64,000 bases of DNA from Synergistaceae bacterium (GTDB taxonomy: Bacteria; Synergistota; Synergistia; Synergistales; Aminobacteriaceae). Positions 1 through 64,000 of the stretch are shown here, piece after piece. The translations under genes were made by a program, and so were the position numbers. The stretch spans positions 1-64,000 of the forward strand of contig JAFSWZ010000027.1 in NCBI GenBank assembly GCA_017450125.1, in the 5' to 3' direction. The notes below the pieces were generated by a model. It was not told the DNA's origin and made no database searches. It was given only the letters and a program-made list of their open reading frames with translations. Position 1 is the stretch's first letter, and each line of letters starts with the position of its first letter.

Positions 1-1
1 A

Positions 2-604
2 TTAGACCAAGACGACATCAACGACGCTCACGACGCAGCACCCAGCTTTGACGACGACAGCGAAGACTTCATGTCCTCACTAGGTGAACTCGGTGAAGCC
101 GCCTCAATCATCACTCACGACGAACCAGAGACCGAATCATTTCCACAACCAGCACCAACAGAAGAAGCAGAGAGGAAGAAAACTATGGGTATACGCGAAA
201 AACTCAAGGCCAAGAAAGACGGAACTTCTCACGACTCATCACCCGCACCAGCGAAAAAATCTTCAGCCAGAAGCGGGGGTGGCGGAATACTCACACCCTT
301 GCTCCTGATTCTCTTATTGGGCGTTATGGCCTTCGGTGTCTGGAAGCTTCAACAATTGTCGGACACCCTCACTGCAATAATGCTCAGTTCAGGCAGCCCC
401 GGAGCTTTCACAGGAACAGCGGAACCGGTCAATCCATCCTACGATTACGCAATAGACTTCATTCTGGACCCAAACATCACCGAACGCATGGCCGCAAGAG
501 GACGTGAAGGCTGGCAGGTCGTCGGGTCAAGGCGCACTCAGGACAGCACTACGGGACAATACGGCTACGAGTTCATATTCATGCGCAGGACCCCGGGAAG
601 GTGA
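2..604 (+). CDS. Membrane-anchored hypothetical protein, 5' end outside the window
   Basis: The reading frame is open to the left edge, so the true start probably lies upstream; the first internal ATG is at 71. The visible protein has a very acidic N-terminal stretch, a Pro/Glu/Lys-rich low-complexity linker, then one hydrophobic segment (LTPLLLILLLGVMAFGVW) about 75 residues after that ATG. A small C-terminal domain has a GREGWQVVGSRR motif, which recalls small DUF4177-like domains, but this is only a resemblance. It ends 6 bases before ftsY, so the two are probably cotranscribed. No function can be assigned. Confidence 0.6.
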   Translation, partial: LDQDDINDAHDAAPSFDDDSEDFMSSLGELGEAASIITHDEPETESFPQPAPTEEAERKKTMGIREKLKAKKDGTSHDSSPAPAKKSSARSGGGGILTPLLLILLLGVMAFGVWKLQQLSDTLTAIMLSSGSPGAFTGTAEPVNPSYDYAIDFILDPNITERMAARGREGWQVVGSRRTQDSTTGQYGYEFIFMRRTPGR

Positions 605-610
605 TTAGCA

Positions 611-1537
611 ATGGCATTATTCGCAAAGTTACGTGAACGCCTAAAAGGTGTGCGAGAAAAATGGAGCGGAAGTATCGCTAGGTTATTCTCGTCCTCAAAG
701 TTTGAGCCTGAGTTCTGGGACAACCTAGAGGAACAATTAATCATGGGTGATACCGGCCTCGATTTCGCTGAAGAGATTATTGACACCCTAAAGCGCGAGG
801 CCAAGAACAAAGCCGTAAAGACTCCCGAACAATTACGGGAGATCTTCACCCGCAGGATTACCGACGAACTTAATTCTGTTCCGGGAATGGGGCAGGGCTT
901 CTCACTCACTAACAAACCCCTAGTCCTCCTCATGATCGGCGTGAACGGCAGCGGCAAAACTACCAGTGCCGGAAAGCTCGCGATGATGTTCAAGCGTCAG
1001 GGGAAAAGCGTAATCCTCTCAGCCGCAGACACCTTCAGGGCCGCCGCAGTCGAACAGCTCAAGATTTGGGGAGAACGTTCGGGAGTCAGGGTAATAGCTC
1101 AGGGCCAGGGGAGCGACCCGGCCGCCGTAGCTTTCGATTCGTGGAAGGCCGCAGAGAGTTCACGCGCCGATGTCCTAATCGTTGACACAGCAGGAAGGCT
1201 CCACGACAAACATAATCTCATGGAGGAACTGCGAAAGATTCACAGGGTGCTGCTGCGTGAGACAGGAGAGGACAGACTCGAGACCGTGCTAGTTCTTGAT
1301 TCTGTGCTCGGCCAAAACTCTATCGCTCAGGCGGAGACGTTCAACAGCATAATTCCCGTGTCGTCGATAATCCTCACCAAGTACGACAACACTGCCAAAG
1401 GCGGAGTAGTCATCTCGATTGCGCGGAAGCTGAGGATCCCCGTAAGGTACATAGGCTTGGGCGAAGGTGAAGATGACCTCGACACGTTCAGCCCGGAAGA
1501 TTTCGCCAACGCTTTGATGAACAGTGAACAGTCCTGA
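611..1537 (+). CDS. ftsY: Signal recognition particle receptor FtsY
   Basis: SRP-receptor GTPase that docks ribosome-SRP complexes at the inner membrane for cotranslational insertion. The 308 residues contain a helical N domain (about 25-90) and the G domain: P-loop GVNGSGKTT at 110-118, DTAGR at 192-196, TKYD at 256-259 and the terminal LGEGEDDL motif. The long acidic A domain of E. coli FtsY is absent, as in many bacteria. The usual LDATTGQN motif reads LDSVLGQN here, and TKLDGTAKGG reads TKYDNTAKGG. The 3' end overlaps the next gene by 14 bases. Confidence 0.97.
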   Translation: MALFAKLRERLKGVREKWSGSIARLFSSSKFEPEFWDNLEEQLIMGDTGLDFAEEIIDTLKREAKNKAVKTPEQLREIFTRRITDELNSVPGMGQGFSLTNKPLVLLMIGVNGSGKTTSAGKLAMMFKRQGKSVILSAADTFRAAAVEQLKIWGERSGVRVIAQGQGSDPAAVAFDSWKAAESSRADVLIVDTAGRLHDKHNLMEELRKIHRVLLRETGEDRLETVLVLDSVLGQNSIAQAETFNSIIPVSSIILTKYDNTAKGGVVISIARKLRIPVRYIGLGEGEDDLDTFSPEDFANALMNSEQS

Positions 1538-2468
1538 GAATTTCCCGTCCCTCACACCAGAATCTACACTGCTCTACTTTCTGCGGACGCTTTTCGGTTC
1601 TACGGCTGAATATGCCGTGTACATCCCTGACTCCGGCGATGTGATTGTCCTCAACAAGGGGCAGCTGGTGTTTCTCGTTGAGAGGGGCTGTGCGGACGCG
1701 ATGATAAAATCCCTGCCCCAGCTGGTACAGCGGAACATCGTTCAGCCCGTCAACCCCGAGACGCTGGATTACCCGCAGGAGTTACGGGCACTCTACGTCA
1801 GCAGCACAGGCTCATTCACCGCCAGCCTCGAGACCGCGCTGTACCCTGATGAGCCGCAGTATCCCGAGTGGTGGAATGCTCCCGTGCCGTTCGCGCTCTC
1901 CTCGAGGGGGCTGCTCCGCCTCAACGACACTGCCCGCGAAATGTTCGGCTCAGGCCTTGAGCACATGAACGCCTACGAGCTCCCTGACCGCGACGAATTT
2001 ATCGTGAGGCTAGACGGTCTCAACGGCACGAGGTTCATCGCTTTCCGCAAGCTGAGGCCGAGCATCTTCACGGTCGACGACTGCACGGAGGATCTCACGG
2101 ACGCGCAGGACATGACGTGGTGGGCGGCAGTGGGTCAGGCGTGGGTGAAGGAGATTGAGGCGCAGGGCGGAAAGTGGCAGAGGCTGAGCGAGCCGCCGGA
2201 GAAGGGGAAGACTTTTCGTGCGTGCGAGTGGCAGGGACAGCTTCAGGGTTATCTCAGCGTCGAAATGCCAAGCCGGAAACGCAGAAAGAAGCCCGAAGAA
2301 CCTGCTCCTCCTCAGAAAGAAGAACCAGCACCTGAAGTTCCGCAAGAGCCTGAAGATTCCGCGCTGAAGAATCCTGATGACGTTATCGGGAGCATCGGCC
2401 CGCAGGCAATGGCACTCCTAGCCGCCGGACAAACCAGAGACAACGGAGGAACATACTTTCAGCTATGA
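1524..2468 (+). CDS. Hypothetical protein with Pro/Glu-rich tail
   Basis: The 314-residue protein starts at a GTG inside the end of ftsY, and its stop overlaps the next start as ATGA, so it belongs to the ftsY operon. Residues 1-250 look globular and soluble. The stretch PFALSSRGLLRLNDTAREMF loosely recalls the start of a PAS fold, which is not enough for a call. Residues from about 250 form a basic patch (RKRRKK) followed by repeated Pro/Glu segments. There is no signal peptide or membrane segment. Not recognised; probably lineage-restricted. Confidence 0.75.
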   Translation: MNSPENFPSLTPESTLLYFLRTLFGSTAEYAVYIPDSGDVIVLNKGQLVFLVERGCADAMIKSLPQLVQRNIVQPVNPETLDYPQELRALYVSSTGSFTASLETALYPDEPQYPEWWNAPVPFALSSRGLLRLNDTAREMFGSGLEHMNAYELPDRDEFIVRLDGLNGTRFIAFRKLRPSIFTVDDCTEDLTDAQDMTWWAAVGQAWVKEIEAQGGKWQRLSEPPEKGKTFRACEWQGQLQGYLSVEMPSRKRRKKPEEPAPPQKEEPAPEVPQEPEDSALKNPDDVIGSIGPQAMALLAAGQTRDNGGTYFQL

Positions 2469-2968
2469 CACCTAAGGTTAAGAGGATAACGGGGATACTT
2501 TTTCCAAGTGATGAGCTTATGCGGTGGAGCATCGGCAGGCTCGCGGAGATTTGGGGAACGCCCGAGCTCGTGAGCAGTCCCGTGCCGTTCGACAAGACGG
2601 ATTACTATCACGACATTGCTCCTGAACTGTCGAGAGTGTTCGTGTGTTTTCCCGGAATGCTGAACCCTGAAGGCCTCGCTGACTGGAAGCACCAAGCAAT
2701 AGAGATTGAGGCGCAGAGCCGCCAGCCCATCAGAGCAGTGAACATTGACCCGGGATATATTGACGGAGCAAGGCTTGTTCTCGCTTCGACGAAAGACCAC
2801 GCGCACAGGATTTATCTTCGGGACGGGATATTCGCGGAAGTTACGATGCGCTACAGGTTCGGCGGGTGGAAGAGCTTTGACTACACGTTCCCGGACTTCG
2901 CCAGCGGTGTCTATGATGAGTTTCTCTCAGGTGCAAGGAGGCTGTGGCTCAATGAACGCGATGCGTAA
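2465..2968 (+). CDS. DUF4416 family protein
   Basis: A 167-residue soluble protein starting at an ATG that overlaps the previous stop (ATGA). Its pattern fits the uncharacterised DUF4416 family: an N-terminal KRITGILFPSDELM segment, a YYHDIAPELSRVFVCF segment, NIDPGYI, and LRDGIFAEVTMRYRFG followed by FPDFAS near the end. The family has no established function. Translational coupling suggests expression with ftsY and its neighbour. Confidence 0.75.
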   Translation: MTPKVKRITGILFPSDELMRWSIGRLAEIWGTPELVSSPVPFDKTDYYHDIAPELSRVFVCFPGMLNPEGLADWKHQAIEIEAQSRQPIRAVNIDPGYIDGARLVLASTKDHAHRIYLRDGIFAEVTMRYRFGGWKSFDYTFPDFASGVYDEFLSGARRLWLNERDA

Positions 2969-3422
2969 GGTGCTGGTGGTGGCGTTGGTGGCGATGTTGT
3001 CGTCGTGCGCGTGTGCTCTGGAACTTCCGGCAACTGTCGGTGAGTGGCGGTGCGTGAATGAACATGTCGTGCCGCTGGTTGCTGAGGCTGACGGGTCGGA
3101 GCTCGGGCGTGTGGTATACAGGGATTACGTGAGGGAAGCTCCTGCTGGAAGCCTTCAGGTGATTCTGACGGAGGGCACGGGGACAGGAAGCCTTTACGTG
3201 CCGGAGCAGAGACGCGGCGCAAAAGGAGTTATGCCAGCAGACGCAGGGTACAAGATTGTTGACATAGGAGGCCGCAAAGGTATACTCGAACAACCGCCCC
3301 ATCTGCCGGCAGTACTGGCAGTCAGCTTCAGTGAAAGCACTGTCATCACGATTGAGGCCAGCGCGCTCGATGAAGAAGGCATCGCAGAATTTGCAGTGAA
3401 TATAATCACAGTACTTCCTTAG
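2952..3422 (+). CDS. Small exported protein, possible lipoprotein
   Basis: The likely start is the ATG at 2952 (or 2961), overlapping the end of the DUF4416 gene, because it places a short basic n-region before a hydrophobic core. The core ends in LSSC, an acceptable lipobox with Cys19; signal peptidase I cleavage after ACA is the alternative. The mature part is about 135 residues of beta-rich sequence with no recognised domain. Its last 17 bases overlap the end of the convergent pilMN gene. Confidence 0.6.
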   Translation: MNAMRKVLVVALVAMLSSCACALELPATVGEWRCVNEHVVPLVAEADGSELGRVVYRDYVREAPAGSLQVILTEGTGTGSLYVPEQRRGAKGVMPADAGYKIVDIGGRKGILEQPPHLPAVLAVSFSESTVITIEASALDEEGIAEFAVNIITVLP

Positions 3423-4788
3423 CCCTCAGGATAATCTTGAAGACTATCTGACCCGTCAGAGCCTTCTGCGACACAGGAAGCCTGACATCAGTGAACATGT
3501 CGCTTCTCTTGAGGCCGTCTGTCATTGTGAGTATGGCCTTCTCACTTGAAGCCTTGCCGTCCAGTATCACCGTAACTCCAGTCATTGCGTTGCGCGAAAA
3601 GTCCGCCTCCTCGAGCTTCACTCCTACCGTAGTGTGAGACTCGATAGCGTTCATGATCTCAAGGACGGGAATATCACTCCTCAAGAAGTCCAGAATCTTC
3701 TCCGTGTCCCTCTTCTTGGACTCGAGGTCTGTGTTGGTTCTCTGAAGCCTGTCGCGCTGTGCAAGAAGGTCGCTGTTGGCGATGCGTTTGTCCTCAAGTG
3801 CCGTCTCGAGGTCAGCTATCCTCATCCACGCGAAGGAGATAGTTCCCGCCGACAGCATGATGAACCCCACCAGCAGTCCCCAGAACAGCAGCCTGTTCGG
3901 GTTGAAGGAATACCTCCGGCGTTCAAGCTCAACGTACTCTGAGGGTCTGAGGTCCAGCCTCTGCACGTCAGGTTCTCCCCTCAGCGCGAGACCCCGCGCC
4001 GCGAAAAACTCGTCAGTGATGTTGACGATCTCCATCCCAGAGTCGCTGCCTACCTGAAAGTTCAGTCCCTCGAGTATAAGCCTGCCCACCCTGTCGTGCC
4101 TGTACTGCGTCGCCATGAACTGCATCGTGTTAAGGATGTCCTGTGCTCCGTGAAGGTTGTTCGCCGCGCGGTAGAAGATTCCGTTTCCGTTGTAGAGCGC
4201 GACGATGCTTGAAGGGTCAGCGAAGAGGCTCAGACCCTCCCTAGCTTCCGGGATTGCGCGGAGCATCGAGAAATTCAGCGGTTCAAGCGCACCGGCAGGA
4301 AGACCGCACTTTCTGGCGACACCAAGCAGACGCTCGACCATCTCCCTCTTGGCCGAGACCGCCATAATTGTTATCTCCTCGCGCTCGTGAACATCCGCAG
4401 GGGTCATGACGCGTATTGTGTCGAAGACTGCATCAGGGCGCGGGTAGGGGAAATACTCCTCAAAGTTCAGGTCAATCGTTCCGCGAACGTCATCAATGCT
4501 CATGTTGGGCATGTTGAGGAGGCGTATTATCGTGTCTCCGCTGGGAAGGCCGATGACTACGGGCTCGCGCAGACGGCCTATGACCTTGTAGAGCTGGGCA
4601 AACGCAGTCTCGAGAATGCCGAAGTCCTTTATCGTGTTATTTATCACACAGCCTTCACCGAGCGGAACTGTCTCTTGGCGGAAGATTGTCTGCTCCTCGT
4701 CGATCTCGATGAAGCGCAGGCAGTCAGCGTGTATCGCCAGTCCTGCGGAGTTGCGCTGTATCGGGTTCTTCCTTATTGTCAGCGGCAT
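3406..4788 (-). CDS. Type IV pilus assembly protein, PilM-PilN fusion
   Basis: Residues 1-272 resemble PilM, the actin-like cytoplasmic protein of the type IV pilus alignment complex, ending in the family's GLALR motif (266-270). Residues 277-285 read RLDLRPSEY, which matches the short N-terminal PilN motif that normally docks into PilM. A membrane segment (about 300-320), a coiled coil (about 325-370) and a small C-terminal domain follow, as in PilN. In most bacteria these are two adjacent genes; here they are one frame of 460 residues. It starts 3 bases after the nuclease-fusion stop and closes the four-gene operon running from 8920. Pilus or DNA-uptake function is inferred from the family. 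Confidence 0.8.
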   Translation of the reverse strand: MPLTIRKNPIQRNSAGLAIHADCLRFIEIDEEQTIFRQETVPLGEGCVINNTIKDFGILETAFAQLYKVIGRLREPVVIGLPSGDTIIRLLNMPNMSIDDVRGTIDLNFEEYFPYPRPDAVFDTIRVMTPADVHEREEITIMAVSAKREMVERLLGVARKCGLPAGALEPLNFSMLRAIPEAREGLSLFADPSSIVALYNGNGIFYRAANNLHGAQDILNTMQFMATQYRHDRVGRLILEGLNFQVGSDSGMEIVNITDEFFAARGLALRGEPDVQRLDLRPSEYVELERRRYSFNPNRLLFWGLLVGFIMLSAGTISFAWMRIADLETALEDKRIANSDLLAQRDRLQRTNTDLESKKRDTEKILDFLRSDIPVLEIMNAIESHTTVGVKLEEADFSRNAMTGVTVILDGKASSEKAILTMTDGLKRSDMFTDVRLPVSQKALTGQIVFKIILRAKEVL

Positions 4789-4791
4789 GGC

Positions 4792-6252
4792 TCAATACCA
4801 GAACTCGTGAAATGACTTCACTTTTACGTCGGTGTCCGAACTGTGGACGAGCACCTGATACATCAGGGAGCGTCTGCCGTCATTCGCAGCATCCGTGTGG
4901 GGCTCGAAGACCCTGACGAGGTAGTACTTCCCATCGCTGGAAGCGGTCTTGACGGGCGGGAAAATCATCTTGTCGGGATTCTTGACGTTGTTGTCCCATT
5001 CTGTGCTGTGCTCCCTGCTTAAATCATCGTCGCTTAGCGTGTAAGCAAGATCGTAGATCACGGCCTTGATGTTGTGGGTGTACGTGGTGTTAGTTACGCT
5101 GCGCTTGTCCTCTGAAGCTATCCTCTGCTCGGCGAAAGATAAAACAACGCTGCTGACATTGCGGAAAGATGCCTCGTCCGACAAAACATCCAGCGGACGC
5201 AGTCCGTGCTTCTTAACGAGCTCCAGAGCATCACTCAGACGCTTGTCCATAGCAACACGCTGCTGAACTGCATCAACCTGCGCCGTGAGGTTGTCCTGCG
5301 AAGTCCGCGCGAAGAAAAACACCTGAGCCATTATCATCATCGCCGCAAGGAAGAACACCAGCACGTTTATCATCGACGCACCCGGCCTCTTCCTGAACTT
5401 CCCTGCCCAGTCAGCGGCACAGGTATCCTTGAACCTGCACACCTTGCACAAATCTTTATCCCTCAAAATTTCCGGCAGCCTCCTTAGTGTTATTGTGCTG
5501 AATGCCGAGTGAAACAGTCCCGGCAGTCCTGAACGTATCATGTCCTTCACGCTTGAAGGCGAGAACACGTCAGGTTCTTTGTCTCCGTCATCGAGGTAGA
5601 TTATCTCGACGGAAGGAACAATGCCCGTTATTCTGGCTATCAGCCACGCGTAAACCAAACTCTGTGAGAGCGGAACAGCCAGGTCGCTCTTGCTGTAACC
5701 CTTGAACTCGAACAGCCGGGCTTCTGCCTTGTCGGGGTTGAACATCAGCGCGTCGTAGCACCCCCTAACTACGAGCCGGCCTTCTCCGGGAAAATCATAC
5801 CAGCTTTGCAGCTTCGTTTCCGGCTGAAGGAATACCCTCCTCATGTTCTGTTCTGGGTTTCTGACTAATGAGGGTATCTCAGCAAAAAATTCTGCCATCG
5901 CTTTCACCCACACCGTTACGCCACGTGCCGCCGCCATTATCTGTTCTGCTGTGTAGTCCCCTGAGTGTTTCTCGACGAACGGCATGAAGATTTTTCCGCG
6001 CACGAACTCTTCAAGCTCTGCTCTGCCCCCCGCGACCGCACGGACTATTCCGGCGTGAAGTGGATTGCGGGAGTCCGAAGCGGCCTCGAAGAACATGCGG
6101 GCTATATTCTTGTGGAACATTGAGCCGTATGCGTGTCCGCTTCCCTTGATGCCGACCTTCCACGCGTCCTTCTCGCCCATGTGGATTTTGTAGCCCAGAA
6201 GGGCAGGGCATCTCTGGCACAATGCAAGGTCGCTGACGTTTATGCGTAACAT
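4792..6252 (-). CDS. Cas4/RecB-like PD-(D/E)XK nuclease fused to a membrane-anchored domain
   Basis: Residues 1-285 carry a complete RecB/Cas4-type active site: His47, Asp167 (GCYDAL), Glu182-x-Lys184 (FEFKGYS) and QSLVY at 197-201. Cys12/Cys15 and Cys269/Cys272/Cys278 are placed like the 4Fe-4S ligands of Cas4 and AddB. After a basic linker come a membrane helix (about 295-315), a short coiled coil and about 150 uncharacterised residues. That half has the topology of a PilO- or pilin-accessory-type protein. An internal ATG at Met294 could give a separate shorter product. The gene is 3 bases from both neighbours. There is no CRISPR array or cas1/cas2 in the window. Nuclease activity is inferred. 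Confidence 0.75.
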   Translation of the reverse strand: MLRINVSDLALCQRCPALLGYKIHMGEKDAWKVGIKGSGHAYGSMFHKNIARMFFEAASDSRNPLHAGIVRAVAGGRAELEEFVRGKIFMPFVEKHSGDYTAEQIMAAARGVTVWVKAMAEFFAEIPSLVRNPEQNMRRVFLQPETKLQSWYDFPGEGRLVVRGCYDALMFNPDKAEARLFEFKGYSKSDLAVPLSQSLVYAWLIARITGIVPSVEIIYLDDGDKEPDVFSPSSVKDMIRSGLPGLFHSAFSTITLRRLPEILRDKDLCKVCRFKDTCAADWAGKFRKRPGASMINVLVFFLAAMMIMAQVFFFARTSQDNLTAQVDAVQQRVAMDKRLSDALELVKKHGLRPLDVLSDEASFRNVSSVVLSFAEQRIASEDKRSVTNTTYTHNIKAVIYDLAYTLSDDDLSREHSTEWDNNVKNPDKMIFPPVKTASSDGKYYLVRVFEPHTDAANDGRRSLMYQVLVHSSDTDVKVKSFHEFWY

Positions 6253-6255
6253 CGT

Positions 6256-8202
6256 TTAGACCAGACCGATCATGATCTCGCCGCTCTTGGACGTGTAAGT
6301 CCTGAAACTGTCCCTGCTGTTCTTCAGGAAACCCATAAGCTCCGGGCGGGTTACGCGTATCTTTCTGCGTTCGAGGGCGTTAATAGCCTTGTCGGTTGTC
6401 AGCAGCTTCATCGGTGAAGACTTGATGATGCTCATCAGGTTGACCTTGAGGATGTCGGGCTCAATGACGGGCACTTGAGGCGGAACAGCAGGCTCTGTCT
6501 GCTTCGGCGCAACGTCGGAGAAGATGCCCGGCAGGAGCTCGAGGCTCGCGGCAAACTCATACAAATCATCAATAGTTGCCGCCCTGTTTCCCGACGACAG
6601 GTACAGATCCACATCACCGCCAGCTATCTGGTTCACCAACGCAGTAAGTGCGTACCAGTCAGCGCGTGTATTGTTGTCGAGGATCACGACTTTCCCGCCG
6701 AGAGGCTCGAAGATTTCTTGCTGCTCGACAAACTTCTTCCAGCTGGCTTTGTGCGTCCTTGACTCGGTGATGTAGAAGCATACTCCGTCGCTGTACTCCT
6801 TCAGGAACTGTACTCCCCTCTTTATCCCTGCCGCCGCAGTAGAATAGTTCTTGGCCGTTATGATGGGGAAGGCGTAGCGTTTGTCCATGAACGTACCTTT
6901 CAGCATGATGTATTTTCCGTCTCCAGGTGCCGTCTCGAAACCGTCGTGAGATTCCAGCCAAACCTTCAAGGCTGAAGCAAGGTGCACAGGGTTCGGAAGC
7001 CACGCAGCGGGCTTGTCGATGATTCTGGAACGTTCGGTGTCGTAGATGTTGCGAAGTGTCGAGATGATCTCTTCGTCGTCAGTAGTCGTGCCGGAGGTCA
7101 TTATTATGTGGTCTGCCAGCTTTATGACCATTCGCGGAGAACAGTCGGACACGAGGACGTTATCCATGCGGCTCACAAGCCACTTGTACTTCTCCTCCAC
7201 TCCTTCCGTGAACGACGCGGCTAACCTGCTTTTCACTAGCTGCCTTGCCTGAGCGGGAGAACAGCTCTTCATCGTCATCTTGTGGTGTTCCAGACGCTGG
7301 ACAGCCGACGTGTCCAGTTCAGGCCTCAGCAGGTCGTTCCAGAGGTCGGCTCTGGAGAAACACAGCGGAATCATCCCCGAAATGTCATTCATCATGAAGC
7401 TGATAGTGTCGCCGAAAACATGGATTAATGCCTTGTCCCTTATCGGCTCAAACTGGTCGAAGCACACCACCATAGAGACCTTTGCGTAGGACAGCATGTA
7501 CCCCAGAGACAGCATGAATTTCCGCGCTGTCCCCTCACATTCCGCGTCATCCATTGCATGAGGGTTTCTGAGCGGCAGGCCAAGACTCAGCGATTCTTCG
7601 TCATCGAGGCCGTCCCTCAGCCACTCGAAGAGCTGTAGCCTCGTCATATCGTCGGAAGTTCCCATGTACAGCAGAATGCACTTGAGAAAATCCTTGTTGA
7701 TACCGCGCATGTCCTTCATGAGGTAAACCCTGCGATCCAGCTTCGTGAGGTCAGTGAAGCCGTCGTCCTCCCTGTGTTCGCGGTAAGAATCCATCATCCT
7801 GCTCAGCAGCATGTCGAACTGTGAATGTCCTCCGCTGTGAGCCTGTTCGAGGCTGAGGAGTATCTCGCTCCAAATATCTTGCGTGATCGTTTTTGGGCTG
7901 GTGAAGGCTTTTGCTGTCTTGACTGCCGCGAATATCATCGGCCTTGCATTGTCCCGGAGTCTTCGGAGTATTCGCGCCAGCATATGCGTTTTGCCTGCCC
8001 CGGGCTCTCCCAGAATCAGGCCTCCGATGGGCATTTCCGGGTCTCTGCGCTTGTGCAGCAACAACTGTTCTATCTCCTCTGACGTGCTGCTGTTGAGCTG
8101 TGCAAGGTCTGAGTTCTTGTTCTCGAACGGTGAAGGCGATGATGATGATATGAACGGGTTGTTCTCCCTGAGCTGTTCAAGTATCGCGGCACTATCTGAC
8201 AT
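6256..8202 (-). CDS. AAA-type ATPase of the nuclease cassette
   Basis: A 648-residue soluble P-loop ATPase: Walker A GEPGAGKT at 65-72 and Walker B VVCFDQFE at about 245-252, with a sensor-like region following. The middle (about 400-540) has an alpha/beta pattern not assigned here, and the last 60 residues look like a small winged helix. It overlaps the upstream winged-helix gene by 11 bases and ends 3 bases before the nuclease fusion, implying coordinated synthesis and probably a complex. It resembles stand-alone ATPases of defence and DNA-processing operons, but no named family could be assigned. Confidence 0.75.
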   Translation of the reverse strand: MSDSAAILEQLRENNPFISSSSPSPFENKNSDLAQLNSSTSEEIEQLLLHKRRDPEMPIGGLILGEPGAGKTHMLARILRRLRDNARPMIFAAVKTAKAFTSPKTITQDIWSEILLSLEQAHSGGHSQFDMLLSRMMDSYREHREDDGFTDLTKLDRRVYLMKDMRGINKDFLKCILLYMGTSDDMTRLQLFEWLRDGLDDEESLSLGLPLRNPHAMDDAECEGTARKFMLSLGYMLSYAKVSMVVCFDQFEPIRDKALIHVFGDTISFMMNDISGMIPLCFSRADLWNDLLRPELDTSAVQRLEHHKMTMKSCSPAQARQLVKSRLAASFTEGVEEKYKWLVSRMDNVLVSDCSPRMVIKLADHIIMTSGTTTDDEEIISTLRNIYDTERSRIIDKPAAWLPNPVHLASALKVWLESHDGFETAPGDGKYIMLKGTFMDKRYAFPIITAKNYSTAAAGIKRGVQFLKEYSDGVCFYITESRTHKASWKKFVEQQEIFEPLGGKVVILDNNTRADWYALTALVNQIAGGDVDLYLSSGNRAATIDDLYEFAASLELLPGIFSDVAPKQTEPAVPPQVPVIEPDILKVNLMSIIKSSPMKLLTTDKAINALERRKIRVTRPELMGFLKNSRDSFRTYTSKSGEIMIGLV

Positions 8203-8920
8203 TCCAGGTTACCGTCCCCATGAGGTAATTAAGCTCGTTCACGAAGGAGTCCTGAACCTCGTCAGGGGTCATCAGATGCTCATCGCCTATGTGCATCTGT
8301 ATTATCTCCTTGTCGCGGAGAGTCTTCAGCATCTGGTCGAACACATCGCGCGGCCAGTTGAGCTTCCTTCTGAGGTCGCATATCCTCACGAAAACTCTGC
8401 CCCTGTCCAGTTCATCGAACGCTTCACGGAACTTCCCGCGCGTGTACTCTACCGACTGCTCAGGCAGTTCCTCCGAAGGCTCGTATATGTGTCTGTCGAT
8501 CTCTGCCGAGAATATCTGCGGCTCAAGTTTCTCGTTGTACAGCGTCTTTATCTTCCCGGTTTCCTCAAGCTCATTGAGGATTGACCTTATGTCCGACCGC
8601 GCAAAGGGCTTGAGTACAGCCGCCAGAGCTTTGGGACTGACCGGCTTTGAGGGCGAGAGCTCCGCCAGCACGAGTTCTGCGGGGTCGCAGGGCGTCATCA
8701 GGAACTGCGTGCTCCCCTTCCTGCGCAGAACAAACCTGTCCTCAAGAATACCCTCCAGCTTCTTCATCAGTATCTTGACGGGAGTCTTGCTCTTGATGCC
8801 CAGCTTGTCCCTGAGATTTGCGCTCATCTGCGAAGCAAGTTTCGACATCGCAATAAACCCCTTGTTCTTGTCCAGTATCGCCTGAATCATGTCAGGTATA
8901 TTCTTCACGTCATTCGGCAT
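8192..8920 (-). CDS. Winged-helix protein, first gene of the nuclease cassette
   Basis: A 242-residue soluble protein with at least two apparent winged-helix units: one around residues 85-125 (SPKALAAVLKPFARSDIRSI) and one around 175-225 (DLRRKLNWPRDVFDQM). The spacing of helices and the LMTP wing-like motifs support DNA binding. It heads the leftward operon and is divergent from rsmH, with about 100 bases between the starts. It could be a regulator of the operon or the DNA-recognition subunit of the ATPase/nuclease complex; the sequence does not decide. Confidence 0.65.
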   Translation of the reverse strand: MPNDVKNIPDMIQAILDKNKGFIAMSKLASQMSANLRDKLGIKSKTPVKILMKKLEGILEDRFVLRRKGSTQFLMTPCDPAELVLAELSPSKPVSPKALAAVLKPFARSDIRSILNELEETGKIKTLYNEKLEPQIFSAEIDRHIYEPSEELPEQSVEYTRGKFREAFDELDRGRVFVRICDLRRKLNWPRDVFDQMLKTLRDKEIIQMHIGDEHLMTPDEVQDSFVNELNYLMGTVTWNVR

Positions 8921-8947
8921 GACTGATCTTGCACCCCTTTACCGTTA

Positions 8948-8976
8948 TTCTGTTAATCGTTGGGAATGGCTATAAT
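8948..8976 (+). promoter_or_regulatory. Probable promoter for the rsmH cluster
   Basis: A perfect -10 hexamer TATAAT (8971-8976) lies 46 bases upstream of the rsmH ATG. The -35 region 17 bases upstream is poor (TTCTGT). Transcription from here would exclude the longer upstream start at 8960. Confidence 0.45.
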
Positions 8977-9022
8977 TTTATCGCAGTATCATCATATTCA
9001 CAAAGAAGGCAGGCTCCCCATA

Positions 9023-9898
9023 ATGCATCACGAACCGGTAATGATAACTGAAGTCCTCTCGCTTATCGAAGCCCACCCCCACCAGCGCATACTCGACGGC
9101 ACTCTCGGGCTCGGCGGCTACTCTCTGGCGTTCCTCGAACACTTCCCCTCATGCTCGGTGCTCGGTGTTGACCGCGACGCACAGGCACTGTCCTTCGCGC
9201 GCGAAAGACTCTCTGGTTACGCTGAGAGGTTCAGGGCACTTCACGCAGAGTTCGGGAGCCTCGCAAACTTTGAGGACTGCAGGGACAATGACGTGTATGT
9301 CTTCGATCTCGGTGTCTCGAACATGCAGCTGACCCTTCCCGAGCGCGGCTTCTCCTTCCAGAACGACGGCCCGCTGGACATGCGCATGAACCCTTCCTCA
9401 GCCTCACCCACCGCCGCAGAACTCCTCAGAGACAGCGACGCTGAGACGTTAGCGCGAATCTTCTGGACTTACGGCGAGGAGCGGCACGCACGCACAATCG
9501 CTCAGGCAATCAAGCACTCACGCACTCCCATCACCACAACAGCCGAACTCGTGAGCGTGATACGTTCCGCACTCCCTCAGCCCCTACAGCGGAAGATGGG
9601 CACTCACCCCGCACGCAGAGTCTTCCAGGCTCTGAGAATCTACGTCAACGACGAAGCAGGAGAGCTCGAACGCCTCATGAACACGCTCCCTTCTCTTTCC
9701 CGCAACGCGCTGGTAATCTTCGTGTCCTATCACTCGCTCGAGGACAGAGTCATCAAGCACACTTTCCGGCAGTGGCAGGCAGACGGCAAAGGCAGAATCA
9801 TCACGCGTCATCCCCTGACTCCTTCAGACGAAGAGACCGCAGATAACTATAAGGCAAGGAGCGCAAAGCTAAGGGCATTTTGTCTAATTCATGACTAG
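9023..9898 (+). CDS. rsmH: 16S rRNA (cytosine1402-N4)-methyltransferase RsmH
   Basis: SAM-dependent methyltransferase acting on C1402 of 16S rRNA in the decoding centre. The family signature is clear from the start: MHHEPVMITEVLSLI, then DGTLGLGGYS (SAM-binding motif I), DLGVSN, ERGFSFQNDGPLDMRMN and, near the C-terminus, YHSLEDRVIK. The ATG at 9023 is chosen over an in-frame ATG at 8960 because homologs begin at this point and the -10 box at 8971 lies between the two. It opens the division and cell-wall cluster; mraZ, which usually precedes it, is absent. Confidence 0.95.
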   Translation: MHHEPVMITEVLSLIEAHPHQRILDGTLGLGGYSLAFLEHFPSCSVLGVDRDAQALSFARERLSGYAERFRALHAEFGSLANFEDCRDNDVYVFDLGVSNMQLTLPERGFSFQNDGPLDMRMNPSSASPTAAELLRDSDAETLARIFWTYGEERHARTIAQAIKHSRTPITTTAELVSVIRSALPQPLQRKMGTHPARRVFQALRIYVNDEAGELERLMNTLPSLSRNALVIFVSYHSLEDRVIKHTFRQWQADGKGRIITRHPLTPSDEETADNYKARSAKLRAFCLIHD

Positions 9899-9970
9899 GT
9901 ATTTTCTGCAAAGTGTGCTATCATTCTTTCACACCAAAAAAAATTTCATAGAAACCGGGGGCGAAGGGAA

Positions 9971-10357
9971 GTGCATAAGACTAACACTAACAGCACCGCA
10001 AAAATCGGGACAGGCATTAAGTTTTTAGCGGCCTTCATTGTTTGCGTCGGTCTTGTGATCGGTCTCGGGATACTGCGATTTCATGCGGCACGTCTCGCGT
10101 ATTATCTTGAGTCCATCAATCAGTCCATACAGAATTATTCAGACGAAGAAGTCATTTTGCGCCAGGAACTGTCCGCACTTGTTGCACCAATCAGAATCTA
10201 CAGCTACTGCCGCGAGAGTCTCGGAATGCAGAAGGTTCTCAAGGCCGAAACCCTACCTGTACGTACACGCTCTACATCGCTTGCCGCCTCAAGAAAAACA
10301 ACTCCGACCGTCCTTCAAGGCTGGCGGTCAGGGCTGGCTTGGCTGTTTGGACGTTAA
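9971..10357 (+). CDS. ftsL: FtsL-like cell division protein
   Basis: A 128-residue bitopic membrane protein starting at GTG with a purine-rich stretch just upstream. It has a short cytoplasmic N-terminus, one membrane segment (about residues 17-36) and a periplasmic helical region (about 40-85), the layout of FtsL. FtsL sequences are poorly conserved, so the call rests on size, topology and position between rsmH and ftsI. FtsL works with FtsB and FtsQ to activate septal wall synthesis. Confidence 0.75.
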   Translation: MHKTNTNSTAKIGTGIKFLAAFIVCVGLVIGLGILRFHAARLAYYLESINQSIQNYSDEEVILRQELSALVAPIRIYSYCRESLGMQKVLKAETLPVRTRSTSLAASRKTTPTVLQGWRSGLAWLFGR

Positions 10358-10363
10358 ACTCTC

Positions 10364-12046
10364 ATGGCAAAGCAGAAATCTTCTCAAGGGGGCGGCAACC
10401 CCTGGTCATTGTTCGTACTATTCTTCACGATCATCAGCGTAACACTCGTAGCCCGGCACTGCTACCCTGAAACAAGAGTGCTTCAGCAATCACGGCATCA
10501 GTACTGGCGGAAAATCATCCTCAGGTCAACGCGCGGAATAATTCAGGACTCCAGAGGCAACGCACTCGTTATCTCCGAGACAAAGCCGATGTTCGCTGTA
10601 GACCCGAGCAAGCTGACTTCCGCAGACCTCGAAGGCCTGGCACAGATACTCTCACCTGACGTAATGGAAAAAGTTTACGCCGCGATGAAGACAACCTCGC
10701 AGTTCACGTGGATAGCCCGCAAACCTTCAGAGAGCGAGGCCGAAAAACTCTCCGAGCTCCGCAAGAACAGCCGCGCAATAATTCAGCAGGACGTACCCTA
10801 CAGAAAATACACCAACAATGGATTGATGGCTCATGTCTTGGGCTTCTGCGACACAGACAACAAGGGTCAGGCAGGCATTGAGCAGGCGTGGGACTCTACG
10901 CTCTACAACCCTCCCGGCGAAAAGATAGTAGTCCGAAGGATGGGCAGTCAGACAGCGTCGCTCATGGAGCACACTCAGGAACGCCGGACAGTTACGCCGA
11001 CAGTAACTTTGACGCTCGACAGCCGGATTCAGTACGTTGTGGAGAAGCACCTCTTCAAGGCCGCGCGGGACAACGGCGCGAAGTGGGCAGTGTGCATCTG
11101 CATGAACCCGATGACGGGAGAAGTCCTCTCGATGGCGAGCTACCCGACCTATGACCCGCAGAACCGCAAGACCATCACCGACGAAGCTCTCGTGAATGCC
11201 GCCATAAGCATGGGTTACGAGCCCGGCTCGACGTTCAAGCCGATATACATGGCGATAGCGTTGGACAGGGGCATTGTGAGAAGGGACGAGATGTTCTTCT
11301 GCCCGGCCAAGCTCAAGGTTGCCGACGGCTTCATCAGGGAGTCGGACGCACGCATAGCACTTGGCCAAGTCGACACAGCACAGCTCCTCGTGAAGTCCTC
11401 GAACGTCGGAATGGCACAGATAGGCATACGAGCAAACAACGTGAAGACCTACGAGAGCCTGTCTGCACTGGGTTTCGGGCACGAGACGGACATAGAGCTT
11501 CCCGGAGTCTCACGCGGGATTCTTCAGTACCCCGAGAGCTGGCGAGGAATTACCCCCGCGAACATCGCGATAGGTCAGGGGCTTGCTGTTACGCCCCTTC
11601 AGCTTGTTACGGCAATGGCGGCTGTCGTGAACGGCGGAAAGCTCATGAGCCCGTACATCGTCAAGGAAGCAGTGAACTCGCTCGGTGAAGTGGTCTACAG
11701 GGGAGAACCGAAAGTCATGCGCGAGGTTATGACTCCCGAGACTACGGAGTGGGTACGCAAGGCGATGCGCCGGGTAATCCTCGAAGGCACGGGCAAGAAG
11801 GCGGCGACGAAGCTCACGAACGTTGCAGGCAAGACAGGCACTGCGCAGGTTGCGGGCAAAAAGGGCTACGCGGCAGGAAAGTACGTCGGGTCGTTCATCG
11901 GTTTCTGGCCGTACGAAGACCCCAAGTACCTCATGCTTATTGCGATAGGCGAACCGTCAAGCGGAAGGTACTACGGCGGCGAGGTAGCTGCTCCCGTGTT
12001 CAAAGCAATAGTTGAAGAAATGGCGGAACTCGAATATTATTCATAG
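10364..12046 (+). CDS. ftsI: Septal peptidoglycan transpeptidase FtsI (PBP3)
   Basis: Class B penicillin-binding protein that cross-links septal peptidoglycan in the periplasm. The 560-residue protein has a signal anchor (about 14-32), a dimerisation domain and the transpeptidase domain with all three motifs: STFK at 289-292 (catalytic Ser289), SSN at 345-347 and KTGT at 490-493. It ends soon after the transpeptidase fold, without the PASTA repeats of the sporulation-type paralogs. It lies 6 bases after ftsL and 34 bases before murE. Confidence 0.95.
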   Translation: MAKQKSSQGGGNPWSLFVLFFTIISVTLVARHCYPETRVLQQSRHQYWRKIILRSTRGIIQDSRGNALVISETKPMFAVDPSKLTSADLEGLAQILSPDVMEKVYAAMKTTSQFTWIARKPSESEAEKLSELRKNSRAIIQQDVPYRKYTNNGLMAHVLGFCDTDNKGQAGIEQAWDSTLYNPPGEKIVVRRMGSQTASLMEHTQERRTVTPTVTLTLDSRIQYVVEKHLFKAARDNGAKWAVCICMNPMTGEVLSMASYPTYDPQNRKTITDEALVNAAISMGYEPGSTFKPIYMAIALDRGIVRRDEMFFCPAKLKVADGFIRESDARIALGQVDTAQLLVKSSNVGMAQIGIRANNVKTYESLSALGFGHETDIELPGVSRGILQYPESWRGITPANIAIGQGLAVTPLQLVTAMAAVVNGGKLMSPYIVKEAVNSLGEVVYRGEPKVMREVMTPETTEWVRKAMRRVILEGTGKKAATKLTNVAGKTGTAQVAGKKGYAAGKYVGSFIGFWPYEDPKYLMLIAIGEPSSGRYYGGEVAAPVFKAIVEEMAELEYYS

Positions 12047-12080
12047 CACTAAATCTCCAGCGAAGGCAGGTTAATATTCT

Positions 12081-13559
12081 TTGAGTACAACATTCGGGGA
12101 TGTCCTGAAATTCATACAGAGCCGGAATGAGAACACCAAAGCCTGTGTGAGGTCTCAGGACGATTTTTTTGTACAGATTGACGACGTAATTTCGGACAGC
12201 AGAGAGGTCAGGCCGGGCACTCTCTTTGCGTGCATAAAGGGCGAAACTTCCGACGGACACGACTACGTCAGAGCCGCAGAGAAAGCCGGAGCTACCGCTC
12301 TCCTCTGCGAGCGTGAAGTAGACTCGATTCTGCCGCAGATCGTGGTCTCGAAGGTGAGGGAGTATCTCGGCGACACAGCTTCGTTCGTCTACGCCAACCC
12401 GTCAGGAAAGCTCCTCATGGTCGGAGTTACGGGCACTAACGGCAAGACCACGACGACCTACATCATCAGGAGCATACTTCAGGCGGCTGGAATGAAGGTA
12501 GGCCTGCTCGGCACAATCATCGAGAGCGACGGAGTAACCGAGAAGGACGCTGACCGCACCACGCCTGAGAGCGCGATTGTTGAACGCCAGCTCGCCCGCA
12601 TGGTCAGCAACGGATGTTCCGCCTGCGTGATGGAGACTTCATCGCACGGGCTGTATCTGGGAAGGTTGAAGGGTGCGCGCTATGATGTGCCTGTGTTCAC
12701 GAACCTCTACCCTGAGCATCTGGACTTCCACAAGGACATGGAGCACTACTTTGACGCAAAAACTCTGCTGTTCACGACGTACGCAAAGCCGGGCTTTCTG
12801 GGGGCGGCGAATTACGATGACCCGTGGGGCAAAAGGATTCTCGCGCGGTTTCCTGAGAGAGTTCGCGGCTTCGGACTGACCAACGGAGCACAGTTCAGCG
12901 TTGTGGGCTCAACAGCAACGCTCGACGGCACGGACTTAGTGATTCAGCGTGAGGGTTTCGGGAGCATCTCGATCACCAGCCCGCTAGTCGGGGACTTCAA
13001 CATCATGAACACTCTCTGTGCTGTTACGGCAATGACGAGCCGCGTCGATGCAGAAGCCATCATGGAAGGTGTCGCTAACGTCCCGCAGGTTCCAGGCCGC
13101 CTAGAGCGCATTGACCTGCCTAACGGAGCATGTGTGTTCGTGGACTTCGCGCACACGCCGTCGGCCTTGAGGAGCGTTCTCGGGACGATACGTAAGCTCT
13201 CGGGCAAGGACAGGCGTATCGTGTCGGTGTTCGGGCACGGAGGCGGACGCTACCAGCAGAACAGGCCGGAACTTGGCCGGGCGGCATCAGAGTTCGCGAA
13301 CGAGATAATCATCACTTCCGACAACGCCCGCAGTGAAGACCCAGCCGACATCGCTAAGGCAATCGCGGAGGGCGCGAGCATTCCTTACAGAATAATCACC
13401 GACAGGCCCGAAGCCGTACGCGTCGGCCTCGAGAGCCTTAAGAAGGGGGACATTCTCGTCATTACGGGGAAAGGCCCGGAGAAGTTCATCACCATCAAGG
13501 ACAAGAAGATACCGTTCAACGACGCTGAGGCAGTGAAGACGTGGAGGGACTCGCAATGA
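12081..13559 (+). CDS. murE: UDP-MurNAc-tripeptide synthetase MurE
   Basis: Cytoplasmic ATP-dependent ligase adding the third residue, usually meso-diaminopimelate or lysine, to UDP-MurNAc-L-Ala-D-Glu. It starts at TTG with an AGG-type ribosome site about 10 bases upstream. Visible motifs are GTNGKTT (118-124), ETSSHGL, the Lys227 region (DAKTLLF) corresponding to the carbamylated lysine, and DFAHTP. The residue-selecting motif reads DNAR (414-417), where DAP-specific enzymes have DNPR, so the third-position specificity is less certain than usual. The stop overlaps murF as ATGA. Confidence 0.95.
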   Translation: MSTTFGDVLKFIQSRNENTKACVRSQDDFFVQIDDVISDSREVRPGTLFACIKGETSDGHDYVRAAEKAGATALLCEREVDSILPQIVVSKVREYLGDTASFVYANPSGKLLMVGVTGTNGKTTTTYIIRSILQAAGMKVGLLGTIIESDGVTEKDADRTTPESAIVERQLARMVSNGCSACVMETSSHGLYLGRLKGARYDVPVFTNLYPEHLDFHKDMEHYFDAKTLLFTTYAKPGFLGAANYDDPWGKRILARFPERVRGFGLTNGAQFSVVGSTATLDGTDLVIQREGFGSISITSPLVGDFNIMNTLCAVTAMTSRVDAEAIMEGVANVPQVPGRLERIDLPNGACVFVDFAHTPSALRSVLGTIRKLSGKDRRIVSVFGHGGGRYQQNRPELGRAASEFANEIIITSDNARSEDPADIAKAIAEGASIPYRIITDRPEAVRVGLESLKKGDILVITGKGPEKFITIKDKKIPFNDAEAVKTWRDSQ

Positions 13560-14902
13560 GCAACATGAAGCTGTGTGAGCTTTTTGAGGGAATAGATAGC
13601 ACGCTGGAATTTCCGAATCACCTTGCGACTGACAGCAGGGACGTGCTTCCCGGCGGTGCGTTTGTTGCGCTGGAAGGCGAGAAGACTGACGGGCACAAGT
13701 ACATTCCGCAGGCAATAGAGAGGGGAGCAGGGTTATTGATTGTCAGGAAGGGCAAAGCTCCCGAAGGCGTGAACATCCCGGTGATTGAGCTCGACAATCC
13801 CGAGCGCGACCTCGCCGCAACTGCCTCACGGAAGCTCAGAGCACGCAATCTTCACGACGTAATAGCGATAACCGGCAGTGTCGGCAAGACCACAACGCGC
13901 GCCGCCCTGCAGAAGGTTTTGTCGCCTCACTTCGTCCTTCACGCGCCGGAGAGGAGCTTCAACACCCTCATAGGCTGCACCGCAACGATAATGGCAATGC
14001 CGCTCGAGACGGAAATAGTGATTCTGGAGTTCGGGGCAAACAAGCCCGGAGAGATACGCGAGCTCACAGAGTATTTCCCGCCGACAATCGCAGTGCTTAC
14101 CGCCGTTGCACCTGTTCACCTTGAAGGTTTCGGGAGCGTTGAAGGCGTGCTGAACGAGAAGCTGGAGATAGTTCACTCAACGTCAATCAGCAAGATAATC
14201 TACAACCACGACAACGAATATCTTGCGGAGGCTTTCCGTTACGTAGTGAAGTCAATGGGTGTCGGCGAATGGAGAGATTCTGATTTCGTTCTTGCCGTCG
14301 ACAAATCGGAGTACACGCTTCCTGCGCTGTCGTTCGTGCTGGCTCACAGAGAATCGCAGGAGATTGCGCGCTTCACCGCCAACATCTGGGGCAAACACAA
14401 CGCAATGCCTCTCGCCCTCGCCGCATCAGTCGGGCACGAGCTCGGGATTGACCTTCAGGAGTCGGCGGATGCTCTCTCTGAGTTCCAGGCACTCGAAGGC
14501 AGAGGAAGAGTATTCATCCTCGACAACGGGCACAAGTTCTTAGTTGATGACGCGTACAACGCAAACCCCGCCTCAATGCGCGCATCGCTTGAAACATTCA
14601 GCAAGGTAGTGTGCGCTGGGAAAGTTGCAGTGCTCGGCGAGATGCGGGAGCTCGGTGAAGATGCGGCCAAGTATCACGCAGAGCTTGCTCCGCTGTTCGA
14701 GGGTATTGACGGCGTGATTCTTGTCGGGGAAATCTGGCGCGAAGCATTCAGCGGGGATTCAGGGTACATTTTCGTCGATGACTGGCAGGAAGCCTTGAAG
14801 GCCGTCAACGAGATAACATCATCGCGCGAGATTCAGGGAGTGCTGGTGAAGGGCTCACACAGCATAGGCCTCGAAAACGTCGTGAGGGAATTATGTTCCT
14901 GA
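13556..14902 (+). CDS. murF: UDP-MurNAc-tripeptide--D-Ala-D-Ala ligase MurF
   Basis: Adds the D-Ala-D-Ala dipeptide to complete the pentapeptide precursor. The start is the ATG at 13556, which overlaps the murE stop and sits 6 bases after GGAGGG; a GTG at 13541 is less likely. Motifs are ITGSVGKTTTR (ATP loop), EFGANKPGEI, an NHDNE region, the central-domain WGKHNAMPLALAA, and DDAYNANPASMRASL. At 448 residues it is of normal length. It overlaps mraY by 10 bases. Confidence 0.95.
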   Translation: MSNMKLCELFEGIDSTLEFPNHLATDSRDVLPGGAFVALEGEKTDGHKYIPQAIERGAGLLIVRKGKAPEGVNIPVIELDNPERDLAATASRKLRARNLHDVIAITGSVGKTTTRAALQKVLSPHFVLHAPERSFNTLIGCTATIMAMPLETEIVILEFGANKPGEIRELTEYFPPTIAVLTAVAPVHLEGFGSVEGVLNEKLEIVHSTSISKIIYNHDNEYLAEAFRYVVKSMGVGEWRDSDFVLAVDKSEYTLPALSFVLAHRESQEIARFTANIWGKHNAMPLALAASVGHELGIDLQESADALSEFQALEGRGRVFILDNGHKFLVDDAYNANPASMRASLETFSKVVCAGKVAVLGEMRELGEDAAKYHAELAPLFEGIDGVILVGEIWREAFSGDSGYIFVDDWQEALKAVNEITSSREIQGVLVKGSHSIGLENVVRELCS

Positions 14903-15819
14903 AGGGATTTATGTTCTTCGCGCTGAGCAACATTCTGCAGTACTTCTGGATAAAGTACCAGAGGCACGAGCACATCACCCAGCAGCAGAAATGGTACGGC
15001 GTGAACATAGACAACGAAATCAAGTCAAAGACTCCTTCGATGGGGGGAGTCGTTTTTTTGTGGCTGGGACTTCTCGCGCTCGTGCTCAATCACTCTCTCG
15101 ACTCGCTGCTTTTCTGGTCGCTGCCGATACTCAGCGGGCTTATCGGGTTCATCGACGACTGGCTGAAATTCAGGACGCACACGAGCGAGGGTTTTTCCAG
15201 TCTGGCCAAGCTGAAGCTCCAGCTCCTCCTGTGCGGAGTGTGGGTTGTGCTGGTGTTCCTGCGCGGAAGAATGGGACTCTGGCCGGGAGTGTATGACGGC
15301 GGCGGGTGGATTGCGATGCCTCTGGCGTTCCTGATGACTGCCGGGACAATAAACGCAGTGAACATCACCGACGGACTTGACGGCCTCGCGGGCGGGAGCT
15401 TCCTCGTGTCGCTGGGAGTGATGCTGATTCTCCTGCCGACAGACGCGCTGAACGCTGATGTGATGATTGAGCTGTTCTTCATGGTCGCGGGCTTCCTGTT
15501 CTACAACACGCGGCCGGCAAAAACCTTCATGGGCGACACGGGCTCTCACTTTCTGGGCGGAGCACTGGCGGCGTTGTGCGTGATGAACGGGCGCAGTCTG
15601 GCGATAATTCCGGCGGGGTTCATCTTCAGCGTTGAGATGCTGAGCTCGGCGGTACAGATTTTCACGATACGCAAGCTCAACCGCAAAATCTTTCTCATGG
15701 CACCTCTGCACCACCATTACCAGAAGAAGGGCATGGACGAGACGGCGGTAACCTTGAGGTTCTGGCTCATACACGCTGTCGGGGCTGTGATGCTGTCGCT
15801 GGTGCTTATCGGGCTGTGA
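14893..15819 (+). CDS. mraY: Phospho-MurNAc-pentapeptide transferase MraY
   Basis: Polytopic inner-membrane enzyme transferring phospho-MurNAc-pentapeptide to undecaprenyl phosphate, giving lipid I. The 308 residues form about ten hydrophobic segments and carry the catalytic FIDDWLK, NITDGLDGLAGG, FMGDTGS and the PLHHHYQKKG loop. Slightly shorter than the 320-360 residues common in the family, mainly at the N-terminus. It is the last wall gene of the cluster: murD, ftsW, murG and later genes do not follow. Confidence 0.96.
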   Translation: MFLKGFMFFALSNILQYFWIKYQRHEHITQQQKWYGVNIDNEIKSKTPSMGGVVFLWLGLLALVLNHSLDSLLFWSLPILSGLIGFIDDWLKFRTHTSEGFSSLAKLKLQLLLCGVWVVLVFLRGRMGLWPGVYDGGGWIAMPLAFLMTAGTINAVNITDGLDGLAGGSFLVSLGVMLILLPTDALNADVMIELFFMVAGFLFYNTRPAKTFMGDTGSHFLGGALAALCVMNGRSLAIIPAGFIFSVEMLSSAVQIFTIRKLNRKIFLMAPLHHHYQKKGMDETAVTLRFWLIHAVGAVMLSLVLIGL

Positions 15820-15930
15820 GGAAGTACATCCCTGAATAATTATGAATGCTTGTAGAAATTCAGGATTAGGCTTATCATTTACGTGTTCCATGACAATTTC
15901 TCATATAAATTATAACGAGGGGGAATATCT

Positions 15931-16803
15931 TTGCATAAGATACTCGAGAAACGCCAGCTCTCCTACGACAAAGAGAGAGACCAGAGCGTTTTCTACTACA
16001 AGGTCGAAGCACCCGAAATCGCCCGCAACCGCAAGGCGGGACAGTTCATCATCTTCCAGATTGACGAGGACTACGGCGAGCGCATACCTCTGACCATCGC
16101 CGACGCAAACGCCGAAGAAGGCTGGATCGCAATCGTCTTCCAGACTGTCGGGGCAACAACCCGCCGCTTCTCCATGACCTTCAACGAGGGAGACTATGTA
16201 CCCGTACTCGTCGGGCCTCTGGGCAAACCCACCCACATCGAGAAGAAGGACGGCATCGTCGTCTGTGTAGGCGGCGGCATCGGCATCGCTCCTCTTCACC
16301 CGATAGTTCAGGCGAACCACGCAATCGGCAACAAGGTAGTTACAATCATCGGCGCACGCACAAAGGAGCTTCTGTTCTTCGAGGACGAGATGCGTGAGGC
16401 CAGCGATGAACTCATCGTCGTTACTGATGACGGAAGCTACGGGCGCAAAGCAGTCGTTACCGTACCTCTCACTGAGCTCTGCGAGAAGGAGAAGGTCAGC
16501 GAGATAGTCTCAATCGGCCCGGCAATAATGATGAAGTTCTGCGTTGCCGCCGCAAGACCTTTCGGCGTACCCATCACAACGTCGCTCAACACGATAATGA
16601 TTGACGGCACGGGAATGTGCGGATGCTGCCGCGTCAAGGTCGGCGACCAGACAAAGTTTGTGTGCGTTGACGGCCCTGAGTTCGACGGCTACCAGGTCGA
16701 TTTCGACAACATGATGCAGAGGATGACGGCCTTCAAGGACAAGGAACGCGAGGCAGACCACAAGTGCCGTGTAGGGCTTGATGCCGGAAAGGTAAGGGCA
16801 TAA
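15931..16803 (+). CDS. nfnA: NADH-dependent ferredoxin:NADP oxidoreductase subunit NfnA (PyrK-like)
   Basis: FAD/NAD-binding flavoprotein subunit with a [2Fe-2S] cluster. Starts at TTG 7 bases after GAGGGGG. It has the FAD domain (RKAGQF, GERIPLTIAD), a NAD-binding domain (CVGGGIGIAPL, IIGARTKELLF) and the C-terminal cysteine loop CGCCRV with FVCVDGPEFDG. The partner at 16806 makes NfnAB, which bifurcates electrons between NADPH, NAD and ferredoxin, more likely than a stand-alone PyrK. The gene pair is separated by 2 bases. Confidence 0.88.
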   Translation: MHKILEKRQLSYDKERDQSVFYYKVEAPEIARNRKAGQFIIFQIDEDYGERIPLTIADANAEEGWIAIVFQTVGATTRRFSMTFNEGDYVPVLVGPLGKPTHIEKKDGIVVCVGGGIGIAPLHPIVQANHAIGNKVVTIIGARTKELLFFEDEMREASDELIVVTDDGSYGRKAVVTVPLTELCEKEKVSEIVSIGPAIMMKFCVAAARPFGVPITTSLNTIMIDGTGMCGCCRVKVGDQTKFVCVDGPEFDGYQVDFDNMMQRMTAFKDKEREADHKCRVGLDAGKVRA

Positions 16804-16805
16804 CG

Positions 16806-18311
16806 ATGAGCGAACACAAGACAACAGAGATTCTGCAGGAAGAAGCGGCCGGACTGTGGGCTGGCATAGAGGCCAAGAAGGCAGATGGCAAGTTTGTAGC
16901 TAAGGACAGAACAGCGATTCCTCAGCAGGAGATGCCCTCACAAGACCCTGTAGTCCGCGCAAAGAACATGTCAGAAGTTGCGCTCGGCTACACTGAGACT
17001 CAGGCGCGCGTTGAGGCCGAAAGGTGCATTCAGTGCGCAGCAGCTCCGTGCAAGAAGGGCTGTCCTGTGAGCGTACCGATTCCCGAGTTCATCAAGCACA
17101 TTCAGGAAGGCGACTTCAAGGGCGCAGTTGACACCATCAAGAACACGAACCTTCTTCCCGCGATTTGCGGCCGTGTCTGCCCGCAGGAGAAGCAGTGCCA
17201 GAGCTTCTGCACCGTCGGAAAGATGCTGAAGTCCCCCGAGAAGGCAGTAGCAATCGGCAGGCTTGAACGTTTCGTAGCAGACTGGGAGAGAGCACATGAC
17301 CTTATTTCCGTGCCCACGCCGAAGCCCGACACAGGGAAGAAAGTTGCTGTAATCGGTTCAGGCCCTGCAGGACTCACAGTAGCCGCAGACATCCGCCGTG
17401 AAGGCCACAGCGTAACAGTGTTTGAGGCGTTCCAGAAGACCGGCGGAGTCATGGTGTACGGTATTCCTGAGTTCCGTCTTCCGAAGGCAATCGTCGCCAA
17501 AGAAGTCGAGAACCTCAAGAAGATGGGCGTTGAGTTCAGGACGAGCTTCCTTGTCGGACGCACGGCAACCCTCGAGCAGCTGCTTGACGAGGGCGGATAC
17601 GATGCGGCGTTCATCGGGACGGGTGCAGGACTGCCGAAGTTCATGCGCATTGAGGGCGAAAACCTCATCGGAGTATTCAGCGCGAACGAGTACCTGACGC
17701 GCTCGAACCTCATGAAGGCCTACGACAGAGACCACGCAGACACACCGCTTTACGACGCAAAGAGAGTTGCAGTGTTCGGCGGCGGAAATGTCGCAATGGA
17801 CGGTGCACGTACAGCCTTAAGGCTCGGTGCGGAGAAGGTCTACTGCGTTTACAGAAGAACCCGCGCTGAGATGCCGGCACGTATCGAGGAAGTTGCACAC
17901 GCATTTGAAGAGGGAGTAGATTTCCACTTCCTCGAGAACCCGACGAAGTTCATCGGCGACGACAAGGGCAGGCTTGTGGGCGTTGAGCTTCTGAGCTACG
18001 AGCTCGGCGAGCCTGATGCGTCCGGCAGAAGGAAGCCCGTAGCGATTCCGGGAACTGAGCACGTGCTCGACATTGATGCGGCAGTCATCGCTCTCGGCAA
18101 CGACTCCAACCCTCTGATGGCGCAGACTACTCCAGGCCTCAACGTAACCAAGTACGGCAACATCATTGTTGACCCTGAGACGCAGAAGACCAGCATTGAC
18201 AGGGTATGGGCAGGCGGAGACATCGTTCTCGGTGCGGCAACGGTCATCCTTGCGATGGGCGAGGGACGCAGAGCTGCGGCGAGCATGAACGCATACTTGG
18301 CCGGCAAGTAA
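16806..18311 (+). CDS. nfnB: NfnB / GltA-type NADPH oxidoreductase large subunit
   Basis: A 501-residue flavoprotein homologous to the small subunit of glutamate synthase. The N-terminal domain has eight cysteines for two [4Fe-4S] clusters (Cys74, 77, 82, 86 and 121, 125, 131, 135). An FAD site GSGPAGLTVAADI and an NADPH site FGGGNVAMDGARTAL follow, then the C-terminal AGGDIVLGAATVILAMGEG motif. Because nfnA is immediately upstream and no glutamate synthase large subunit is present, the electron-bifurcating NfnAB role is favoured over glutamate synthesis. A terminator follows. Confidence 0.9.
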   Translation: MSEHKTTEILQEEAAGLWAGIEAKKADGKFVAKDRTAIPQQEMPSQDPVVRAKNMSEVALGYTETQARVEAERCIQCAAAPCKKGCPVSVPIPEFIKHIQEGDFKGAVDTIKNTNLLPAICGRVCPQEKQCQSFCTVGKMLKSPEKAVAIGRLERFVADWERAHDLISVPTPKPDTGKKVAVIGSGPAGLTVAADIRREGHSVTVFEAFQKTGGVMVYGIPEFRLPKAIVAKEVENLKKMGVEFRTSFLVGRTATLEQLLDEGGYDAAFIGTGAGLPKFMRIEGENLIGVFSANEYLTRSNLMKAYDRDHADTPLYDAKRVAVFGGGNVAMDGARTALRLGAEKVYCVYRRTRAEMPARIEEVAHAFEEGVDFHFLENPTKFIGDDKGRLVGVELLSYELGEPDASGRRKPVAIPGTEHVLDIDAAVIALGNDSNPLMAQTTPGLNVTKYGNIIVDPETQKTSIDRVWAGGDIVLGAATVILAMGEGRRAAASMNAYLAGK

Positions 18312-18328
18312 CGCATTAACGTAACTTC

Positions 18329-18361
18329 AGCGGAGGAGTCATTCACGGCTTCTCCGCTTTT
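18329..18361 (+). terminator. Intrinsic terminator after nfnAB
   Basis: Stem AGCGGAG / CTCCGCT (18329-18335 with 18352-18358), 16-base loop, ending in TTTT. It lies 8 bases upstream of the next start, so the downstream gene must use another promoter or read-through. Confidence 0.6.
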
Positions 18362-18368
18362 GTGTCTA

Positions 18369-20051
18369 ATGATGAAGAAATTAGCGTTATTGCTTGTGAG
18401 CATTCTCCTGCTTCAGGGGATTTCCCGCGCAGAAGAATATGACCCTCAGAACACGATGCTCGCGCTGAACATGGCGGTTGTGTCCGTCCACAGGATAATC
18501 ACCACGCAGAGCCGTGCAGTCCTTGATGACGAGTACCAGAACATCATCAATAACCTAAGTCTCGGCAACATACGTTCAGACCCGGAAATCACGGAGCTTT
18601 ACGAGAAGCTGCTGGACGTTGCGGGCAGAAAGAAGCTCCGCAGTGAGGAGGCAGAGTACCTCAGGAAGAACTACGACGCGGCGGCCAAGAAGTCGATCTC
18701 CGGCGCGCTGTCTGACTTCGGGAAGAGTTCTGTTGCGGCGATCCGCGAAGACGGGAGCATCGGAGCATTCTTCGGGAGCTTCAGCACTCTGCTGTCTGTC
18801 GGTGCGGCGAGCTATTTCAAGTACCAGACCGGCGGCGTGAACCTTAAAGGTTCTCTCGAGGACAACCTTTACCGCCTGAAGGCAGAAGACTTGGCCGACT
18901 TCAATGAACTTCAGAAGCAGCTGCTCTCGTCGTCGTGGAACTTGATGAACAAGTACAGCCTTCCCGATGAATACCGTCTCGTCCAGCGGTCAATGGATGA
19001 TTTCAGCAAGGCCGTCGACGGGGACAATGAACCTGCGCAGAAACTGAGGATGCTTCAGGCACTCGAGGATGATTTCCGCGTGTATGCTCCGTACTGGTAC
19101 TACAGGGCGAAGGCAGCTCATGACACCGGCGACGAGGAAGAAGCTCGGGTGTGCCTCGACGTGTTCGACGAAGTGTGGAGGCCGGTTCTGCGTAGAGACC
19201 CCTACATGCTGGAGGCGGCGAAGTTCAGGATAAATGACCTGGTGAAGGACGGACTGCCTTACGACGAGGAGAAGCGGCAGGTACTTCTTGGGTTCTGTGG
19301 CATCATGCGCGGAAACACAATGCGCGAGGACTGGGTCAACAACCTTTTTGCCGGAGCTGTATATTACGCTCTTGACGAGAAGGACGAGGGCATAAGGTGC
19401 TTGTCGGCGAACATCGATTTCGGCTACGAGGAGGAACTCAGCGGGGCAGTCCTGCAGTACATGAGGGCGGGTGTTCCTGCGGTGATGCTGTTCAGCGAGG
19501 CACTGCGTTTACTGAAGCTCAACGAACTTACCGCAGGCATGAGCAGTCCTGACCGGCAGAGAGTGTTCATGATTGCTGACTGCCTTGACGGAAAGGACGG
19601 AGCACCTGAGAGGCTCGCGCTTGTGGCCAAGACTCCGGCGGAACTCCACGCGCTTAGGGTAAGTCTCCTCAGAAGCCCGGAAAACTTCGCGGAAGTATCT
19701 TTGCTTGCGGAGAATCAGCCTCTGTCAGGCGATGAACTCTCGAGAGACTATGCCGTGATTCTTCCCGCGCTGAAAGTTTACTCGGACGACGGCAATGCGC
19801 TGGCAATGGTCATGCTCGCAGATATGTACCTTTACGGCTGGGGAGTTGATGAGTATCCTGAACTCGCAAAGTCGTTGTACTTCAAGGCTGCAGAGAAAGG
19901 TGAGCTGTACGCGCAGTCGATGTATGTCAGTATGCTGATACTGGACAGGAAGCGTGAAGCAGTTGTTGAGGTGCCTGAACCGTCAGCGGACAAGAAGCCG
20001 CAGAAAGACAGGAAGCCGCTGTTGAGGTTCTGGCCGTTCAAGAGGCAGTGA
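18369..20051 (+). CDS. Exported protein with C-terminal Sel1-like repeats
   Basis: The ATG at 18369 (or 18372) starts a typical signal peptide ending in SRA-EE. The roughly 540-residue mature protein is largely helical, with TPR-like spacing (PYWYYRAKAAHDTGDEEEAR). Near residue 490 it has a Sel1-type unit (LADMYLYGWGVDEYPELAKS) followed by another start of one. The C-terminus is basic (KPLLRFWPFKRQ). Sel1 proteins usually scaffold periplasmic or surface complexes; no specific role can be stated. No good ribosome site is visible in the preceding 12 bases, which are occupied by the terminator. Confidence 0.7.
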   Translation: MMKKLALLLVSILLLQGISRAEEYDPQNTMLALNMAVVSVHRIITTQSRAVLDDEYQNIINNLSLGNIRSDPEITELYEKLLDVAGRKKLRSEEAEYLRKNYDAAAKKSISGALSDFGKSSVAAIREDGSIGAFFGSFSTLLSVGAASYFKYQTGGVNLKGSLEDNLYRLKAEDLADFNELQKQLLSSSWNLMNKYSLPDEYRLVQRSMDDFSKAVDGDNEPAQKLRMLQALEDDFRVYAPYWYYRAKAAHDTGDEEEARVCLDVFDEVWRPVLRRDPYMLEAAKFRINDLVKDGLPYDEEKRQVLLGFCGIMRGNTMREDWVNNLFAGAVYYALDEKDEGIRCLSANIDFGYEEELSGAVLQYMRAGVPAVMLFSEALRLLKLNELTAGMSSPDRQRVFMIADCLDGKDGAPERLALVAKTPAELHALRVSLLRSPENFAEVSLLAENQPLSGDELSRDYAVILPALKVYSDDGNALAMVMLADMYLYGWGVDEYPELAKSLYFKAAEKGELYAQSMYVSMLILDRKREAVVEVPEPSADKKPQKDRKPLLRFWPFKRQ

Positions 20052-20064
20052 AGGGAGAAGCGTA

Positions 20065-21228
20065 ATGCGAGTAGGAATAATGACGTGGTTCACGTACCAC
20101 AACTACGGCACTGCTCTGCAGGTTACGGCACTCACGAGCAGGGTGAAGGCTCTGGGGCATGAACCGTCGGTGATTAACTACAAGCCCGACAGCCGCATGA
20201 AGAGCATAAAGCGTGAGGGGCTGTTCCGTTTTCTGGCGGTGAGGATTGTTCGGAGAATTGCAGGACTGTTCCGGCCAAGACACAGGAACTATGCTCCCGC
20301 AGAACGTGAGGAGAAGTTCCTCAGCTTTCTCGGTGAGAACATATCCCTTACGGAGAAATGCGACACAATGCAGGAGCTCGAGGATGTCGCAAAGAACTTT
20401 GACGCTGTGATTTGCGGAAGCGATCAGATATGGTCTCCGCTAGGCTTGGACGCACATTACTACCTTGACTTTGTTCACGACAGGGCGAAGAAGGCGGCGT
20501 ATGCTCCGAGCATCGACACTAACCACGTGAGGAGTGAGGCTGTCAGACAGCGGGTGATTGCGCTTGCCGGAGATATAGCGTATCTTTCCGTACGTGAGAA
20601 GGCTTCCGCAGAGACGCTATCCTTGTGGCTGAACAGAAAGGTTGAGGCTGTGCTAGACCCTGCGCTTCTGCTCAAGGCCAGTGAGTGGGAGAAATATACG
20701 TATACGAACCTGCAGATATTACCGACGGGGGGGGGGGGCTACTGCCTCGTTTACATGCTCACACCAAACGACAGCTACTACGAAGAGAGCAGAAGGATTG
20801 CCGGAGTGCTCGGCCTAGAGGTGAAAGTTATCCCTGTCTTCGTGGAGGATCTGCACCGTGAAGGCTGCATAACGTCTCCCGTAGGCCCGGCAGAGTTTCT
20901 AGCTCTGTTCAGAGATGCAGCGTTTGTCTGCACGGACTCCTTTCACGGAATGGTCTTCTCCATAATTTTTCACGTGAACTTCGTCGAGTTCGAACGCTTC
21001 GCACATGATGACCCCATCAACCAGAACTTCAGAATCTACAACATCGCAGAACTGCTGTCGCTTGAGAGCCGGATCTTCAGCGGCAGAGTTCCCGACGAAA
21101 CGCTGAGGTCAGCGATTGATTTCCGTGAAGTTGACCGCAAACTCGACAAACTCCGCGAGGATTCGTTGTGCTGGTTGAAGATAACACTTGATACAATTAG
21201 CAGCATCCATTCAGACAAGGAAGTGTAG
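20065..21228 (+). CDS. Polysaccharide pyruvyl transferase family protein with in-frame poly-G tract
   Basis: A 387-residue cytoplasmic enzyme-like protein. The N-terminal MTWFTYHNYGTALQVTAL, the VICGSDQIWSP motif, VLDPALLL and the C-terminal FVCTDSFHGMVFS are diagnostic of the PF04230 pyruvyltransferase fold, which modifies surface glycans. Residues 222-225 are four glycines encoded by part of an uninterrupted run of 12 G, just before the second Rossmann half. Gain or loss of one G would truncate the protein soon after. The gene is 13 bases after the Sel1-protein gene. Substrate unknown. Confidence 0.85.
   Translation: MRVGIMTWFTYHNYGTALQVTALTSRVKALGHEPSVINYKPDSRMKSIKREGLFRFLAVRIVRRIAGLFRPRHRNYAPAEREEKFLSFLGENISLTEKCDTMQELEDVAKNFDAVICGSDQIWSPLGLDAHYYLDFVHDRAKKAAYAPSIDTNHVRSEAVRQRVIALAGDIAYLSVREKASAETLSLWLNRKVEAVLDPALLLKASEWEKYTYTNLQILPTGGGGYCLVYMLTPNDSYYEESRRIAGVLGLEVKVIPVFVEDLHREGCITSPVGPAEFLALFRDAAFVCTDSFHGMVFSIIFHVNFVEFERFAHDDPINQNFRIYNIAELLSLESRIFSGRVPDETLRSAIDFREVDRKLDKLREDSLCWLKITLDTISSIHSDKEV
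20727..20738 (+). repeat. Poly-G tract, 12 bases, inside a pyruvyltransferase-family gene
   Basis: Twelve consecutive G encode the end of Thr221, three Gly codons and the first two bases of the fourth. At this length the frame is intact. Runs of this size are prone to slipped-strand mispairing. A second tract sits at the equivalent place in the paralog at 54793. Confidence 0.85.
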
Positions 21229-21232
21229 CATT

Positions 21233-22384
21233 ATGGAACTGGCAAAGAAATTCAGCAGACAGAAACCGTCGGGAATGGTGAGAGTCTTTCAGGCCATCGA
21301 GAAGATGACTGACGTGCTCAACCTCAGCATCGGCGAACCCGACTTCGTAACCGAGCCCGACATAGTAGACGCGGCGGCACGTGCGGCTAAGGAAGGCTTC
21401 ACGCACTACCCTCCGCTACAAGGCTACCTTGACGTTCGCGAGGCAGCCTGCGCGTACTGGGAGAGACATCACGGCTTCAAGGCTTCTCCTGATGAGGTAT
21501 ATATCTCGGTCGGCGGACTTCACATCCCGTGGCTGGCGTTCGGCGCGCTCCTGAACCCGGGAGATGAGGTTATGCTCATCGAGCCGTACTTCACGCCCTA
21601 CGAGGCACAGATTCGCGGGAACGGAGGAGTCCCTGTGTGCATCAAAACGCGCGAAGAGAACAACTTTGCGCCCAGCATCGACGAGCTCCGTGCGGCGGCA
21701 ACACCTCGAACCCGCGCAATAGTCCTCAACTATCCCGGCAACCCTTCGGGACGTGTGGCATCGCTTAAGCAGCTCGAGGAAATTGCCGAATTTGTGATTG
21801 AACATGATTTATTTGTGCTGAGTGATGAGATTTATGAGTCTATGGTGTTCGGAGGCGAGCACGTATGCTTTGCCAACATTCCCGGCATGAAGGAACGCAC
21901 TCTTCTTGCGGCGGGAGTCTCTAAGAGCCACTGCATGACCGGCTGGCGCATCGGCTACATGTTCGCCCCGCAGAACGTCATCAGCACAATGTGTGTTCTG
22001 TCGTCGTTCCAGACTTACGGCGTGAACACGTTATCGCAGAAGGCGGCGGCTTACGCTATGAACACTCAGGACGACAAAGTCAAAGCCCGCGCGGCAGTTT
22101 TCGGCGAACGCATGAAGATGGTGGAGCGCAGGTTAAACGCGATGAAGGGGGTGAAGTGCCACCCGGCAGAAGGAGCATTCTACTTATTCCCTGACATTTC
22201 GGGGACGGGGCTGAGCAGCGAGGAATTTGTGTGGCAGCTCCTCAATGAAGCACATGTAGCAGTTCTGCCCGGAAGTGCGTTCGGACAGACGGGAGAAGGG
22301 TATCTGCGCATAGCTTGTACCCAGTCTATGGAGACTCTCAGCGAGTCGATGGACAAGATGGAAGAATTTTGCAGGAGGTTTTAG
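21233..22384 (+). CDS. PLP-dependent class I/II aminotransferase
   Basis: Fold-type I aminotransferase, 383 residues. The ATG at 21233 follows AAGGAAG; a longer frame from 21188 would overlap the previous gene and adds non-homologous residues. Motifs: LSIGEPDF, THYPPLQGYLDVREA, LNYPGNPSGR, LSDEIYE, and AGVSKSHCMTGWRIGY with the PLP lysine. Resembles aspartate/aromatic or alanine aminotransferases; substrate cannot be set. It lies 4 bases after the pyruvyltransferase gene and 3 before the lipoprotein gene. Confidence 0.9.
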   Translation: MELAKKFSRQKPSGMVRVFQAIEKMTDVLNLSIGEPDFVTEPDIVDAAARAAKEGFTHYPPLQGYLDVREAACAYWERHHGFKASPDEVYISVGGLHIPWLAFGALLNPGDEVMLIEPYFTPYEAQIRGNGGVPVCIKTREENNFAPSIDELRAAATPRTRAIVLNYPGNPSGRVASLKQLEEIAEFVIEHDLFVLSDEIYESMVFGGEHVCFANIPGMKERTLLAAGVSKSHCMTGWRIGYMFAPQNVISTMCVLSSFQTYGVNTLSQKAAAYAMNTQDDKVKARAAVFGERMKMVERRLNAMKGVKCHPAEGAFYLFPDISGTGLSSEEFVWQLLNEAHVAVLPGSAFGQTGEGYLRIACTQSMETLSESMDKMEEFCRRF

Positions 22385-22387
22385 CAA

Positions 22388-24478
22388 GTGAAGAACAGCA
22401 AGTTTTTATGTTTAATGGCACTGGCACTTATTGTGCTCGTATCGTCAGGAGGCTGCGGAGGCGGAAGCAGCAGCTCATTCGTCGACAATAACAGTCCTGA
22501 TACACAGAGCCAGGACGTTACGCCTGCACCAACCAGCCCGGACGTAACGACACCTACGGTTGACGTTGAGGATCCTGAGACGGTATCGACGATACTTTCC
22601 GGCCTGAACGCACCGAACGGAACGGAGGTCATGGCTCTTCCCGAAAGTGCTTCCGGCAGTAAGAGGACGCTTAATGACCTCAGCGACGAGGAGAAGGCCG
22701 CAATTCCGGCGAACGAGACAGCGGCAGCAGCTCTGCCGACCATGAGCGTGGACAAAGATGCTGTGTACGTGTTCGGCGTTGCTCTGAACAACCTTAACGC
22801 AGGGGATGCGATTTACCTGCACATGATTTCGAAAGCTAATGCGGCGGCTTCAGAGTTTTCGGCGGCTGATGCAGAGGACGGCTCGTACATCTTCCTTGAC
22901 GACGACGGGAAGACTGTAACGACAGTCCCGGCGAACAAGCACGTTAATGCTGCAGTGTACATGACGGCGGGGAAGACTTACGCGCCGGTCATCACGAAGG
23001 CTTCGGCCTCATCCGTAACTCCTGAGGTGTCGCCGGACAACCCTTCTCCGACTCCTGTACCGACACCGACTAGTCCGGATGTTGCTCCAGAGAGCGGCGA
23101 TACTCCAGCACCCACGAGCCCGGATGTTACTCCCCAGAGCGGCGATGTCCCGCCCACACCTCCAGAGAGCGGCGACAATCCAGCACCCACGAGCCCGGAT
23201 GTTACTCCCCAGAGCGGCGACGTACCGCCCACACCGCCTACGGACAGCGATGACGCTACGCCTTCAACGGACAGCGAGGACGTTACTCCGTCGGTAGACA
23301 GCGATGACGCTACACCTTCAACGGACAGTGAGGACGTTACTTCGTACACAGCGACAGAAGAAGGGAAGCACGCAATCGAACTCACGAGCGGGACGGCAAG
23401 CTACAGTGATGTTACGGTAACGAAGACCGGCGACGCAACAGGCCAGAGCGACGGCGAGAGCGGCTACGACTGGACGGGCTCGAACGCGGCAGTATTCGCG
23501 AGCGGCGGAAGTACCCTGACGATTGAGGACGCGACGATCACCAGCAATGCAACCGGCGGAAATGCAGTCTTCGCGTACGGCGGCAACCTCAGCGGGAGCG
23601 GCTCGGGCGACGGAACGAAAATCACCATCTCCAACTCAACCATCACGACCAGCAAGAACAATTCCGGCGGCATCATGGTTACCGGCGGAGGAACAATCGA
23701 GGCCAGCAACCTCACCATCACGACGCAGAGCGGTTCATCTGCAGCCATCAGGTCAGACAGAGGCGGCGGCACAATCACTGTTACGGGCGGAACGTACACC
23801 GCGAACGGCCAGGGCTCGCCTGCGATTTACTCGACTGCTGACATCACCGGCAATGACGTTACGCTTGTTTCAGGCATCGCGCAGGTCGTCGTGATTGAGG
23901 GCGGAAACTCCGTAACCCTCGACAACGCGACTCTTACCGCGAACCACACAAGCCTTAACGGCAACGACAGCTACTATCAGGCAGTATTGATTTACCAGTC
24001 GATGTCGGGGGATGCTTCGGACGGCTCGAGCTCCTTCACGATGACAGGCGGAAGCATAACGAACGCGAACGGAGACATCTTCCACGTAACCAACACCACG
24101 ACGACTATAACCCTCTCCGAGAGCATCAACATCGTCAACAACGATTCATCAGGTTACTTCCTTAGGGCATCGTCCGGCAGTTGGGGAAGCTCCGGGAGCA
24201 ACGGCGGAAAAGTTACGCTTAATGCTGACGGCCAGGACATCAACGGAAATATGTTAGTGGACAGTGTCTCTACGCTCGCACTGAACCTGAAGAACAGCTC
24301 GGACTTCGAGGGAGCAGTCAACTCCTCAGGACAGGCAGGAACTGTCAGCGTAGTGCTCGATGCAACATCGACGTGGACGCTTACGGGCAACTCCTACGTT
24401 ACCAGCCTGACGAACAACGGCACAATCAACACAGGGAGCTATACACTTTACGTCAACGGCACAGCTTACACGGAGTGA
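22388..24478 (+). CDS. Surface lipoprotein with repeat linker and beta-helix domain
   Basis: Starts at GTG; signal peptide ends in SSGGC, a plausible lipobox. Residues about 55-205 contain a domain (DAVYVFGVALNNL, LHMISK, VTTVPANK) that also occurs before the Synerg-CTERM of the protein at 41779. A Pro/Ser/Asp repeat linker follows (about 210-320). The last 370 residues are Gly/Ser/Thr/Asn-rich, with repeated short strands (TITNS-, NATLTAN-type), as expected for a right-handed beta-helix or adhesin. Many such proteins bind glycans or surfaces. No Synerg-CTERM is present, so anchoring would be by lipid. Confidence 0.75.
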   Translation: MKNSKFLCLMALALIVLVSSGGCGGGSSSSFVDNNSPDTQSQDVTPAPTSPDVTTPTVDVEDPETVSTILSGLNAPNGTEVMALPESASGSKRTLNDLSDEEKAAIPANETAAAALPTMSVDKDAVYVFGVALNNLNAGDAIYLHMISKANAAASEFSAADAEDGSYIFLDDDGKTVTTVPANKHVNAAVYMTAGKTYAPVITKASASSVTPEVSPDNPSPTPVPTPTSPDVAPESGDTPAPTSPDVTPQSGDVPPTPPESGDNPAPTSPDVTPQSGDVPPTPPTDSDDATPSTDSEDVTPSVDSDDATPSTDSEDVTSYTATEEGKHAIELTSGTASYSDVTVTKTGDATGQSDGESGYDWTGSNAAVFASGGSTLTIEDATITSNATGGNAVFAYGGNLSGSGSGDGTKITISNSTITTSKNNSGGIMVTGGGTIEASNLTITTQSGSSAAIRSDRGGGTITVTGGTYTANGQGSPAIYSTADITGNDVTLVSGIAQVVVIEGGNSVTLDNATLTANHTSLNGNDSYYQAVLIYQSMSGDASDGSSSFTMTGGSITNANGDIFHVTNTTTTITLSESINIVNNDSSGYFLRASSGSWGSSGSNGGKVTLNADGQDINGNMLVDSVSTLALNLKNSSDFEGAVNSSGQAGTVSVVLDATSTWTLTGNSYVTSLTNNGTINTGSYTLYVNGTAYTE
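23087..23236 (+). repeat. Two tandem 75-base repeats in the lipoprotein linker
   Basis: The unit begins CCAGAGAGCGGCGA at 23087 and again at 23162, encoding PESGD-x-PAPTSPDVTPQ-type sequence followed by SGDVPPTP. Codons are almost identical between copies, pointing to recent duplication. Copy number is a plausible source of linker-length variation. Confidence 0.8.
23243..23342 (+). repeat. Two tandem 54-base repeats in the same linker
   Basis: The unit begins GACAGCGATGACGCTAC at 23243 and 23297, encoding DSDDATPSTDSEDVT; the second copy is incomplete. A few silent changes separate the copies. Confidence 0.75.
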
Positions 24479-24533
24479 TTCGGGGCGTAAAATATAGGCA
24501 TTTCCCAAATTCTTAACATGGAGGTAAGTGTTC

Positions 24534-25841
24534 ATGGTAGGCTTTGACTATTCCAACGCCGCAAGGTTCGTCCGAGATCATGAGGTCGAGAGCATGAAGG
24601 TTATTGCTCAGAATGCAGCAGAGAGGCTCAAGTCCCGGCAGGGTGAGGGCAATGACTTTCTGGGCTGGATTGACCTTCCGGTGAACTATGACCGTGAGGA
24701 GTTCGCGCGCATAAAGATGGCGGCCAAGAGGATACAGAGCGACTCTGACGTTCTTCTTGTGGCAGGCATCGGCGGATCTTATCTCGGCGCACGCGCGGCA
24801 ATCGAGTTCCTGAGGCACGGCTTCTACAACGAGCAGAGCAAGGAAGCCCGCAAAACTCCGCAGATCTACTACATCGGCAACAGCATGAACGGCACGTACA
24901 TTCAGGATGTGATAGACTTGCTCGAGGGCAAGGACTTCAGCATCAACGTAATCTCCAAGTCCGGCACGACGACCGAGACGGCAATAGCGTTCCGTGTGTT
25001 CAGGGAACTGCTCATCAAGAAGTACGGCCAAGAAGGCGCGGCGAAAAGAATCTACGCAACGACGGACAAGGCGCGCGGTGCTCTGAAGACCCTTGCTGAT
25101 ACAGAGGGCTATGAATGCTTCGTGATTCCCGACGACGTAGGCGGCAGGTTCTCGGTGCTTACGGCTGTGGGACTTCTGCCCATCGCAGTGAGCGGTGCGG
25201 ACATTGACGCGCTGATGGCGGGTGCTGCGGCGGCACGTGAAGTTGCTCTGAACCAGCCCTTCGAGAGCAACCCTGCGCTTCAGTACGCGGCTCTGAGGAA
25301 CATAATGCTTCGCAAGGGCAAGAACGTCGAGATTCTGGCGAACTACGAGCCCGCAATGCACTACATCTCCGAGTGGTGGAAGCAGCTTTACGGCGAGAGC
25401 GAAGGCAAGGATCAGCACGGAATTTTCCCGGCGAGCGTTGACCTCACGACCGACCTGCACTCTATGGGGCAGTTCATACAGGACGGAGCGCGCATAATGT
25501 TCGAGACCGTGCTCAACATCCAGACCCCCCGCAAAGATTTCGTGCTCAAGGCGCAGGATAACGACCTTGACGGACTGAACTACCTCGCGGGAAAGAATAT
25601 GAGCTACGTGAACCAGTGCGCAATGAAAGGAACAATCGCGGCGCATGTTGACGGAGGAGTCGCGAACTTCATGGTGAACATGTCGGCTCAGGACGAGCAT
25701 TCGCTTGGGGAGCTGTTCTACTTCTTCGAGTTTGCATGCGGAGTCAGCGGGTACATTCTGGGGATAAATCCCTTCAACCAGCCCGGCGTGGAGTTCTACA
25801 AGGCCAATATGTTCAAGCTGCTCGGCAAGCCCGGCAAGTAA
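24534..25841 (+). CDS. pgi: Glucose-6-phosphate isomerase
   Basis: Interconverts glucose-6-phosphate and fructose-6-phosphate. The ATG at 24534 follows GGAGGT by about 8 bases. The 435-residue length and motifs fit the bacterial short Pgi: [24 protein letters not shown] (sugar-phosphate loop), [14 protein letters not shown], the catalytic [12 protein letters not shown] region and [10 protein letters not shown]. It is closed by a strong terminator. Confidence 0.96.
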
Positions 25842-25862
25842 CCTCCTAACGTAAACACAATT

Positions 25863-25892
25863 CCCCTGCTCAACAAGGCGGGGGATATTTTT
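25863..25892 (+). terminator. Intrinsic terminator after pgi
   Basis: Stem CCCCTGC / GCGGGGG (one T-G wobble), 8-base loop, then ATATTTTT. Confidence 0.8.
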
Positions 25893-25985
25893 ATGGCAGG
25901 TTTTCGTGTATGATTATGTCTGCGGAAAGAGTGCGGGGCGGTATATTTTCATTCTATGCTGCTTCCCTTTTTCCGCCGCCCCAAG

Positions 25986-27635
25986 TTACTTGTCGTTGTT
26001 GAGGAGGCTATAGACTGCTTCAGGCTGCTGGTTCGCGACGGAGATAATCATGTCTTGTCCCTTGCTGAGTATCTGGAACTCTATGAACCTCATTGTTGAC
26101 TTGGCCTCGTCCGCATCGGTTATCCTGCTTCGGGACTGCGTGAGGTTTCCGCCGCTCTGTGCAAGGTTCGTCGCTGTGTGCTGGAGCGAGTCGCTGTAGG
26201 AGACAATCTGCGTCCTCTGCCTCACAACGTCTTCTATTGCTTTGTCGATTATCCCTATCGAACGTTCCGCAGTCTCACGCGTGAGAACATTGATGCCGCT
26301 AACTCCGAGCCCTTCCGACGAGACATCCCCGAACTGCACAGCGAAAGTCTCTGCCTGGTTCGTCCCGACCTGGAAGATTATCCCGCTGTTCTTCATGGTC
26401 ATGAATGCGTTGTACGCGTCCCTGCCCGTCAAGGTGTACTGCTCAGCTTCGCCGTCCCACAGCGCAGAAGTTCCCGCCATCGGGTCAAACTCTACGCTGA
26501 TGTTCTCGCCGATAACTCCGTGAAGGACATTGCCCGTAATCTTCACGTCAGAGGCAAGTGCTGCGCCCGAGTCCGCGTCGTACACCGAGACAGTGTAGGT
26601 GCTCTCTGTAGCTTCCTGTACGGTGTTGAGGCCGAGCGCGTTTATCAGGCTGTCGTCGCCGGAGAGGAACAGTTCTCCGTTCCTGCCGGGCACTGCACTG
26701 CGAAGGACAAGGCTGGCTTTGAGGGAGTAAGTCTCTCCGTCATCGTCAGACATCACCTCGAGGTCAGAGATCGTCCCGAAGTTCCCCGCGTCGTCAACGT
26801 ACGCCATCTGTCCGAGTGATTCTGACACCGCCGAGTTAATCTTGTCCGCAACATCGTACAGAGTGTCGTTGCCGTAAATCGTGAGGTCTGCCGTCCTGCC
26901 GTTGCCCTGTACAATCTTCAGCGTCTGAGGCTCCTCCACGATGAACGCATCACCCTGCGTGTCGGAGTAGAACTGCCCGATGTCCCGCAGAGTGTTCAGG
27001 CTCTCCGCGAAAACCTGAAACGACTCCTCGTCGCTGTCCTGCTGCTCTATCTTCGTGAGCTTGCCGACCTCGAAGATATTGCTCCTCTGAACCTGAGCTT
27101 TGCCCGGCTCTGCACGAACCTCTATCCTGTAGCTCCCCTCAGGCTTCCCCAGAATCGACGCTCCTCCGCGAACTGTCGCCCTCAGAGTGCTGTCGTTGGC
27201 TGACCACATCAGCCCAGATGTCCCGTCAAGCAGCTTCTTCGTGTTGAACTGCGTTATCTCTGCCACCATGTCCAGCTTGCCCTTGATGGCCTGGACTTCC
27301 TCGTCAATGTGCTGCCTCTCGCGCGAAGTCAGCGTGTCGTTGGCCGACTGTACGGAGAGCTCGCGCATTCTCTGCAGGAGTTCGTTGGAGTCGCCTAAGG
27401 CACCTTCGGCGGTCTGGAGGAGGCTGATTCCGTCTTGGGCATTCTTTACGGCCATAGAGTAACCCGCTATCTGCGAGCGCATCTTTTCGGAGATTGCGAT
27501 ACCTGATGCGTCATCGGCGGCAGAGTTTATGCGCAGTCCTGTAGCTAAGGGCTGTATTGACTTGTGAAGCATTGCCTCCGTAGCCCTCGCTGTGTTCAGT
27601 GCGGATAATGCCGTAATGTTGTGATTTATTATCAT
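25986..27635 (-). CDS. fliC: Flagellin
   Basis: Filament subunit exported by the flagellar type III system. The N-terminal D0/D1 domain is clear (INHNITALSALNT, TGLRINSAADDASGIAIS, AQDGISLLQTAEGAL, ELLQRMRELSVQ), and the C-terminal D1/D0 is helical (ITDADEAKSTMRF, SVANQQPEAVYSLL). The central 250 residues are variable. The ATG at 27635 places AGGGG 10 bases upstream and gives the canonical MIINHN start; an ATG at 27644 is too close to that site. No other flagellar gene is nearby, so it is an isolated transcription unit. A GC-rich inverted repeat (25935-25941 with 25976-25982) lies just past the stop but has no T-run. Confidence 0.93.
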   Translation of the reverse strand: MIINHNITALSALNTARATEAMLHKSIQPLATGLRINSAADDASGIAISEKMRSQIAGYSMAVKNAQDGISLLQTAEGALGDSNELLQRMRELSVQSANDTLTSRERQHIDEEVQAIKGKLDMVAEITQFNTKKLLDGTSGLMWSANDSTLRATVRGGASILGKPEGSYRIEVRAEPGKAQVQRSNIFEVGKLTKIEQQDSDEESFQVFAESLNTLRDIGQFYSDTQGDAFIVEEPQTLKIVQGNGRTADLTIYGNDTLYDVADKINSAVSESLGQMAYVDDAGNFGTISDLEVMSDDDGETYSLKASLVLRSAVPGRNGELFLSGDDSLINALGLNTVQEATESTYTVSVYDADSGAALASDVKITGNVLHGVIGENISVEFDPMAGTSALWDGEAEQYTLTGRDAYNAFMTMKNSGIIFQVGTNQAETFAVQFGDVSSEGLGVSGINVLTRETAERSIGIIDKAIEDVVRQRTQIVSYSDSLQHTATNLAQSGGNLTQSRSRITDADEAKSTMRFIEFQILSKGQDMIISVANQQPEAVYSLLNNDK

Positions 27636-27680
27636 GATATTCATTCCCCTATTGTAAAGATGCCGTATACTTGCAATAAG

Positions 27681-27707
27681 TATCGGGGATAAGCGCAAAA
27701 AAATAAA
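27681..27707 (-). promoter_or_regulatory. Possible sigma-28 (FliA) promoter of the flagellin gene
   Basis: On the minus strand, TTTA is followed after exactly 15 bases by CCCCGATA, close to the FliA -10 consensus GCCGATAA. The -35 matches TAAA only partly. It lies about 45 bases from the flagellin start. Confidence 0.45.
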
Positions 27708-27725
27708 CAGGAAGATACAGATTTT

Positions 27726-28409
27726 TTATGTTCTTCCGCCGTTCCACAAGTCTTCAAGCCGCACGAAAGTATAGCCTCTCCTTTGCAGTCCTTCTACGAT
27801 TTCCGGCAGAGCGTCTACTGTGTTGGGCATTCCCGAATGCATGAGCACGACATCTCCCGGCCGTGCACTCCCGAGAACGAGGCGCACAATCTCTTCTTTG
27901 GGACGGCCGGTGTAGTCTGCGGTGTTGAGGCTCCACAGTCCGAGCTTAAGGTTCTTGCGGCGCATTGCGTTGAAGATCCGCAGATTCCAGCCTCCTCCGG
28001 GCGGACGGAGAAAACGCGTCTTCCTGATGCCGAGCTCCTCGAGAACGTCGTCGCACCTCTTGGCCTGAAGCGCAATGTGGTCAACAGACGGGTCTTGGTA
28101 CAGTCGCGGGTGGGTGTAGGTGTGGTTGGCGAGTTCGTGCCCGGCGTTGTGCAGGAGGAGCGTAACCCTGCCGAAACGCTGTGCGAATTTCCCGACGACG
28201 AAGAAGGTGGCTTTGACGTTGTAGGGTTCTAGTGCGGCGATAATCTCCTGCATTCCTGTTTCACGCGGGCCGTCGTCGAAGGTCAGGACGATTTCTCGGA
28301 CGAACGGGTCTCCTGATGCGATGCCGTATTTGTGCCGTTCGCTGGAGAGAGGGCCCCACTCGATGAAGAGGAAAACAGCCAGCGATAAGAGCAATAATCT
28401 CCGAAGCAT
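27726..28409 (-). CDS. Polysaccharide deacetylase (NodB domain), membrane-anchored or exported
   Basis: The start at 28409 follows AGGAGA by 5 bases and gives a 227-residue protein with a signal anchor (LRRLLLLSLAVFLFIEW). The NodB/CE4 motifs are complete: TFDDGP (catalytic and metal Asp), NHTYTHP (metal His), RPPGGGW and VLMHSG. Such enzymes deacetylate N-acetylated cell-wall or surface glycans in the periplasm. It is a stand-alone gene between flagellin and metQ, convergent with neither. Confidence 0.9.
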   Translation of the reverse strand: MLRRLLLLSLAVFLFIEWGPLSSERHKYGIASGDPFVREIVLTFDDGPRETGMQEIIAALEPYNVKATFFVVGKFAQRFGRVTLLLHNAGHELANHTYTHPRLYQDPSVDHIALQAKRCDDVLEELGIRKTRFLRPPGGGWNLRIFNAMRRKNLKLGLWSLNTADYTGRPKEEIVRLVLGSARPGDVVLMHSGMPNTVDALPEIVEGLQRRGYTFVRLEDLWNGGRT

Positions 28410-28458
28410 AAAATTCTCCTGTCCAAAATTTATGATGAAGTGATTATAGCAGAGGAGC

Positions 28459-28492
28459 AAAAAATTACCCCCCAGCCTTCAAGACTGAGGGG
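28459..28492 (-). terminator. Intrinsic terminator of the metNIQ operon
   Basis: Minus-strand stem CCCCTCAG / CTGGGGGG with a T-G wobble, 9-base loop, then TAATTTTTT. It lies 16 bases after the metQ stop. Confidence 0.8.
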
Positions 28493-28507
28493 CAGAGAAA
28501 ATCTCCG

Positions 28508-29335
28508 TTACTTCATGAACGGCACAAGCAGTCCTTCATCCCAGCCCACAGGCCTGAAGAATCCGCCGTACAGTTTTGCTAAATGCGCCTTCATTGCCTC
28601 GCTCTGGTACGCGTCGACAACTTTGGTGTACGTTGCTAGTTTCTCCGGGTCCTCAAGGTCAGCAGTACGTGCCGCGATTAAGTTCCAGTACTCCTGCTCG
28701 CGCGCCTGATCCGCGTAAACTGCATCGCTCGCCTTCAGTCCGTAGTCCAGCGCGTAAGTGTCGTTGATTACGCCCGCCGCAATGTCCGGCAGTGCTGAAG
28801 GTATCGTGTTCGCCGCGAGCTCCTGAATCGTAATCTTCTTGCTGTAGCTGGCGATGTCCTCCTTCGTCGGGTTGAAGCCCGCTCCCTCGCGCAGAGTGAT
28901 AAGCCCGCTCGTGGCCAAGACCTTGATTGCGCGTCCGCCGTTCGTCGGGTCATTGGGGATTGCGATTACGTCGCCGTCCTTGATCTCGTCTAGGCTCTTA
29001 ATCTTGATTGAGTACAGGTTCAGCGGAACAACGAACGTGTTGGCAATGTTCGTGAGCTTGTAGCCCCTGCTCTCCAGCTCGTCGGCAAAGTATATCCTGT
29101 GCTGGAATCCGTTGAGGTCAATATCCCCGTCAGCAAGTGCACGGTTCGGCGTAACGTAGTCCGTGAACTGTATCACCTCAAGGGTAATGCCCTCCTTCGC
29201 GAGAGCTTCCTTGACGGGTGCCCACATCTCATCGTAGACGCTGCCGGTAACCCCCAGCCTCACCGTAACCGCCGCCGATGCACTGAGTGCCAGAGCCAGC
29301 ACAAGCGCGAACGCCACAACTAACTTCTTCGTCAT
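28508..29335 (-). CDS. metQ: Methionine ABC transporter substrate-binding protein MetQ (NlpA family)
   Basis: Periplasmic binding protein of the MetNIQ importer. The start at 29335 follows AAAGGAAG and yields a classical signal peptide ending in SASA-AV. Family motifs include LGVTGSVYDEMW, VIQFTDYVTPNRALADGDIDLNGFQH, IAIPNDPTNGGRA and the C-terminal GGFFRP. Unlike many NlpA proteins it has no lipobox cysteine, so it is probably soluble. Last gene of metNIQ. Confidence 0.9.
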   Translation of the reverse strand: MTKKLVVAFALVLALALSASAAVTVRLGVTGSVYDEMWAPVKEALAKEGITLEVIQFTDYVTPNRALADGDIDLNGFQHRIYFADELESRGYKLTNIANTFVVPLNLYSIKIKSLDEIKDGDVIAIPNDPTNGGRAIKVLATSGLITLREGAGFNPTKEDIASYSKKITIQELAANTIPSALPDIAAGVINDTYALDYGLKASDAVYADQAREQEYWNLIAARTADLEDPEKLATYTKVVDAYQSEAMKAHLAKLYGGFFRPVGWDEGLLVPFMK

Positions 29336-29390
29336 AACAACATACTTCCTTTCACGAAAATATCTATCTACAAACCGAAGGCTGAAACCC

Positions 29391-30068
29391 TCAGTGTGTA
29401 TTCTTCCTCGCAAAGTACTCCCCTAACCACTGCACAACGCTGACTCCAGCGACAAGCACGCCCACAACTACCCACGTAATGTCCTGCATGTTCCTGTCAT
29501 GCCCGTAACGTATCGCGAAGTCTCCGAGCCCTCCTGCACCTACAGCACCGGCCATAGCGGTTAATCCCAGAAGGCTTATGATTGTGATTGTGATTGCACG
29601 GATTATCGGCGCAAGGCTCTCGCGCAGATACACCCTGAATATCACCTCGAACGGGCTCGATCCCATCGACAGCGCAGCCTCAACAAGCCCCTTGTCTGTC
29701 TGTGCAAGCGCGCTCTCAACCTGACGCGAGAAGAACGGCGTTGCTCCGAACACCAGAGGTACGATAACACCTCTCACGTAAATTGCTGTGCCCATTATTG
29801 CACGCGACAACGGCATTAATGCGGTAAGCAGTATGATGAACGGTATCGACCTGAACAGGTTAATGATCTTGTCGAGCACCTGATACACAGGACGGTTCTC
29901 CATTATGCCGCCGGGTTTCGTTACGGTCAAGATTATTCCGAACACCAGCCCGAACACGAAGATGATTGCTCCCGACCAGACTTCCATCAAGAGAGTATCT
30001 CCGCAGGCCTTCCAGAACTCGGGAAGCCTCCTCATGAGATTCGGAAGCCATCTGCTAAGCTCCTGCAT
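29391..30068 (-). CDS. metI: Methionine ABC transporter permease MetI
   Basis: A 225-residue inner-membrane permease with five to six hydrophobic segments. Contains the RSIPFIILLTALMP region and an EAA-type loop (LVEAALSMGSSPFEVIFRVY), which contacts the ATPase. The terminal AGAVGAGGLGDFAIRYGH is typical of MetI. It overlaps metN by 14 bases. Confidence 0.93.
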   Translation of the reverse strand: MQELSRWLPNLMRRLPEFWKACGDTLLMEVWSGAIIFVFGLVFGIILTVTKPGGIMENRPVYQVLDKIINLFRSIPFIILLTALMPLSRAIMGTAIYVRGVIVPLVFGATPFFSRQVESALAQTDKGLVEAALSMGSSPFEVIFRVYLRESLAPIIRAITITIISLLGLTAMAGAVGAGGLGDFAIRYGHDRNMQDITWVVVGVLVAGVSVVQWLGEYFARKNTH

Positions 30069-31095
30069 CCTGAATCACCTCCACACGTATATTCTTGCTC
30101 CTGTAGTACTCTATTGCACGGTTGATGTTCTCTCTCGGCCCGCTGAAGATTACGACCGTCCCGCCGACCATTGAGCCCGCGACAATCTCGACATCCGCAA
30201 GCACAATGTTTATCACCACGTCGAACGCCCTCGACGCGTAGGAGATCAGCGGCTCCGACACGTCCGCGTAAACGTAAACCAGCCGTGCCATGAGTTCGCC
30301 GGGCTTGAGCTGGACTATCGGGGACTCGTCGCGTATCAGCGTCTCAATCTTCGAGAGGTTGGAGGTTGTGCGCACAAAGTTTCGGGTAACGGGATGCTTC
30401 GGCGAGGAGAAAATCTCGAACACGTCGCCGCTCTCTATAACTTTCCCTGCATCCATCACGGCAGCTTTCAGGCAAATGTTCTTGACGACTTCCATCTCGT
30501 GCGTAATCACAACGATTGTCAGGCCAAGTTTGCGGTTCAGATCCTTCAAGAGCTGGAGGATTGCGCCGGTGGTCTGCGGGTCTAACGCGCTTGTAGCTTC
30601 GTCGCAGAGGAGTATTCCCGGGTCATTGGCGAGTGCACGTGCGATTGCGACTCTCTGCTTCTGCCCGCCGGAAAGCTCTGACGGGTAAGCGTTCTCCTTG
30701 TCGGGAATGTCTACCAGTGCCAGAAGCTCCCGTACCCGTGCCTTCATTGCGTCCTTAGTCATTCCGCGCAGGGGGTAAGCTACGTTCTGCATGACCGTGC
30801 GCGACGGCATAAGGTTGAACTGCTGGAATATCATTCCGATTTTCGTGCGTGCCTTGTAGAGTTCCTTCGGCTTCAGCTTCGTCATCTCTACGCCGTCAAT
30901 CCTCACGCTCCCGGAGTCCGGCCGTTCGAGGAGGTTGATGCACCGCACAAGCGTAGACTTCCCTGCGCCGGAGAAGCCGATTATCCCGAAGATGTCTCCG
31001 TCGTTAATCGTCAGCGATACGTCATTGACCGCGTGAATGGCTGTATCCTTCCTGTCGGCGTTGAAGCTCTTAACAATGTGTTCAAGTTCAATCAA
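30055..31095 (-). CDS. metN: Methionine ABC transporter ATP-binding protein MetN
   Basis: ATPase subunit of the D/L-methionine importer. Starts at TTG 11 bases after AGGAGG. It has Walker A GFSGAGKST, the signature LSGGQKQR, Walker B ILLCDEATSALD and the switch His in VVITHEM. Residues from about 265 form the C-terminal NIL domain, which binds methionine and inhibits transport. Expression is probably controlled by the leader peptide and attenuator at 31121-31255. Confidence 0.95.
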   Translation of the reverse strand: MIELEHIVKSFNADRKDTAIHAVNDVSLTINDGDIFGIIGFSGAGKSTLVRCINLLERPDSGSVRIDGVEMTKLKPKELYKARTKIGMIFQQFNLMPSRTVMQNVAYPLRGMTKDAMKARVRELLALVDIPDKENAYPSELSGGQKQRVAIARALANDPGILLCDEATSALDPQTTGAILQLLKDLNRKLGLTIVVITHEMEVVKNICLKAAVMDAGKVIESGDVFEIFSSPKHPVTRNFVRTTSNLSKIETLIRDESPIVQLKPGELMARLVYVYADVSEPLISYASRAFDVVINIVLADVEIVAGSMVGGTVVIFSGPRENINRAIEYYRSKNIRVEVIQDAGA

Positions 31096-31120
31096 TCGTT
31101 CTCATTCCTCCTGCATATAA

Positions 31121-31217
31121 CAAAAGCGGGAAGCCGTTTCGTGTACGTACTCCCCGCGTCATTATCTCTTCAGCGAACAGCACGACAAACTATGTGCCTT
31201 CACACATCATCATGCTG
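31121..31217 (-). promoter_or_regulatory. Candidate methionine-responsive transcription attenuator upstream of metN
   Basis: Three mutually exclusive minus-strand structures can be drawn. A pause hairpin pairs CAGCATGA (31217-31210) with TCGTGCTG (31185-31178), with an inner ATGTG/CACAT stem; its first arm contains the Met codons of the leader. A terminator pairs GCGGGGAG (31157-31150) with CTTCCCGC (31133-31126), then TTTTG. An antiterminator could pair GTTTgtCGTG (31190-31181) with CACGAAAC (31143-31136). This matches classical ribosome-controlled attenuation. No SAM riboswitch or T-box motif was seen. Pairings were made by eye. Confidence 0.65.
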
Positions 31218-31255
31218 GTAATAATTATGCTGTCAGAAAAATTATTGTTAGCCAT
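31190..31255 (-). CDS. Putative metNIQ leader peptide with three consecutive Met codons
   Basis: A 21-codon frame starts 9 bases after the -10 box and ends in TAG. It begins MANNNFSDS and contains SMMMCEG, so codons 15-18 are Met-Met-Met-Cys. The predicted transcription start is only a few bases before the ATG, so it would be translated as a nearly leaderless message with no ribosome site. A run of the regulated amino acid before a terminator and the cognate transporter is the hallmark of an attenuation leader. Chance occurrence cannot be excluded without comparison. Confidence 0.65.
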   Translation of the reverse strand: MANNNFSDSIIITSMMMCEGT

Positions 31256-31264
31256 AGTGCGGAA

Positions 31265-31294
31265 ATTATATGCCCCGCAAAGCCTGAGTGTCAA
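31265..31294 (-). promoter_or_regulatory. Strong sigma-70-type promoter for metNIQ
   Basis: Minus strand: perfect TTGACA (31294-31289), 18-base spacer, perfect TATAAT (31270-31265). The -35 overlaps the stop codon of the upstream restriction-modification gene. Confidence 0.88.
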
Positions 31295-34056
31295 GATTTG
31301 TCTTTCTTCGCCTCCCGGTACATCCTGAACAGCTCCGCCGCAATATCCTCCTCGCTCCTGTCCTTCGCCCACCCGTACGCCGCACACACCGCCGCATCAT
31401 TCGCACGGTGCGCCTCACGCAGGGCCAGCGGCATCGCGTTGTCCGTGTACAGCTCCGCAAAACTGCACTCAGGGTTCAGGGCCCGCGCGTCCAGAATCGC
31501 CTGCGCAGTCCGCTCTATCCTCGCGCGCTGCTTCTTCGTCGGTGAAGGCCAGCAGAACGTGTTGTACACCACTCTTGTACTGTACCTGTAACCTATTCCC
31601 AGCCTTCCGCAGACTCTCCTGACCCACGCCATATGTACCCTGCTCGTCAGGACTCCGAAATGATACAGCGTTGCATCAGGTATCATGTACAAAGTGTTAC
31701 CTGGTATTACTTCAGCAGGAAGCCAGCCGAAGGGAATATAGCTCCTCTTATCCGATGACACCTGAGGAATTGCAAGATAGTTTTTCGTGGCGTAACGTAT
31801 CTCACTGAACAGCGCGGGTGTCTCTGCCTGCTTCCTCGTTGCGGCTCTTGCGCTCTCAAGCCTGAACTGTTTAACCCTCTCTATCCTCTCCATTACGCGC
31901 GGACATTTCGTGATGATACTCGGGCTTGCATCAACCAGCCACAAGCAGTATCTCGGCACTCTCTGTATGAAGTCAACTCCCATCATGAACGGACGAATCA
32001 ATTTCTCGGCGAGCGGGTCAGTCCTCAAAAGCTCGTCTCTCTCTTCAGCAGTCATGAGGAGATTTCCATCATCACGCGGAAGGCCTCCTATTAACGTTCT
32101 CGGGGTATCCTCCCTCATCGGCTCGGGCTGGGGCTCCGCAAACTCGTTAGGCCCGGGCACAAGGTAGAAGTTTATGTTGTCCACAAGCCGCACTTTCCCG
32201 CCGGTAATCAGCTTCTTCTTCACGCCCGGCTTCTCTCCCCAGCTGAACCCTATCACTACGCAGTGAACCTGTGCCTTCTCCTCCGCCTCGCTGTCCCACT
32301 TGAAGGCCGTGTGCGCAAAGTCGATGAATATCCTGAACCCGAAGTGCAGGGGCTTGAAGACTGTGCTGACAAGTTCGCCCTGAGTGATTGAGTTCGTCGA
32401 GACGAAGGCCGCCCGCGCCTTTGTGCCGCACAGGAACTCCGAAGCCTTGTAGTACCAGCACGCAACGTAATCGAGTTTCCCCGCCAGCTTTCCGTCCTTG
32501 TAGAGCGAGGCAATCTCCTGCTTCTGTTCCTTCGACTGTGAAGGGTAGCCCAGATACGGAGGGTTGCCGATAACGCAGAGATTTTCGTCAGGCGTGATGA
32601 CTTCGCGCCAGTCTGTGAGGACGGAATTTGCCTCAATGATGCGGTTGTAGGTTTTGAGGGGCAGGATGTCTTCGTAGAGCTGAACGATGGATTTGGTCTC
32701 GTTGAACATCTGAGTTTCGGCGATCCACAGGGCAGTACGCGCGACGTGGACGGCGAAATCATTAATCTCTATCCCGTAGAATTGCGAGATGGAGACCTGC
32801 ACGGGGGTTTCTTCCTGCGAGAACGCAAAGGAGATCTGTCCGCGCGTAAGTTCCTGAATGATTCTGTTCTCGAGGCGGCGCAGTGAAAGATACGTTTCTG
32901 TGAGGAAGTTTCCTGAGCCGCAGGCCGGGTCGAAGAATCTCAGAGTGCCGAGCTTCTTCTGGAACTTCCGCAGGTTCTGCGTTCTGGACTTGTCGGGAGG
33001 AGCTGAGGTTATCTCCTCAAACTCAGCGTTGAGGCCGTCCATGAAGAGCGGGTCAATCACCTTGTGGATGTTCTCTATCGACGTGTAATGCATCCCTCCG
33101 CTGTGGCGGGTCTTGGGGTTGAGGGTTGACTCGAAGACTGCACCGAAAATCGTCGGGGAAATTCCCGCCCAGTTGAAGCCCTCGCTCATCTCCTCGAGGA
33201 TTATCCTTAACGGCTCTCCGTCGAGCTGGGGTATCTCTATGTCCGCTTCCTCGAACAGCCCGCCGTTGACGTACGGGAACGCCTGAAGGTCTGCCTCGAG
33301 GTACGGGTCTCTGTTCTCCGGCTTCCTGCTCAGGACGGCGAAGAGCTCCCGCAGTGAGTTCCGTGCTGAGTTTCTGCGTGAGGCTAAGTAGTCGTGAAAC
33401 TGTTTCGGCGCGAAGAGTCCCGAGTCCTCAGCGTAGAGCAGGAAGACGACTCTGACGCAGAAGATGTTTAGGCTCCGCTGTGATGCTTTGCCGTCGGGGT
33501 CAACGTAGCGCGTGAGGAGTGAGTCATAGAGTTTTCCGACGAGTTCGCCGGCTTTCACGGAGACTTCGAGCTCGCGGATTTCTTTGGGGCTTGAGGCTTT
33601 GCTGTCTACGAGGAATGCCAGCTTGTTTGCTTCGCGGCCAAGATTCTCGAGCAGTATGATTTCCGGCTCTGCTCTGGGTGTCTCCATGTCGTGGACTCTG
33701 AACTCCCGGAAGTTGCAGACCACGATGAACCTTCCGCGCTGTGATGCCGGTAACCAGTCGTAATATCTCTTGGCCTGCCCGAACGGAGTAATTACCGTGC
33801 CGTCTGACTGCGTCTGTGGCTTGTCGAGGTCAATGCTCCGCGATTTCTGCTCGATTATGATTCGTGTTGAGGGTATGTAGCCGTCGATGAAGCTGACGTG
33901 AGAGAGCTCCACCCTCTTCTGAAACTCTATCATTTCGCCGGGGTTCTGAGTGTCCGACAGACAGCCGAGCAGTTCGAGCCAGAAAGTCTGCGTATCGCTC
34001 AACTCGTCGCCTCTGTCCTTCCAGCGCATGATGAAATCATTGATGTTGTTAGTCAT
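31291..34056 (-). CDS. MmeI-like type IIL restriction-modification enzyme
   Basis: A 921-residue single-chain enzyme combining nuclease and N6-adenine methyltransferase. The N-terminal PD-(D/E)XK nuclease reads Asp58, then EQK at 69-71, like the D-x-ExK site of MmeI. The methyltransferase has FDPACGSGNFL (SAM site) and catalytic NPPYLGYP. Target-recognition and C-terminal helical regions follow (about 600-921). The start at 34056 fits the family's N-terminus, but no ribosome site is visible and it lies 6 bases past the T-run of the pckA terminator. No separate specificity or methylase gene is needed. All active-site residues look intact. Confidence 0.85.
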   Translation of the reverse strand: MTNNINDFIMRWKDRGDELSDTQTFWLELLGCLSDTQNPGEMIEFQKRVELSHVSFIDGYIPSTRIIIEQKSRSIDLDKPQTQSDGTVITPFGQAKRYYDWLPASQRGRFIVVCNFREFRVHDMETPRAEPEIILLENLGREANKLAFLVDSKASSPKEIRELEVSVKAGELVGKLYDSLLTRYVDPDGKASQRSLNIFCVRVVFLLYAEDSGLFAPKQFHDYLASRRNSARNSLRELFAVLSRKPENRDPYLEADLQAFPYVNGGLFEEADIEIPQLDGEPLRIILEEMSEGFNWAGISPTIFGAVFESTLNPKTRHSGGMHYTSIENIHKVIDPLFMDGLNAEFEEITSAPPDKSRTQNLRKFQKKLGTLRFFDPACGSGNFLTETYLSLRRLENRIIQELTRGQISFAFSQEETPVQVSISQFYGIEINDFAVHVARTALWIAETQMFNETKSIVQLYEDILPLKTYNRIIEANSVLTDWREVITPDENLCVIGNPPYLGYPSQSKEQKQEIASLYKDGKLAGKLDYVACWYYKASEFLCGTKARAAFVSTNSITQGELVSTVFKPLHFGFRIFIDFAHTAFKWDSEAEEKAQVHCVVIGFSWGEKPGVKKKLITGGKVRLVDNINFYLVPGPNEFAEPQPEPMREDTPRTLIGGLPRDDGNLLMTAEERDELLRTDPLAEKLIRPFMMGVDFIQRVPRYCLWLVDASPSIITKCPRVMERIERVKQFRLESARAATRKQAETPALFSEIRYATKNYLAIPQVSSDKRSYIPFGWLPAEVIPGNTLYMIPDATLYHFGVLTSRVHMAWVRRVCGRLGIGYRYSTRVVYNTFCWPSPTKKQRARIERTAQAILDARALNPECSFAELYTDNAMPLALREAHRANDAAVCAAYGWAKDRSEEDIAAELFRMYREAKKDKS

Positions 34057-34061
34057 GGCAA

Positions 34062-34093
34062 GAAAAAAAGCGGCATCCCGCAAAGGACACCGC
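34062..34093 (-). terminator. Intrinsic terminator of pckA
   Basis: Minus-strand stem GCGGTGTCC / GGATGCCGC (two wobble pairs), 6-base loop, then seven T. Confidence 0.85.
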
Positions 34094-34111
34094 AGAAAAT
34101 TATTGCTGTCT

Positions 34112-35788
34112 CTAGCCTATCTCGGCAATGAGCTTCTCGACTGCCTCGCGTGCATCGTCAGGAAGCCTGTCGATTCCGCCGCGCTCAGTCTCTCTGCTCT
34201 TGATGAAGTTCAGCCTGTCCTGGAATCTCTTCTTGAGCTGAGTCCTGTACTCGTCGTTCTTCAGGTCAGCGTCGAAGCCCGGAATCGCCATCGTCTTGAT
34301 GCCGGTCAGGTTGCCGAACGGAGTCCACTGCGCCGTGCCCTCAACGATGCGCTCAATGATCATGAGGGTGTTCTCCTTGCCTACGGGCTTGCCCATGAAG
34401 CTGCCGGTGTTGAGGATGTAGCAGTCAACGCCGTCGGAGATGAGAGCCTTGAACCTCTCGTAGTCCATGCTGAGCGGGTAAGTCCTGAACGGGTTGGCGT
34501 AGGGTTCGCAGACCAGTGCGTCAGGGTCAACGCCGGGTGCGAGGTTCTCTGCGCTGGTTCTCTTTGTCGCGAGCGTTGCGCCGAGAACGGAAGCCAGCGA
34601 CGGGCCTTCGAGTTTCAGCACGGGCGGGAGCGTCGGGTCTCTCATGAGCCAGAAGATGGCGTTCAGAGGCTCGTTAATCCTGTCGACTCTGTTAGGCGAC
34701 CACAGGCGGGACTTGATTGCGCGTCCGTTTCCGTTGCGTACGTCCTCAGTTACGGCTATGAGTTTGCCGTCAGGAGTCCTGATGCATCCGCAGTTCTGGA
34801 GCGTCAGAATGTACTTGTTGTCCGGGCAGCCGATGGGGTAATCTGCGACCTTGTCGAAGTACGTCGGCTCGAGGGCGATTGCGTACTTGTCCTTTACGTT
34901 GACGACGAACGCATCATCATGAAGCACCATGACATCATATTTGCCGTCATGCTTTGCGTGTGTGATTGTCGACTTGCCGGAGCCTGACAGACCGAACGCC
35001 GCGACAACGAACTTCCTGCCGCTTCCGTCCTTGAGGGTGTACCTCTTAAGTCCACCGTGGCATGATGCGTAGCCGTTGCGTGCCGCGATGCCCCATGCGA
35101 GGGTCAGAGTGCCCTTCTTCATTTCGCCGAAGTAGCGCAGTCCGAGAACTATTGCGCAGTTCTCTTCGGGCGAGAAGAAAGCGATTCCCAGCGGGAACTG
35201 CTTCTGAAGCTCGGGGTCTCCGTGCGGCCAGTCGGGGTCTGCGACAAAGAAGATGTCTCCGTCGTGGTCGGAAATCTGGCGCGATGCCGCGTAACGCGGT
35301 GCGTAGGCTTCGTTTGCGTACTGGAAGTTAATCATCCAGTTGTACAGGTTGTTCTCGTAGCCTTCAGGAACGATGCAGTGTGCGGAGGTCATGAAGTCTT
35401 CGTCAAGCCCTACGTATGCATCAGCCTGATAGAGCTTGCGATAGCGCATGTTGAAGATTGCCTCGCGGATAATCTTGCAGTACTTGGCCACGTCGACATC
35501 AGGATAGCCGACGATTCTTCTTGCGGCTGCGGTGCGTCCGAAGATTCCGCCGTCGTTGAATAGGAGGACATTCGCGCCCATCGGGAGTCCCTGCGCTTCA
35601 GGCTGGAAGACGGGCATTCCCGTAAGCTCGATTGTGCCGGGCGAGTTCTTTGCGAGGTTGTAGGCCTCGTGGAGGTCCTGTACATGATGGACGTTGTTGC
35701 TGTAGAAGAGGGTCTCGATTGTCGTTCTGGGCTGAGCGTGATAAACCTTCTTGAAGTTTTCAGGATCATAGTAACCGATTGTTGACAT
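34112..35788 (-). CDS. pckA: Phosphoenolpyruvate carboxykinase (ATP)
   Basis: Interconverts oxaloacetate and PEP with ATP/ADP; in fermenters it can run in either direction. The 558-residue protein has the kinase loop GLSGSGKST, the metal and nucleotide region MVLHDDAFVV, and the conserved TSAEN and SFMGKPVGKE-type segments near the C-terminus. It is a member of the divergent ATP-type PEPCK group rather than the GTP enzyme. A TATAAT (minus strand, about 35842-35837) between plsY and pckA may give it its own promoter, although the -35 is poor. Confidence 0.88.
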   Translation of the reverse strand: MSTIGYYDPENFKKVYHAQPRTTIETLFYSNNVHHVQDLHEAYNLAKNSPGTIELTGMPVFQPEAQGLPMGANVLLFNDGGIFGRTAAARRIVGYPDVDVAKYCKIIREAIFNMRYRKLYQADAYVGLDEDFMTSAHCIVPEGYENNLYNWMINFQYANEAYAPRYAASRQISDHDGDIFFVADPDWPHGDPELQKQFPLGIAFFSPEENCAIVLGLRYFGEMKKGTLTLAWGIAARNGYASCHGGLKRYTLKDGSGRKFVVAAFGLSGSGKSTITHAKHDGKYDVMVLHDDAFVVNVKDKYAIALEPTYFDKVADYPIGCPDNKYILTLQNCGCIRTPDGKLIAVTEDVRNGNGRAIKSRLWSPNRVDRINEPLNAIFWLMRDPTLPPVLKLEGPSLASVLGATLATKRTSAENLAPGVDPDALVCEPYANPFRTYPLSMDYERFKALISDGVDCYILNTGSFMGKPVGKENTLMIIERIVEGTAQWTPFGNLTGIKTMAIPGFDADLKNDEYRTQLKKRFQDRLNFIKSRETERGGIDRLPDDAREAVEKLIAEIG

Positions 35789-35854
35789 GCTGAAAATTTC
35801 TGCCCCTTTCGTGAAAGATTGTGTTGGAATGCCGTAATTATAGCACTATACAGA

Positions 35855-36493
35855 TTACTTGAGGCGGTTCTCCGTGCCGTGAATGAGCCTTACGATGTTA
35901 GTGCGATGACGGAACACGCACAGTGCACCCAGAATTGCCGCAATAATCGTAAACTCTTTCGGTGCACCCAGCATCGCGAAGAAGACCGAGATACACACCG
36001 TCGACACCATCGACGCAACGGACACGTACCGCGTCAGCTTCATCAGGGCGAACCAGATTGCCCCGCAGAGCAGGACGACAGCGAAAGACTCATACGGCCA
36101 GATGAAGAACAGTGTCCCGTACGTCGTAGCTATGCCCTTGCCGCCCTTGAACTTCAGCCACACGGGGTAGTTGTGCCCTATCACGACAGCCAGAGCCGCA
36201 ACCGCCATGATGATATTCTGCTGTTCAGCAGGCACAAGGTGCACGGCAAGCAGCAACGCGAACGCTCCCTTGAGCATGTCGACGACTGCAGTGAAACGTG
36301 CCCAGCCGAAACCCATTGCACGTCCTACGTTGGTTGCACCGATTGCTCCGCTGCCGATTGTGCGGATGTCTAGGCCGTCGCGTTTGCCTGTCTCGTCGCG
36401 GTGAAAGAGTTTGGTGATTACGTAGCCGGTCGGAAATGAGCCGATGAGGTACGAAGCTATTGCCCATAGAATTATTGCGCGCATAATATTCAT
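35855..36493 (-). CDS. plsY: Acyl-phosphate:glycerol-3-phosphate acyltransferase PlsY
   Basis: Integral membrane enzyme for the first step of phospholipid synthesis, using acyl-phosphate from PlsX. Shows the three family motifs: SYLIGSFPTGYVI, IRTIGSGAIGATNVGRAMG and GHNYPVWLKFKGGKGIATTYG, the last near residue 120. Six to seven hydrophobic segments in 212 residues. It is 16 bases from the upstream RelA/SpoT-like gene and probably the last gene of the tmcAL-to-plsY run. Confidence 0.95.
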   Translation of the reverse strand: MNIMRAIILWAIASYLIGSFPTGYVITKLFHRDETGKRDGLDIRTIGSGAIGATNVGRAMGFGWARFTAVVDMLKGAFALLLAVHLVPAEQQNIIMAVAALAVVIGHNYPVWLKFKGGKGIATTYGTLFFIWPYESFAVVLLCGAIWFALMKLTRYVSVASMVSTVCISVFFAMLGAPKEFTIIAAILGALCVFRHRTNIVRLIHGTENRLK

Positions 36494-36509
36494 TCCCCCT
36501 ACGGAAAAA

Positions 36510-37583
36510 TTATTGTCCGCTTATCCTGTCTGAACCCCTCTTGATGTTCAGACTCACTAGGTCTTTGTCCTTGAGGCTGTCCCACTTGAAGTTCAGCACC
36601 AGCAGGAACAGTGCAGAAAACGGGTCAACCCTCCAGTTCTCATTCTCCCTGAAAGCGTCATGCACTGCTTTAAGCTGGTTAAGGCCTTTGCCGTCAGCCT
36701 CCATTTCCTCGAGGAAGCTCCTTACTTCAGAGAGCGTATCAATTCCTGCCGCCCGCAGAATGTTGCACAGGTGCAGGAAACTTTCTCTCAGGTAATCAGC
36801 GTCCGGCGTGAACTCCGGGAAGCCTGCCTCCTGAGCAAGAGCATTCCACCGGCCAAGAAGGGACTCGTCGTCGCGGAAGAGCATATACAGTTCTTCATCG
36901 GTGAAGAGTTTTTCTGCTTCTGGAGGTTCGGGCTTTCGGGAGGGTGTGTTTGCTGACGGAGGAACCAGCAGTGCTTCATCCTTGATGACTCTGCGGAGGT
37001 TCAGGAAGCCTTCATCAGCTTCTTCGAGCAGTGAAGACAGTCTCACGAGCTGTCGTGTCAGCTTCTTTTCGGAGATGCTTCCGACGGTCTGATTAACTCT
37101 CGGGAAAATAGTTGCCCACGCTTCCTGCAGGATTGTGCGGAGCTCGAGCCTGAAGCTGAGAGTCTTATACTTGGCCCATTCCCTGAGCCTTGAACGCGTA
37201 TCCGACAGAGCGAGGATGTACACAACAGCGGGATAGCCGAACCTGAAGGGGTCTTCGAGCTGGCTGGACGGCACTGAACGCGACGCGTCAATCTCGAACT
37301 CAGACTTTATGAGTGCTTCAACCTTGAGAACATCTTCCGGGAAGCGCAGCAGCACTCTCACGCGCACAAGGTCAACCCCCGTCAAGTCCTTCTCCTCGAG
37401 GGTTGAGAGTATGCGAAGGAGTTCGGCGGGTTTTTCTGCCCAGCCTTCGATGGCGTAGAACTCTACTCCTTCGAGTTCGACGAGGTCTTGAATGAGGTTG
37501 CGGATTCGTGCCGCAAATTCTTCGTAGAGCTTGAGGCTTTCGATGTACCGTAACCCGATTTCGTTAATCCTGCGCTTGTCCAT
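36510..37583 (-). CDS. Divergent RelA/SpoT-domain protein (possible alarmone synthetase-like)
   Basis: Residues about 10-165 follow the RelA/SpoT nucleotidyltransferase pattern. The segment DLTGVDLVRVRVLL holds Asp71 at the place of the metal-binding Asp. FRFGYPAVVYI corresponds to the GY.S.H region, and LELRTILQEAWA holds Glu147 at the place of the catalytic Glu in the ExQxRT motif. The basic G-loop (RxK) is altered to WAEK, and the conserved His of GYxSxH is replaced. Residues 170-357 are helical with no recognised domain. It could be an active synthetase of unusual specificity, a binding protein, or inactive. Lies between csaB and plsY with short gaps. Confidence 0.6.
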   Translation of the reverse strand: MDKRRINEIGLRYIESLKLYEEFAARIRNLIQDLVELEGVEFYAIEGWAEKPAELLRILSTLEEKDLTGVDLVRVRVLLRFPEDVLKVEALIKSEFEIDASRSVPSSQLEDPFRFGYPAVVYILALSDTRSRLREWAKYKTLSFRLELRTILQEAWATIFPRVNQTVGSISEKKLTRQLVRLSSLLEEADEGFLNLRRVIKDEALLVPPSANTPSRKPEPPEAEKLFTDEELYMLFRDDESLLGRWNALAQEAGFPEFTPDADYLRESFLHLCNILRAAGIDTLSEVRSFLEEMEADGKGLNQLKAVHDAFRENENWRVDPFSALFLLVLNFKWDSLKDKDLVSLNIKRGSDRISGQ

Positions 37584-37595
37584 GCGGAAATTTTA

Positions 37596-38525
37596 TCACA
37601 GCCCGAGCATTTCACGGCATAGAGCGTCTATCTCCCCCGAGCACTCAGGGACAGGTCGGGGCATGACAGGTTCACACCATTCATCTGTGATGCACGGGAC
37701 ACCTGACTGTGAGGCGAACTCGCTGACTTTGGGGTCGTAGGGCATCATGGCGAGCGGAGTCCTGAAGATTCGGGAGAGCACGCCGAAGTGAAGCCGCATT
37801 CCGACAGCGCACGAAGCCTTTGACCACACATCTGCTGCCTCACTGAAGCTCCTTACCCGCACAATCTCCGTGAGGCTGAGCCCCTTCATCGCGTCAATGT
37901 CTTCATCAGAGAGAGCGACACCGACAACCCTGCCTTTGAGGTTCGGAGCAATTATCCGCGTGAACGTGTCGAGGTCAGCGCACGGTCTGAGGTTCACGAG
38001 CGTGCAGGCCGCCGCGTGTGGTTGAACATCAGCAGGGAGGCTCAGCACGAGGTCATGCCCCCTGATGACATTACGGCAGCCCAAAGACTTCGCGAGACTG
38101 TACGACTTCTCGTCGCGTACGTGCACGGCCTCACACAGTCTCAGCGCATCTCCCGCAAGCATTCTCGACACTCTTGACTTCAGCGGCCCGACGGACTGGC
38201 CAAGTGCCCACACCCTGCACACCAGCAACTTCGCGAGCCGTACAATCCCCCAGTACCACACGCATGATTTCACGCTCGTAGTGTCCTGAAAGAGCCCTCC
38301 GCCCCCCAGCAGAAGAGTATCACTCTCACGCAGAGCCCTCACAACTTCACGGAACTTCCACCTGTTCACTGAGCAAGCGTCTTCTGGAGATGCAGAGAGC
38401 ACAACGACATCTTCACGCCTCAGCCCGCAACGCCTGAACATCTCAAGGCACGCCCGCAGTAACAGTTCATCGCCGAGATTCCCGAAGCCGTAATAGCCCA
38501 AGACTGCGGCTCTGTACCTCCTCAT
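37596..38525 (-). CDS. csaB: Polysaccharide pyruvyl transferase CsaB
   Basis: Adds pyruvate ketals to a cell-wall polymer, making the ligand for SLH-domain proteins. The start at 38525 overlaps the upstream stop (ATGA) and gives the family N-terminus LGYYGFGNLGDELLL. Other motifs: LLLGGGGLFQD, LGQSVGPL, VHVRDEKSY and GMRLHFGVL. It is 309 residues long. This is a separate subfamily from the poly-G genes at 20065 and 54181. Its pairing with a DUF5693 gene points to envelope-polymer modification. Confidence 0.9.
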   Translation of the reverse strand: MRRYRAAVLGYYGFGNLGDELLLRACLEMFRRCGLRREDVVVLSASPEDACSVNRWKFREVVRALRESDTLLLGGGGLFQDTTSVKSCVWYWGIVRLAKLLVCRVWALGQSVGPLKSRVSRMLAGDALRLCEAVHVRDEKSYSLAKSLGCRNVIRGHDLVLSLPADVQPHAAACTLVNLRPCADLDTFTRIIAPNLKGRVVGVALSDEDIDAMKGLSLTEIVRVRSFSEAADVWSKASCAVGMRLHFGVLSRIFRTPLAMMPYDPKVSEFASQSGVPCITDEWCEPVMPRPVPECSGEIDALCREMLGL

Positions 38526-40372
38526 GAGAACAGAGGCCTCACCAGCCGCAAGAACGGCACAACAACGAACTTCACCAGAGCAACGACTGCCAGTCCGACG
38601 AGGATACCCGTCCACAAACCGTTAGCCTCACGCAGAAGAATCAGCGTCAAAGGCGTGTGGAAGTGGCAGAAGCTGTTGACGACCGACGAGAACCCTGCCG
38701 CCACTCCGACCCTCAACAACTCCCTGTACTGTTTCAGCATTCCGTGTTTCGCCAGGTAGCACCACAACAGCAGGCACGGATACCCCACAAAGACTTCCTT
38801 AGTTCTTGGCCGCGCAACAAGATAACGTTCAAGGATCAGGCGTATCTTCTCCTCAAAGACCGGCGTTGAAGATACATTGCCGCTCCTGAAAACCATCAGG
38901 CCTACGCACCCGAGCACAATCATCATCAGAATCAATTCTCCCCACACAGGCGGACGTGAGAGGAACTCGAGCACGGACTCAGGGTGGATTCTGTTCTTGA
39001 GGTCATGAAGAAGCACAAGCACGGGCGGCAGTATCAGCGTCAGCCTCACTCCCGAGAACGTCGACAGCCTCAGCATATACCGCGCGACGCTGAAGAACGA
39101 CGCAAGCGCAAGGCTTCCGGCAACCGCAAACACGAACGCAGGGATTACAGCCCTCTTCCTGCCGGTGTCCATCGCAAGCAGTGATGCTTCCGTCGCGATT
39201 AACGGAGCAGCAAGAGCACCCGCAAGCCGCGCAACAACCGCAACCTTCCACACGCACACGGCAAGCGCAACGCTTCCTGCGGCGAACACCAGCGCGCCCT
39301 TCTTCATGCTCATTCGTGAAAGGTATCTCCACGCGCAGAACATCAGCACAGCCGACAGTGCCCACGCCGTGAAGATGCTCGTGTGAAGATTATTGCGGGC
39401 AAAGACGGGCTCAGGCCAAGCAACCGAGAACCCGTGAGACCTCAGACTTTCCGCGAGAAGCCTGACCTCTTCCGCAAAATCCGCAAACTTGAAGTCCGAC
39501 GTGTTGGCGGGAGCTGTCCTGAGCATCAGAAGCCTTATCGAGCGTTCGAGTGCCGCGCGCAGCATCCTGTCTCTGAGGGCGGACCGCGTGATTCTGCGTG
39601 AAGTCATCTCGTCGTTCGTTACGCTGTGGAGAGGAAGGAGAAGAGGAGAGGCTTGGGCGTTGAGCTGAGGTTCTCCGAGCTGGCGCGAGAACTCCACTGC
39701 CGCGACGGGAATCCCGAGCTCCTTCGACACACCTGCGAGCTTGCTGACATCAGGATAGCCGGAGACGTATTCCCCCGACGGAGTGAAGACGCTCACTGGG
39801 TACAACGAATTAACCTCACGGAGCATCAATGCCGCTCTGTCGGCCAAGTGCCCGGGGGACGGTGCAGGCCTGTAGAAGATCGGAAGCCCCGCCCTCTTGG
39901 CCGCTTCGAGGCCGTCAATGTCAGGAATCATTCCCGAGTTCCTGAGCATGTTCGACGGAAGAGTTAGGAACACCGGCCCGGTTTTGTCGTCAGAGATTGC
40001 GAACCTGAGACGTAACCACTTATTGAGGAGCTCATAATGTCCGCTCTGAGGAGTGATAGTGATGGCAGAACCTTCTGTGCCGGTCGCGGGGTCTTTCTCC
40101 GTCTTCATCTCTGCCGGGCCTATTCCGTGAAGAAGGTGATCCCCGATGAGTTCGCTCACCATGAGGCCAGTAAGCCCGTTGCTCTTGAGGATGGCGATTG
40201 CTTCGTCGACGGGAAGCCCTGAGCTTTTCGCGAGAGTGTAGATTTCGCGGTAATCCGACAAGATAGCTACGCTGTTGTTGCTGTGTTCGAGGACTGCGCG
40301 AGGCCACAACCCCCACGCCGAACATGCCAGTACTGCGAGCACAAAAGCTCCTGCGAGAAATTTACGTGTCAT
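38522..40372 (-). CDS. DUF5693 family polytopic membrane protein
   Basis: A 616-residue protein with an N-terminal signal anchor (FLAGAFVLAVLACSAW), an extracytoplasmic domain of about 300 residues and about eight membrane segments in the C-terminal half. The N-terminal domain resembles the uncharacterised DUF5693 family regularly found next to csaB. The C-terminal conserved TKEVFVGYPCLLLWCYL and NSFCHFHTPLTL lie in loops between helices. A role in export or modification of the pyruvylated polymer is plausible by association only. It overlaps csaB by 4 bases. Confidence 0.75.
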   Translation of the reverse strand: MTRKFLAGAFVLAVLACSAWGLWPRAVLEHSNNSVAILSDYREIYTLAKSSGLPVDEAIAILKSNGLTGLMVSELIGDHLLHGIGPAEMKTEKDPATGTEGSAITITPQSGHYELLNKWLRLRFAISDDKTGPVFLTLPSNMLRNSGMIPDIDGLEAAKRAGLPIFYRPAPSPGHLADRAALMLREVNSLYPVSVFTPSGEYVSGYPDVSKLAGVSKELGIPVAAVEFSRQLGEPQLNAQASPLLLPLHSVTNDEMTSRRITRSALRDRMLRAALERSIRLLMLRTAPANTSDFKFADFAEEVRLLAESLRSHGFSVAWPEPVFARNNLHTSIFTAWALSAVLMFCAWRYLSRMSMKKGALVFAAGSVALAVCVWKVAVVARLAGALAAPLIATEASLLAMDTGRKRAVIPAFVFAVAGSLALASFFSVARYMLRLSTFSGVRLTLILPPVLVLLHDLKNRIHPESVLEFLSRPPVWGELILMMIVLGCVGLMVFRSGNVSSTPVFEEKIRLILERYLVARPRTKEVFVGYPCLLLWCYLAKHGMLKQYRELLRVGVAAGFSSVVNSFCHFHTPLTLILLREANGLWTGILVGLAVVALVKFVVVPFLRLVRPLFS

Positions 40373-40405
40373 ACCGATATATATTCTCTCCTTAAATGTT
40401 TGTGA

Positions 40406-41500
40406 TTAAGGCTGAATTATAACCGGCTTTCCCGTTTCACGCTTGAAGTTTGGTGTCTCGAGTGTGAGTTCATAGAGCTGTGATGCACGGAACTCCACGT
40501 CCGCGAAGTACCTTCCTCTTTCTCCCTCAACTTCCGCCAGCCTCGTGATAGCTTTCTTGCCGCGCAGAATCTCCCTGCCTCTTCCGTTGAAGCCCAGAAC
40601 CCGCGCGTAAGGCACTCCCCCGCTAACCGCCGCCGATGCCTCCTCTCTGTTCAGGCCGAGAAGGATATACACCAGCCGCCGCCTGATGTGAGCCCGCGTG
40701 TACCTTGCGCAGACACATCGTCCTATAAAGTCATCGAGATTCCCCGCGTCCTTCCAGTGCTTCAGGAACAAGCCCTCTATCCCCTCGCTGATGCCGTAAA
40801 TCCTCCGCAAGTCCTCAGCCCTGCTCCGCAGCATAACTCCCTGAACCAGCGGCCACAGTCTCCCTTCGTCCGAGCGTTCAGCCACAGCAAGAAGCCTCTT
40901 CGAGAACTCAGGGAGCATCTCCAGACTTCCAGCACGAACAGCCTTGCTCGAGAAATTCCCTTCACGCTTAACCTTCATGACCTTCAAGCCGTAACCCTCC
41001 CTCTGAATCTCCCGTATGTAGGAGAGTGCAAGCATGTTGTTGGGCTTGGCGATGAAGTCTCCTGCTCCCGGCACGGCGGCATCAAGAGCGATGGCATGAG
41101 CCTTAGGGTACGACGCTCCCCGAGACATCTCCCGTCTCAGAGCCTCCGTGAATGCTTCCGTGCCTTCTGCATCAACGAGCTTCATGATGTCGGCTTCAGG
41201 GTTCTCCATCCCGAAGGCTATTGTGTCCGCGAACTCCGACAGCAGAGCGACAGCTCCACTCGCGAAGTCCTGTCCCGCCGAACACGCGAACAGGAAGGGA
41301 AGTTCCAGCACGAGGTCAGCTCCGGCCAAGAGTGCCATCTTCGCACGTACGAACTTGCTGACGATCGAGGGGCTGCCTCTCTGGGTGAAGTTCGAGGACA
41401 GTACGACGACGCAGGAGTCCCCGTGAGCTTTCGCCTGCGAGATCAGCGAGTGGTGGCCTTTGTGCAGAGGGTTGAACTCCGCGATAATGCCAGCCGTAAT
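40406..41500 (-). CDS. tmcAL: tRNA(Met) cytidine acetate ligase TmcAL, probable ATT start
   Basis: ATP-dependent ligase that acetylates C34 of elongator tRNA-Met. Homology extends upstream of the first ATG (41338): the frame reads AGIIAEFNPLHKGHHSL and LSSNFTQRGSP, the nucleotidyltransferase HxGH and QRG motifs essential for the family. No ATG, GTG or TTG is available upstream, but ATT at 41500-41498 lies 8 bases after AAAGGAGG and aligns with the usual initiator position. The protein is then 364 residues and ends with the expected YTRAHIRRRLVYILLG region. The canonical SGNF reads SSNF here. Confidence 0.88.
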   Translation of the reverse strand: MTAGIIAEFNPLHKGHHSLISQAKAHGDSCVVVLSSNFTQRGSPSIVSKFVRAKMALLAGADLVLELPFLFACSAGQDFASGAVALLSEFADTIAFGMENPEADIMKLVDAEGTEAFTEALRREMSRGASYPKAHAIALDAAVPGAGDFIAKPNNMLALSYIREIQREGYGLKVMKVKREGNFSSKAVRAGSLEMLPEFSKRLLAVAERSDEGRLWPLVQGVMLRSRAEDLRRIYGISEGIEGLFLKHWKDAGNLDDFIGRCVCARYTRAHIRRRLVYILLGLNREEASAAVSGGVPYARVLGFNGRGREILRGKKAITRLAEVEGERGRYFADVEFRASQLYELTLETPNFKRETGKPVIIQP

Positions 41501-41625
41501 TGTTACCGCCTCCTTTGTGATGCGTTGTAGTATATACTCCGTCCCTTAAGGCATAAGCTGTTTCCTCCGAAAAATTATATGTGTATGCTGCTGGGATTCC
41601 TGATACCCGCAGAGGAAGGCGAAAG

Positions 41626-41655
41626 TTGCGTTTCCTGCTTTTTCGCGTGTATAAT
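41626..41655 (+). promoter_or_regulatory. Promoter for the Synerg-CTERM protein gene
   Basis: TTGCGT, 18-base spacer, perfect TATAAT (41650-41655). Transcription would begin near 41662, giving a 5' leader of about 115 bases. Confidence 0.65.
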
Positions 41656-41669
41656 CTCAGCACAATGGC

Positions 41670-41740
41670 GTACCTATAGGCTGCCTGCAAGAGAGGAGGC
41701 GCGTTGTGAGCGGTGTCAGGCAACGGCATTTTGTAGGTAC
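41670..41740 (+). ncRNA. Possible structured 5' leader
   Basis: A perfect 7-base closing stem GTACCTA / TAGGTAC (41670-41676 with 41734-41740) encloses 57 GC-rich bases that can form a further GCCTG/CAGGC pairing. It begins within 10 bases of the predicted transcription start and ends about 20 bases before the ribosome site. No known riboswitch class was recognised. Confidence 0.4.
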
Positions 41741-41778
41741 TGAAATGATAGTTAGACATTAGGAGGAATGATGATACT

Positions 41779-44700
41779 TTGAAGAGTTTTTTGCGCATGA
41801 TGGCGGTGTCCTGTGCCATCTTGGCGGTGAGTGCACTGCCCGCACTGGCAGCAGACCCGAGCATTACCGTAACGGCTGAGGATGAAGCGAGCACATCCCA
41901 GAGCGTCAGGATAGCTGACAACATCATCGATGGTACTGATGCACCGTTCCAGGATGTACTGTTCACGCTCGAAGACGAGGACGGCTACCTTGATGAGTAC
42001 TTCGAGGATGCTGACGATACGTCCTACGATTGGACGATAACAACCAACGGCACTGACGGGCTTCCCGAAGGCTTGGAGGTAGCAGATTCGGATGATAGTT
42101 CACTTACCATTACAGGAACACCGACCAAAGCCGGAAAATACGCTATAACCGCTGTTTTGACCCGTTCAGGTGAAGGTGAAGATTTTAGCGGTGCACCTCT
42201 GACGTACTCAGCGGACTACACCGTCAATGTAACAGCCCTCAAAGTTACCTTGTCGGAAGATGCTTCGGACTGCGCGGTAGCTTACACTGGTTACCCTTAC
42301 AGAGCCGTTATCGTCGCGGAAGGTGCTTCGGGCGATGTCAAGTGGACAGTTGCGTCAGCTGACGAGACAGGAGACATGAACGGGGCAAACAAGGGCGGCT
42401 CGTGGAGCTGGGCGAAGATCACCGAAGACGGGGCAACGCTCATCATCGAGGGCGTTCTTCCTGACTCTGAGGACAGCATATATTTCGGCATAAGCGCGGC
42501 CGACGACTTTGCTGAGATGGGGATAGAGGCGGCTGAAGACTACGATAACAGCTTCACTTCCATCACCATGATAGCCTACGACGATAAAACAGAGGGTGTG
42601 GAAAAAACCAACGTCTTGGCCGTGAACATCTCTGCTCCTGACGCTGAACACGTTACCCTTGACCAGCTGCCGAAGTCGTATGACGTAACAGACGGCGCGG
42701 GAGCCATAACCGCAGATTACTCCGCAACGATAAAGTTCCCTGACGGAGCGTTTGTGAGCAAAGATGATATGCCTGTGGAAAGCAGGATACATATGCCCCG
42801 CTGGCTGGTTTACACGCTGACGAAAGACGCGGCAGGAGCGGTCAAGGAGATGAAGATAACCTTCAACGCTTCCATGAGCGGAGACATCGCCGCAGGAGAC
42901 TCCAGCGCGGTGCGCATCGATGTAGCTGATGACAACACGTATGAAGGCGACGTAGATACGGTGGCTGCAATAGGGTGGCCTGTGGTCTACATGCCTGAGG
43001 CATTCTCGGTAACTGCCAGCAAAACCAGCATGTCCATAAGGAGCGGTGCTTCTGACACAGTAACCTTGTCGTCGTCAAACAACTACGGCGGAGTGAGCTA
43101 CACTCTGGAGGTCAGCGGAGATACTCCAGCCTCTTCCGAAGAGGATGAAGAAGAGACACCTTGGGCCACAGTAAGCGGCAACACGGCAATATTCAGTCCT
43201 GACAAGGAAGGCGACTTCGAGGTTATCCTTACAGCGAGAGACAGCCTGTACAGGAAGGAAAACATCACGTTCAACGTCAAGGTGCTCGAGCCGTTCACCG
43301 TCAGTATGGACATTGGACATGTGGTCGCGGATGTCAACGGAACAAAGACAATCGCGATCGATGTAACAGGTGCTACGGGCGCGGTTACGTACGACCTGAC
43401 TGTCAGCGAGGACTCCGAAGCAGAATGGGCTCAGATCGAGGGAGACAGCATAGTGCTTACCCCCGATAAGACAGGCACGTTCACCCTGAACCTGACCATC
43501 ACGGACGGCAATGAAAGAACCGTAACCCGAGTGTTCACCGTCAAGGTACTCACGCCGTTCACGCTCAGTGCGGACACCACAGCCCTGAGCATGGATGCCG
43601 GCGACACGAGATCCGTTGCGCTCTCGTCTGCAGGCGCGGAAGGCACAGTACGCTACACAACAAATCTTGACTGGGCAACTGTAAGCGAAGACACCCTGAT
43701 ACTGACACCGGCAGCGTCAGGAGACTTCACCGTAACAGTTACCGGCACGGACGGCGAGGCAAGGACTCAGTCCCTGTCCGTCAGCGTAAAGGTGCTTCCC
43801 GTGTTCGTGCTCAGTGCTGACGCTACGGCCATAACAGCGGAGCTTAACCAGGAGACAACGTTCAAGTACTTCACGGAAGGCGCGGTAGGAAGCGTGGATT
43901 ATTCCGTTGAGCTCAGCGGAGACAGCAGCGCGCTGACGTTCACATCCGGCGACTGCGAAATAACGTTCACCCCCAGTGCTATGAGCGATTTCGTCTTCAT
44001 CATAACAGCGAGCGACAATGCTTCGAGAAGCCGGACTCTCTCGGTTGACGTGAAGGTCATTCACACGTTCACCATCACGGCAAGCCCTGACGCGGTTACG
44101 ATGATGGCCGGAGACACCGAGACCGTAACGCTCTCGGCAGACAACGCAGTAGGGCTCGTGCGCTACTCTGCTCCTGACGGAATTAACTGGATCACCATCA
44201 GCGGGGACACAGCTACCCTTGCTCCGACAGGCGAATACAACGGCAGAGTAACTTTCACCGCTAAGGACTCGCTCGACGTAACAAGCTCCGTAGATGTCAG
44301 CGTAACCGTATCAGTCTTCAAGGTAACCGCCGACAGGTCGACAGTAAGCTTGGCCGCAGGTTCGACTGCGACAATAACGATGAGCAGCAACGGGCAGGGA
44401 GTAACCTACACCACCAGCCACAGCTGGGCAACGGTCAACGGCAGCACGATAACGCTCGCGCCCACAGAGGCGGGGAGTTACACGCTGACGATAACCGGCA
44501 CGGACAGCAAGCAGCGCACTGACACGGCCAGCGTCGCAGTAACTGTAACGAGCGGGACCAGCACGGACAGCGATGACCAGCCCGGCGCAGTCGCCCCGCA
44601 GAGCCTTCAGCCAGAGAGGAGCACGATGGATGTGTCTGACGAGGACGTAGAGGCGAACGTCAAGGAGACCATCGGCAACGTGCCCGAGAACGCGACGTTA

Positions 44701-45201
44701 GAACACCTGCCTTCAGGCGCGGCAGGAACTGCAAGGACTGTTACAGAAGTCATCAATGAGCTCAGCGGTGATGTACTTGCGGACGAGGAGGTCATCGCGG
44801 TGCTCGGGGTCATTAGCGTGGATAAGCCTGCGGTTTATGTGTTCATGGTCGACCTCTCGGGGATCGCCAACCTCAAGCCGGGTGCACCGCTGATTCTGCA
44901 CATGCTGAGAGCAACGATAAGGTCAGGCAGTGCGGAAGTCTCTGCGGCGGCTGAGGAAGATACCAACTGCACGCTCGTCGACGATGAGGGCAACGAGGTT
45001 ACCACAGTACCCGAGAACAAGCGCGTGAACATCGCGGCGTACATGGAGACCGGCAAGACCTACGAGCCTATACTCACGACGGCTTCATCCTCTTCGTACT
45101 CAAACAATGATCCCGGCTCTCCGGGCGGCGGATGCGATGCAGGCTTCGGTGCGCTTGCGCTGGCGGCGGCATCGTTGTTCATCTGCAAGAAGCGTTCATA
45201 A
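41779..45201 (+). CDS. Large surface protein with Ig-like repeats and Synerg-CTERM sorting signal
   Basis: A 1,140-residue exported protein, starting at TTG 12 bases after AGGAGG, with signal peptide ending in ALA-AD. From about residue 410 there are six to seven units of 85-100 residues of bacterial Ig/cadherin type, each with a GD-x-VTLS strand, a WATVSGNT-like turn, F-x-VTVTGTD and a -VKVLxPF- link. After a linker comes the domain shared with the lipoprotein at 22388 (PAVYVFMVDLSGI, LHML, VTTVPENKRVN). The end is GGGCDAGFGALAL, a hydrophobic stretch and CKKRS: a Synerg-CTERM signal, which predicts proteolytic sorting and surface anchoring. Likely an adhesin or matrix protein. Confidence 0.88.
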   Translation: MKSFLRMMAVSCAILAVSALPALAADPSITVTAEDEASTSQSVRIADNIIDGTDAPFQDVLFTLEDEDGYLDEYFEDADDTSYDWTITTNGTDGLPEGLEVADSDDSSLTITGTPTKAGKYAITAVLTRSGEGEDFSGAPLTYSADYTVNVTALKVTLSEDASDCAVAYTGYPYRAVIVAEGASGDVKWTVASADETGDMNGANKGGSWSWAKITEDGATLIIEGVLPDSEDSIYFGISAADDFAEMGIEAAEDYDNSFTSITMIAYDDKTEGVEKTNVLAVNISAPDAEHVTLDQLPKSYDVTDGAGAITADYSATIKFPDGAFVSKDDMPVESRIHMPRWLVYTLTKDAAGAVKEMKITFNASMSGDIAAGDSSAVRIDVADDNTYEGDVDTVAAIGWPVVYMPEAFSVTASKTSMSIRSGASDTVTLSSSNNYGGVSYTLEVSGDTPASSEEDEEETPWATVSGNTAIFSPDKEGDFEVILTARDSLYRKENITFNVKVLEPFTVSMDIGHVVADVNGTKTIAIDVTGATGAVTYDLTVSEDSEAEWAQIEGDSIVLTPDKTGTFTLNLTITDGNERTVTRVFTVKVLTPFTLSADTTALSMDAGDTRSVALSSAGAEGTVRYTTNLDWATVSEDTLILTPAASGDFTVTVTGTDGEARTQSLSVSVKVLPVFVLSADATAITAELNQETTFKYFTEGAVGSVDYSVELSGDSSALTFTSGDCEITFTPSAMSDFVFIITASDNASRSRTLSVDVKVIHTFTITASPDAVTMMAGDTETVTLSADNAVGLVRYSAPDGINWITISGDTATLAPTGEYNGRVTFTAKDSLDVTSSVDVSVTVSVFKVTADRSTVSLAAGSTATITMSSNGQGVTYTTSHSWATVNGSTITLAPTEAGSYTLTITGTDSKQRTDTASVAVTVTSGTSTDSDDQPGAVAPQSLQPERSTMDVSDEDVEANVKETIGNVPENATLEHLPSGAAGTARTVTEVINELSGDVLADEEVIAVLGVISVDKPAVYVFMVDLSGIANLKPGAPLILHMLRATIRSGSAEVSAAAEEDTNCTLVDDEGNEVTTVPENKRVNIAAYMETGKTYEPILTTASSSSYSNNDPGSPGGGCDAGFGALALAAASLFICKKRS

Positions 45202-45230
45202 GTCATACCGGCTCAGTTCGAGCAAACAAG

Positions 45231-45260
45231 CCCCGTAGGAGAAGTCCTGCGGGGTTTCTT
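45231..45260 (+). terminator. Strong terminator after the surface protein
   Basis: Stem CCCCGTAGGA / TCCTGCGGGG (10 pairs, one wobble), GAAG loop, then TTTCTT. Confidence 0.88.
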
Positions 45261-45317
45261 CATGAAATGTGATATATTTCTCCCGTCAAAATTTTTCTTG
45301 CACAAAGGATATTGTTC

Positions 45318-45932
45318 ATGATTGCTATTGTTGATTACGGAGTGGGAAATCTCTTCTCGCTCGCAAGTTCTTTTGCGGCTATCGGGAGAGACGTTAAGGT
45401 TACCTCTGACCCCGAAGATCTCAAGCGTGCCGAGCGCATAATTCTTCCCGGTGTAGGGGCATTCGGTGATGCCGCGCGCAAACTCTTCACCTCCGGCCTA
45501 GCTGAACCTCTCATCGCTGAGGCAGGGCACGGCAAGCCCGTTCTTGGCATCTGTCTGGGGATGCAGCTGCTCTTCACGAAAAGCTACGAGTTCGGCGAGC
45601 ACGATGGTCTTGGCCTGATACCCGGCGACGTACAACCTATAAGCACAGTAATTCCCTCAGGCCTGAAGATTCCGCAGATGGGCTGGAACAGTCTCCGCTT
45701 CACCAACCCTTCAGGCATATTCTCGCGCTCGCATGAAGGCGATTATGTCTACTTCGTGCACTCGTACTCTGCTTTTTGCGACGGCGAATACATTACCGCA
45801 ACGACAAACTACGGCGCAGACCTCACGGCGGCTGTCCAGAAGGGCAACGTCTACGGCGTGCAGTTCCACCCTGAGAAGAGCGGCAACGTCGGGCTAGAGA
45901 TGCTCCGTGCATTCTGCGAGGTCAAGGCATGA
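45318..45932 (+). CDS. hisH: Imidazole glycerol phosphate synthase subunit HisH
   Basis: Glutaminase subunit that feeds ammonia to HisF. The ATG at 45318 follows AAAGGAT by 7 bases (an upstream TTG is less likely). Catalytic Cys79 sits in GICLGMQLLF, and the His/Glu pair is in VQFHPEKSG. It has 204 residues. It opens the his-cbi gene run; stop and hisA start overlap as ATGA. Confidence 0.96.
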   Translation: MIAIVDYGVGNLFSLASSFAAIGRDVKVTSDPEDLKRAERIILPGVGAFGDAARKLFTSGLAEPLIAEAGHGKPVLGICLGMQLLFTKSYEFGEHDGLGLIPGDVQPISTVIPSGLKIPQMGWNSLRFTNPSGIFSRSHEGDYVYFVHSYSAFCDGEYITATTNYGADLTAAVQKGNVYGVQFHPEKSGNVGLEMLRAFCEVKA

Positions 45933-46654
45933 TTATCCTTCCGGCAATAGACCTGTTCGGCGGGCAGGCAGTCAGGCTACTCAAAGGCGATTACGCGAAG
46001 ATGACCGTCTACGACCCCGAGCCGGTGAACACTGCGCTGAAGTTCCGTGCTGAGGGTGCGGAGTGGATACACGTTGTTGACCTTGAGGGCGCGAAGTCAG
46101 GCGAACCAGCGAACCTCGACGCATTGATGAGCATTCGCCGGGCCTGCGGGCTGAAGTGCGAGGTCGGCGGAGGCATCAGAGACATGCGCACGATTGAACG
46201 CTACGTGTCCGCTGGTGTCGAGCGCGTGATTCTCGGGACTTCTGCGGCGACGAAAGAAGGTTTCGCGGCGGAAGCTGTGAGGGAGTTCGGGAGCGAACGT
46301 GTCGCTGTCGGTGTCGACATCCGGGACGGCAAAGTAGCAGTGAAGGGCTGGCAGGAGAGTTCCGGGCTTGAGGCGTTTGCGTTCTGCCGGAACATGGAGG
46401 CCGCAGGAGTGAAGTACATAATCTGCACGGATATTTCTCGCGACGGCGCAATGAACGGCACGAACAGGGAGCTTTACGCGTCCATGAGCAAAACTCTCGG
46501 CGTGAACATCATAGCTTCCGGCGGGGTAAGTTCGCTCGAGGACGTTAAGGCACTTGCCGGTCTTGGCCTGTACGGGGCGATTATCGGGAAAGCATATTAT
46601 ACCGGCGCGGTGAAAATCTCTGAGGCAATAGAAGCAGGAAGGGTGAAGCAATGA
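45929..46654 (+). CDS. hisA: ProFAR isomerase HisA
   Basis: (Beta/alpha)8-barrel enzyme isomerising ProFAR to PRFAR. Asp8 in LPAIDLFGGQAVRL and the second catalytic Asp in YIICTDISRDGAMNG are in place; phosphate-binding GGGIRD and ASGGVSS are visible. At 241 residues it is of standard length. Overlaps hisH and hisF by 4 bases each. Confidence 0.96.
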   Translation: MIILPAIDLFGGQAVRLLKGDYAKMTVYDPEPVNTALKFRAEGAEWIHVVDLEGAKSGEPANLDALMSIRRACGLKCEVGGGIRDMRTIERYVSAGVERVILGTSAATKEGFAAEAVREFGSERVAVGVDIRDGKVAVKGWQESSGLEAFAFCRNMEAAGVKYIICTDISRDGAMNGTNRELYASMSKTLGVNIIASGGVSSLEDVKALAGLGLYGAIIGKAYYTGAVKISEAIEAGRVKQ

Positions 46655-47409
46655 TTACGAAGCGTATAATCCCGTGCCTTGACGTAAGGGACGGCAGAGT
46701 CGTGAAGGGCGTGAACTTTCAGGGTCTGAACGACGTAAATTCTCCTGTGGAGCTGGCGAAGTTCTACAGCAGCTGCGGGGCTGACGAGCTGGTGTTCTAC
46801 GACATCACGGCTTCGTCGGACGGCCGCAAAATATTCACGGACATTCTGCGTGAGACGGCGCGCAACGTGTTCATTCCCCTGACTGTCGGCGGAGGAATCT
46901 CCAGCGTCGCGGACTTCGAGCGCGTACTGTCCTGCGGTGCGGACAAAGTCAGCGTCAACACCGGCGCAATCCGCAACCCGTCGCTTATCCCTGAGGCAGC
47001 GAGGCTCTACGGTTCGCAGTGCGTGGTGATTTCTGCGGACGTGAAGAGAGTAGACGGAGCGTTTCACGTTTTTGCGCGCGGAGGCAGGGACGACACAGGC
47101 ATAGAGGCTGTAGGATGGATCAAGCGTTGTGTTGAGGCAGGAGCAGGCGAAGTCGTGCTGAACTCGATAGACACTGACGGCGTGAAGGGAGGCTTTGACC
47201 TCGAGATGCTGCGGGCGGTGTGCGATGTCGTGAGCGTTCCCGTGATAGCGTCTGGCGGGGCAGGGAGTATTCAGGACTTCATCACGCTGTTCGAGGCTGT
47301 CCCGAAAGTTGATGCGGGGCTTGCGGCCTCAATCTTCCACTTCGGCGAGGTCGCCATCTCTGACCTCAAAGCCGAAATGCACAAGCACAACATTCCCGTG
47401 AGGCTGTAA
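46651..47409 (+). CDS. hisF: Imidazole glycerol phosphate synthase subunit HisF
   Basis: Cyclase subunit forming IGP and AICAR from PRFAR and ammonia. The N-terminal [41 protein letters not shown] and IASGGAGS are all conserved, including the two catalytic Asp residues. It is 252 residues, and works as a HisHF complex with the product of 45318. Confidence 0.97.
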
Positions 47410-47411
47410 AC

Positions 47412-48065
47412 ATGATTAGCATTGATGACGTAAAGTTCGACGACAAGGGACTAGTTCCGGCTGTCGTTGTGGATGATGAGTCGGGAGATGTCCTGATGGT
47501 TGCGTGGATGAACCGCGAGAGCCTCAGCCTCTCCGTAGAGAAACGCTTAGCGTGTTTCTGGAGTCGTTCGCGGCAGGAACTGTGGACGAAGGGCGAGACC
47601 AGCGGAAACTACCTGCACATCAAGGAGATTGTTGCTGACTGCGACAGAGATACCCTGCTGGTGTACGTTCACCCGGACGGCCCGGCGTGCCATCTCGGCA
47701 ACACTTCATGCTTCGTTGATGACCTGCTCGAACGCGAGGGCACGAAGCACGAGAGGTTCACTCTTTGCGGGCTTATGGAGCTCATCAAGGGCAGGAAGTC
47801 AGAACCAGTAGAGGGCTCGTACACGTCTTACCTGTTCGCGAAGGGGCTCGACAAGATTCTGAAGAAGGTCGGCGAGGAGAGCACAGAGGTAGTTATTGCG
47901 GCCAAGAACGACAAGAAGGAGGCAGTGTACGAGATTTCTGACCTCGTCTATCACCTGATGGTTCTCATGGCAGAAATGGATATCGACATCAAGGATATTA
48001 TCCTAGAGCTTGCTTCACGGCACGTAATCGACAAGAAGATTAAGCAGGAGCGAATGACATCGTGA
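47412..48065 (+). CDS. hisIE: Bifunctional phosphoribosyl-AMP cyclohydrolase / PR-ATP pyrophosphatase HisIE
   Basis: Residues 1-110 are the HisI cyclohydrolase ([39 protein letters not shown] and a zinc-site Cys in HLGNTSCF). Residues from about 125 are the HisE pyrophosphatase ([31 protein letters not shown]). The fusion is common. It is in reverse order of reaction but the usual gene order. A GTGA overlap joins it to the next gene. Confidence 0.95.
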
Positions 48066-48838
48066 TACTCTCAGACTTCCACGTGCACACGACTTTCTGC
48101 GACGGCAGGGACAGCCCGGAAGACATCGTGCAGGAAGCAATAAGGCGGGGCATGAAGAAGCTGGGTTTCTCCGGGCACTCTTACACGCCGTTTGACGAAG
48201 AACCGTGCATGTCCCCCGAAGGAACGCAGGCCTACATAGAGGAGATTCGCCGTCTCAAGGACAAGTACAGCGGGCAGATAGAGATTCTCTGCGGGACTGA
48301 GTGCGACTACTACTCGGAGATTGACGCGGAGAGATACGACTATGTCATAGGCTCGGTGCATTACGTGTTCTTGAACGGTAGGTATTTTTGTGTCGAGCAC
48401 ACACCTGAACTCATGGAGGCTTTTATTCATGAATGCCATGATGACCCTTACGAGGCGGCGGAAAAGTACTTTGCCCTTGTTGCTGATGTTGTGCGCAGGA
48501 CAAACGCCAGCATAATCGGACACTTCGACGTTCTCGCGAAGCTCAACGCCGGAAGCAGGTTCTTCGACGAGAACAACCCGCGCTACGTTGATGCCGCTCT
48601 CTCCGCCGCTGATGCCCTCCTCAAGACAGGCCGTCCGTTCGAGATTAACACTGGTGCTGTGTCAAAAGGTTACCGTGATTTCCCCTACCCCTCATTACGA
48701 ATCCTGAAGTACATTGCAGAACACGGAGGCAGTGTGATTCTCTCCAGCGACTCGCACAGAAAAGAAACCCTGATGTACGGCTTCCAGAAGTACGAGGAAC
48801 TTGCGCGGTCTCTTGGCCTGAAAGTGTGTGAGCTGTGA
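48062..48838 (+). CDS. hisK: Histidinol-phosphatase, PHP family
   Basis: Metal-dependent phosphatase removing phosphate from L-histidinol phosphate. PHP-domain metal ligands are visible: [11 protein letters not shown] at the N-terminus, FSGHS, GTECDY, IGSVHYV, and a C-terminal [10 protein letters not shown]. Starts at GTG overlapping hisIE. The his context supports the HisK/HisJ role over other PHP hydrolases. hisG, hisD, hisB and hisC are not in the window. Confidence 0.88.
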
Positions 48839-49563
48839 TTTACTTCGTCGGTGCAGGGCCGGGAGCTGCTGACTTAATCACGGTGCGAGGTGCTGAACTT
48901 CTCAGTAAGGCGGGCGTGATCGTGTATGCCGGTTCGCTGGTGAACCCTGAGCTGGTCAGCACGTATGCTCCGCCTTCATGCGAACTTCACGACAGCGCGT
49001 CAATGACCCTCAGCGAGATTGTTGCTGTGCTTGCCGACGGCCACAGGCGCAACATCCTGACTGTTCGGCTTCACTCTGGAGACCCTGCTCTGTACGGAGC
49101 AGTACGCGAGCAGTTCGAGGCCTTGCGGGAGAGGGAAATACCTTTCGAGGTTGTGCCGGGAGTGAGCTCGCTCTTTGCGGCTTCGGCGGCTCTGAAGACC
49201 GAGTACATGATACCCGGCCAAGTCCAGACGCTGATAGTCTCGCGCGTTGAGGGACGTACGGCGGCGGGTGATTCTGCGTCGATAGCTCTGTTCCTCTCCG
49301 CCGGAATGACGGAGAAAGCGTGTCAGGAACTTATTGAGCGTGGTTACAGCCCGAAGACTCCTGCGGCTGTGGTGTACCGTGCGTCTTGGCCGGACGAGAG
49401 AATCATTCGCGGAACGCTGGCAACCCTCCCAGAGCTCGCGGAGGGCATCACCAAAAGCGCAATAATCCTCGCCGGTGATTTCCTGAATGACGGCATACAT
49501 TCTGCTTCACGTCTCTACGACGAAACTTTCAGCCATGAATACAGAGATAGCCGCCTTCACTGA
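48835..49563 (+). CDS. cbiF: Cobalt-precorrin-4 C11-methyltransferase CbiF
   Basis: SAM-dependent methyltransferase of corrin-ring synthesis (CbiF/CobM). Characteristic segments: FVGAGPGAADLITVRGAELL, VYAGSLVNPELVS, RLHSGDPALYGA, PGVSSLFAASAAL, and YRASWPDE. A GTG start overlaps the hisK stop, so the cobalamin genes are translationally linked to the histidine genes. About 242 residues. Confidence 0.94.
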   Translation: MIYFVGAGPGAADLITVRGAELLSKAGVIVYAGSLVNPELVSTYAPPSCELHDSASMTLSEIVAVLADGHRRNILTVRLHSGDPALYGAVREQFEALREREIPFEVVPGVSSLFAASAALKTEYMIPGQVQTLIVSRVEGRTAAGDSASIALFLSAGMTEKACQELIERGYSPKTPAAVVYRASWPDERIIRGTLATLPELAEGITKSAIILAGDFLNDGIHSASRLYDETFSHEYRDSRLH

Positions 49564-50491
49564 ACGAGGCATAACGCTAGCATTACGGCTCGCTGAGTTT
49601 CTCGGAGGCAGGGTGAACGTGCCCGAGAGATTTGCGCGCGAAGGTGTCAGAGTGATTGACGGGACGCTGAGCGAATGGGCGGGCAGCATCTTTTACAACA
49701 CTTCCGCATTAATCTTCGTGGGAGCTTGCGGGATTGCCGTCAGAGCCATTGCCCCGCACGTGAGGGACAAACTCTCTGACCCGGCGGTGGTCGTAGTTGA
49801 TGAGGCAGGAAAGTTCGTGATACCTGTTTTGTCGGGACACGTCGGCGGAGCTAACGAACTCGCGCGGAAGGTTGCGGGCTTCCTTGACGCTCAGGCAGTA
49901 ATCACTACGGCAACTGACATCAACAATCTTCCTGCAGTTGATGAATGGGCAGTGAAGAATGATTATGTTATCGAGAACCCTGAAGCAGTGAAGAAGGTAT
50001 CCGGCGCGCTCCTTGATGGACAGAGCGTCGGCGTGGCTGTAACGTGCGATGATGTACCCGCTCCGTTCCCGGTAACTTTGTGGCTCAGGCCGAAAGTTCT
50101 TGTGCTCGGTGCAGGCTGCAACAAAGGAACAGACGTATTGGAGTTCGAGCGTTGCGCTGAGGAGTTTTTGCGCGGAGCAGGAGTGTCGGTGTTAAGCCTG
50201 AAGGCATTAGCGTCAATTGACCTCAAGAAGGATGAACCGGCAATGATTGCGTTTGCCGAGAGACACGGCGTGCCGTTCCTGACGTTCGGTGCGGAGGAGC
50301 TTCAGGCACTGGAAGGGAGCTTCACGGTCTCAGAGAGAGTGAGGCACTTCACGGGGACGGACAACGTCTGCGAACGCGCGGCGGTTCTGGCGGCGGGTGA
50401 AGGGGCTGCGCTGCTGCGTAGCAAATGCGTTTACGGCGGGATTACGTTTGCGCTGTCGAGAGGAGGCGTTGACGGTGCTGTTTCTTCCTGA
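49535..50491 (+). CDS. cbiG: Cobalt-precorrin-5A hydrolase CbiG
   Basis: Opens the delta-lactone and releases acetaldehyde during ring contraction, a step specific to the anaerobic pathway. The start at 49535 gives the family N-terminus IAAFTERGITLALRLAEFL; an upstream start at 49487 overlaps cbiF by more. CbiG motifs: FVGACGIAVRAIAPHV, VIPVLSGHVGGANELA, TTATDINNLPAVDEWA and GAGCNKGTD. It overlaps cbiF by 29 bases. Confidence 0.93.
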   Translation: MNTEIAAFTERGITLALRLAEFLGGRVNVPERFAREGVRVIDGTLSEWAGSIFYNTSALIFVGACGIAVRAIAPHVRDKLSDPAVVVVDEAGKFVIPVLSGHVGGANELARKVAGFLDAQAVITTATDINNLPAVDEWAVKNDYVIENPEAVKKVSGALLDGQSVGVAVTCDDVPAPFPVTLWLRPKVLVLGAGCNKGTDVLEFERCAEEFLRGAGVSVLSLKALASIDLKKDEPAMIAFAERHGVPFLTFGAEELQALEGSFTVSERVRHFTGTDNVCERAAVLAAGEGAALLRSKCVYGGITFALSRGGVDGAVSS

Positions 50492-51080
50492 GGAGATAGA
50501 GCGTGAGAGCATGCGCATAATTCAGGAGGCAATCGGCGAATATTCCGGCCCAGCCGAAAACCTCCCCGTCATAAGGCGGGTAATTCACGCAACGGCAGAC
50601 TTCGACTTTCTGCAGACGCTGTACTTCTCCGAGAACGTCGTCTCTCTCGCACGCAAATCCCTGAAGTCCGGCACTCCCATAATAACGGACACCAACATGC
50701 TTGCGTCCGGCATCTCGAGAAAGCTCGGCACAAAGATTGTCTGCTACATCTCGGAAGCCTCTACGCGCCAAGAAGCCCTCTCCCGCCGTATCACCCGCGC
50801 TATCGTGAACATTGAACGTGCAGTCAGCGAGTACCCTCAGGCGATATACGCGCTCGGCAACGCTCCCACAGGGTTAATCCGTCTGTGCGAGCTCGTACGC
50901 GAAGGCAGGGCTTCTCCTGCTCTGGTTGTGGGTGTTCCCGTCGGGTTCGTGAACGTCATCGAGGCCAAGAACATGCTCGCGTCCCTCACTGATACCCCGC
51001 GCATCATCGCTCGGGGCAGGAAGGGAGGAACAACCGTCGCGTGTGCAATCCTCAACGCACTGATCTACGGACTGGAATAA
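50475..51080 (+). CDS. cbiC: Cobalt-precorrin-8 methylmutase CbiC
   Basis: Moves the C11 methyl to C12, giving cobyrinate. The GTG at 50475 is chosen because it lies 8 bases after AGGAGG; a TTG at 50469 is too close. Motifs: VIRRVIHATADFDF with the catalytic His, ITDTNMLASGI, ALGNAPTGLIRL and VGVPVGFVNV. 201 residues, normal for the family. Overlaps cbiG by 17 bases and cbiD by 40. Confidence 0.94.
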   Translation: MLFLPEEIERESMRIIQEAIGEYSGPAENLPVIRRVIHATADFDFLQTLYFSENVVSLARKSLKSGTPIITDTNMLASGISRKLGTKIVCYISEASTRQEALSRRITRAIVNIERAVSEYPQAIYALGNAPTGLIRLCELVREGRASPALVVGVPVGFVNVIEAKNMLASLTDTPRIIARGRKGGTTVACAILNALIYGLE

Positions 51081-52093
51081 CCACAGGGACTTGTGCCGCA
51101 GGAGCTGCGAAGGCCTGTGCTCTCTTCCTGGCAGGACTCGGTGAGCCCGAAACCGTGCGGGTCAGCAATCCTAACGGTCATGTGTTCACGCTGAGGACTT
51201 TCCGCGAGGGCGAGTGCTTCGGTGTCGTGAAGTACTCCGGCTCGGACAAGGGAGATGTTACCGACGGCGTGAGAGTTCTTGTGTGCGTAGAACGTTCAGG
51301 CGGAGAGGGGGGAATAGAGTTCGCGGCTGGCGAGGGCGTTGGAACTGTAACTCTTCCCGGCCTGAAAGTGAACGTCGGCGAACCGGCAATCAACCCCGTT
51401 CCCCGCGAGATGATTGCGTGTGCTGTACGCGAGGTGCTTCCTGCTCTTGCTTTGCGTGTAACCGTCTCTATTCCCGGCGGCCAAGATCTCGCACGACGTA
51501 CCTTCAACCCGCGACTCGGCATCGTCGGGGGATTGTCCGTTCTTGGGACTACCGGCATCGTCAAGCCCATGAACGAACGCGCCTTACTGGACTCCCTGAC
51601 GCTCGAACTGGAGATGATTCATGCTCTGGGCTTCGCGGAGGTGTACATAGTCTTTGCAGGGACAGGCGAGAAGTTCACGCGCAGACTCTTCAATGTTCAG
51701 GGCAGGAACATCATACAGTGCGCAAACTACCTAGGCTACGTACTCGACGAATGCGTAAGGCTGGGCTTCACGCGCGCGACTTTGTGCGGGCACACAGGCA
51801 AACTCCTGAAAGTTGCGGCGGGGAGCTTCAACACACACAGCAAAGTTTCGGGCGGAGGCATCGAGGCACTCTGCACACAGCTGGCAGTTCTCGGTGCATC
51901 TCGCGAACTCGTCGAAAGGGTCTATCACGCCAACACAACACGTGAAGCCGTTGACATTGTCAGGGCTGAAAATTTCCCCGAAGTGTGGAACGTTCTAGCG
52001 CGCATCGCTTCGGCCAAGTGCACGGAGAGAGCAGGTTTCCCCGTGAGAACAGTGTTCATCGACGGAGAAGGGCAGGTGCTGGGCAGTGCGTGA
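51041..52093 (+). CDS. cbiD: Cobalt-precorrin-5B C1-methyltransferase CbiD
   Basis: C1-methyltransferase of the anaerobic pathway. The N-terminal LRTGITTGTCAAGAAKACAL is the CbiD signature and needs the GTG at 51041, which overlaps cbiC by 40 bases. Other conserved parts are IPGGQDLARRTFNPRLGIVG, LGTTGIVKPM and CGHTGKLLKVAAGSFNTHS. 350 residues. Confidence 0.94.
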   Translation: MCNPQRTDLRTGITTGTCAAGAAKACALFLAGLGEPETVRVSNPNGHVFTLRTFREGECFGVVKYSGSDKGDVTDGVRVLVCVERSGGEGGIEFAAGEGVGTVTLPGLKVNVGEPAINPVPREMIACAVREVLPALALRVTVSIPGGQDLARRTFNPRLGIVGGLSVLGTTGIVKPMNERALLDSLTLELEMIHALGFAEVYIVFAGTGEKFTRRLFNVQGRNIIQCANYLGYVLDECVRLGFTRATLCGHTGKLLKVAAGSFNTHSKVSGGGIEALCTQLAVLGASRELVERVYHANTTREAVDIVRAENFPEVWNVLARIASAKCTERAGFPVRTVFIDGEGQVLGSA

Positions 52094-53261
52094 AATCATC
52101 GTCGCCGGAGCAGGAACAGGAACATTAACCCCCGACGTACAGGACGTGCTTTCGACGGCCGATGCTGTGTGCGCGTCAGAGAGGTTTGCGGCTCTCGTTC
52201 CTCCTGTTAAGAAGTTTATCCCTCTCAAAAAGTTTGCTGATGCGTTCAGTGAGATAGAGAAAGAGGCGGGACGTGTGGTCATCCTCGTGTCTGGCGACCC
52301 GGGACTGTTCAGCCTGCTTCCGCTGGTGAAGCGGCGTTTCGGCAACGTTACTGTTCTGCCGGGAATAAGCTCAATGCAGGTTCTGTGTGCTCATGCCGGA
52401 GAGGCCTGGAGCGACGCAGTCATCCTCTCAGCTCACGGCCGGCCTCTCAACTGCGGAACTTTCCTCAACACCGTAGAACGCAGTCGGCTCGTGGTTCTCT
52501 TCTGCGACGGCGAAAACTCCCCCAGCAAGGTCTGCGGTGCTCTCCGTGCCGTTGATGGCGTTGATGTCCTCATCGGCGAACGTCTCGGCTGTGATGATGA
52601 GGCTGTCTTTTCGGGCAAACCCCGCGACTTCGTGAAGCATTGCGCGCCTGACCTCTCGCTGATGCTCATACGCAACCCTTCGCCCTTCGTGCTGGAGAAC
52701 ATTCACCCGCGAGACGCTGAGTTCCTGCGTTCGGACGGTGTGGTGATGACGCAGGAAGCAGTGAGGAGCGTGATACTTGGCCGCCTCAACCTCAAGCCTG
52801 ATGCAGTTTTCTGGGACATCGGGGCAGGAACAGGCAGCATCAGTGTGTGTGTAGGGCTGGAATGTTCGCAGAGTGAGATTCACGCCGTCGAGTGCAAGCC
52901 TGAAGCCGCAAGGTTAATCGCACAGAATGCCGCGAAATTCCGTCTCCACAACATAATTATTCACGAAGGAAGAGCTCTCGAGGTTGTCGGAGGGCTTCCG
53001 TCTCCTTCTCACGTGTTCATCGGCGGTAGCGGCGGAGAGCTGCCCGGAATACTTCAGCATGTCTCACAGCTTCACGCGCGCGTCGTAGTGGCCTGCGTAA
53101 CCCTCGAGACGCTAACCACAGCCCACAGCATCATGAAGACTTGGCCGGACTTCGAGGCACTGCAGGTCGCCGTCTCCGCCTCAAAGCCGCTCACAAATGC
53201 GTCTACGCTCATGCATCCTCACAGCCCCGTAACGATTCTATCTGCCTCCTTTGCGCTATAA
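52086..53261 (+). CDS. cbiET: CbiE-CbiT fusion, cobalt-precorrin-6B/7 methyltransferase
   Basis: Residues 1-200 are the CbiE methyltransferase (IIVAGAGTGTLTP, LVSGDPGLFSLL, LPGISSMQ, LSAHGRP). Residues 205-391 are the CbiT methyltransferase/decarboxylase (VMTQEAVRSVILGRL, FWDIGAGTGSISV, FIGGSGGE). The arrangement equals CobL of the aerobic pathway, but cbiD and cbiG place it in the anaerobic one. A GTG start overlaps cbiD. It is the last gene of the run. Confidence 0.94.
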   Translation: MREIIVAGAGTGTLTPDVQDVLSTADAVCASERFAALVPPVKKFIPLKKFADAFSEIEKEAGRVVILVSGDPGLFSLLPLVKRRFGNVTVLPGISSMQVLCAHAGEAWSDAVILSAHGRPLNCGTFLNTVERSRLVVLFCDGENSPSKVCGALRAVDGVDVLIGERLGCDDEAVFSGKPRDFVKHCAPDLSLMLIRNPSPFVLENIHPRDAEFLRSDGVVMTQEAVRSVILGRLNLKPDAVFWDIGAGTGSISVCVGLECSQSEIHAVECKPEAARLIAQNAAKFRLHNIIIHEGRALEVVGGLPSPSHVFIGGSGGELPGILQHVSQLHARVVVACVTLETLTTAHSIMKTWPDFEALQVAVSASKPLTNASTLMHPHSPVTILSASFAL

Positions 53262-53297
53262 TATCCCCCGAAATTTTTTTGACGGAGGATTATTGTC

Positions 53298-54098
53298 ATG
53301 AAGAAACTTGCAGTTATTCTCATGCTGTTATCACTGACAGCGGGCGTATGTTTTGCTGAGGGACTGGGCATCTCCAAGCCCGAAGAGTTCGTGAACTACA
53401 AGATAGGCACGCAGCGCGGAACGATCGCCGAAGGCATCGCCAAGAACATGCTGGGCGACAAGGCGAAGGCTCAGCTCACGACCTACGAGAAGGCTACGGA
53501 CGTGATTCAGGCTCTCAAGGTCGGGAAGATTCAGGGTGCAATCATGGACGAGGCACCTGCCAAGCAGTTCGTGAAGAATGACCCGGAGACCCTCACGATT
53601 CTTCCTGAGGCACTGACTGTCGAGCAGTACGCGATAGGCTTCAAGCAGGGCAACGCGGAGCTTCGCGAGGCAGTGAACAAGGCACTTGCGGAGATAAAGG
53701 CTGACGGTTCGCTGGAGGCGATAATGCTGAAGTACAAGGAAGACCCCACAGCGGCCAAGCCTGAGGATATTGACCTTCACAAGGGAGCAGAGGGCGGAAA
53801 GCTGTATCTTGGGACAGAGTCGGGCTTCCCTCCCTATGACATCAAGGTAGGCGACGGTTACACGGGAATCGACATCGAGATGTGCGCGCTGATTGCCGGC
53901 AAGCTCAACAAGGAGCTGGTGATTATCGCTTACCCGTTCGACTCGCTGTTCATGGCGGTGAACTCCGGCAAGGTCGACATGATTTGCGCGGGCATCACGG
54001 TCAACGAGGAGCGCAAACTCTTCACGGACTTTTCTGACCCGTACGAGGACGCGAAACAGGTTGCGGTTGTCTTGACGCAAGACTACAAGGCAGAGTAA
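53298..54098 (+). CDS. Amino-acid-type solute-binding protein with its two halves in reversed order
   Basis: A signal peptide (VCFA-EG) precedes 246 mature residues. Residues 30-146 (KIGTQRGTIAEGI, VGKIQGAIMDEA, YAIGFKQGNAELREAVNKAL) match the second half of family-3 solute-binding proteins. Residues 163-260 (LYLGTESGFPPYDI, GYTGIDIEMCALIAGKL, SGKVDMICAGITVNEER, FSDPY) match the first half. Asp84 and Arg239 correspond to the residues that hold the amino and carboxyl groups of amino acids. No permease or ATPase gene is adjacent. ATG follows GGAGG by 9 bases; a TATAAT at 53257 may be its promoter. Confidence 0.8.
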   Translation: MKKLAVILMLLSLTAGVCFAEGLGISKPEEFVNYKIGTQRGTIAEGIAKNMLGDKAKAQLTTYEKATDVIQALKVGKIQGAIMDEAPAKQFVKNDPETLTILPEALTVEQYAIGFKQGNAELREAVNKALAEIKADGSLEAIMLKYKEDPTAAKPEDIDLHKGAEGGKLYLGTESGFPPYDIKVGDGYTGIDIEMCALIAGKLNKELVIIAYPFDSLFMAVNSGKVDMICAGITVNEERKLFTDFSDPYEDAKQVAVVLTQDYKAE

Positions 54099-54115
54099 GA
54101 GTGTGAATCACTCAT

Positions 54116-54146
54116 CCCCTCAGCTTTCGGGCTGGGGGGAATTTTT
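54116..54146 (+). terminator. Intrinsic terminator after the solute-binding protein
   Basis: Stem CCCCTCAGC / GCTGGGGGG, 6-base loop, then AATTTTT. The stem is nearly the same as that of the metNIQ terminator. Confidence 0.85.
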
Positions 54147-54180
54147 GTGTGGTATAGTTAGGGCGAAGGAGGACTGATTC

Positions 54181-55159
54181 ATGAAGATTGATCTGATAAC
54201 GTTGCAGGCGGTGAACAATTACGGCTCGGTCTTGCAGACGTTTGCGACGCAGGAATTTTTCCGTGAGCACGGCTGTGAAGTAAGGATACTCAACTACAAG
54301 AAGGATGCCTCTATTTCTGACGGCAATCCGTTTAAGGCGGCTGTGAAGTTTCCGTTCAGGCTGGTTACTCAGTGTCTGCAGCCGTTCGACGCTTTCAGGA
54401 GGGAGCACCTGAACATTACGGGGAAGCTGCGCACCTCGATGAAGGACTTTGCGGACTACGAGAGCGATGCTGATGCGTTCTGCACTGGCAGCGACCAAGT
54501 CTGGAACTCGTGGTGGAACAGAGGAATCCTGCCGGAACTATACTTGGCTTTTGCGCCGGAAGGAAGCTACAAGTTTGCGTTCTCTGCGAGCTTCGGCAAG
54601 ACGGAGATTGATGCGGAGGAAGTTGCTGAGACGCAGAAGTGGATTGACGGCTACCGGCACATTTCGGTGCGTGAAGACTCTGCGGCCAAGATTCTGGAGG
54701 AGCAGTATCACTACAGCAGGGCGGTACATGTTCCTGACCCTACTCTGTGCCTAAGCGGAAATGCTTGGCGCGGATACGTGAAAACTACTAACGGGGGGGG
54801 GGGCTACGGAATCTGAGCCCTACATCTTCATCTACTGCATCTATGCACAAGGTGAAGCGGCAAGAAAGTTCGATGCTTATGCCTCAGAACTCTCACGCAA
54901 AACAGGTCTGAAAGTCATCCGCCTTTACGCAACAAGCGGTCAAGTGGTAAAGAGATTTTTCCGCAAAGAAACACGCATTCTCCTTCCTCCGGTTTTCGAC
55001 TTCATCTCACTCATCGACAACGCACGTTACGTCCTAACCGACTCGTTTAACGGCACGGCCTTCTCCCTCAACCTCAACACCGAACCCATATGCATCTTCA
55101 CGCAGAGGGGGACGCGTTCCTCCTCCACTCTCTCGGCGAGACACCGTACACCGCCTTGA
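54181..55159 (+). pseudogene. Polysaccharide pyruvyl transferase family gene, frameshifted in a poly-G tract and 3'-truncated
   Basis: The first frame (54181-54816) gives 211 residues with LQAVNNYGSVLQTFATQEFF, FCTGSDQVWNSWWN and VPDPTLCLSGN, all typical of the family, then enters an 11-base G run and stops 13 bases later. The remainder is in the +1 frame: EPYIFIYCIYAQGEAARKF, then FDFISLIDNARYVLTDSFNG and a stop at 55159. Ten G (or 13) would restore one frame. Even so, the C-terminus is about 60 residues shorter than the paralog at 20065, because it runs into the 3' end of the convergent araC gene. So it may be a phase-off copy or a decaying gene. Confidence 0.75.
54793..54803 (+). repeat. 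Poly-G tract, 11 bases, out of frame
   Basis: Eleven G after AAC, followed by CTACGG. With 11 G the frame stops at 54816; one G fewer would join it to the downstream coding frame. It corresponds in position to the 12-G tract at 20727. Confidence 0.85.
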
Positions 55160-55949
55160 ACGCCCTCGAGAAATGAAGCTGGTTCTCATACCCCACAGAA
55201 GTACCTATCTCCTTCACCGCCAAGTTCGTCGAAACCAGCAGTTCCGCCGCCTTAATCATCCTGTAGTTCATCAGGAATCTCTGCGGAGATTTGCCCGTCG
55301 CCTCGCGGAATATCTTTCCGAAATAGCTCCTGTTCAGTCCGAGTGCGTCCGAAATCTCCTCTATCGTTATGTCCCGCTGGCTGTTGCCCTCGATGTACGC
55401 TATTGCTTCCTTGATGTAGAAATCCCGAAGCCTGCTGTCCGTCGTCTTCCCCGTGTTGAGGCTTGAACGTGTCAGCAGATCCATGAACAGATACAGATGC
55501 CCAATCAGCTCAAGGTGCGAGGCTTCCGAGTGCGCGACAATGTACAGCATCTCATCTTTGAGCCTGTCGCGAAGTTCCGGCGAGTTCGTGCGGTACACAG
55601 GCTCTTCATGGGAGAACCCCGCCGCATCAAGTGCCTGCTTCACCCTCAGCCCGTCGAACTCCAGCCACGCATACTCCCACGGGTTGGACCTGTCCGCTAC
55701 GTACATGCTTATCTGTCCCGGAAAAAGCATGAAGCCTTCCCCAGCGTGAACCTTGAACGAGTGAGGCACTCCCTTAGAGTCGTCGGCGTGAAGTTCTCCT
55801 CTGCCGCTCAAGATGAAGTGAAACAGGTAGTGATTGCGTTTTGCAGGGCCGAAGGAGTGGCACGGGTCGCATATTTCGCTCCCGAACTGGTATAATCCCA
55901 AGTCAACATAGCTGTGATTCGGAAATATCGCAAATTTCACTGTGCCCAC
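55098..55949 (-). CDS. AraC-family transcriptional regulator
   Basis: A 283-residue regulator: N-terminal cupin-type sugar-sensing domain (about 1-150) and C-terminal double helix-turn-helix (about 185-280: DITIEEISDALGLNRSYFGKIF, then VKEIGTSVGYENQLHFSRAF). It is divergent from the alpha-galactoside genes, which are probably its targets; the layout resembles MsmR/RafR regulators. Starts at GTG 10 bases after AAGGAGG. Its last 62 bases overlap the end of the broken pyruvyltransferase gene on the other strand. Confidence 0.92.
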   Translation of the reverse strand: MGTVKFAIFPNHSYVDLGLYQFGSEICDPCHSFGPAKRNHYLFHFILSGRGELHADDSKGVPHSFKVHAGEGFMLFPGQISMYVADRSNPWEYAWLEFDGLRVKQALDAAGFSHEEPVYRTNSPELRDRLKDEMLYIVAHSEASHLELIGHLYLFMDLLTRSSLNTGKTTDSRLRDFYIKEAIAYIEGNSQRDITIEEISDALGLNRSYFGKIFREATGKSPQRFLMNYRMIKAAELLVSTNLAVKEIGTSVGYENQLHFSRAFKAVYGVSPREWRRNASPSA

Positions 55950-55977
55950 CGTTTTTATACCTCCTTCCTGCTAGACA

Positions 55978-56006
55978 ATAATAGAATTAGGATATATTTC
56001 TGTCAA
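55978..56006 (-). promoter_or_regulatory. Promoter of the AraC-type regulator
   Basis: Minus strand TTGACA (56006-56001), 17-base spacer, TATTAT (55983-55978). Nearly consensus. Confidence 0.82.
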
Positions 56007-56021
56007 CAAACTGCAATTTGT
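56006..56021. promoter_or_regulatory. Possible operator between divergent promoters
   Basis: Inverted repeat ACAAA-N6-TTTGT touches the -35 of the regulator promoter and overlaps the -35 of the transporter promoter. AraC proteins more often use direct repeats, so the binding protein is uncertain. Confidence 0.35.
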
Positions 56022-56045
56022 GAAGGCCGTAACCTGACATAAAAT
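56018..56045 (+). promoter_or_regulatory. Promoter of the alpha-galactoside operon
   Basis: TTGTGA, 16-base spacer, TAAAAT (56040-56045), about 58 bases before the first gene. A weak match, as expected for an activator-dependent promoter. Confidence 0.5.
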
Positions 56046-56103
56046 GCAGACATTCATTTTTTCCCAACACACAAAATTTCACACAAAGGAGACCTTCTGA
56101 ATC

Positions 56104-57204
56104 ATGGCAGGTTTATCGCTTCAGCATATCTGGAAGAAGTACCCCAACGGTTACGAGGCAGTCAAGGACTTCAACCTTGAGATAGCCGACAAGGAATTCA
56201 TCATCTTTGTCGGTCCGTCAGGCTGCGGGAAGTCAACGACCCTGAGGATGATTGCAGGGCTTGAGGACATCTCGTCGGGCACGCTCAAAATCGGCGACCG
56301 CATCGTCAATGACGTTGAGTCGAAGGACAGGGATATAGCGATGGTGTTCCAGAACTACGCGCTCTATCCTCACATGACAGTGTATGACAACATGGCGTTT
56401 GCCCTGATGCTCAAGAAGACCCCGAAGGCCGAGATCGACAAGGCAGTACACGAGGCCGCACGAATCCTCGAGCTCGATAAGGTCTTAGACCGTCGTCCGT
56501 CCCAACTCTCCGGCGGACAGAGACAGCGCGTCGCAATGGGTCGTGCAATCGTCCGCAGTCCGCAGGTGTTCCTGATGGATGAGCCGCTCTCCAACCTCGA
56601 CGCAAAGCTCCGTGTTCAGATGCGCGCAGAGATCGCCAAGCTGCACGACAGGCTCGGCGCAACAATCATCTACGTTACCCACGACCAGACCGAAGCAATG
56701 ACGCTCGGAACAAGAATCGTCGTCATGAAGGACGGCATCGTCCAGCAGGTCGCCAGCTCCACAGAACTCTACAACAGGCCGGACAATCTTTTCGTCGCTG
56801 GTTTCATCGGGTCGCCGCAGATGAATTTTATTGATGCAAGGTTTGACGGCAACGACCTTATAGCCGGAGGAACGAGCTTTGAGCTTCCCAGAGACAAAGT
56901 CGATGTGCTCAGGGAGAAAGGCTACGTAGGGAAGACCGTAGTCATGGGAGTCCGTCCCGAGAACGTCTACGATGCGAAGGCAAAAGCACTCTGCAAGCTC
57001 ACTGCTCCTTTCAGCGCAAAGATAACCGTATTCGAGCTTCTCGGTGCTGAAGTCCAGCTGTACTTCGACTTTGCCGGTGCATCGATGTCCGCGAAAGTAG
57101 ATCAGGGAAGCAGGGCGGCAGTCGGCGACACAATGAGCTTTGCCTTCGACACGGACAAGATTCACGTGTTCGACAAAGAGACTGAACAGGCAATCATTCA
57201 CTAG
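56104..57204 (+). CDS. Sugar ABC transporter ATP-binding protein (UgpC/MsmK type)
   Basis: ATPase of a CUT1-family carbohydrate importer, 366 residues. Walker [13 protein letters not shown]-loop [11 protein letters not shown], signature LSGGQRQR, Walker [13 protein letters not shown] and the [11 protein letters not shown] switch are intact. The C-terminal 125 residues form the OB-type regulatory domain. An AAAGGAG site lies about 10 bases upstream. First gene of the alpha-galactoside operon, in which binding protein and permeases follow directly. Confidence 0.93.
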
Positions 57205-57214
57205 GAGGCATAAC

Positions 57215-58456
57215 ATGAGACGCTTAGCATCAGGACTGGTGCTCCTGCTGTGCCTTGCGGGCATGGCATGGTCTGCACCTGTCGAGATTGAGTTAGTGCA
57301 GTACAAGCAGGAAGCTCACGAAATTTTCACCCAGCTCGAGGAGAAGTTCAACGCAACGCACACGGATATACACGTGCGGTTCTTGTCCCCCGCTGACGCA
57401 ACAACAATCATGAAGACGAGATTCATCCGCGAGAATTACCCGGACATTATCGGCATCGGCGGAGATATGGACTTCTCGAACTTTCAGGACGCGGGACTCT
57501 TGGCCGACGTGTCGGATTATGCCGGACTCTCGAAGATTAAGCCCGCGTACATCGACATCATCAACGGCTTGAAGTTCCTTCCCGAGCCCGGAACTTACGG
57601 AGTGCCCTTCATGGCGAACGCCGCAGGAATCCTCTACAACCGCGACATGTTCAACGAGCACGGCTGGAAGATTCCTGATTCTTGGCCGGAGTTCGTGAAG
57701 CTCTGTGATGACATTCAGGCTGCAGGGATACGCCCGCTGTATTTCGGTTACCGCGATACATGGACGACGTTAGCCCCTTGGAACGCACTCGCGGTAGGAA
57801 TTGCTCCCGCCGACGTGTGCCAGCAGGTCAACGCCGGAAAAACTACCTTCACAGAGCAGTACCGTGAAGTCGCCGAGAAGGTGCTCGCACTCCTGAAGTA
57901 CGGAGAAGAAGGCCCGTTCGCTTACGGCTACAATGATGCATGCACGGCCTTTGCGCGCGGCGAGTCCGCAATGTACACAATCGGGAGCTATGCAGTCCCG
58001 CAGATTCTCTCCGTAAAGCCCGACATGAACATTGACTCGTTCGTCTTCCCCGCAAGGGACGAGCCGGGCACTCAGACGCTCAACAGCGGAGTTGACCTCA
58101 TGTTCTGCGTCCTCGAGGAATGCCCCAACAAGGAAGCCGCCTACAAGGTCATTGACTTCCTGCTTGAGCCCGAGAACATTCAGCTGTACGTTGACGCTCA
58201 GAACGGAGTACCGTGCTCAAAGGGAACGTTCAGGCTCGCGCCGATGCTCGACGGAATGAAGAAGTACATTGACGAGGGCAAGATGGCAGACTATCATGAC
58301 CATCACTACCCGTCTGAAATGTCGGTGAGCGCAATCATACAGACATTCCTGATTAACGGCAACGTAGATGAGTTCTTGGCCAAGTTCGACAAGGACTGGA
58401 TACGCTACAACAGGGACTTAATCAGCAAGGTCAAGAAGTACAACGCTTCACACTAA
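57215..58456 (+). CDS. Sugar ABC transporter substrate-binding protein
   Basis: A 413-residue family-1 solute-binding protein, probably for alpha-galactosides. The ATG at 57215 follows AGGAGG by 6 bases and starts a signal peptide ending in AWSA-PV. Typical segments: FTQLEEKFNATHTDIHVRF, VPFMANAAGILYNRDMF, FARGESAMYTIGSYAVPQI and the C-terminal AYKVIDFLLEPENIQ. No lipobox cysteine at the cleavage site, so it should be periplasmic and free. Confidence 0.92.
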   Translation: MRRLASGLVLLLCLAGMAWSAPVEIELVQYKQEAHEIFTQLEEKFNATHTDIHVRFLSPADATTIMKTRFIRENYPDIIGIGGDMDFSNFQDAGLLADVSDYAGLSKIKPAYIDIINGLKFLPEPGTYGVPFMANAAGILYNRDMFNEHGWKIPDSWPEFVKLCDDIQAAGIRPLYFGYRDTWTTLAPWNALAVGIAPADVCQQVNAGKTTFTEQYREVAEKVLALLKYGEEGPFAYGYNDACTAFARGESAMYTIGSYAVPQILSVKPDMNIDSFVFPARDEPGTQTLNSGVDLMFCVLEECPNKEAAYKVIDFLLEPENIQLYVDAQNGVPCSKGTFRLAPMLDGMKKYIDEGKMADYHDHHYPSEMSVSAIIQTFLINGNVDEFLAKFDKDWIRYNRDLISKVKKYNASH

Positions 58457-58474
58457 GGGAAGGAGGAATCATTC

Positions 58475-59329
58475 ATGAAGAGTCAGAATGAGAGAGCCCG
58501 CACGTTTATGATGATAGCAGTACCGATACTGCTGCTGTTCTTCTGCTTCAACACTCTGCCCCTAATCAAGGGCTTCATCTACAGCTTCACGAACTTCAGG
58601 GGCTACGGCACAAAGTATGACTGGGTAGGCTGGCGCAACTATATCGACCTGTTCTCAGATTCACGCGTCGGAAATTCCTACTGGTTCACGTTCAAGCTGG
58701 CAGTTGTGGCTACGATACTGATTAACATTATCAGCCTCGCAATGGCACTCGCACTCAACGCAAAGATTCGCTTCAAGAGTTTTCTTCGCGGGATGTACTT
58801 TGTCCCGAACATTCTCGGCGCGCTGGTTGTGGGCTATATCTTCAGCTACATCTTCACGTACATTCTTCCGGCAATAACCCACACCGCAAGCATGCTAGCC
58901 AGCCAGACGTGGGCTTGGGTCGCAATCGTGATAGTCTGCGCGTGGCAGTCAATCGCCATGAACACACTCATCTACATTTCCGGCCTCCAGACAGTCCCTG
59001 AGGATGTGTACGAGGCGGCTTCTCTTGACGGAGCGACGGGGTGGAACAGATTCCGCTACATCACGTTCCCGCTGATTATGCCGTTCTTCACGATCAACAT
59101 GGTGCTGTGCATGAAGAATAACCTGATGGTGTTCGACCAGATCATGGCATTGACGAAGGGCGGACCGGCACAGAGCACGGAGTCCATCTCGTTCCTCATC
59201 TACAATAACGGCATGGGCGGCGGGCAGTTCGGCTTCCAGAGCGCAAACGCAGTGATATTCTTCATCGTGATAGTGATAATCTCGGTGCTTCAGCTTAAGT
59301 ATCTCAACAAGAAGGAGGAGCAGCTCTAA
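58475..59329 (+). CDS. Sugar ABC transporter permease (MalF-like)
   Basis: A 284-residue inner-membrane permease with six membrane segments. The ATPase-contact EAA loop is EAASLDGATGWNRFRYITFP near residue 190. An AAGGAGG site lies 9 bases upstream. It pairs with the next gene, with which it shares one base (TAATG). Confidence 0.93.
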   Translation: MKSQNERARTFMMIAVPILLLFFCFNTLPLIKGFIYSFTNFRGYGTKYDWVGWRNYIDLFSDSRVGNSYWFTFKLAVVATILINIISLAMALALNAKIRFKSFLRGMYFVPNILGALVVGYIFSYIFTYILPAITHTASMLASQTWAWVAIVIVCAWQSIAMNTLIYISGLQTVPEDVYEAASLDGATGWNRFRYITFPLIMPFFTINMVLCMKNNLMVFDQIMALTKGGPAQSTESISFLIYNNGMGGGQFGFQSANAVIFFIVIVIISVLQLKYLNKKEEQL

Positions 59330-60180
59330 TGGCTAACCAGGAAATCAAGGCCACCGAACGCTTCAACTGGCCTGTAACAATATTGCTTCTGCTCGGACTG
59401 TTCACGGTTCTGTTCCCGCTGTACATGACGGTGATAATCGCCTTCAAGCAGCCCAGCGAAATGACCAACAGCGTAATGGGCCTGCTGTCGTTCCCGAAGT
59501 CGTGGAGCTTGGACAACTTCCGCGAGGCTATGAGGGTAACTGACTTCTGGCGGTCGCTGTTCAACAGCTTCCTCATCACGGGCATAACAATGGTCATCTC
59601 GATAATCGTCCATTCGCTGATGGGCTATGCAGTTGCGCGCAACATGGGGACAAACAAGTTCTATCGCTTCAGCTACTTCTACATCGTCAGCGGAATGTTC
59701 GTGCCGTTCGCGATTCTGATGATGCCTCTCGTAAAGCAGACCGCACAGCTACACATCGACAACATGTTCGGAGTAATCATCCTGTACGTGGTGTTCTACA
59801 TGCCGATGAACGTCCTGCTGTACGCGGGCTACCTGAAGAACATACCCATCGCACTCGAGGAGGCCGCACACGTTGACGGAGCATCGACGTGGACGACGTA
59901 CTGGAAGATAATTTTCCCGCTGATGTGGCCGATGCACGCAACCGTCGCAGTCCTTACGGCACTGGGAACATGGAACGACGTAATGACCCCGCTGGTGATA
60001 ATGTCCGGCTCAGGGATGACGACACTTCCTCTCGCTCAGCTGACGTTCCAGACACAGTTCGGGACGAACTATAACCTTGCGTTTGCGTCATACCTGCTGG
60101 CACTGCTGCCAATGCTTATTTTCTACATTGTCGCGCAGAAGCAGATCATCAACGGCGTAATCAACGGAGCGGTGAAGTAA
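59329..60180 (+). CDS. Sugar ABC transporter permease (MalG-like)
   Basis: The second CUT1 permease, 283 residues, six membrane segments, EAA loop EEAAHVDGASTWTTYWKIIF. The conserved FVPFAILMMPLV and LLALLPMLIFYIVAQKQIINGV segments are present; the latter is the typical end of this family. The alpha-galactosidase gene begins at the next base. Confidence 0.94.
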   Translation: MANQEIKATERFNWPVTILLLLGLFTVLFPLYMTVIIAFKQPSEMTNSVMGLLSFPKSWSLDNFREAMRVTDFWRSLFNSFLITGITMVISIIVHSLMGYAVARNMGTNKFYRFSYFYIVSGMFVPFAILMMPLVKQTAQLHIDNMFGVIILYVVFYMPMNVLLYAGYLKNIPIALEEAAHVDGASTWTTYWKIIFPLMWPMHATVAVLTALGTWNDVMTPLVIMSGSGMTTLPLAQLTFQTQFGTNYNLAFASYLLALLPMLIFYIVAQKQIINGVINGAVK

Positions 60181-62361
60181 TTGGCAATCACCTACGACAA
60201 GAGCAGCGGGATATTCACGCTCTCTACCGACAACACAACTTATCAGATGCAGGCAGATAGCTACGGCTACCTGCTTCATCTTTATTACGGACGGAAGACG
60301 GCGGGCTTTGCTGACTGGGAGCTTACGTTCATAGACAGGGGATTTTCCGGCTGTCCGTACGATGCGGGGCACAACAGAGGGTATTCGCTCGACGCGCTGC
60401 CTCAGGAGTTCCCGGCGCAGGGTACGGGGGACTACCGAACGCCGCTCCTCATTCTTCGGGACTCGCAGGGCACGTACGGGGCTGACCTGCATTACGTCGG
60501 CTACGAGGTTCAGGAGGGCAAGTACTCGCTTCCGGGACTTCCTGCTGTGTACGCAAACGACGGCGAAGAAGCACAGACTCTCATCATCACGCTGAAGAAC
60601 GACCGGCTGAAGCTGGAAGTGAAGTTGTTGTATGGTGTGCTTCCAGAAAAAGACATCATCACACGGAGCGTAATTCTCCGCAACAACGGCACTGAGAAGA
60701 TTACGGTACTGAGATTAGGCACGGCGTGTCTGGACTTCACGCACGGAAAATTCGACGTGATTACGTTTCACGGGCGGCACACGCTGGAGAGGCAGTTCGA
60801 CCGGCAGAGCATGACGCACGGGACGTTTGTTGTGTCGAGCAGGCGCGGAATGTCCTCGCACCAGTACAGCCCGTTCATGATTCTCGCTGACCACGACACG
60901 GCGGAAACTCATGGTAGGTGCTGGGGGATGCAGTTCGTGTACAGCGGAGGTTTTGAGGCTACGGCGGAGTTCGAGCAGTTCAACCAGACAAGAATCACGA
61001 TGGGGCTTGCTCAGGAGAAGTTTGCGTATGACCTCAAAGGGGGCGATGAGCTTTGCGGGCCTGAGGTGATTATGTCGTTCAGCGGCGAGGGGCTCGAGAA
61101 GCTGTCGCACAACTACCACCGCATAATCAGGGAGAACGTCTGCAGGGGCAAGTACAAGACCGCTCCGCGTCCGATAGTCCTCAACACGTGGGAAGCACTG
61201 TACATGAACTTTGACGGCAAGAAGATTCTCGAGGTTGCAGAATGCGCAAAGAGGCTAGGCGTTGATATGCTGGTGCTCGATGACGGGTGGTTCATGAACC
61301 GCAACGACGACAACCGCGCGCTCGGCGACTGGAAGGCTGACGAGGCAAAGCTCGGCTGTACGCTCGGCGAACTGGTGAAGAGCGTCAACGACTTGGGCTT
61401 GAAGTTCGGGCTGTGGGTTGAACCTGAGATGATAAGCGAGGACAGCGAGTTGTTCCGCAAGCATCCTGATTGGGCAATGGTCATCCCCCACGAGAAGCCT
61501 GTACTTGGCCGCAATCAGCTATTGCTTGACATGTCGAGGCGCGACGTTCGGGAATACATATACTCGTGCCTGTCGGACATTCTCTCCTCCAGCAACACGG
61601 AATACCTCAAGTGGGACTTCAACCGCTCTATTGCGTCTGTGTACTCACACACTGCTGACAATCAGGGGAAAGTCCTCTATGATTACGTTATCGGCCTCTA
61701 TGAGGTTCTGGAACGCATCAGCGCGAATTTCCCGGACGTGATGATTGAGGGCTGTGCTGGCGGAGGCGGGAGGTTCGACGCGGGAATGATGTACTACACT
61801 CCGCAGATATGGTGTTCCGACAACACCGACGCGCTCGACAGGATGACGATACACTACGGCACGAGCTTCGGCTACCCCGCGAGCGTCTTGGCCGCCCACG
61901 TCTCAACGTGCCCCAACCATCAGACCGGCCGGATTACCCCGATGAACACGCGCTACACTGTCTCGAGCTACGGGGCTTTCGGCTACGAGCTCAACCCTCT
62001 GAAGCTGACTGATGAAGAACGGCAGGACATCGCCGCGCAGATCGCGCAGTACAGGCAGGACAGGGACATTATAGTGAACGGACTGTACTACAGGCTGAGC
62101 ACTCCTTATGACGCGTTCACGGCGTGGGAATTTGTCTCGCCGGACGGAAGTAGTGCCCTCATCAACGCCGTCATCCCCCTGAATCACGGGAACATGCCGG
62201 AAATCTACATTACGCCTCGCGGGCTGACTCCCAACGCGTTCTACAGGGACGTTGCAACCGGCAAGGTTTACCCGTCGGACGCGCTGATGGACTCGGGCTA
62301 CCCTCTGCCCCTGCCGAAAGGTGATTATGAGGCATCAACAATGCGGCTCGTGAAACTGTAA
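60181..62361 (+). CDS. Alpha-galactosidase, glycoside hydrolase family 36
   Basis: Cytoplasmic retaining alpha-galactosidase releasing galactose from raffinose, melibiose or related sugars. The 726-residue protein has the N-terminal beta-supersandwich and a catalytic barrel. The nucleophile is Asp479 (YLKWDFNRSI) and the acid/base Asp547 (WCSDNTDALDR), both at positions usual for the family. WEALYMNFD and LDDGWFMNRNDDN form the sugar pocket. Starts at TTG directly after the permease stop. No signal peptide, so the sugar is imported intact and then cleaved. Confidence 0.95.
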   Translation: MAITYDKSSGIFTLSTDNTTYQMQADSYGYLLHLYYGRKTAGFADWELTFIDRGFSGCPYDAGHNRGYSLDALPQEFPAQGTGDYRTPLLILRDSQGTYGADLHYVGYEVQEGKYSLPGLPAVYANDGEEAQTLIITLKNDRLKLEVKLLYGVLPEKDIITRSVILRNNGTEKITVLRLGTACLDFTHGKFDVITFHGRHTLERQFDRQSMTHGTFVVSSRRGMSSHQYSPFMILADHDTAETHGRCWGMQFVYSGGFEATAEFEQFNQTRITMGLAQEKFAYDLKGGDELCGPEVIMSFSGEGLEKLSHNYHRIIRENVCRGKYKTAPRPIVLNTWEALYMNFDGKKILEVAECAKRLGVDMLVLDDGWFMNRNDDNRALGDWKADEAKLGCTLGELVKSVNDLGLKFGLWVEPEMISEDSELFRKHPDWAMVIPHEKPVLGRNQLLLDMSRRDVREYIYSCLSDILSSSNTEYLKWDFNRSIASVYSHTADNQGKVLYDYVIGLYEVLERISANFPDVMIEGCAGGGGRFDAGMMYYTPQIWCSDNTDALDRMTIHYGTSFGYPASVLAAHVSTCPNHQTGRITPMNTRYTVSSYGAFGYELNPLKLTDEERQDIAAQIAQYRQDRDIIVNGLYYRLSTPYDAFTAWEFVSPDGSSALINAVIPLNHGNMPEIYITPRGLTPNAFYRDVATGKVYPSDALMDSGYPLPLPKGDYEASTMRLVKL

Positions 62362-62375
62362 CATTGCGTACAAAG

Positions 62376-62413
62376 AAGCTCCCCCCGTGCGGTTTTGCAA
62401 GGAGGGAGCTTTT
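62376..62413 (+). terminator. Terminator between the alpha-galactosidase and efflux genes
   Basis: Stem AAGCTCCC / GGGAGCTT with a 20-base loop, followed by TT; possibly acts in both directions for the two convergent genes. Confidence 0.6.
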
Positions 62414-62437
62414 CGTTATGCAGACTATCCGGTGAAG

Positions 62438-63562
62438 TTAGTCCATGAGTTTTACCCGCTGGCCGTCGTGCAGAAGATGAGTGCCAGCCGTGATGATTCT
62501 GTCGCCGCCGTGAAGTTTAGCTCCCGAAATCCTGATCAACCCTCCGCTGTGAGGATTGCCGGCAATGACTTCTATCTTGCTGGCCTTGCCGTTGTCGTAA
62601 CGCCACACAAAATTCTTCCCGCCAGCCTCATCTACAAGTGCTGTCGACGGCACTATAAACGTGTTGTCAGCAGCAGCGCGGCTTGAACCCTCAAACGTTA
62701 TGTCAACGTTAGCGGCCATTCCCGGCAGAAGAGCTACATCATTCTGTGTCGGCATAGCAGCTGTAACGGCAAAAGTGTTCGTGCTGGCATCTGAACGCAT
62801 TCTGACTTCACGCGGCGAAAGCGGGAACGTGCGGTCAGGTATAGCATCAAACCTCGCCTCAACTGCCGTAGGACGCTCGCGGGTCATTGAGGCGACTATC
62901 ACGTCCGTATCAGGCACATTGAACACTACTTCCATCGTCGATATGTCCTGAAGACTGAATATCGCCTGCTTGGCCATCACGTCCTGAAAGTTTTCCACCA
63001 TCTGGTCAATGATTACACCAGAAAACGGCGCACGCAGTTCCGTATCACGCAGGCTGTCCCTTATCGATGCTGTCTGTGCCTTAGCCAAGTCAAGATTCGA
63101 CCTTGACACATCCAGTGCTGTCTGCTGGGCATCATATGTCGATTTCGGGACTACCTTTTCCTTGTACAGGTTCTCGTACCGCTTGAAGTTAGCCTCCGCG
63201 TTCTTGTACTGTGCCTGCGCCTGTGCTTCTCTGCTGCGAGCCTGCTTCAACTGCGACTGGAAATCTCTGGGATCAAGAGCCGCAAGCAGTTCACCCTTCC
63301 TGACGGAAGCTCCGCGCTTCACGTAGATGTTCCTTAACGGCCCGGGTACTCTGAATGACAAGTCTACCCTCTGACCTCCTTGCAGCGTCCCGTAGTAATG
63401 CAGCACTCCTCCTTGTCCGTTGTTGCTGAGCAGTACTGTTTTGACAGGGCGGACTACCTCAACCTTCGGTTCTTCGGCCTTCTGCTCGCGGAATATCTCC
63501 AGGCCGTAGTATGAACCTGCTACAAGCCCGATCACTATCACTGCCTCAATAAGTCTTTTCAT
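62438..63562 (-). CDS. RND efflux periplasmic adaptor (membrane fusion protein)
   Basis: A 374-residue HlyD/AcrA-type adaptor. A signal anchor (VIVIGLVAGSYYGL) is followed by the lipoyl half (LSFRVPGPLRNIYVKRGASVRKG), a helical hairpin (about 105-170, Ala/Gln/Lys-rich), then ELRAPFSGVI, a beta-barrel and the membrane-proximal domain. No lipobox. It begins 9 bases after the RND pump gene, an order opposite to the common adaptor-pump arrangement. An outer-membrane channel gene is not present in the window. Confidence 0.9.
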   Translation of the reverse strand: MKRLIEAVIVIGLVAGSYYGLEIFREQKAEEPKVEVVRPVKTVLLSNNGQGGVLHYYGTLQGGQRVDLSFRVPGPLRNIYVKRGASVRKGELLAALDPRDFQSQLKQARSREAQAQAQYKNAEANFKRYENLYKEKVVPKSTYDAQQTALDVSRSNLDLAKAQTASIRDSLRDTELRAPFSGVIIDQMVENFQDVMAKQAIFSLQDISTMEVVFNVPDTDVIVASMTRERPTAVEARFDAIPDRTFPLSPREVRMRSDASTNTFAVTAAMPTQNDVALLPGMAANVDITFEGSSRAAADNTFIVPSTALVDEAGGKNFVWRYDNGKASKIEVIAGNPHSGGLIRISGAKLHGGDRIITAGTHLLHDGQRVKLMD

Positions 63563-63571
63563 CGCTGCCTC

Positions 63572-64000
63572 CTAGTCTTCATCATCGTCGTCGTAATCGT
63601 AATCGCCAGGGTTCTTTACCCCGTAAGCCATTGCCGTAACCACAGGGATAAATATCATCGTCAGAATCGTACTCACCGTCAGACCTCCCATGATTGCCGC
63701 CGCCATAGAGTTGAACATGTTGTCCCATAACAGCGGTATCATTCCCAGCACTGTAGTTACTGCACTCATGGCTACAGGACGGAGACGGCTCACTCCTGTT
63801 TCAACTATTGCCTCATAGCGGTCTTTGCCGGACGCGAAATCTGAGGCTACCTGATCCAGCAGTACGATAGAGTTCTTCGCGAGCATTCCCACAAGGCTCA
63901 GCACTCCGATTATCGCCATGAAACTTAACGGGAGATTCCCGAGCATGAGGCCAAGTACCACTCCGATGATGATTAACGGGATAGACGCGAAGATTATCAC
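63572..64000 (-). CDS. RND efflux transporter, C-terminal fragment at the window edge
   Basis: The frame is open to the right edge. The visible 142 residues hold the last membrane segments of an AcrB-type proton-driven pump: SFMAIIGVLSLVGMLAKNSI, the cytoplasmic loop with RLRPVAMSAVTTVLGMIPL, and IMGGLTVSTILTMIFIPV, ending in a very acidic tail (DYDYDDDDED). The N-terminal part lies outside. Substrate unknown. Confidence 0.92.
   Translation of the reverse strand: MIIFASIPLIIIGVVLGLMLGNLPLSFMAIIGVLSLVGMLAKNSIVLLDQVASDFASGKDRYEAIVETGVSRLRPVAMSAVTTVLGMIPLLWDNMFNSMAAAIMGGLTVSTILTMIFIPVVTAMAYGVKNPGDYDYDDDDED

Follow-up and report, generated by a model that had tools for sequence, protein, structure and literature searches.

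Introduction

The control of methionine is usually ascribed to SAM riboswitches, T-boxes or MetJ. In the attenuators of the trp, his, thr and ilv operons, a small ORF rich in regulatory codons is followed by RNA that can form the alternative pairings 1:2, 2:3 and 3:4, with an intrinsic terminator ahead of the operon. The locus described here, upstream of the metNIQ operon of a Synergistaceae bacterium, has the same layout, with all three pairings predicted; it differs in its predicted sensing of methionine, in having a transporter as its target and in its nearly leaderless leader.

A leaderless Met/Cys-containing leader peptide, MSTTSDRTPATEATTTPGARCMCRRMCAF, has been tentatively proposed upstream of metNIQ in Streptomyces lividans (metL; PMC8079986). 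It is without a Met run or a typical terminator and was described from a single species without pairing analysis, whereas at the present locus a terminator and a competing antiterminator are backed by comparison with relatives. In Mycobacterium, leaders with cysteine codons precede cys operons (PMC1262725), and poly-Cys leaderless ORFs are cited in further papers. These resemble the present locus as short leaderless leaders with a sulfur-amino-acid run before a sulfur gene, but the run is of Cys instead of Met and there is no conserved terminator hairpin. No methionine attenuator emerged from a survey of Actinobacteria, and the open papers searched yielded none except the tentative Streptomyces metL. 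Nor did the search of open papers bring up a description of these Synergistota leaders; the main text of a survey that includes Thermovirga lienii (Synergistetes) does not describe them. Two Phe/Tyr leader ORFs upstream of shikimate genes do appear in that survey, and the Phe/Tyr members of the repertoire presented below may have been partly sighted there.

Results and discussion

The leader region of the metNIQ operon

The window, i.e., the whole stretch of DNA that was analysed, comprises 64,000 nt from a Synergistaceae bacterium (GCA_017450125.1, contig JAFSWZ010000027.1, positions 1-64,000). The features of the operon and its leader region are:

31265..31294, minus strand: promoter with TTGACA (31294-31289), an 18-nt spacer and TATAAT (31270-31265), a 12/12 match to the sigma-70 consensus
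31190..31255, minus strand: leader ORF of 21 codons plus TAG (ATG at 31255, TAG at 31190), peptide MANNNFSDSIIITSMMMCEGT
31202..31213, minus strand: putative sensor codons Met-Met-Met-Cys, codons 15-18, with MMC/MMMC kept in frame in every window-type relative
31178..31217, minus strand: predicted hairpin 1:2 of the Met-codon segment with segment 2, CAGCATG...CGTGCTG, -18.0 kcal/mol
31173..31184, minus strand: segment 2, CGTGCTGTTCGC, predicted 5' arm of the antiterminator, lying 3' of the stop codon in the window
31146..31157, minus strand: segment 3, GCGGGGAGTACG, common to antiterminator 2:3 and terminator 3:4 by pairing analysis
31119..31157, minus strand: predicted intrinsic terminator 3:4 (31157-31126, -16.6 kcal/mol), then TTTTGTT (31125-31119), from folding and covariation
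31107..31112, minus strand: metN Shine-Dalgarno sequence AGGAGG, read directly
30055..31095, minus strand: metN, methionine ABC transporter ATPase with NIL domain, PF00005 + PF09383 (ABC_tran + NIL)
29391..30068, minus strand: metI, permease, PF00528 (BPD_transp_1)
28508..29413, minus strand: metQ, NlpA-type substrate-binding lipoprotein, PF03180

The best match of metN is TIGR02314, at 385 bits under that model's 500-bit cut-off, and its start codon is a TTG at 31095. Directly upstream of the leader region lies an MmeI-like fused restriction-modification gene (31291-34083, minus strand), whose last codon and stop overlap the -35 element of the metN promoter. This promoter, which the initial annotation had called near-perfect, is the sole 12/12 match among eight promoter-like sites in a scan of positions 30000-34500, where shuffling leads one to expect 2.2 such sites at 9/12 or better. 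The 21-codon frame with Met-Met-Met-Cys at codons 15-18 reads just as that annotation had claimed, and every other element that it listed is present in the sequence.

The leader ORF is probably leaderless, since its ATG lies 9 nt past the -10 element and a Shine-Dalgarno sequence is absent. In six species of the window genus the -10 element and the ATG stay 8-10 nt apart, a distance that recurs in L011, L014, L024, L027 and L028, so the nearly leaderless start suspected at the outset is likely real. Other members of the window genus, as well as members of a second genus, have a Shine-Dalgarno sequence before the leader start. No Rfam family reached its gathering score in the window, so neither a SAM riboswitch nor a T-box was found there, in agreement with the initial annotation.

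Predicted pairings and the attenuation model

The leader RNA, the folding of which had been proposed as a check, is more stable than 199 of its 200 shuffles (z = -2.87), the remaining one being as good. Its pairings 1:2, 2:3 (CGTGCTGTTCGC with GCGGGGAGTACG, predicted at -13.8 kcal/mol) and 3:4 are predicted to be mutually exclusive. The outer eight pairs of 3:4 are those of the 8-pair terminator recognized earlier, and the T-run claimed to follow it is TTTTGTT. This terminator has a long loop and a U-run broken by one G, which ends about 23 nt upstream of the metN TTG start. A simple terminator scan limited to loops of at most 8 nt made no call at the 3:4 hairpin because its loop exceeds that limit. 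Of the features that define an attenuator, the locus has a translatable leader downstream of a promoter, a cognate codon run, a terminator with a U-run and a competing antiterminator; a hairpin 1:2 holding the Met codons is predicted.

We consider it very probable that a ribosome-mediated transcription attenuator controls metNIQ by the supply of Met-tRNA. The order of the parts, the in-frame conservation of the Met codons, the covarying 3:4 hairpin and the maintained 2:3 pairing (below) support this reading, which the initial annotation had put forward. With the well-studied trp, his and thr attenuators as the model, we infer the stalling of the ribosome, its timing and the response to methionine as follows. 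Transcription would begin some 3-5 nt ahead of the leader ATG, with the leader being translated as it emerges. With ample charged Met-tRNA (and Cys-tRNA), the ribosome would pass MMMC and arrive at the TAG between segments 1 and 2. At that position it would cover segment 2, allowing 3:4 to form and transcription to halt at the U-run. When Met-tRNA is scarce, the ribosome would stall on the Met codons and melt 1:2, and the freed segment 2 would capture segment 3, blocking the terminator so that metNIQ is transcribed. An untranslated leader would form 1:2 together with 3:4, leaving the operon off.

The pairings were evaluated on window-type blocks that were hand-anchored, realigned without gaps and selected with structure in mind, so that the paired-cell percentages lean towards structure: 3:4 pairs in 95.8% of cells, 2:3 in 84.4% (27-55% when slid) and 1:2 in 95.2% (10-52% when slid). 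For 3:4 there are five double changes, and 0/500 shuffles, which ignore kinship, reach its score. Column covariation of 2:3 is borderline, with 33/500 shuffles reaching the score (kinship again ignored); the leaders' own 2:3 pairings are stronger than between-species swaps (z = -4.8, p = 5e-5, kinship ignored). The hairpin 1:2 is nearly invariant, with too little variation for covariation. Of the covariation on which the initial annotation had staked its hairpins, that of 3:4 is thus clear, whereas 2:3 is upheld by the own-versus-swapped fit and remains borderline by columns.

Conservation and loss among close relatives

We took the regions upstream of metN from genomes of the same family. Upstream of metN, 11 further genomes of the window genus and three of the second genus have an MMC/MMMC run in frame with a terminator after it. 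The window genus shows the run as SMMMC, SMIMMC, GMMC or VMMC, the second genus as FDYSMMMC, and the leader peptides of these two genera include MKTEKFFETLNITSSMIMMCECFIHT, MRTEKFFANEIIITGMMCAFIICI, MNITVRFDYSMMMCKCYSSCCPLK and MNLNVCALRGICFDYSMMMCMCGLCMHKICAVR; that of a third genus (G015) reads ...GGMMMCMGMMMRMCTMDAVR. Throughout these relatives the Met run stays in frame while the flanking peptide sequence changes freely. Segment 2 is evidently conserved as RNA and not as protein, because its GTGCTG... persists after the stop codon in the window and its close relatives and inside the ORF, in differing frames, in L010, L033 and L122. An in-frame Met run together with a frame-free segment 2 is the pattern expected of sensor codons plus an RNA arm.

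The element is patchily distributed: strong R2 matches were found in 12/42 genomes of the window genus and 3/4 of the second genus, leaving most of the window genus without it. The MetN of L009 is 97% identical, yet its upstream region is different. This patchiness speaks against the attenuator reading, as do the long loop of the terminator and its broken U-run. At another locus (L034, in G029), only the 3' half is left (terminator GCGGGGAGTACG...CTTCCCG), just upstream of metN and behind another gene, as if the attenuator had decayed through a deletion.

An Rfam search of 20 related loci recovered only SAM-I (RF00162), upstream of the metN genes of G012 and G021 (L138:1163-1265 and L140:995-1097), which represent two genera in the same family. 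This riboswitch, which is absent from the window, binds SAM directly and involves no leader peptide. Its position before metN in these relatives points to the metN operon as a target of methionine-related control, and the same operon is predicted to be under different forms of such control among relatives.

Elsewhere in the family, a MRMSMMRFRDACIMRCRAP-like Met leader of a third kind lies upstream of metN in L131-L136 and L144, of which L131-L134, L136 and L144 represent the genera g13, g15 and g17. It has a terminator and a strong, covarying antiterminator (-26 to -31 kcal/mol), and its Cys-Ile-Met-Arg-Cys end resembles the S. lividans metL peptide.

Met-run leaders across Synergistota

The 14-mer AGCATGATGATGTG has 39 matches in 188 Synergistota genomes, whereas the reversed control pattern has 0, so the Met-run pattern is not a chance occurrence. 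Of 30 matches that were fetched, 26 are Met-run leaders with terminators, and 25 of these precede metN, metQ/NlpA or metY, the metY-like gene encoding an O-acetylhomoserine sulfhydrylase. One Met-run leader (L157) has a downstream gene with no assigned identity. Four of the fetched matches (L156, L166, L184 and L185) were rejected as chance matches. A hairpin and U-run follow every leader examined (34/34). The conservation of the Met codons on which the initial annotation had made its reading depend therefore extends from the window genus to distant genera. As a peptide motif, SMMMC is tightly kept in many genera; MMMC itself is nearly constant, with Cys replaced by Arg or Gln (MMMR, MMMQ) in several relatives. 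In the Met leaders, 11-15 codons separate the final Met of the run from the stop, a distance that would leave segment 2 free when the ribosome stalls at Met and covered when it reaches the end of the ORF.

A scaffold with different putative sensor codons

A covariance model (R1) was built from 18 Met leaders only, with the 2:3 pairing not included. At E <=0.01 it has matches in 144/188 genomes and 57/63 genera, with up to 13 per genome, a tally that contains some matches near 20 bits, which are not specific. As 30 control genomes from outside Synergistota gave just four weak matches (19-22 bits), the approximately 150 R1 matches listed above 40 bits are specific. Seven Met-type loci scanned against Rfam gave no match. 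We read 60 of the R1 matches (L216-L275) and 29 more (within L186-L215). Their leaders mostly end in (C/S)GSPPGxxG-like residues, the codons of which form segment 2, and have a terminator in common, but their codon runs vary with the gene downstream. The run is VVVII/LVLVLI upstream of the acetolactate synthase small subunit gene (ilvH) and VIIIVVVI upstream of that for ketol-acid reductoisomerase (ilvC). TTTTTMTT precedes the gene for homoserine dehydrogenase, MTMT/MMMMT that for aspartate kinase, YFYYF that for phenylacetate-CoA ligase (paaK) and FFFSFFF that for an amino-acid-type binding protein. At cysE (serine O-acetyltransferase) the leaders combine Cys with Met (LVMLCMC, SVCM), and upstream of metX, metY, metQ and metN the run is MMMC.

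With gene classes assigned by us from family matches and sequence similarity, and with many of the counted Met leaders, though none of the non-Met leaders, in the R1 training set, at least three Met occur in 47/49 leaders before met genes versus 0/11 before ilv/paaK genes (p = 2e-10); the comparison of codon run with gene class for Ile/Leu/Val gave 9.5 versus 2.5. In 78 dereplicated leaders from across the phylum, the own 2:3 pairing has an energy of -26.5 kcal/mol as against -21.0 kcal/mol when swapped (z = -14.3), and it beats the row mean in 74/78. Covariation of 2:3, borderline by columns in the window-type set, is in this form very strong, whereas the near-invariance of 1:2 speaks neither for nor against that part of the initial annotation.

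The Cys that follows the Met run, along with the near-constancy of MMMC, the Cys-with-Met runs before cysE and the mixed Met/Cys composition of the Streptomyces metL peptide, raises the possibility that the leader senses methionine and cysteine jointly, as sulfur amino acids. We entertain this tentatively, as a refinement and not an opposite of Met sensing: Cys is single in the window and gives way to Arg or Gln in several relatives. Being single and replaceable, the Cys codon may instead serve RNA pairing, as R1 models a small helix there.

TnaC provides a precedent for arrest by a nascent peptide, in that case with tryptophan. By analogy, the nascent MMMC peptide might arrest the ribosome on sensing SAM, free methionine or a metal as its ligand, and the tight SMMMC motif in many genera is what could be said for this. 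We consider it highly unlikely, as the flanking peptide sequence varies freely and the same scaffold bears VVVII, TTTTTMTT, FFFSFFF and YFYYF before genes of the matching pathways; such wholly different runs fit sensing at the level of codons. That the hairpin is a mere terminator of the MmeI-like gene, with the short ORF incidental or encoding a free small peptide, is barely credible, for although that gene runs in the same direction and ends at the -35 element, a perfect promoter separates it from the hairpin, the order leader-terminator-met gene recurs beside unrelated upstream sequence in other genera, and the competing 2:3 pairing is maintained.

Codon-level attenuation thus remains the preferred reading, and on the sequence evidence the window leader is one member of a predicted attenuator repertoire that spans almost the whole of Synergistota. 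Its own R1 match (31236-31116, minus strand, E = 4.5e-6), the only good one in the window, scores 23.2 bits, near the 19-22 bits of the chance matches in the control genomes. The window leader lacks the GSPPG-like end; its peptide ends in MMMCEGT. Because it matches R1 but has no GSPPG and has segment 2 after the stop, we call it a candidate divergent relative or parallel form of the GSPPG-type scaffold. We cautiously favour a scenario in which one ancestral attenuator cassette, in which the GSPPG-encoding segment 2 pairs with a CCGGG-type terminator arm, was copied before many operons and came to run much of the amino-acid regulation of Synergistota. Only the sensor codons (Met, Ile/Val/Leu, Thr/Met, Phe/Tyr or Cys) would have been exchanged, and the leaderless form in the window would be a derived branch.

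Met/Cys or Ala/Met leaders also precede genes with little or no Pfam assignment. The genes downstream of L235 and L239 are radical-SAM-like by eye, those of L237 and L238 are ABC permeases, and those of L222 and L275 belong to one family with no Pfam match. The leaders may predict sulfur or amino-acid roles for these genes.

Conclusions

Ribosome-mediated attenuation is classical; the novelty here lies in a specificity for Met that is well supported and in a phylum-wide scaffold whose sensor codons are exchangeable. Codon-level sensing of methionine gains comparative support from many genera of one phylum and from four kinds of met gene. The leader peptides allow the specificity of the genes downstream to be predicted, which aids the annotation of transporters whose substrate is unknown. 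They also form a natural setting in which to study shifts in attenuator specificity and the switching of leaders between Shine-Dalgarno-led and leaderless starts. A phylum rich in uncultured members appears to rely on a single switch design in which the sensor codons are interchangeable.
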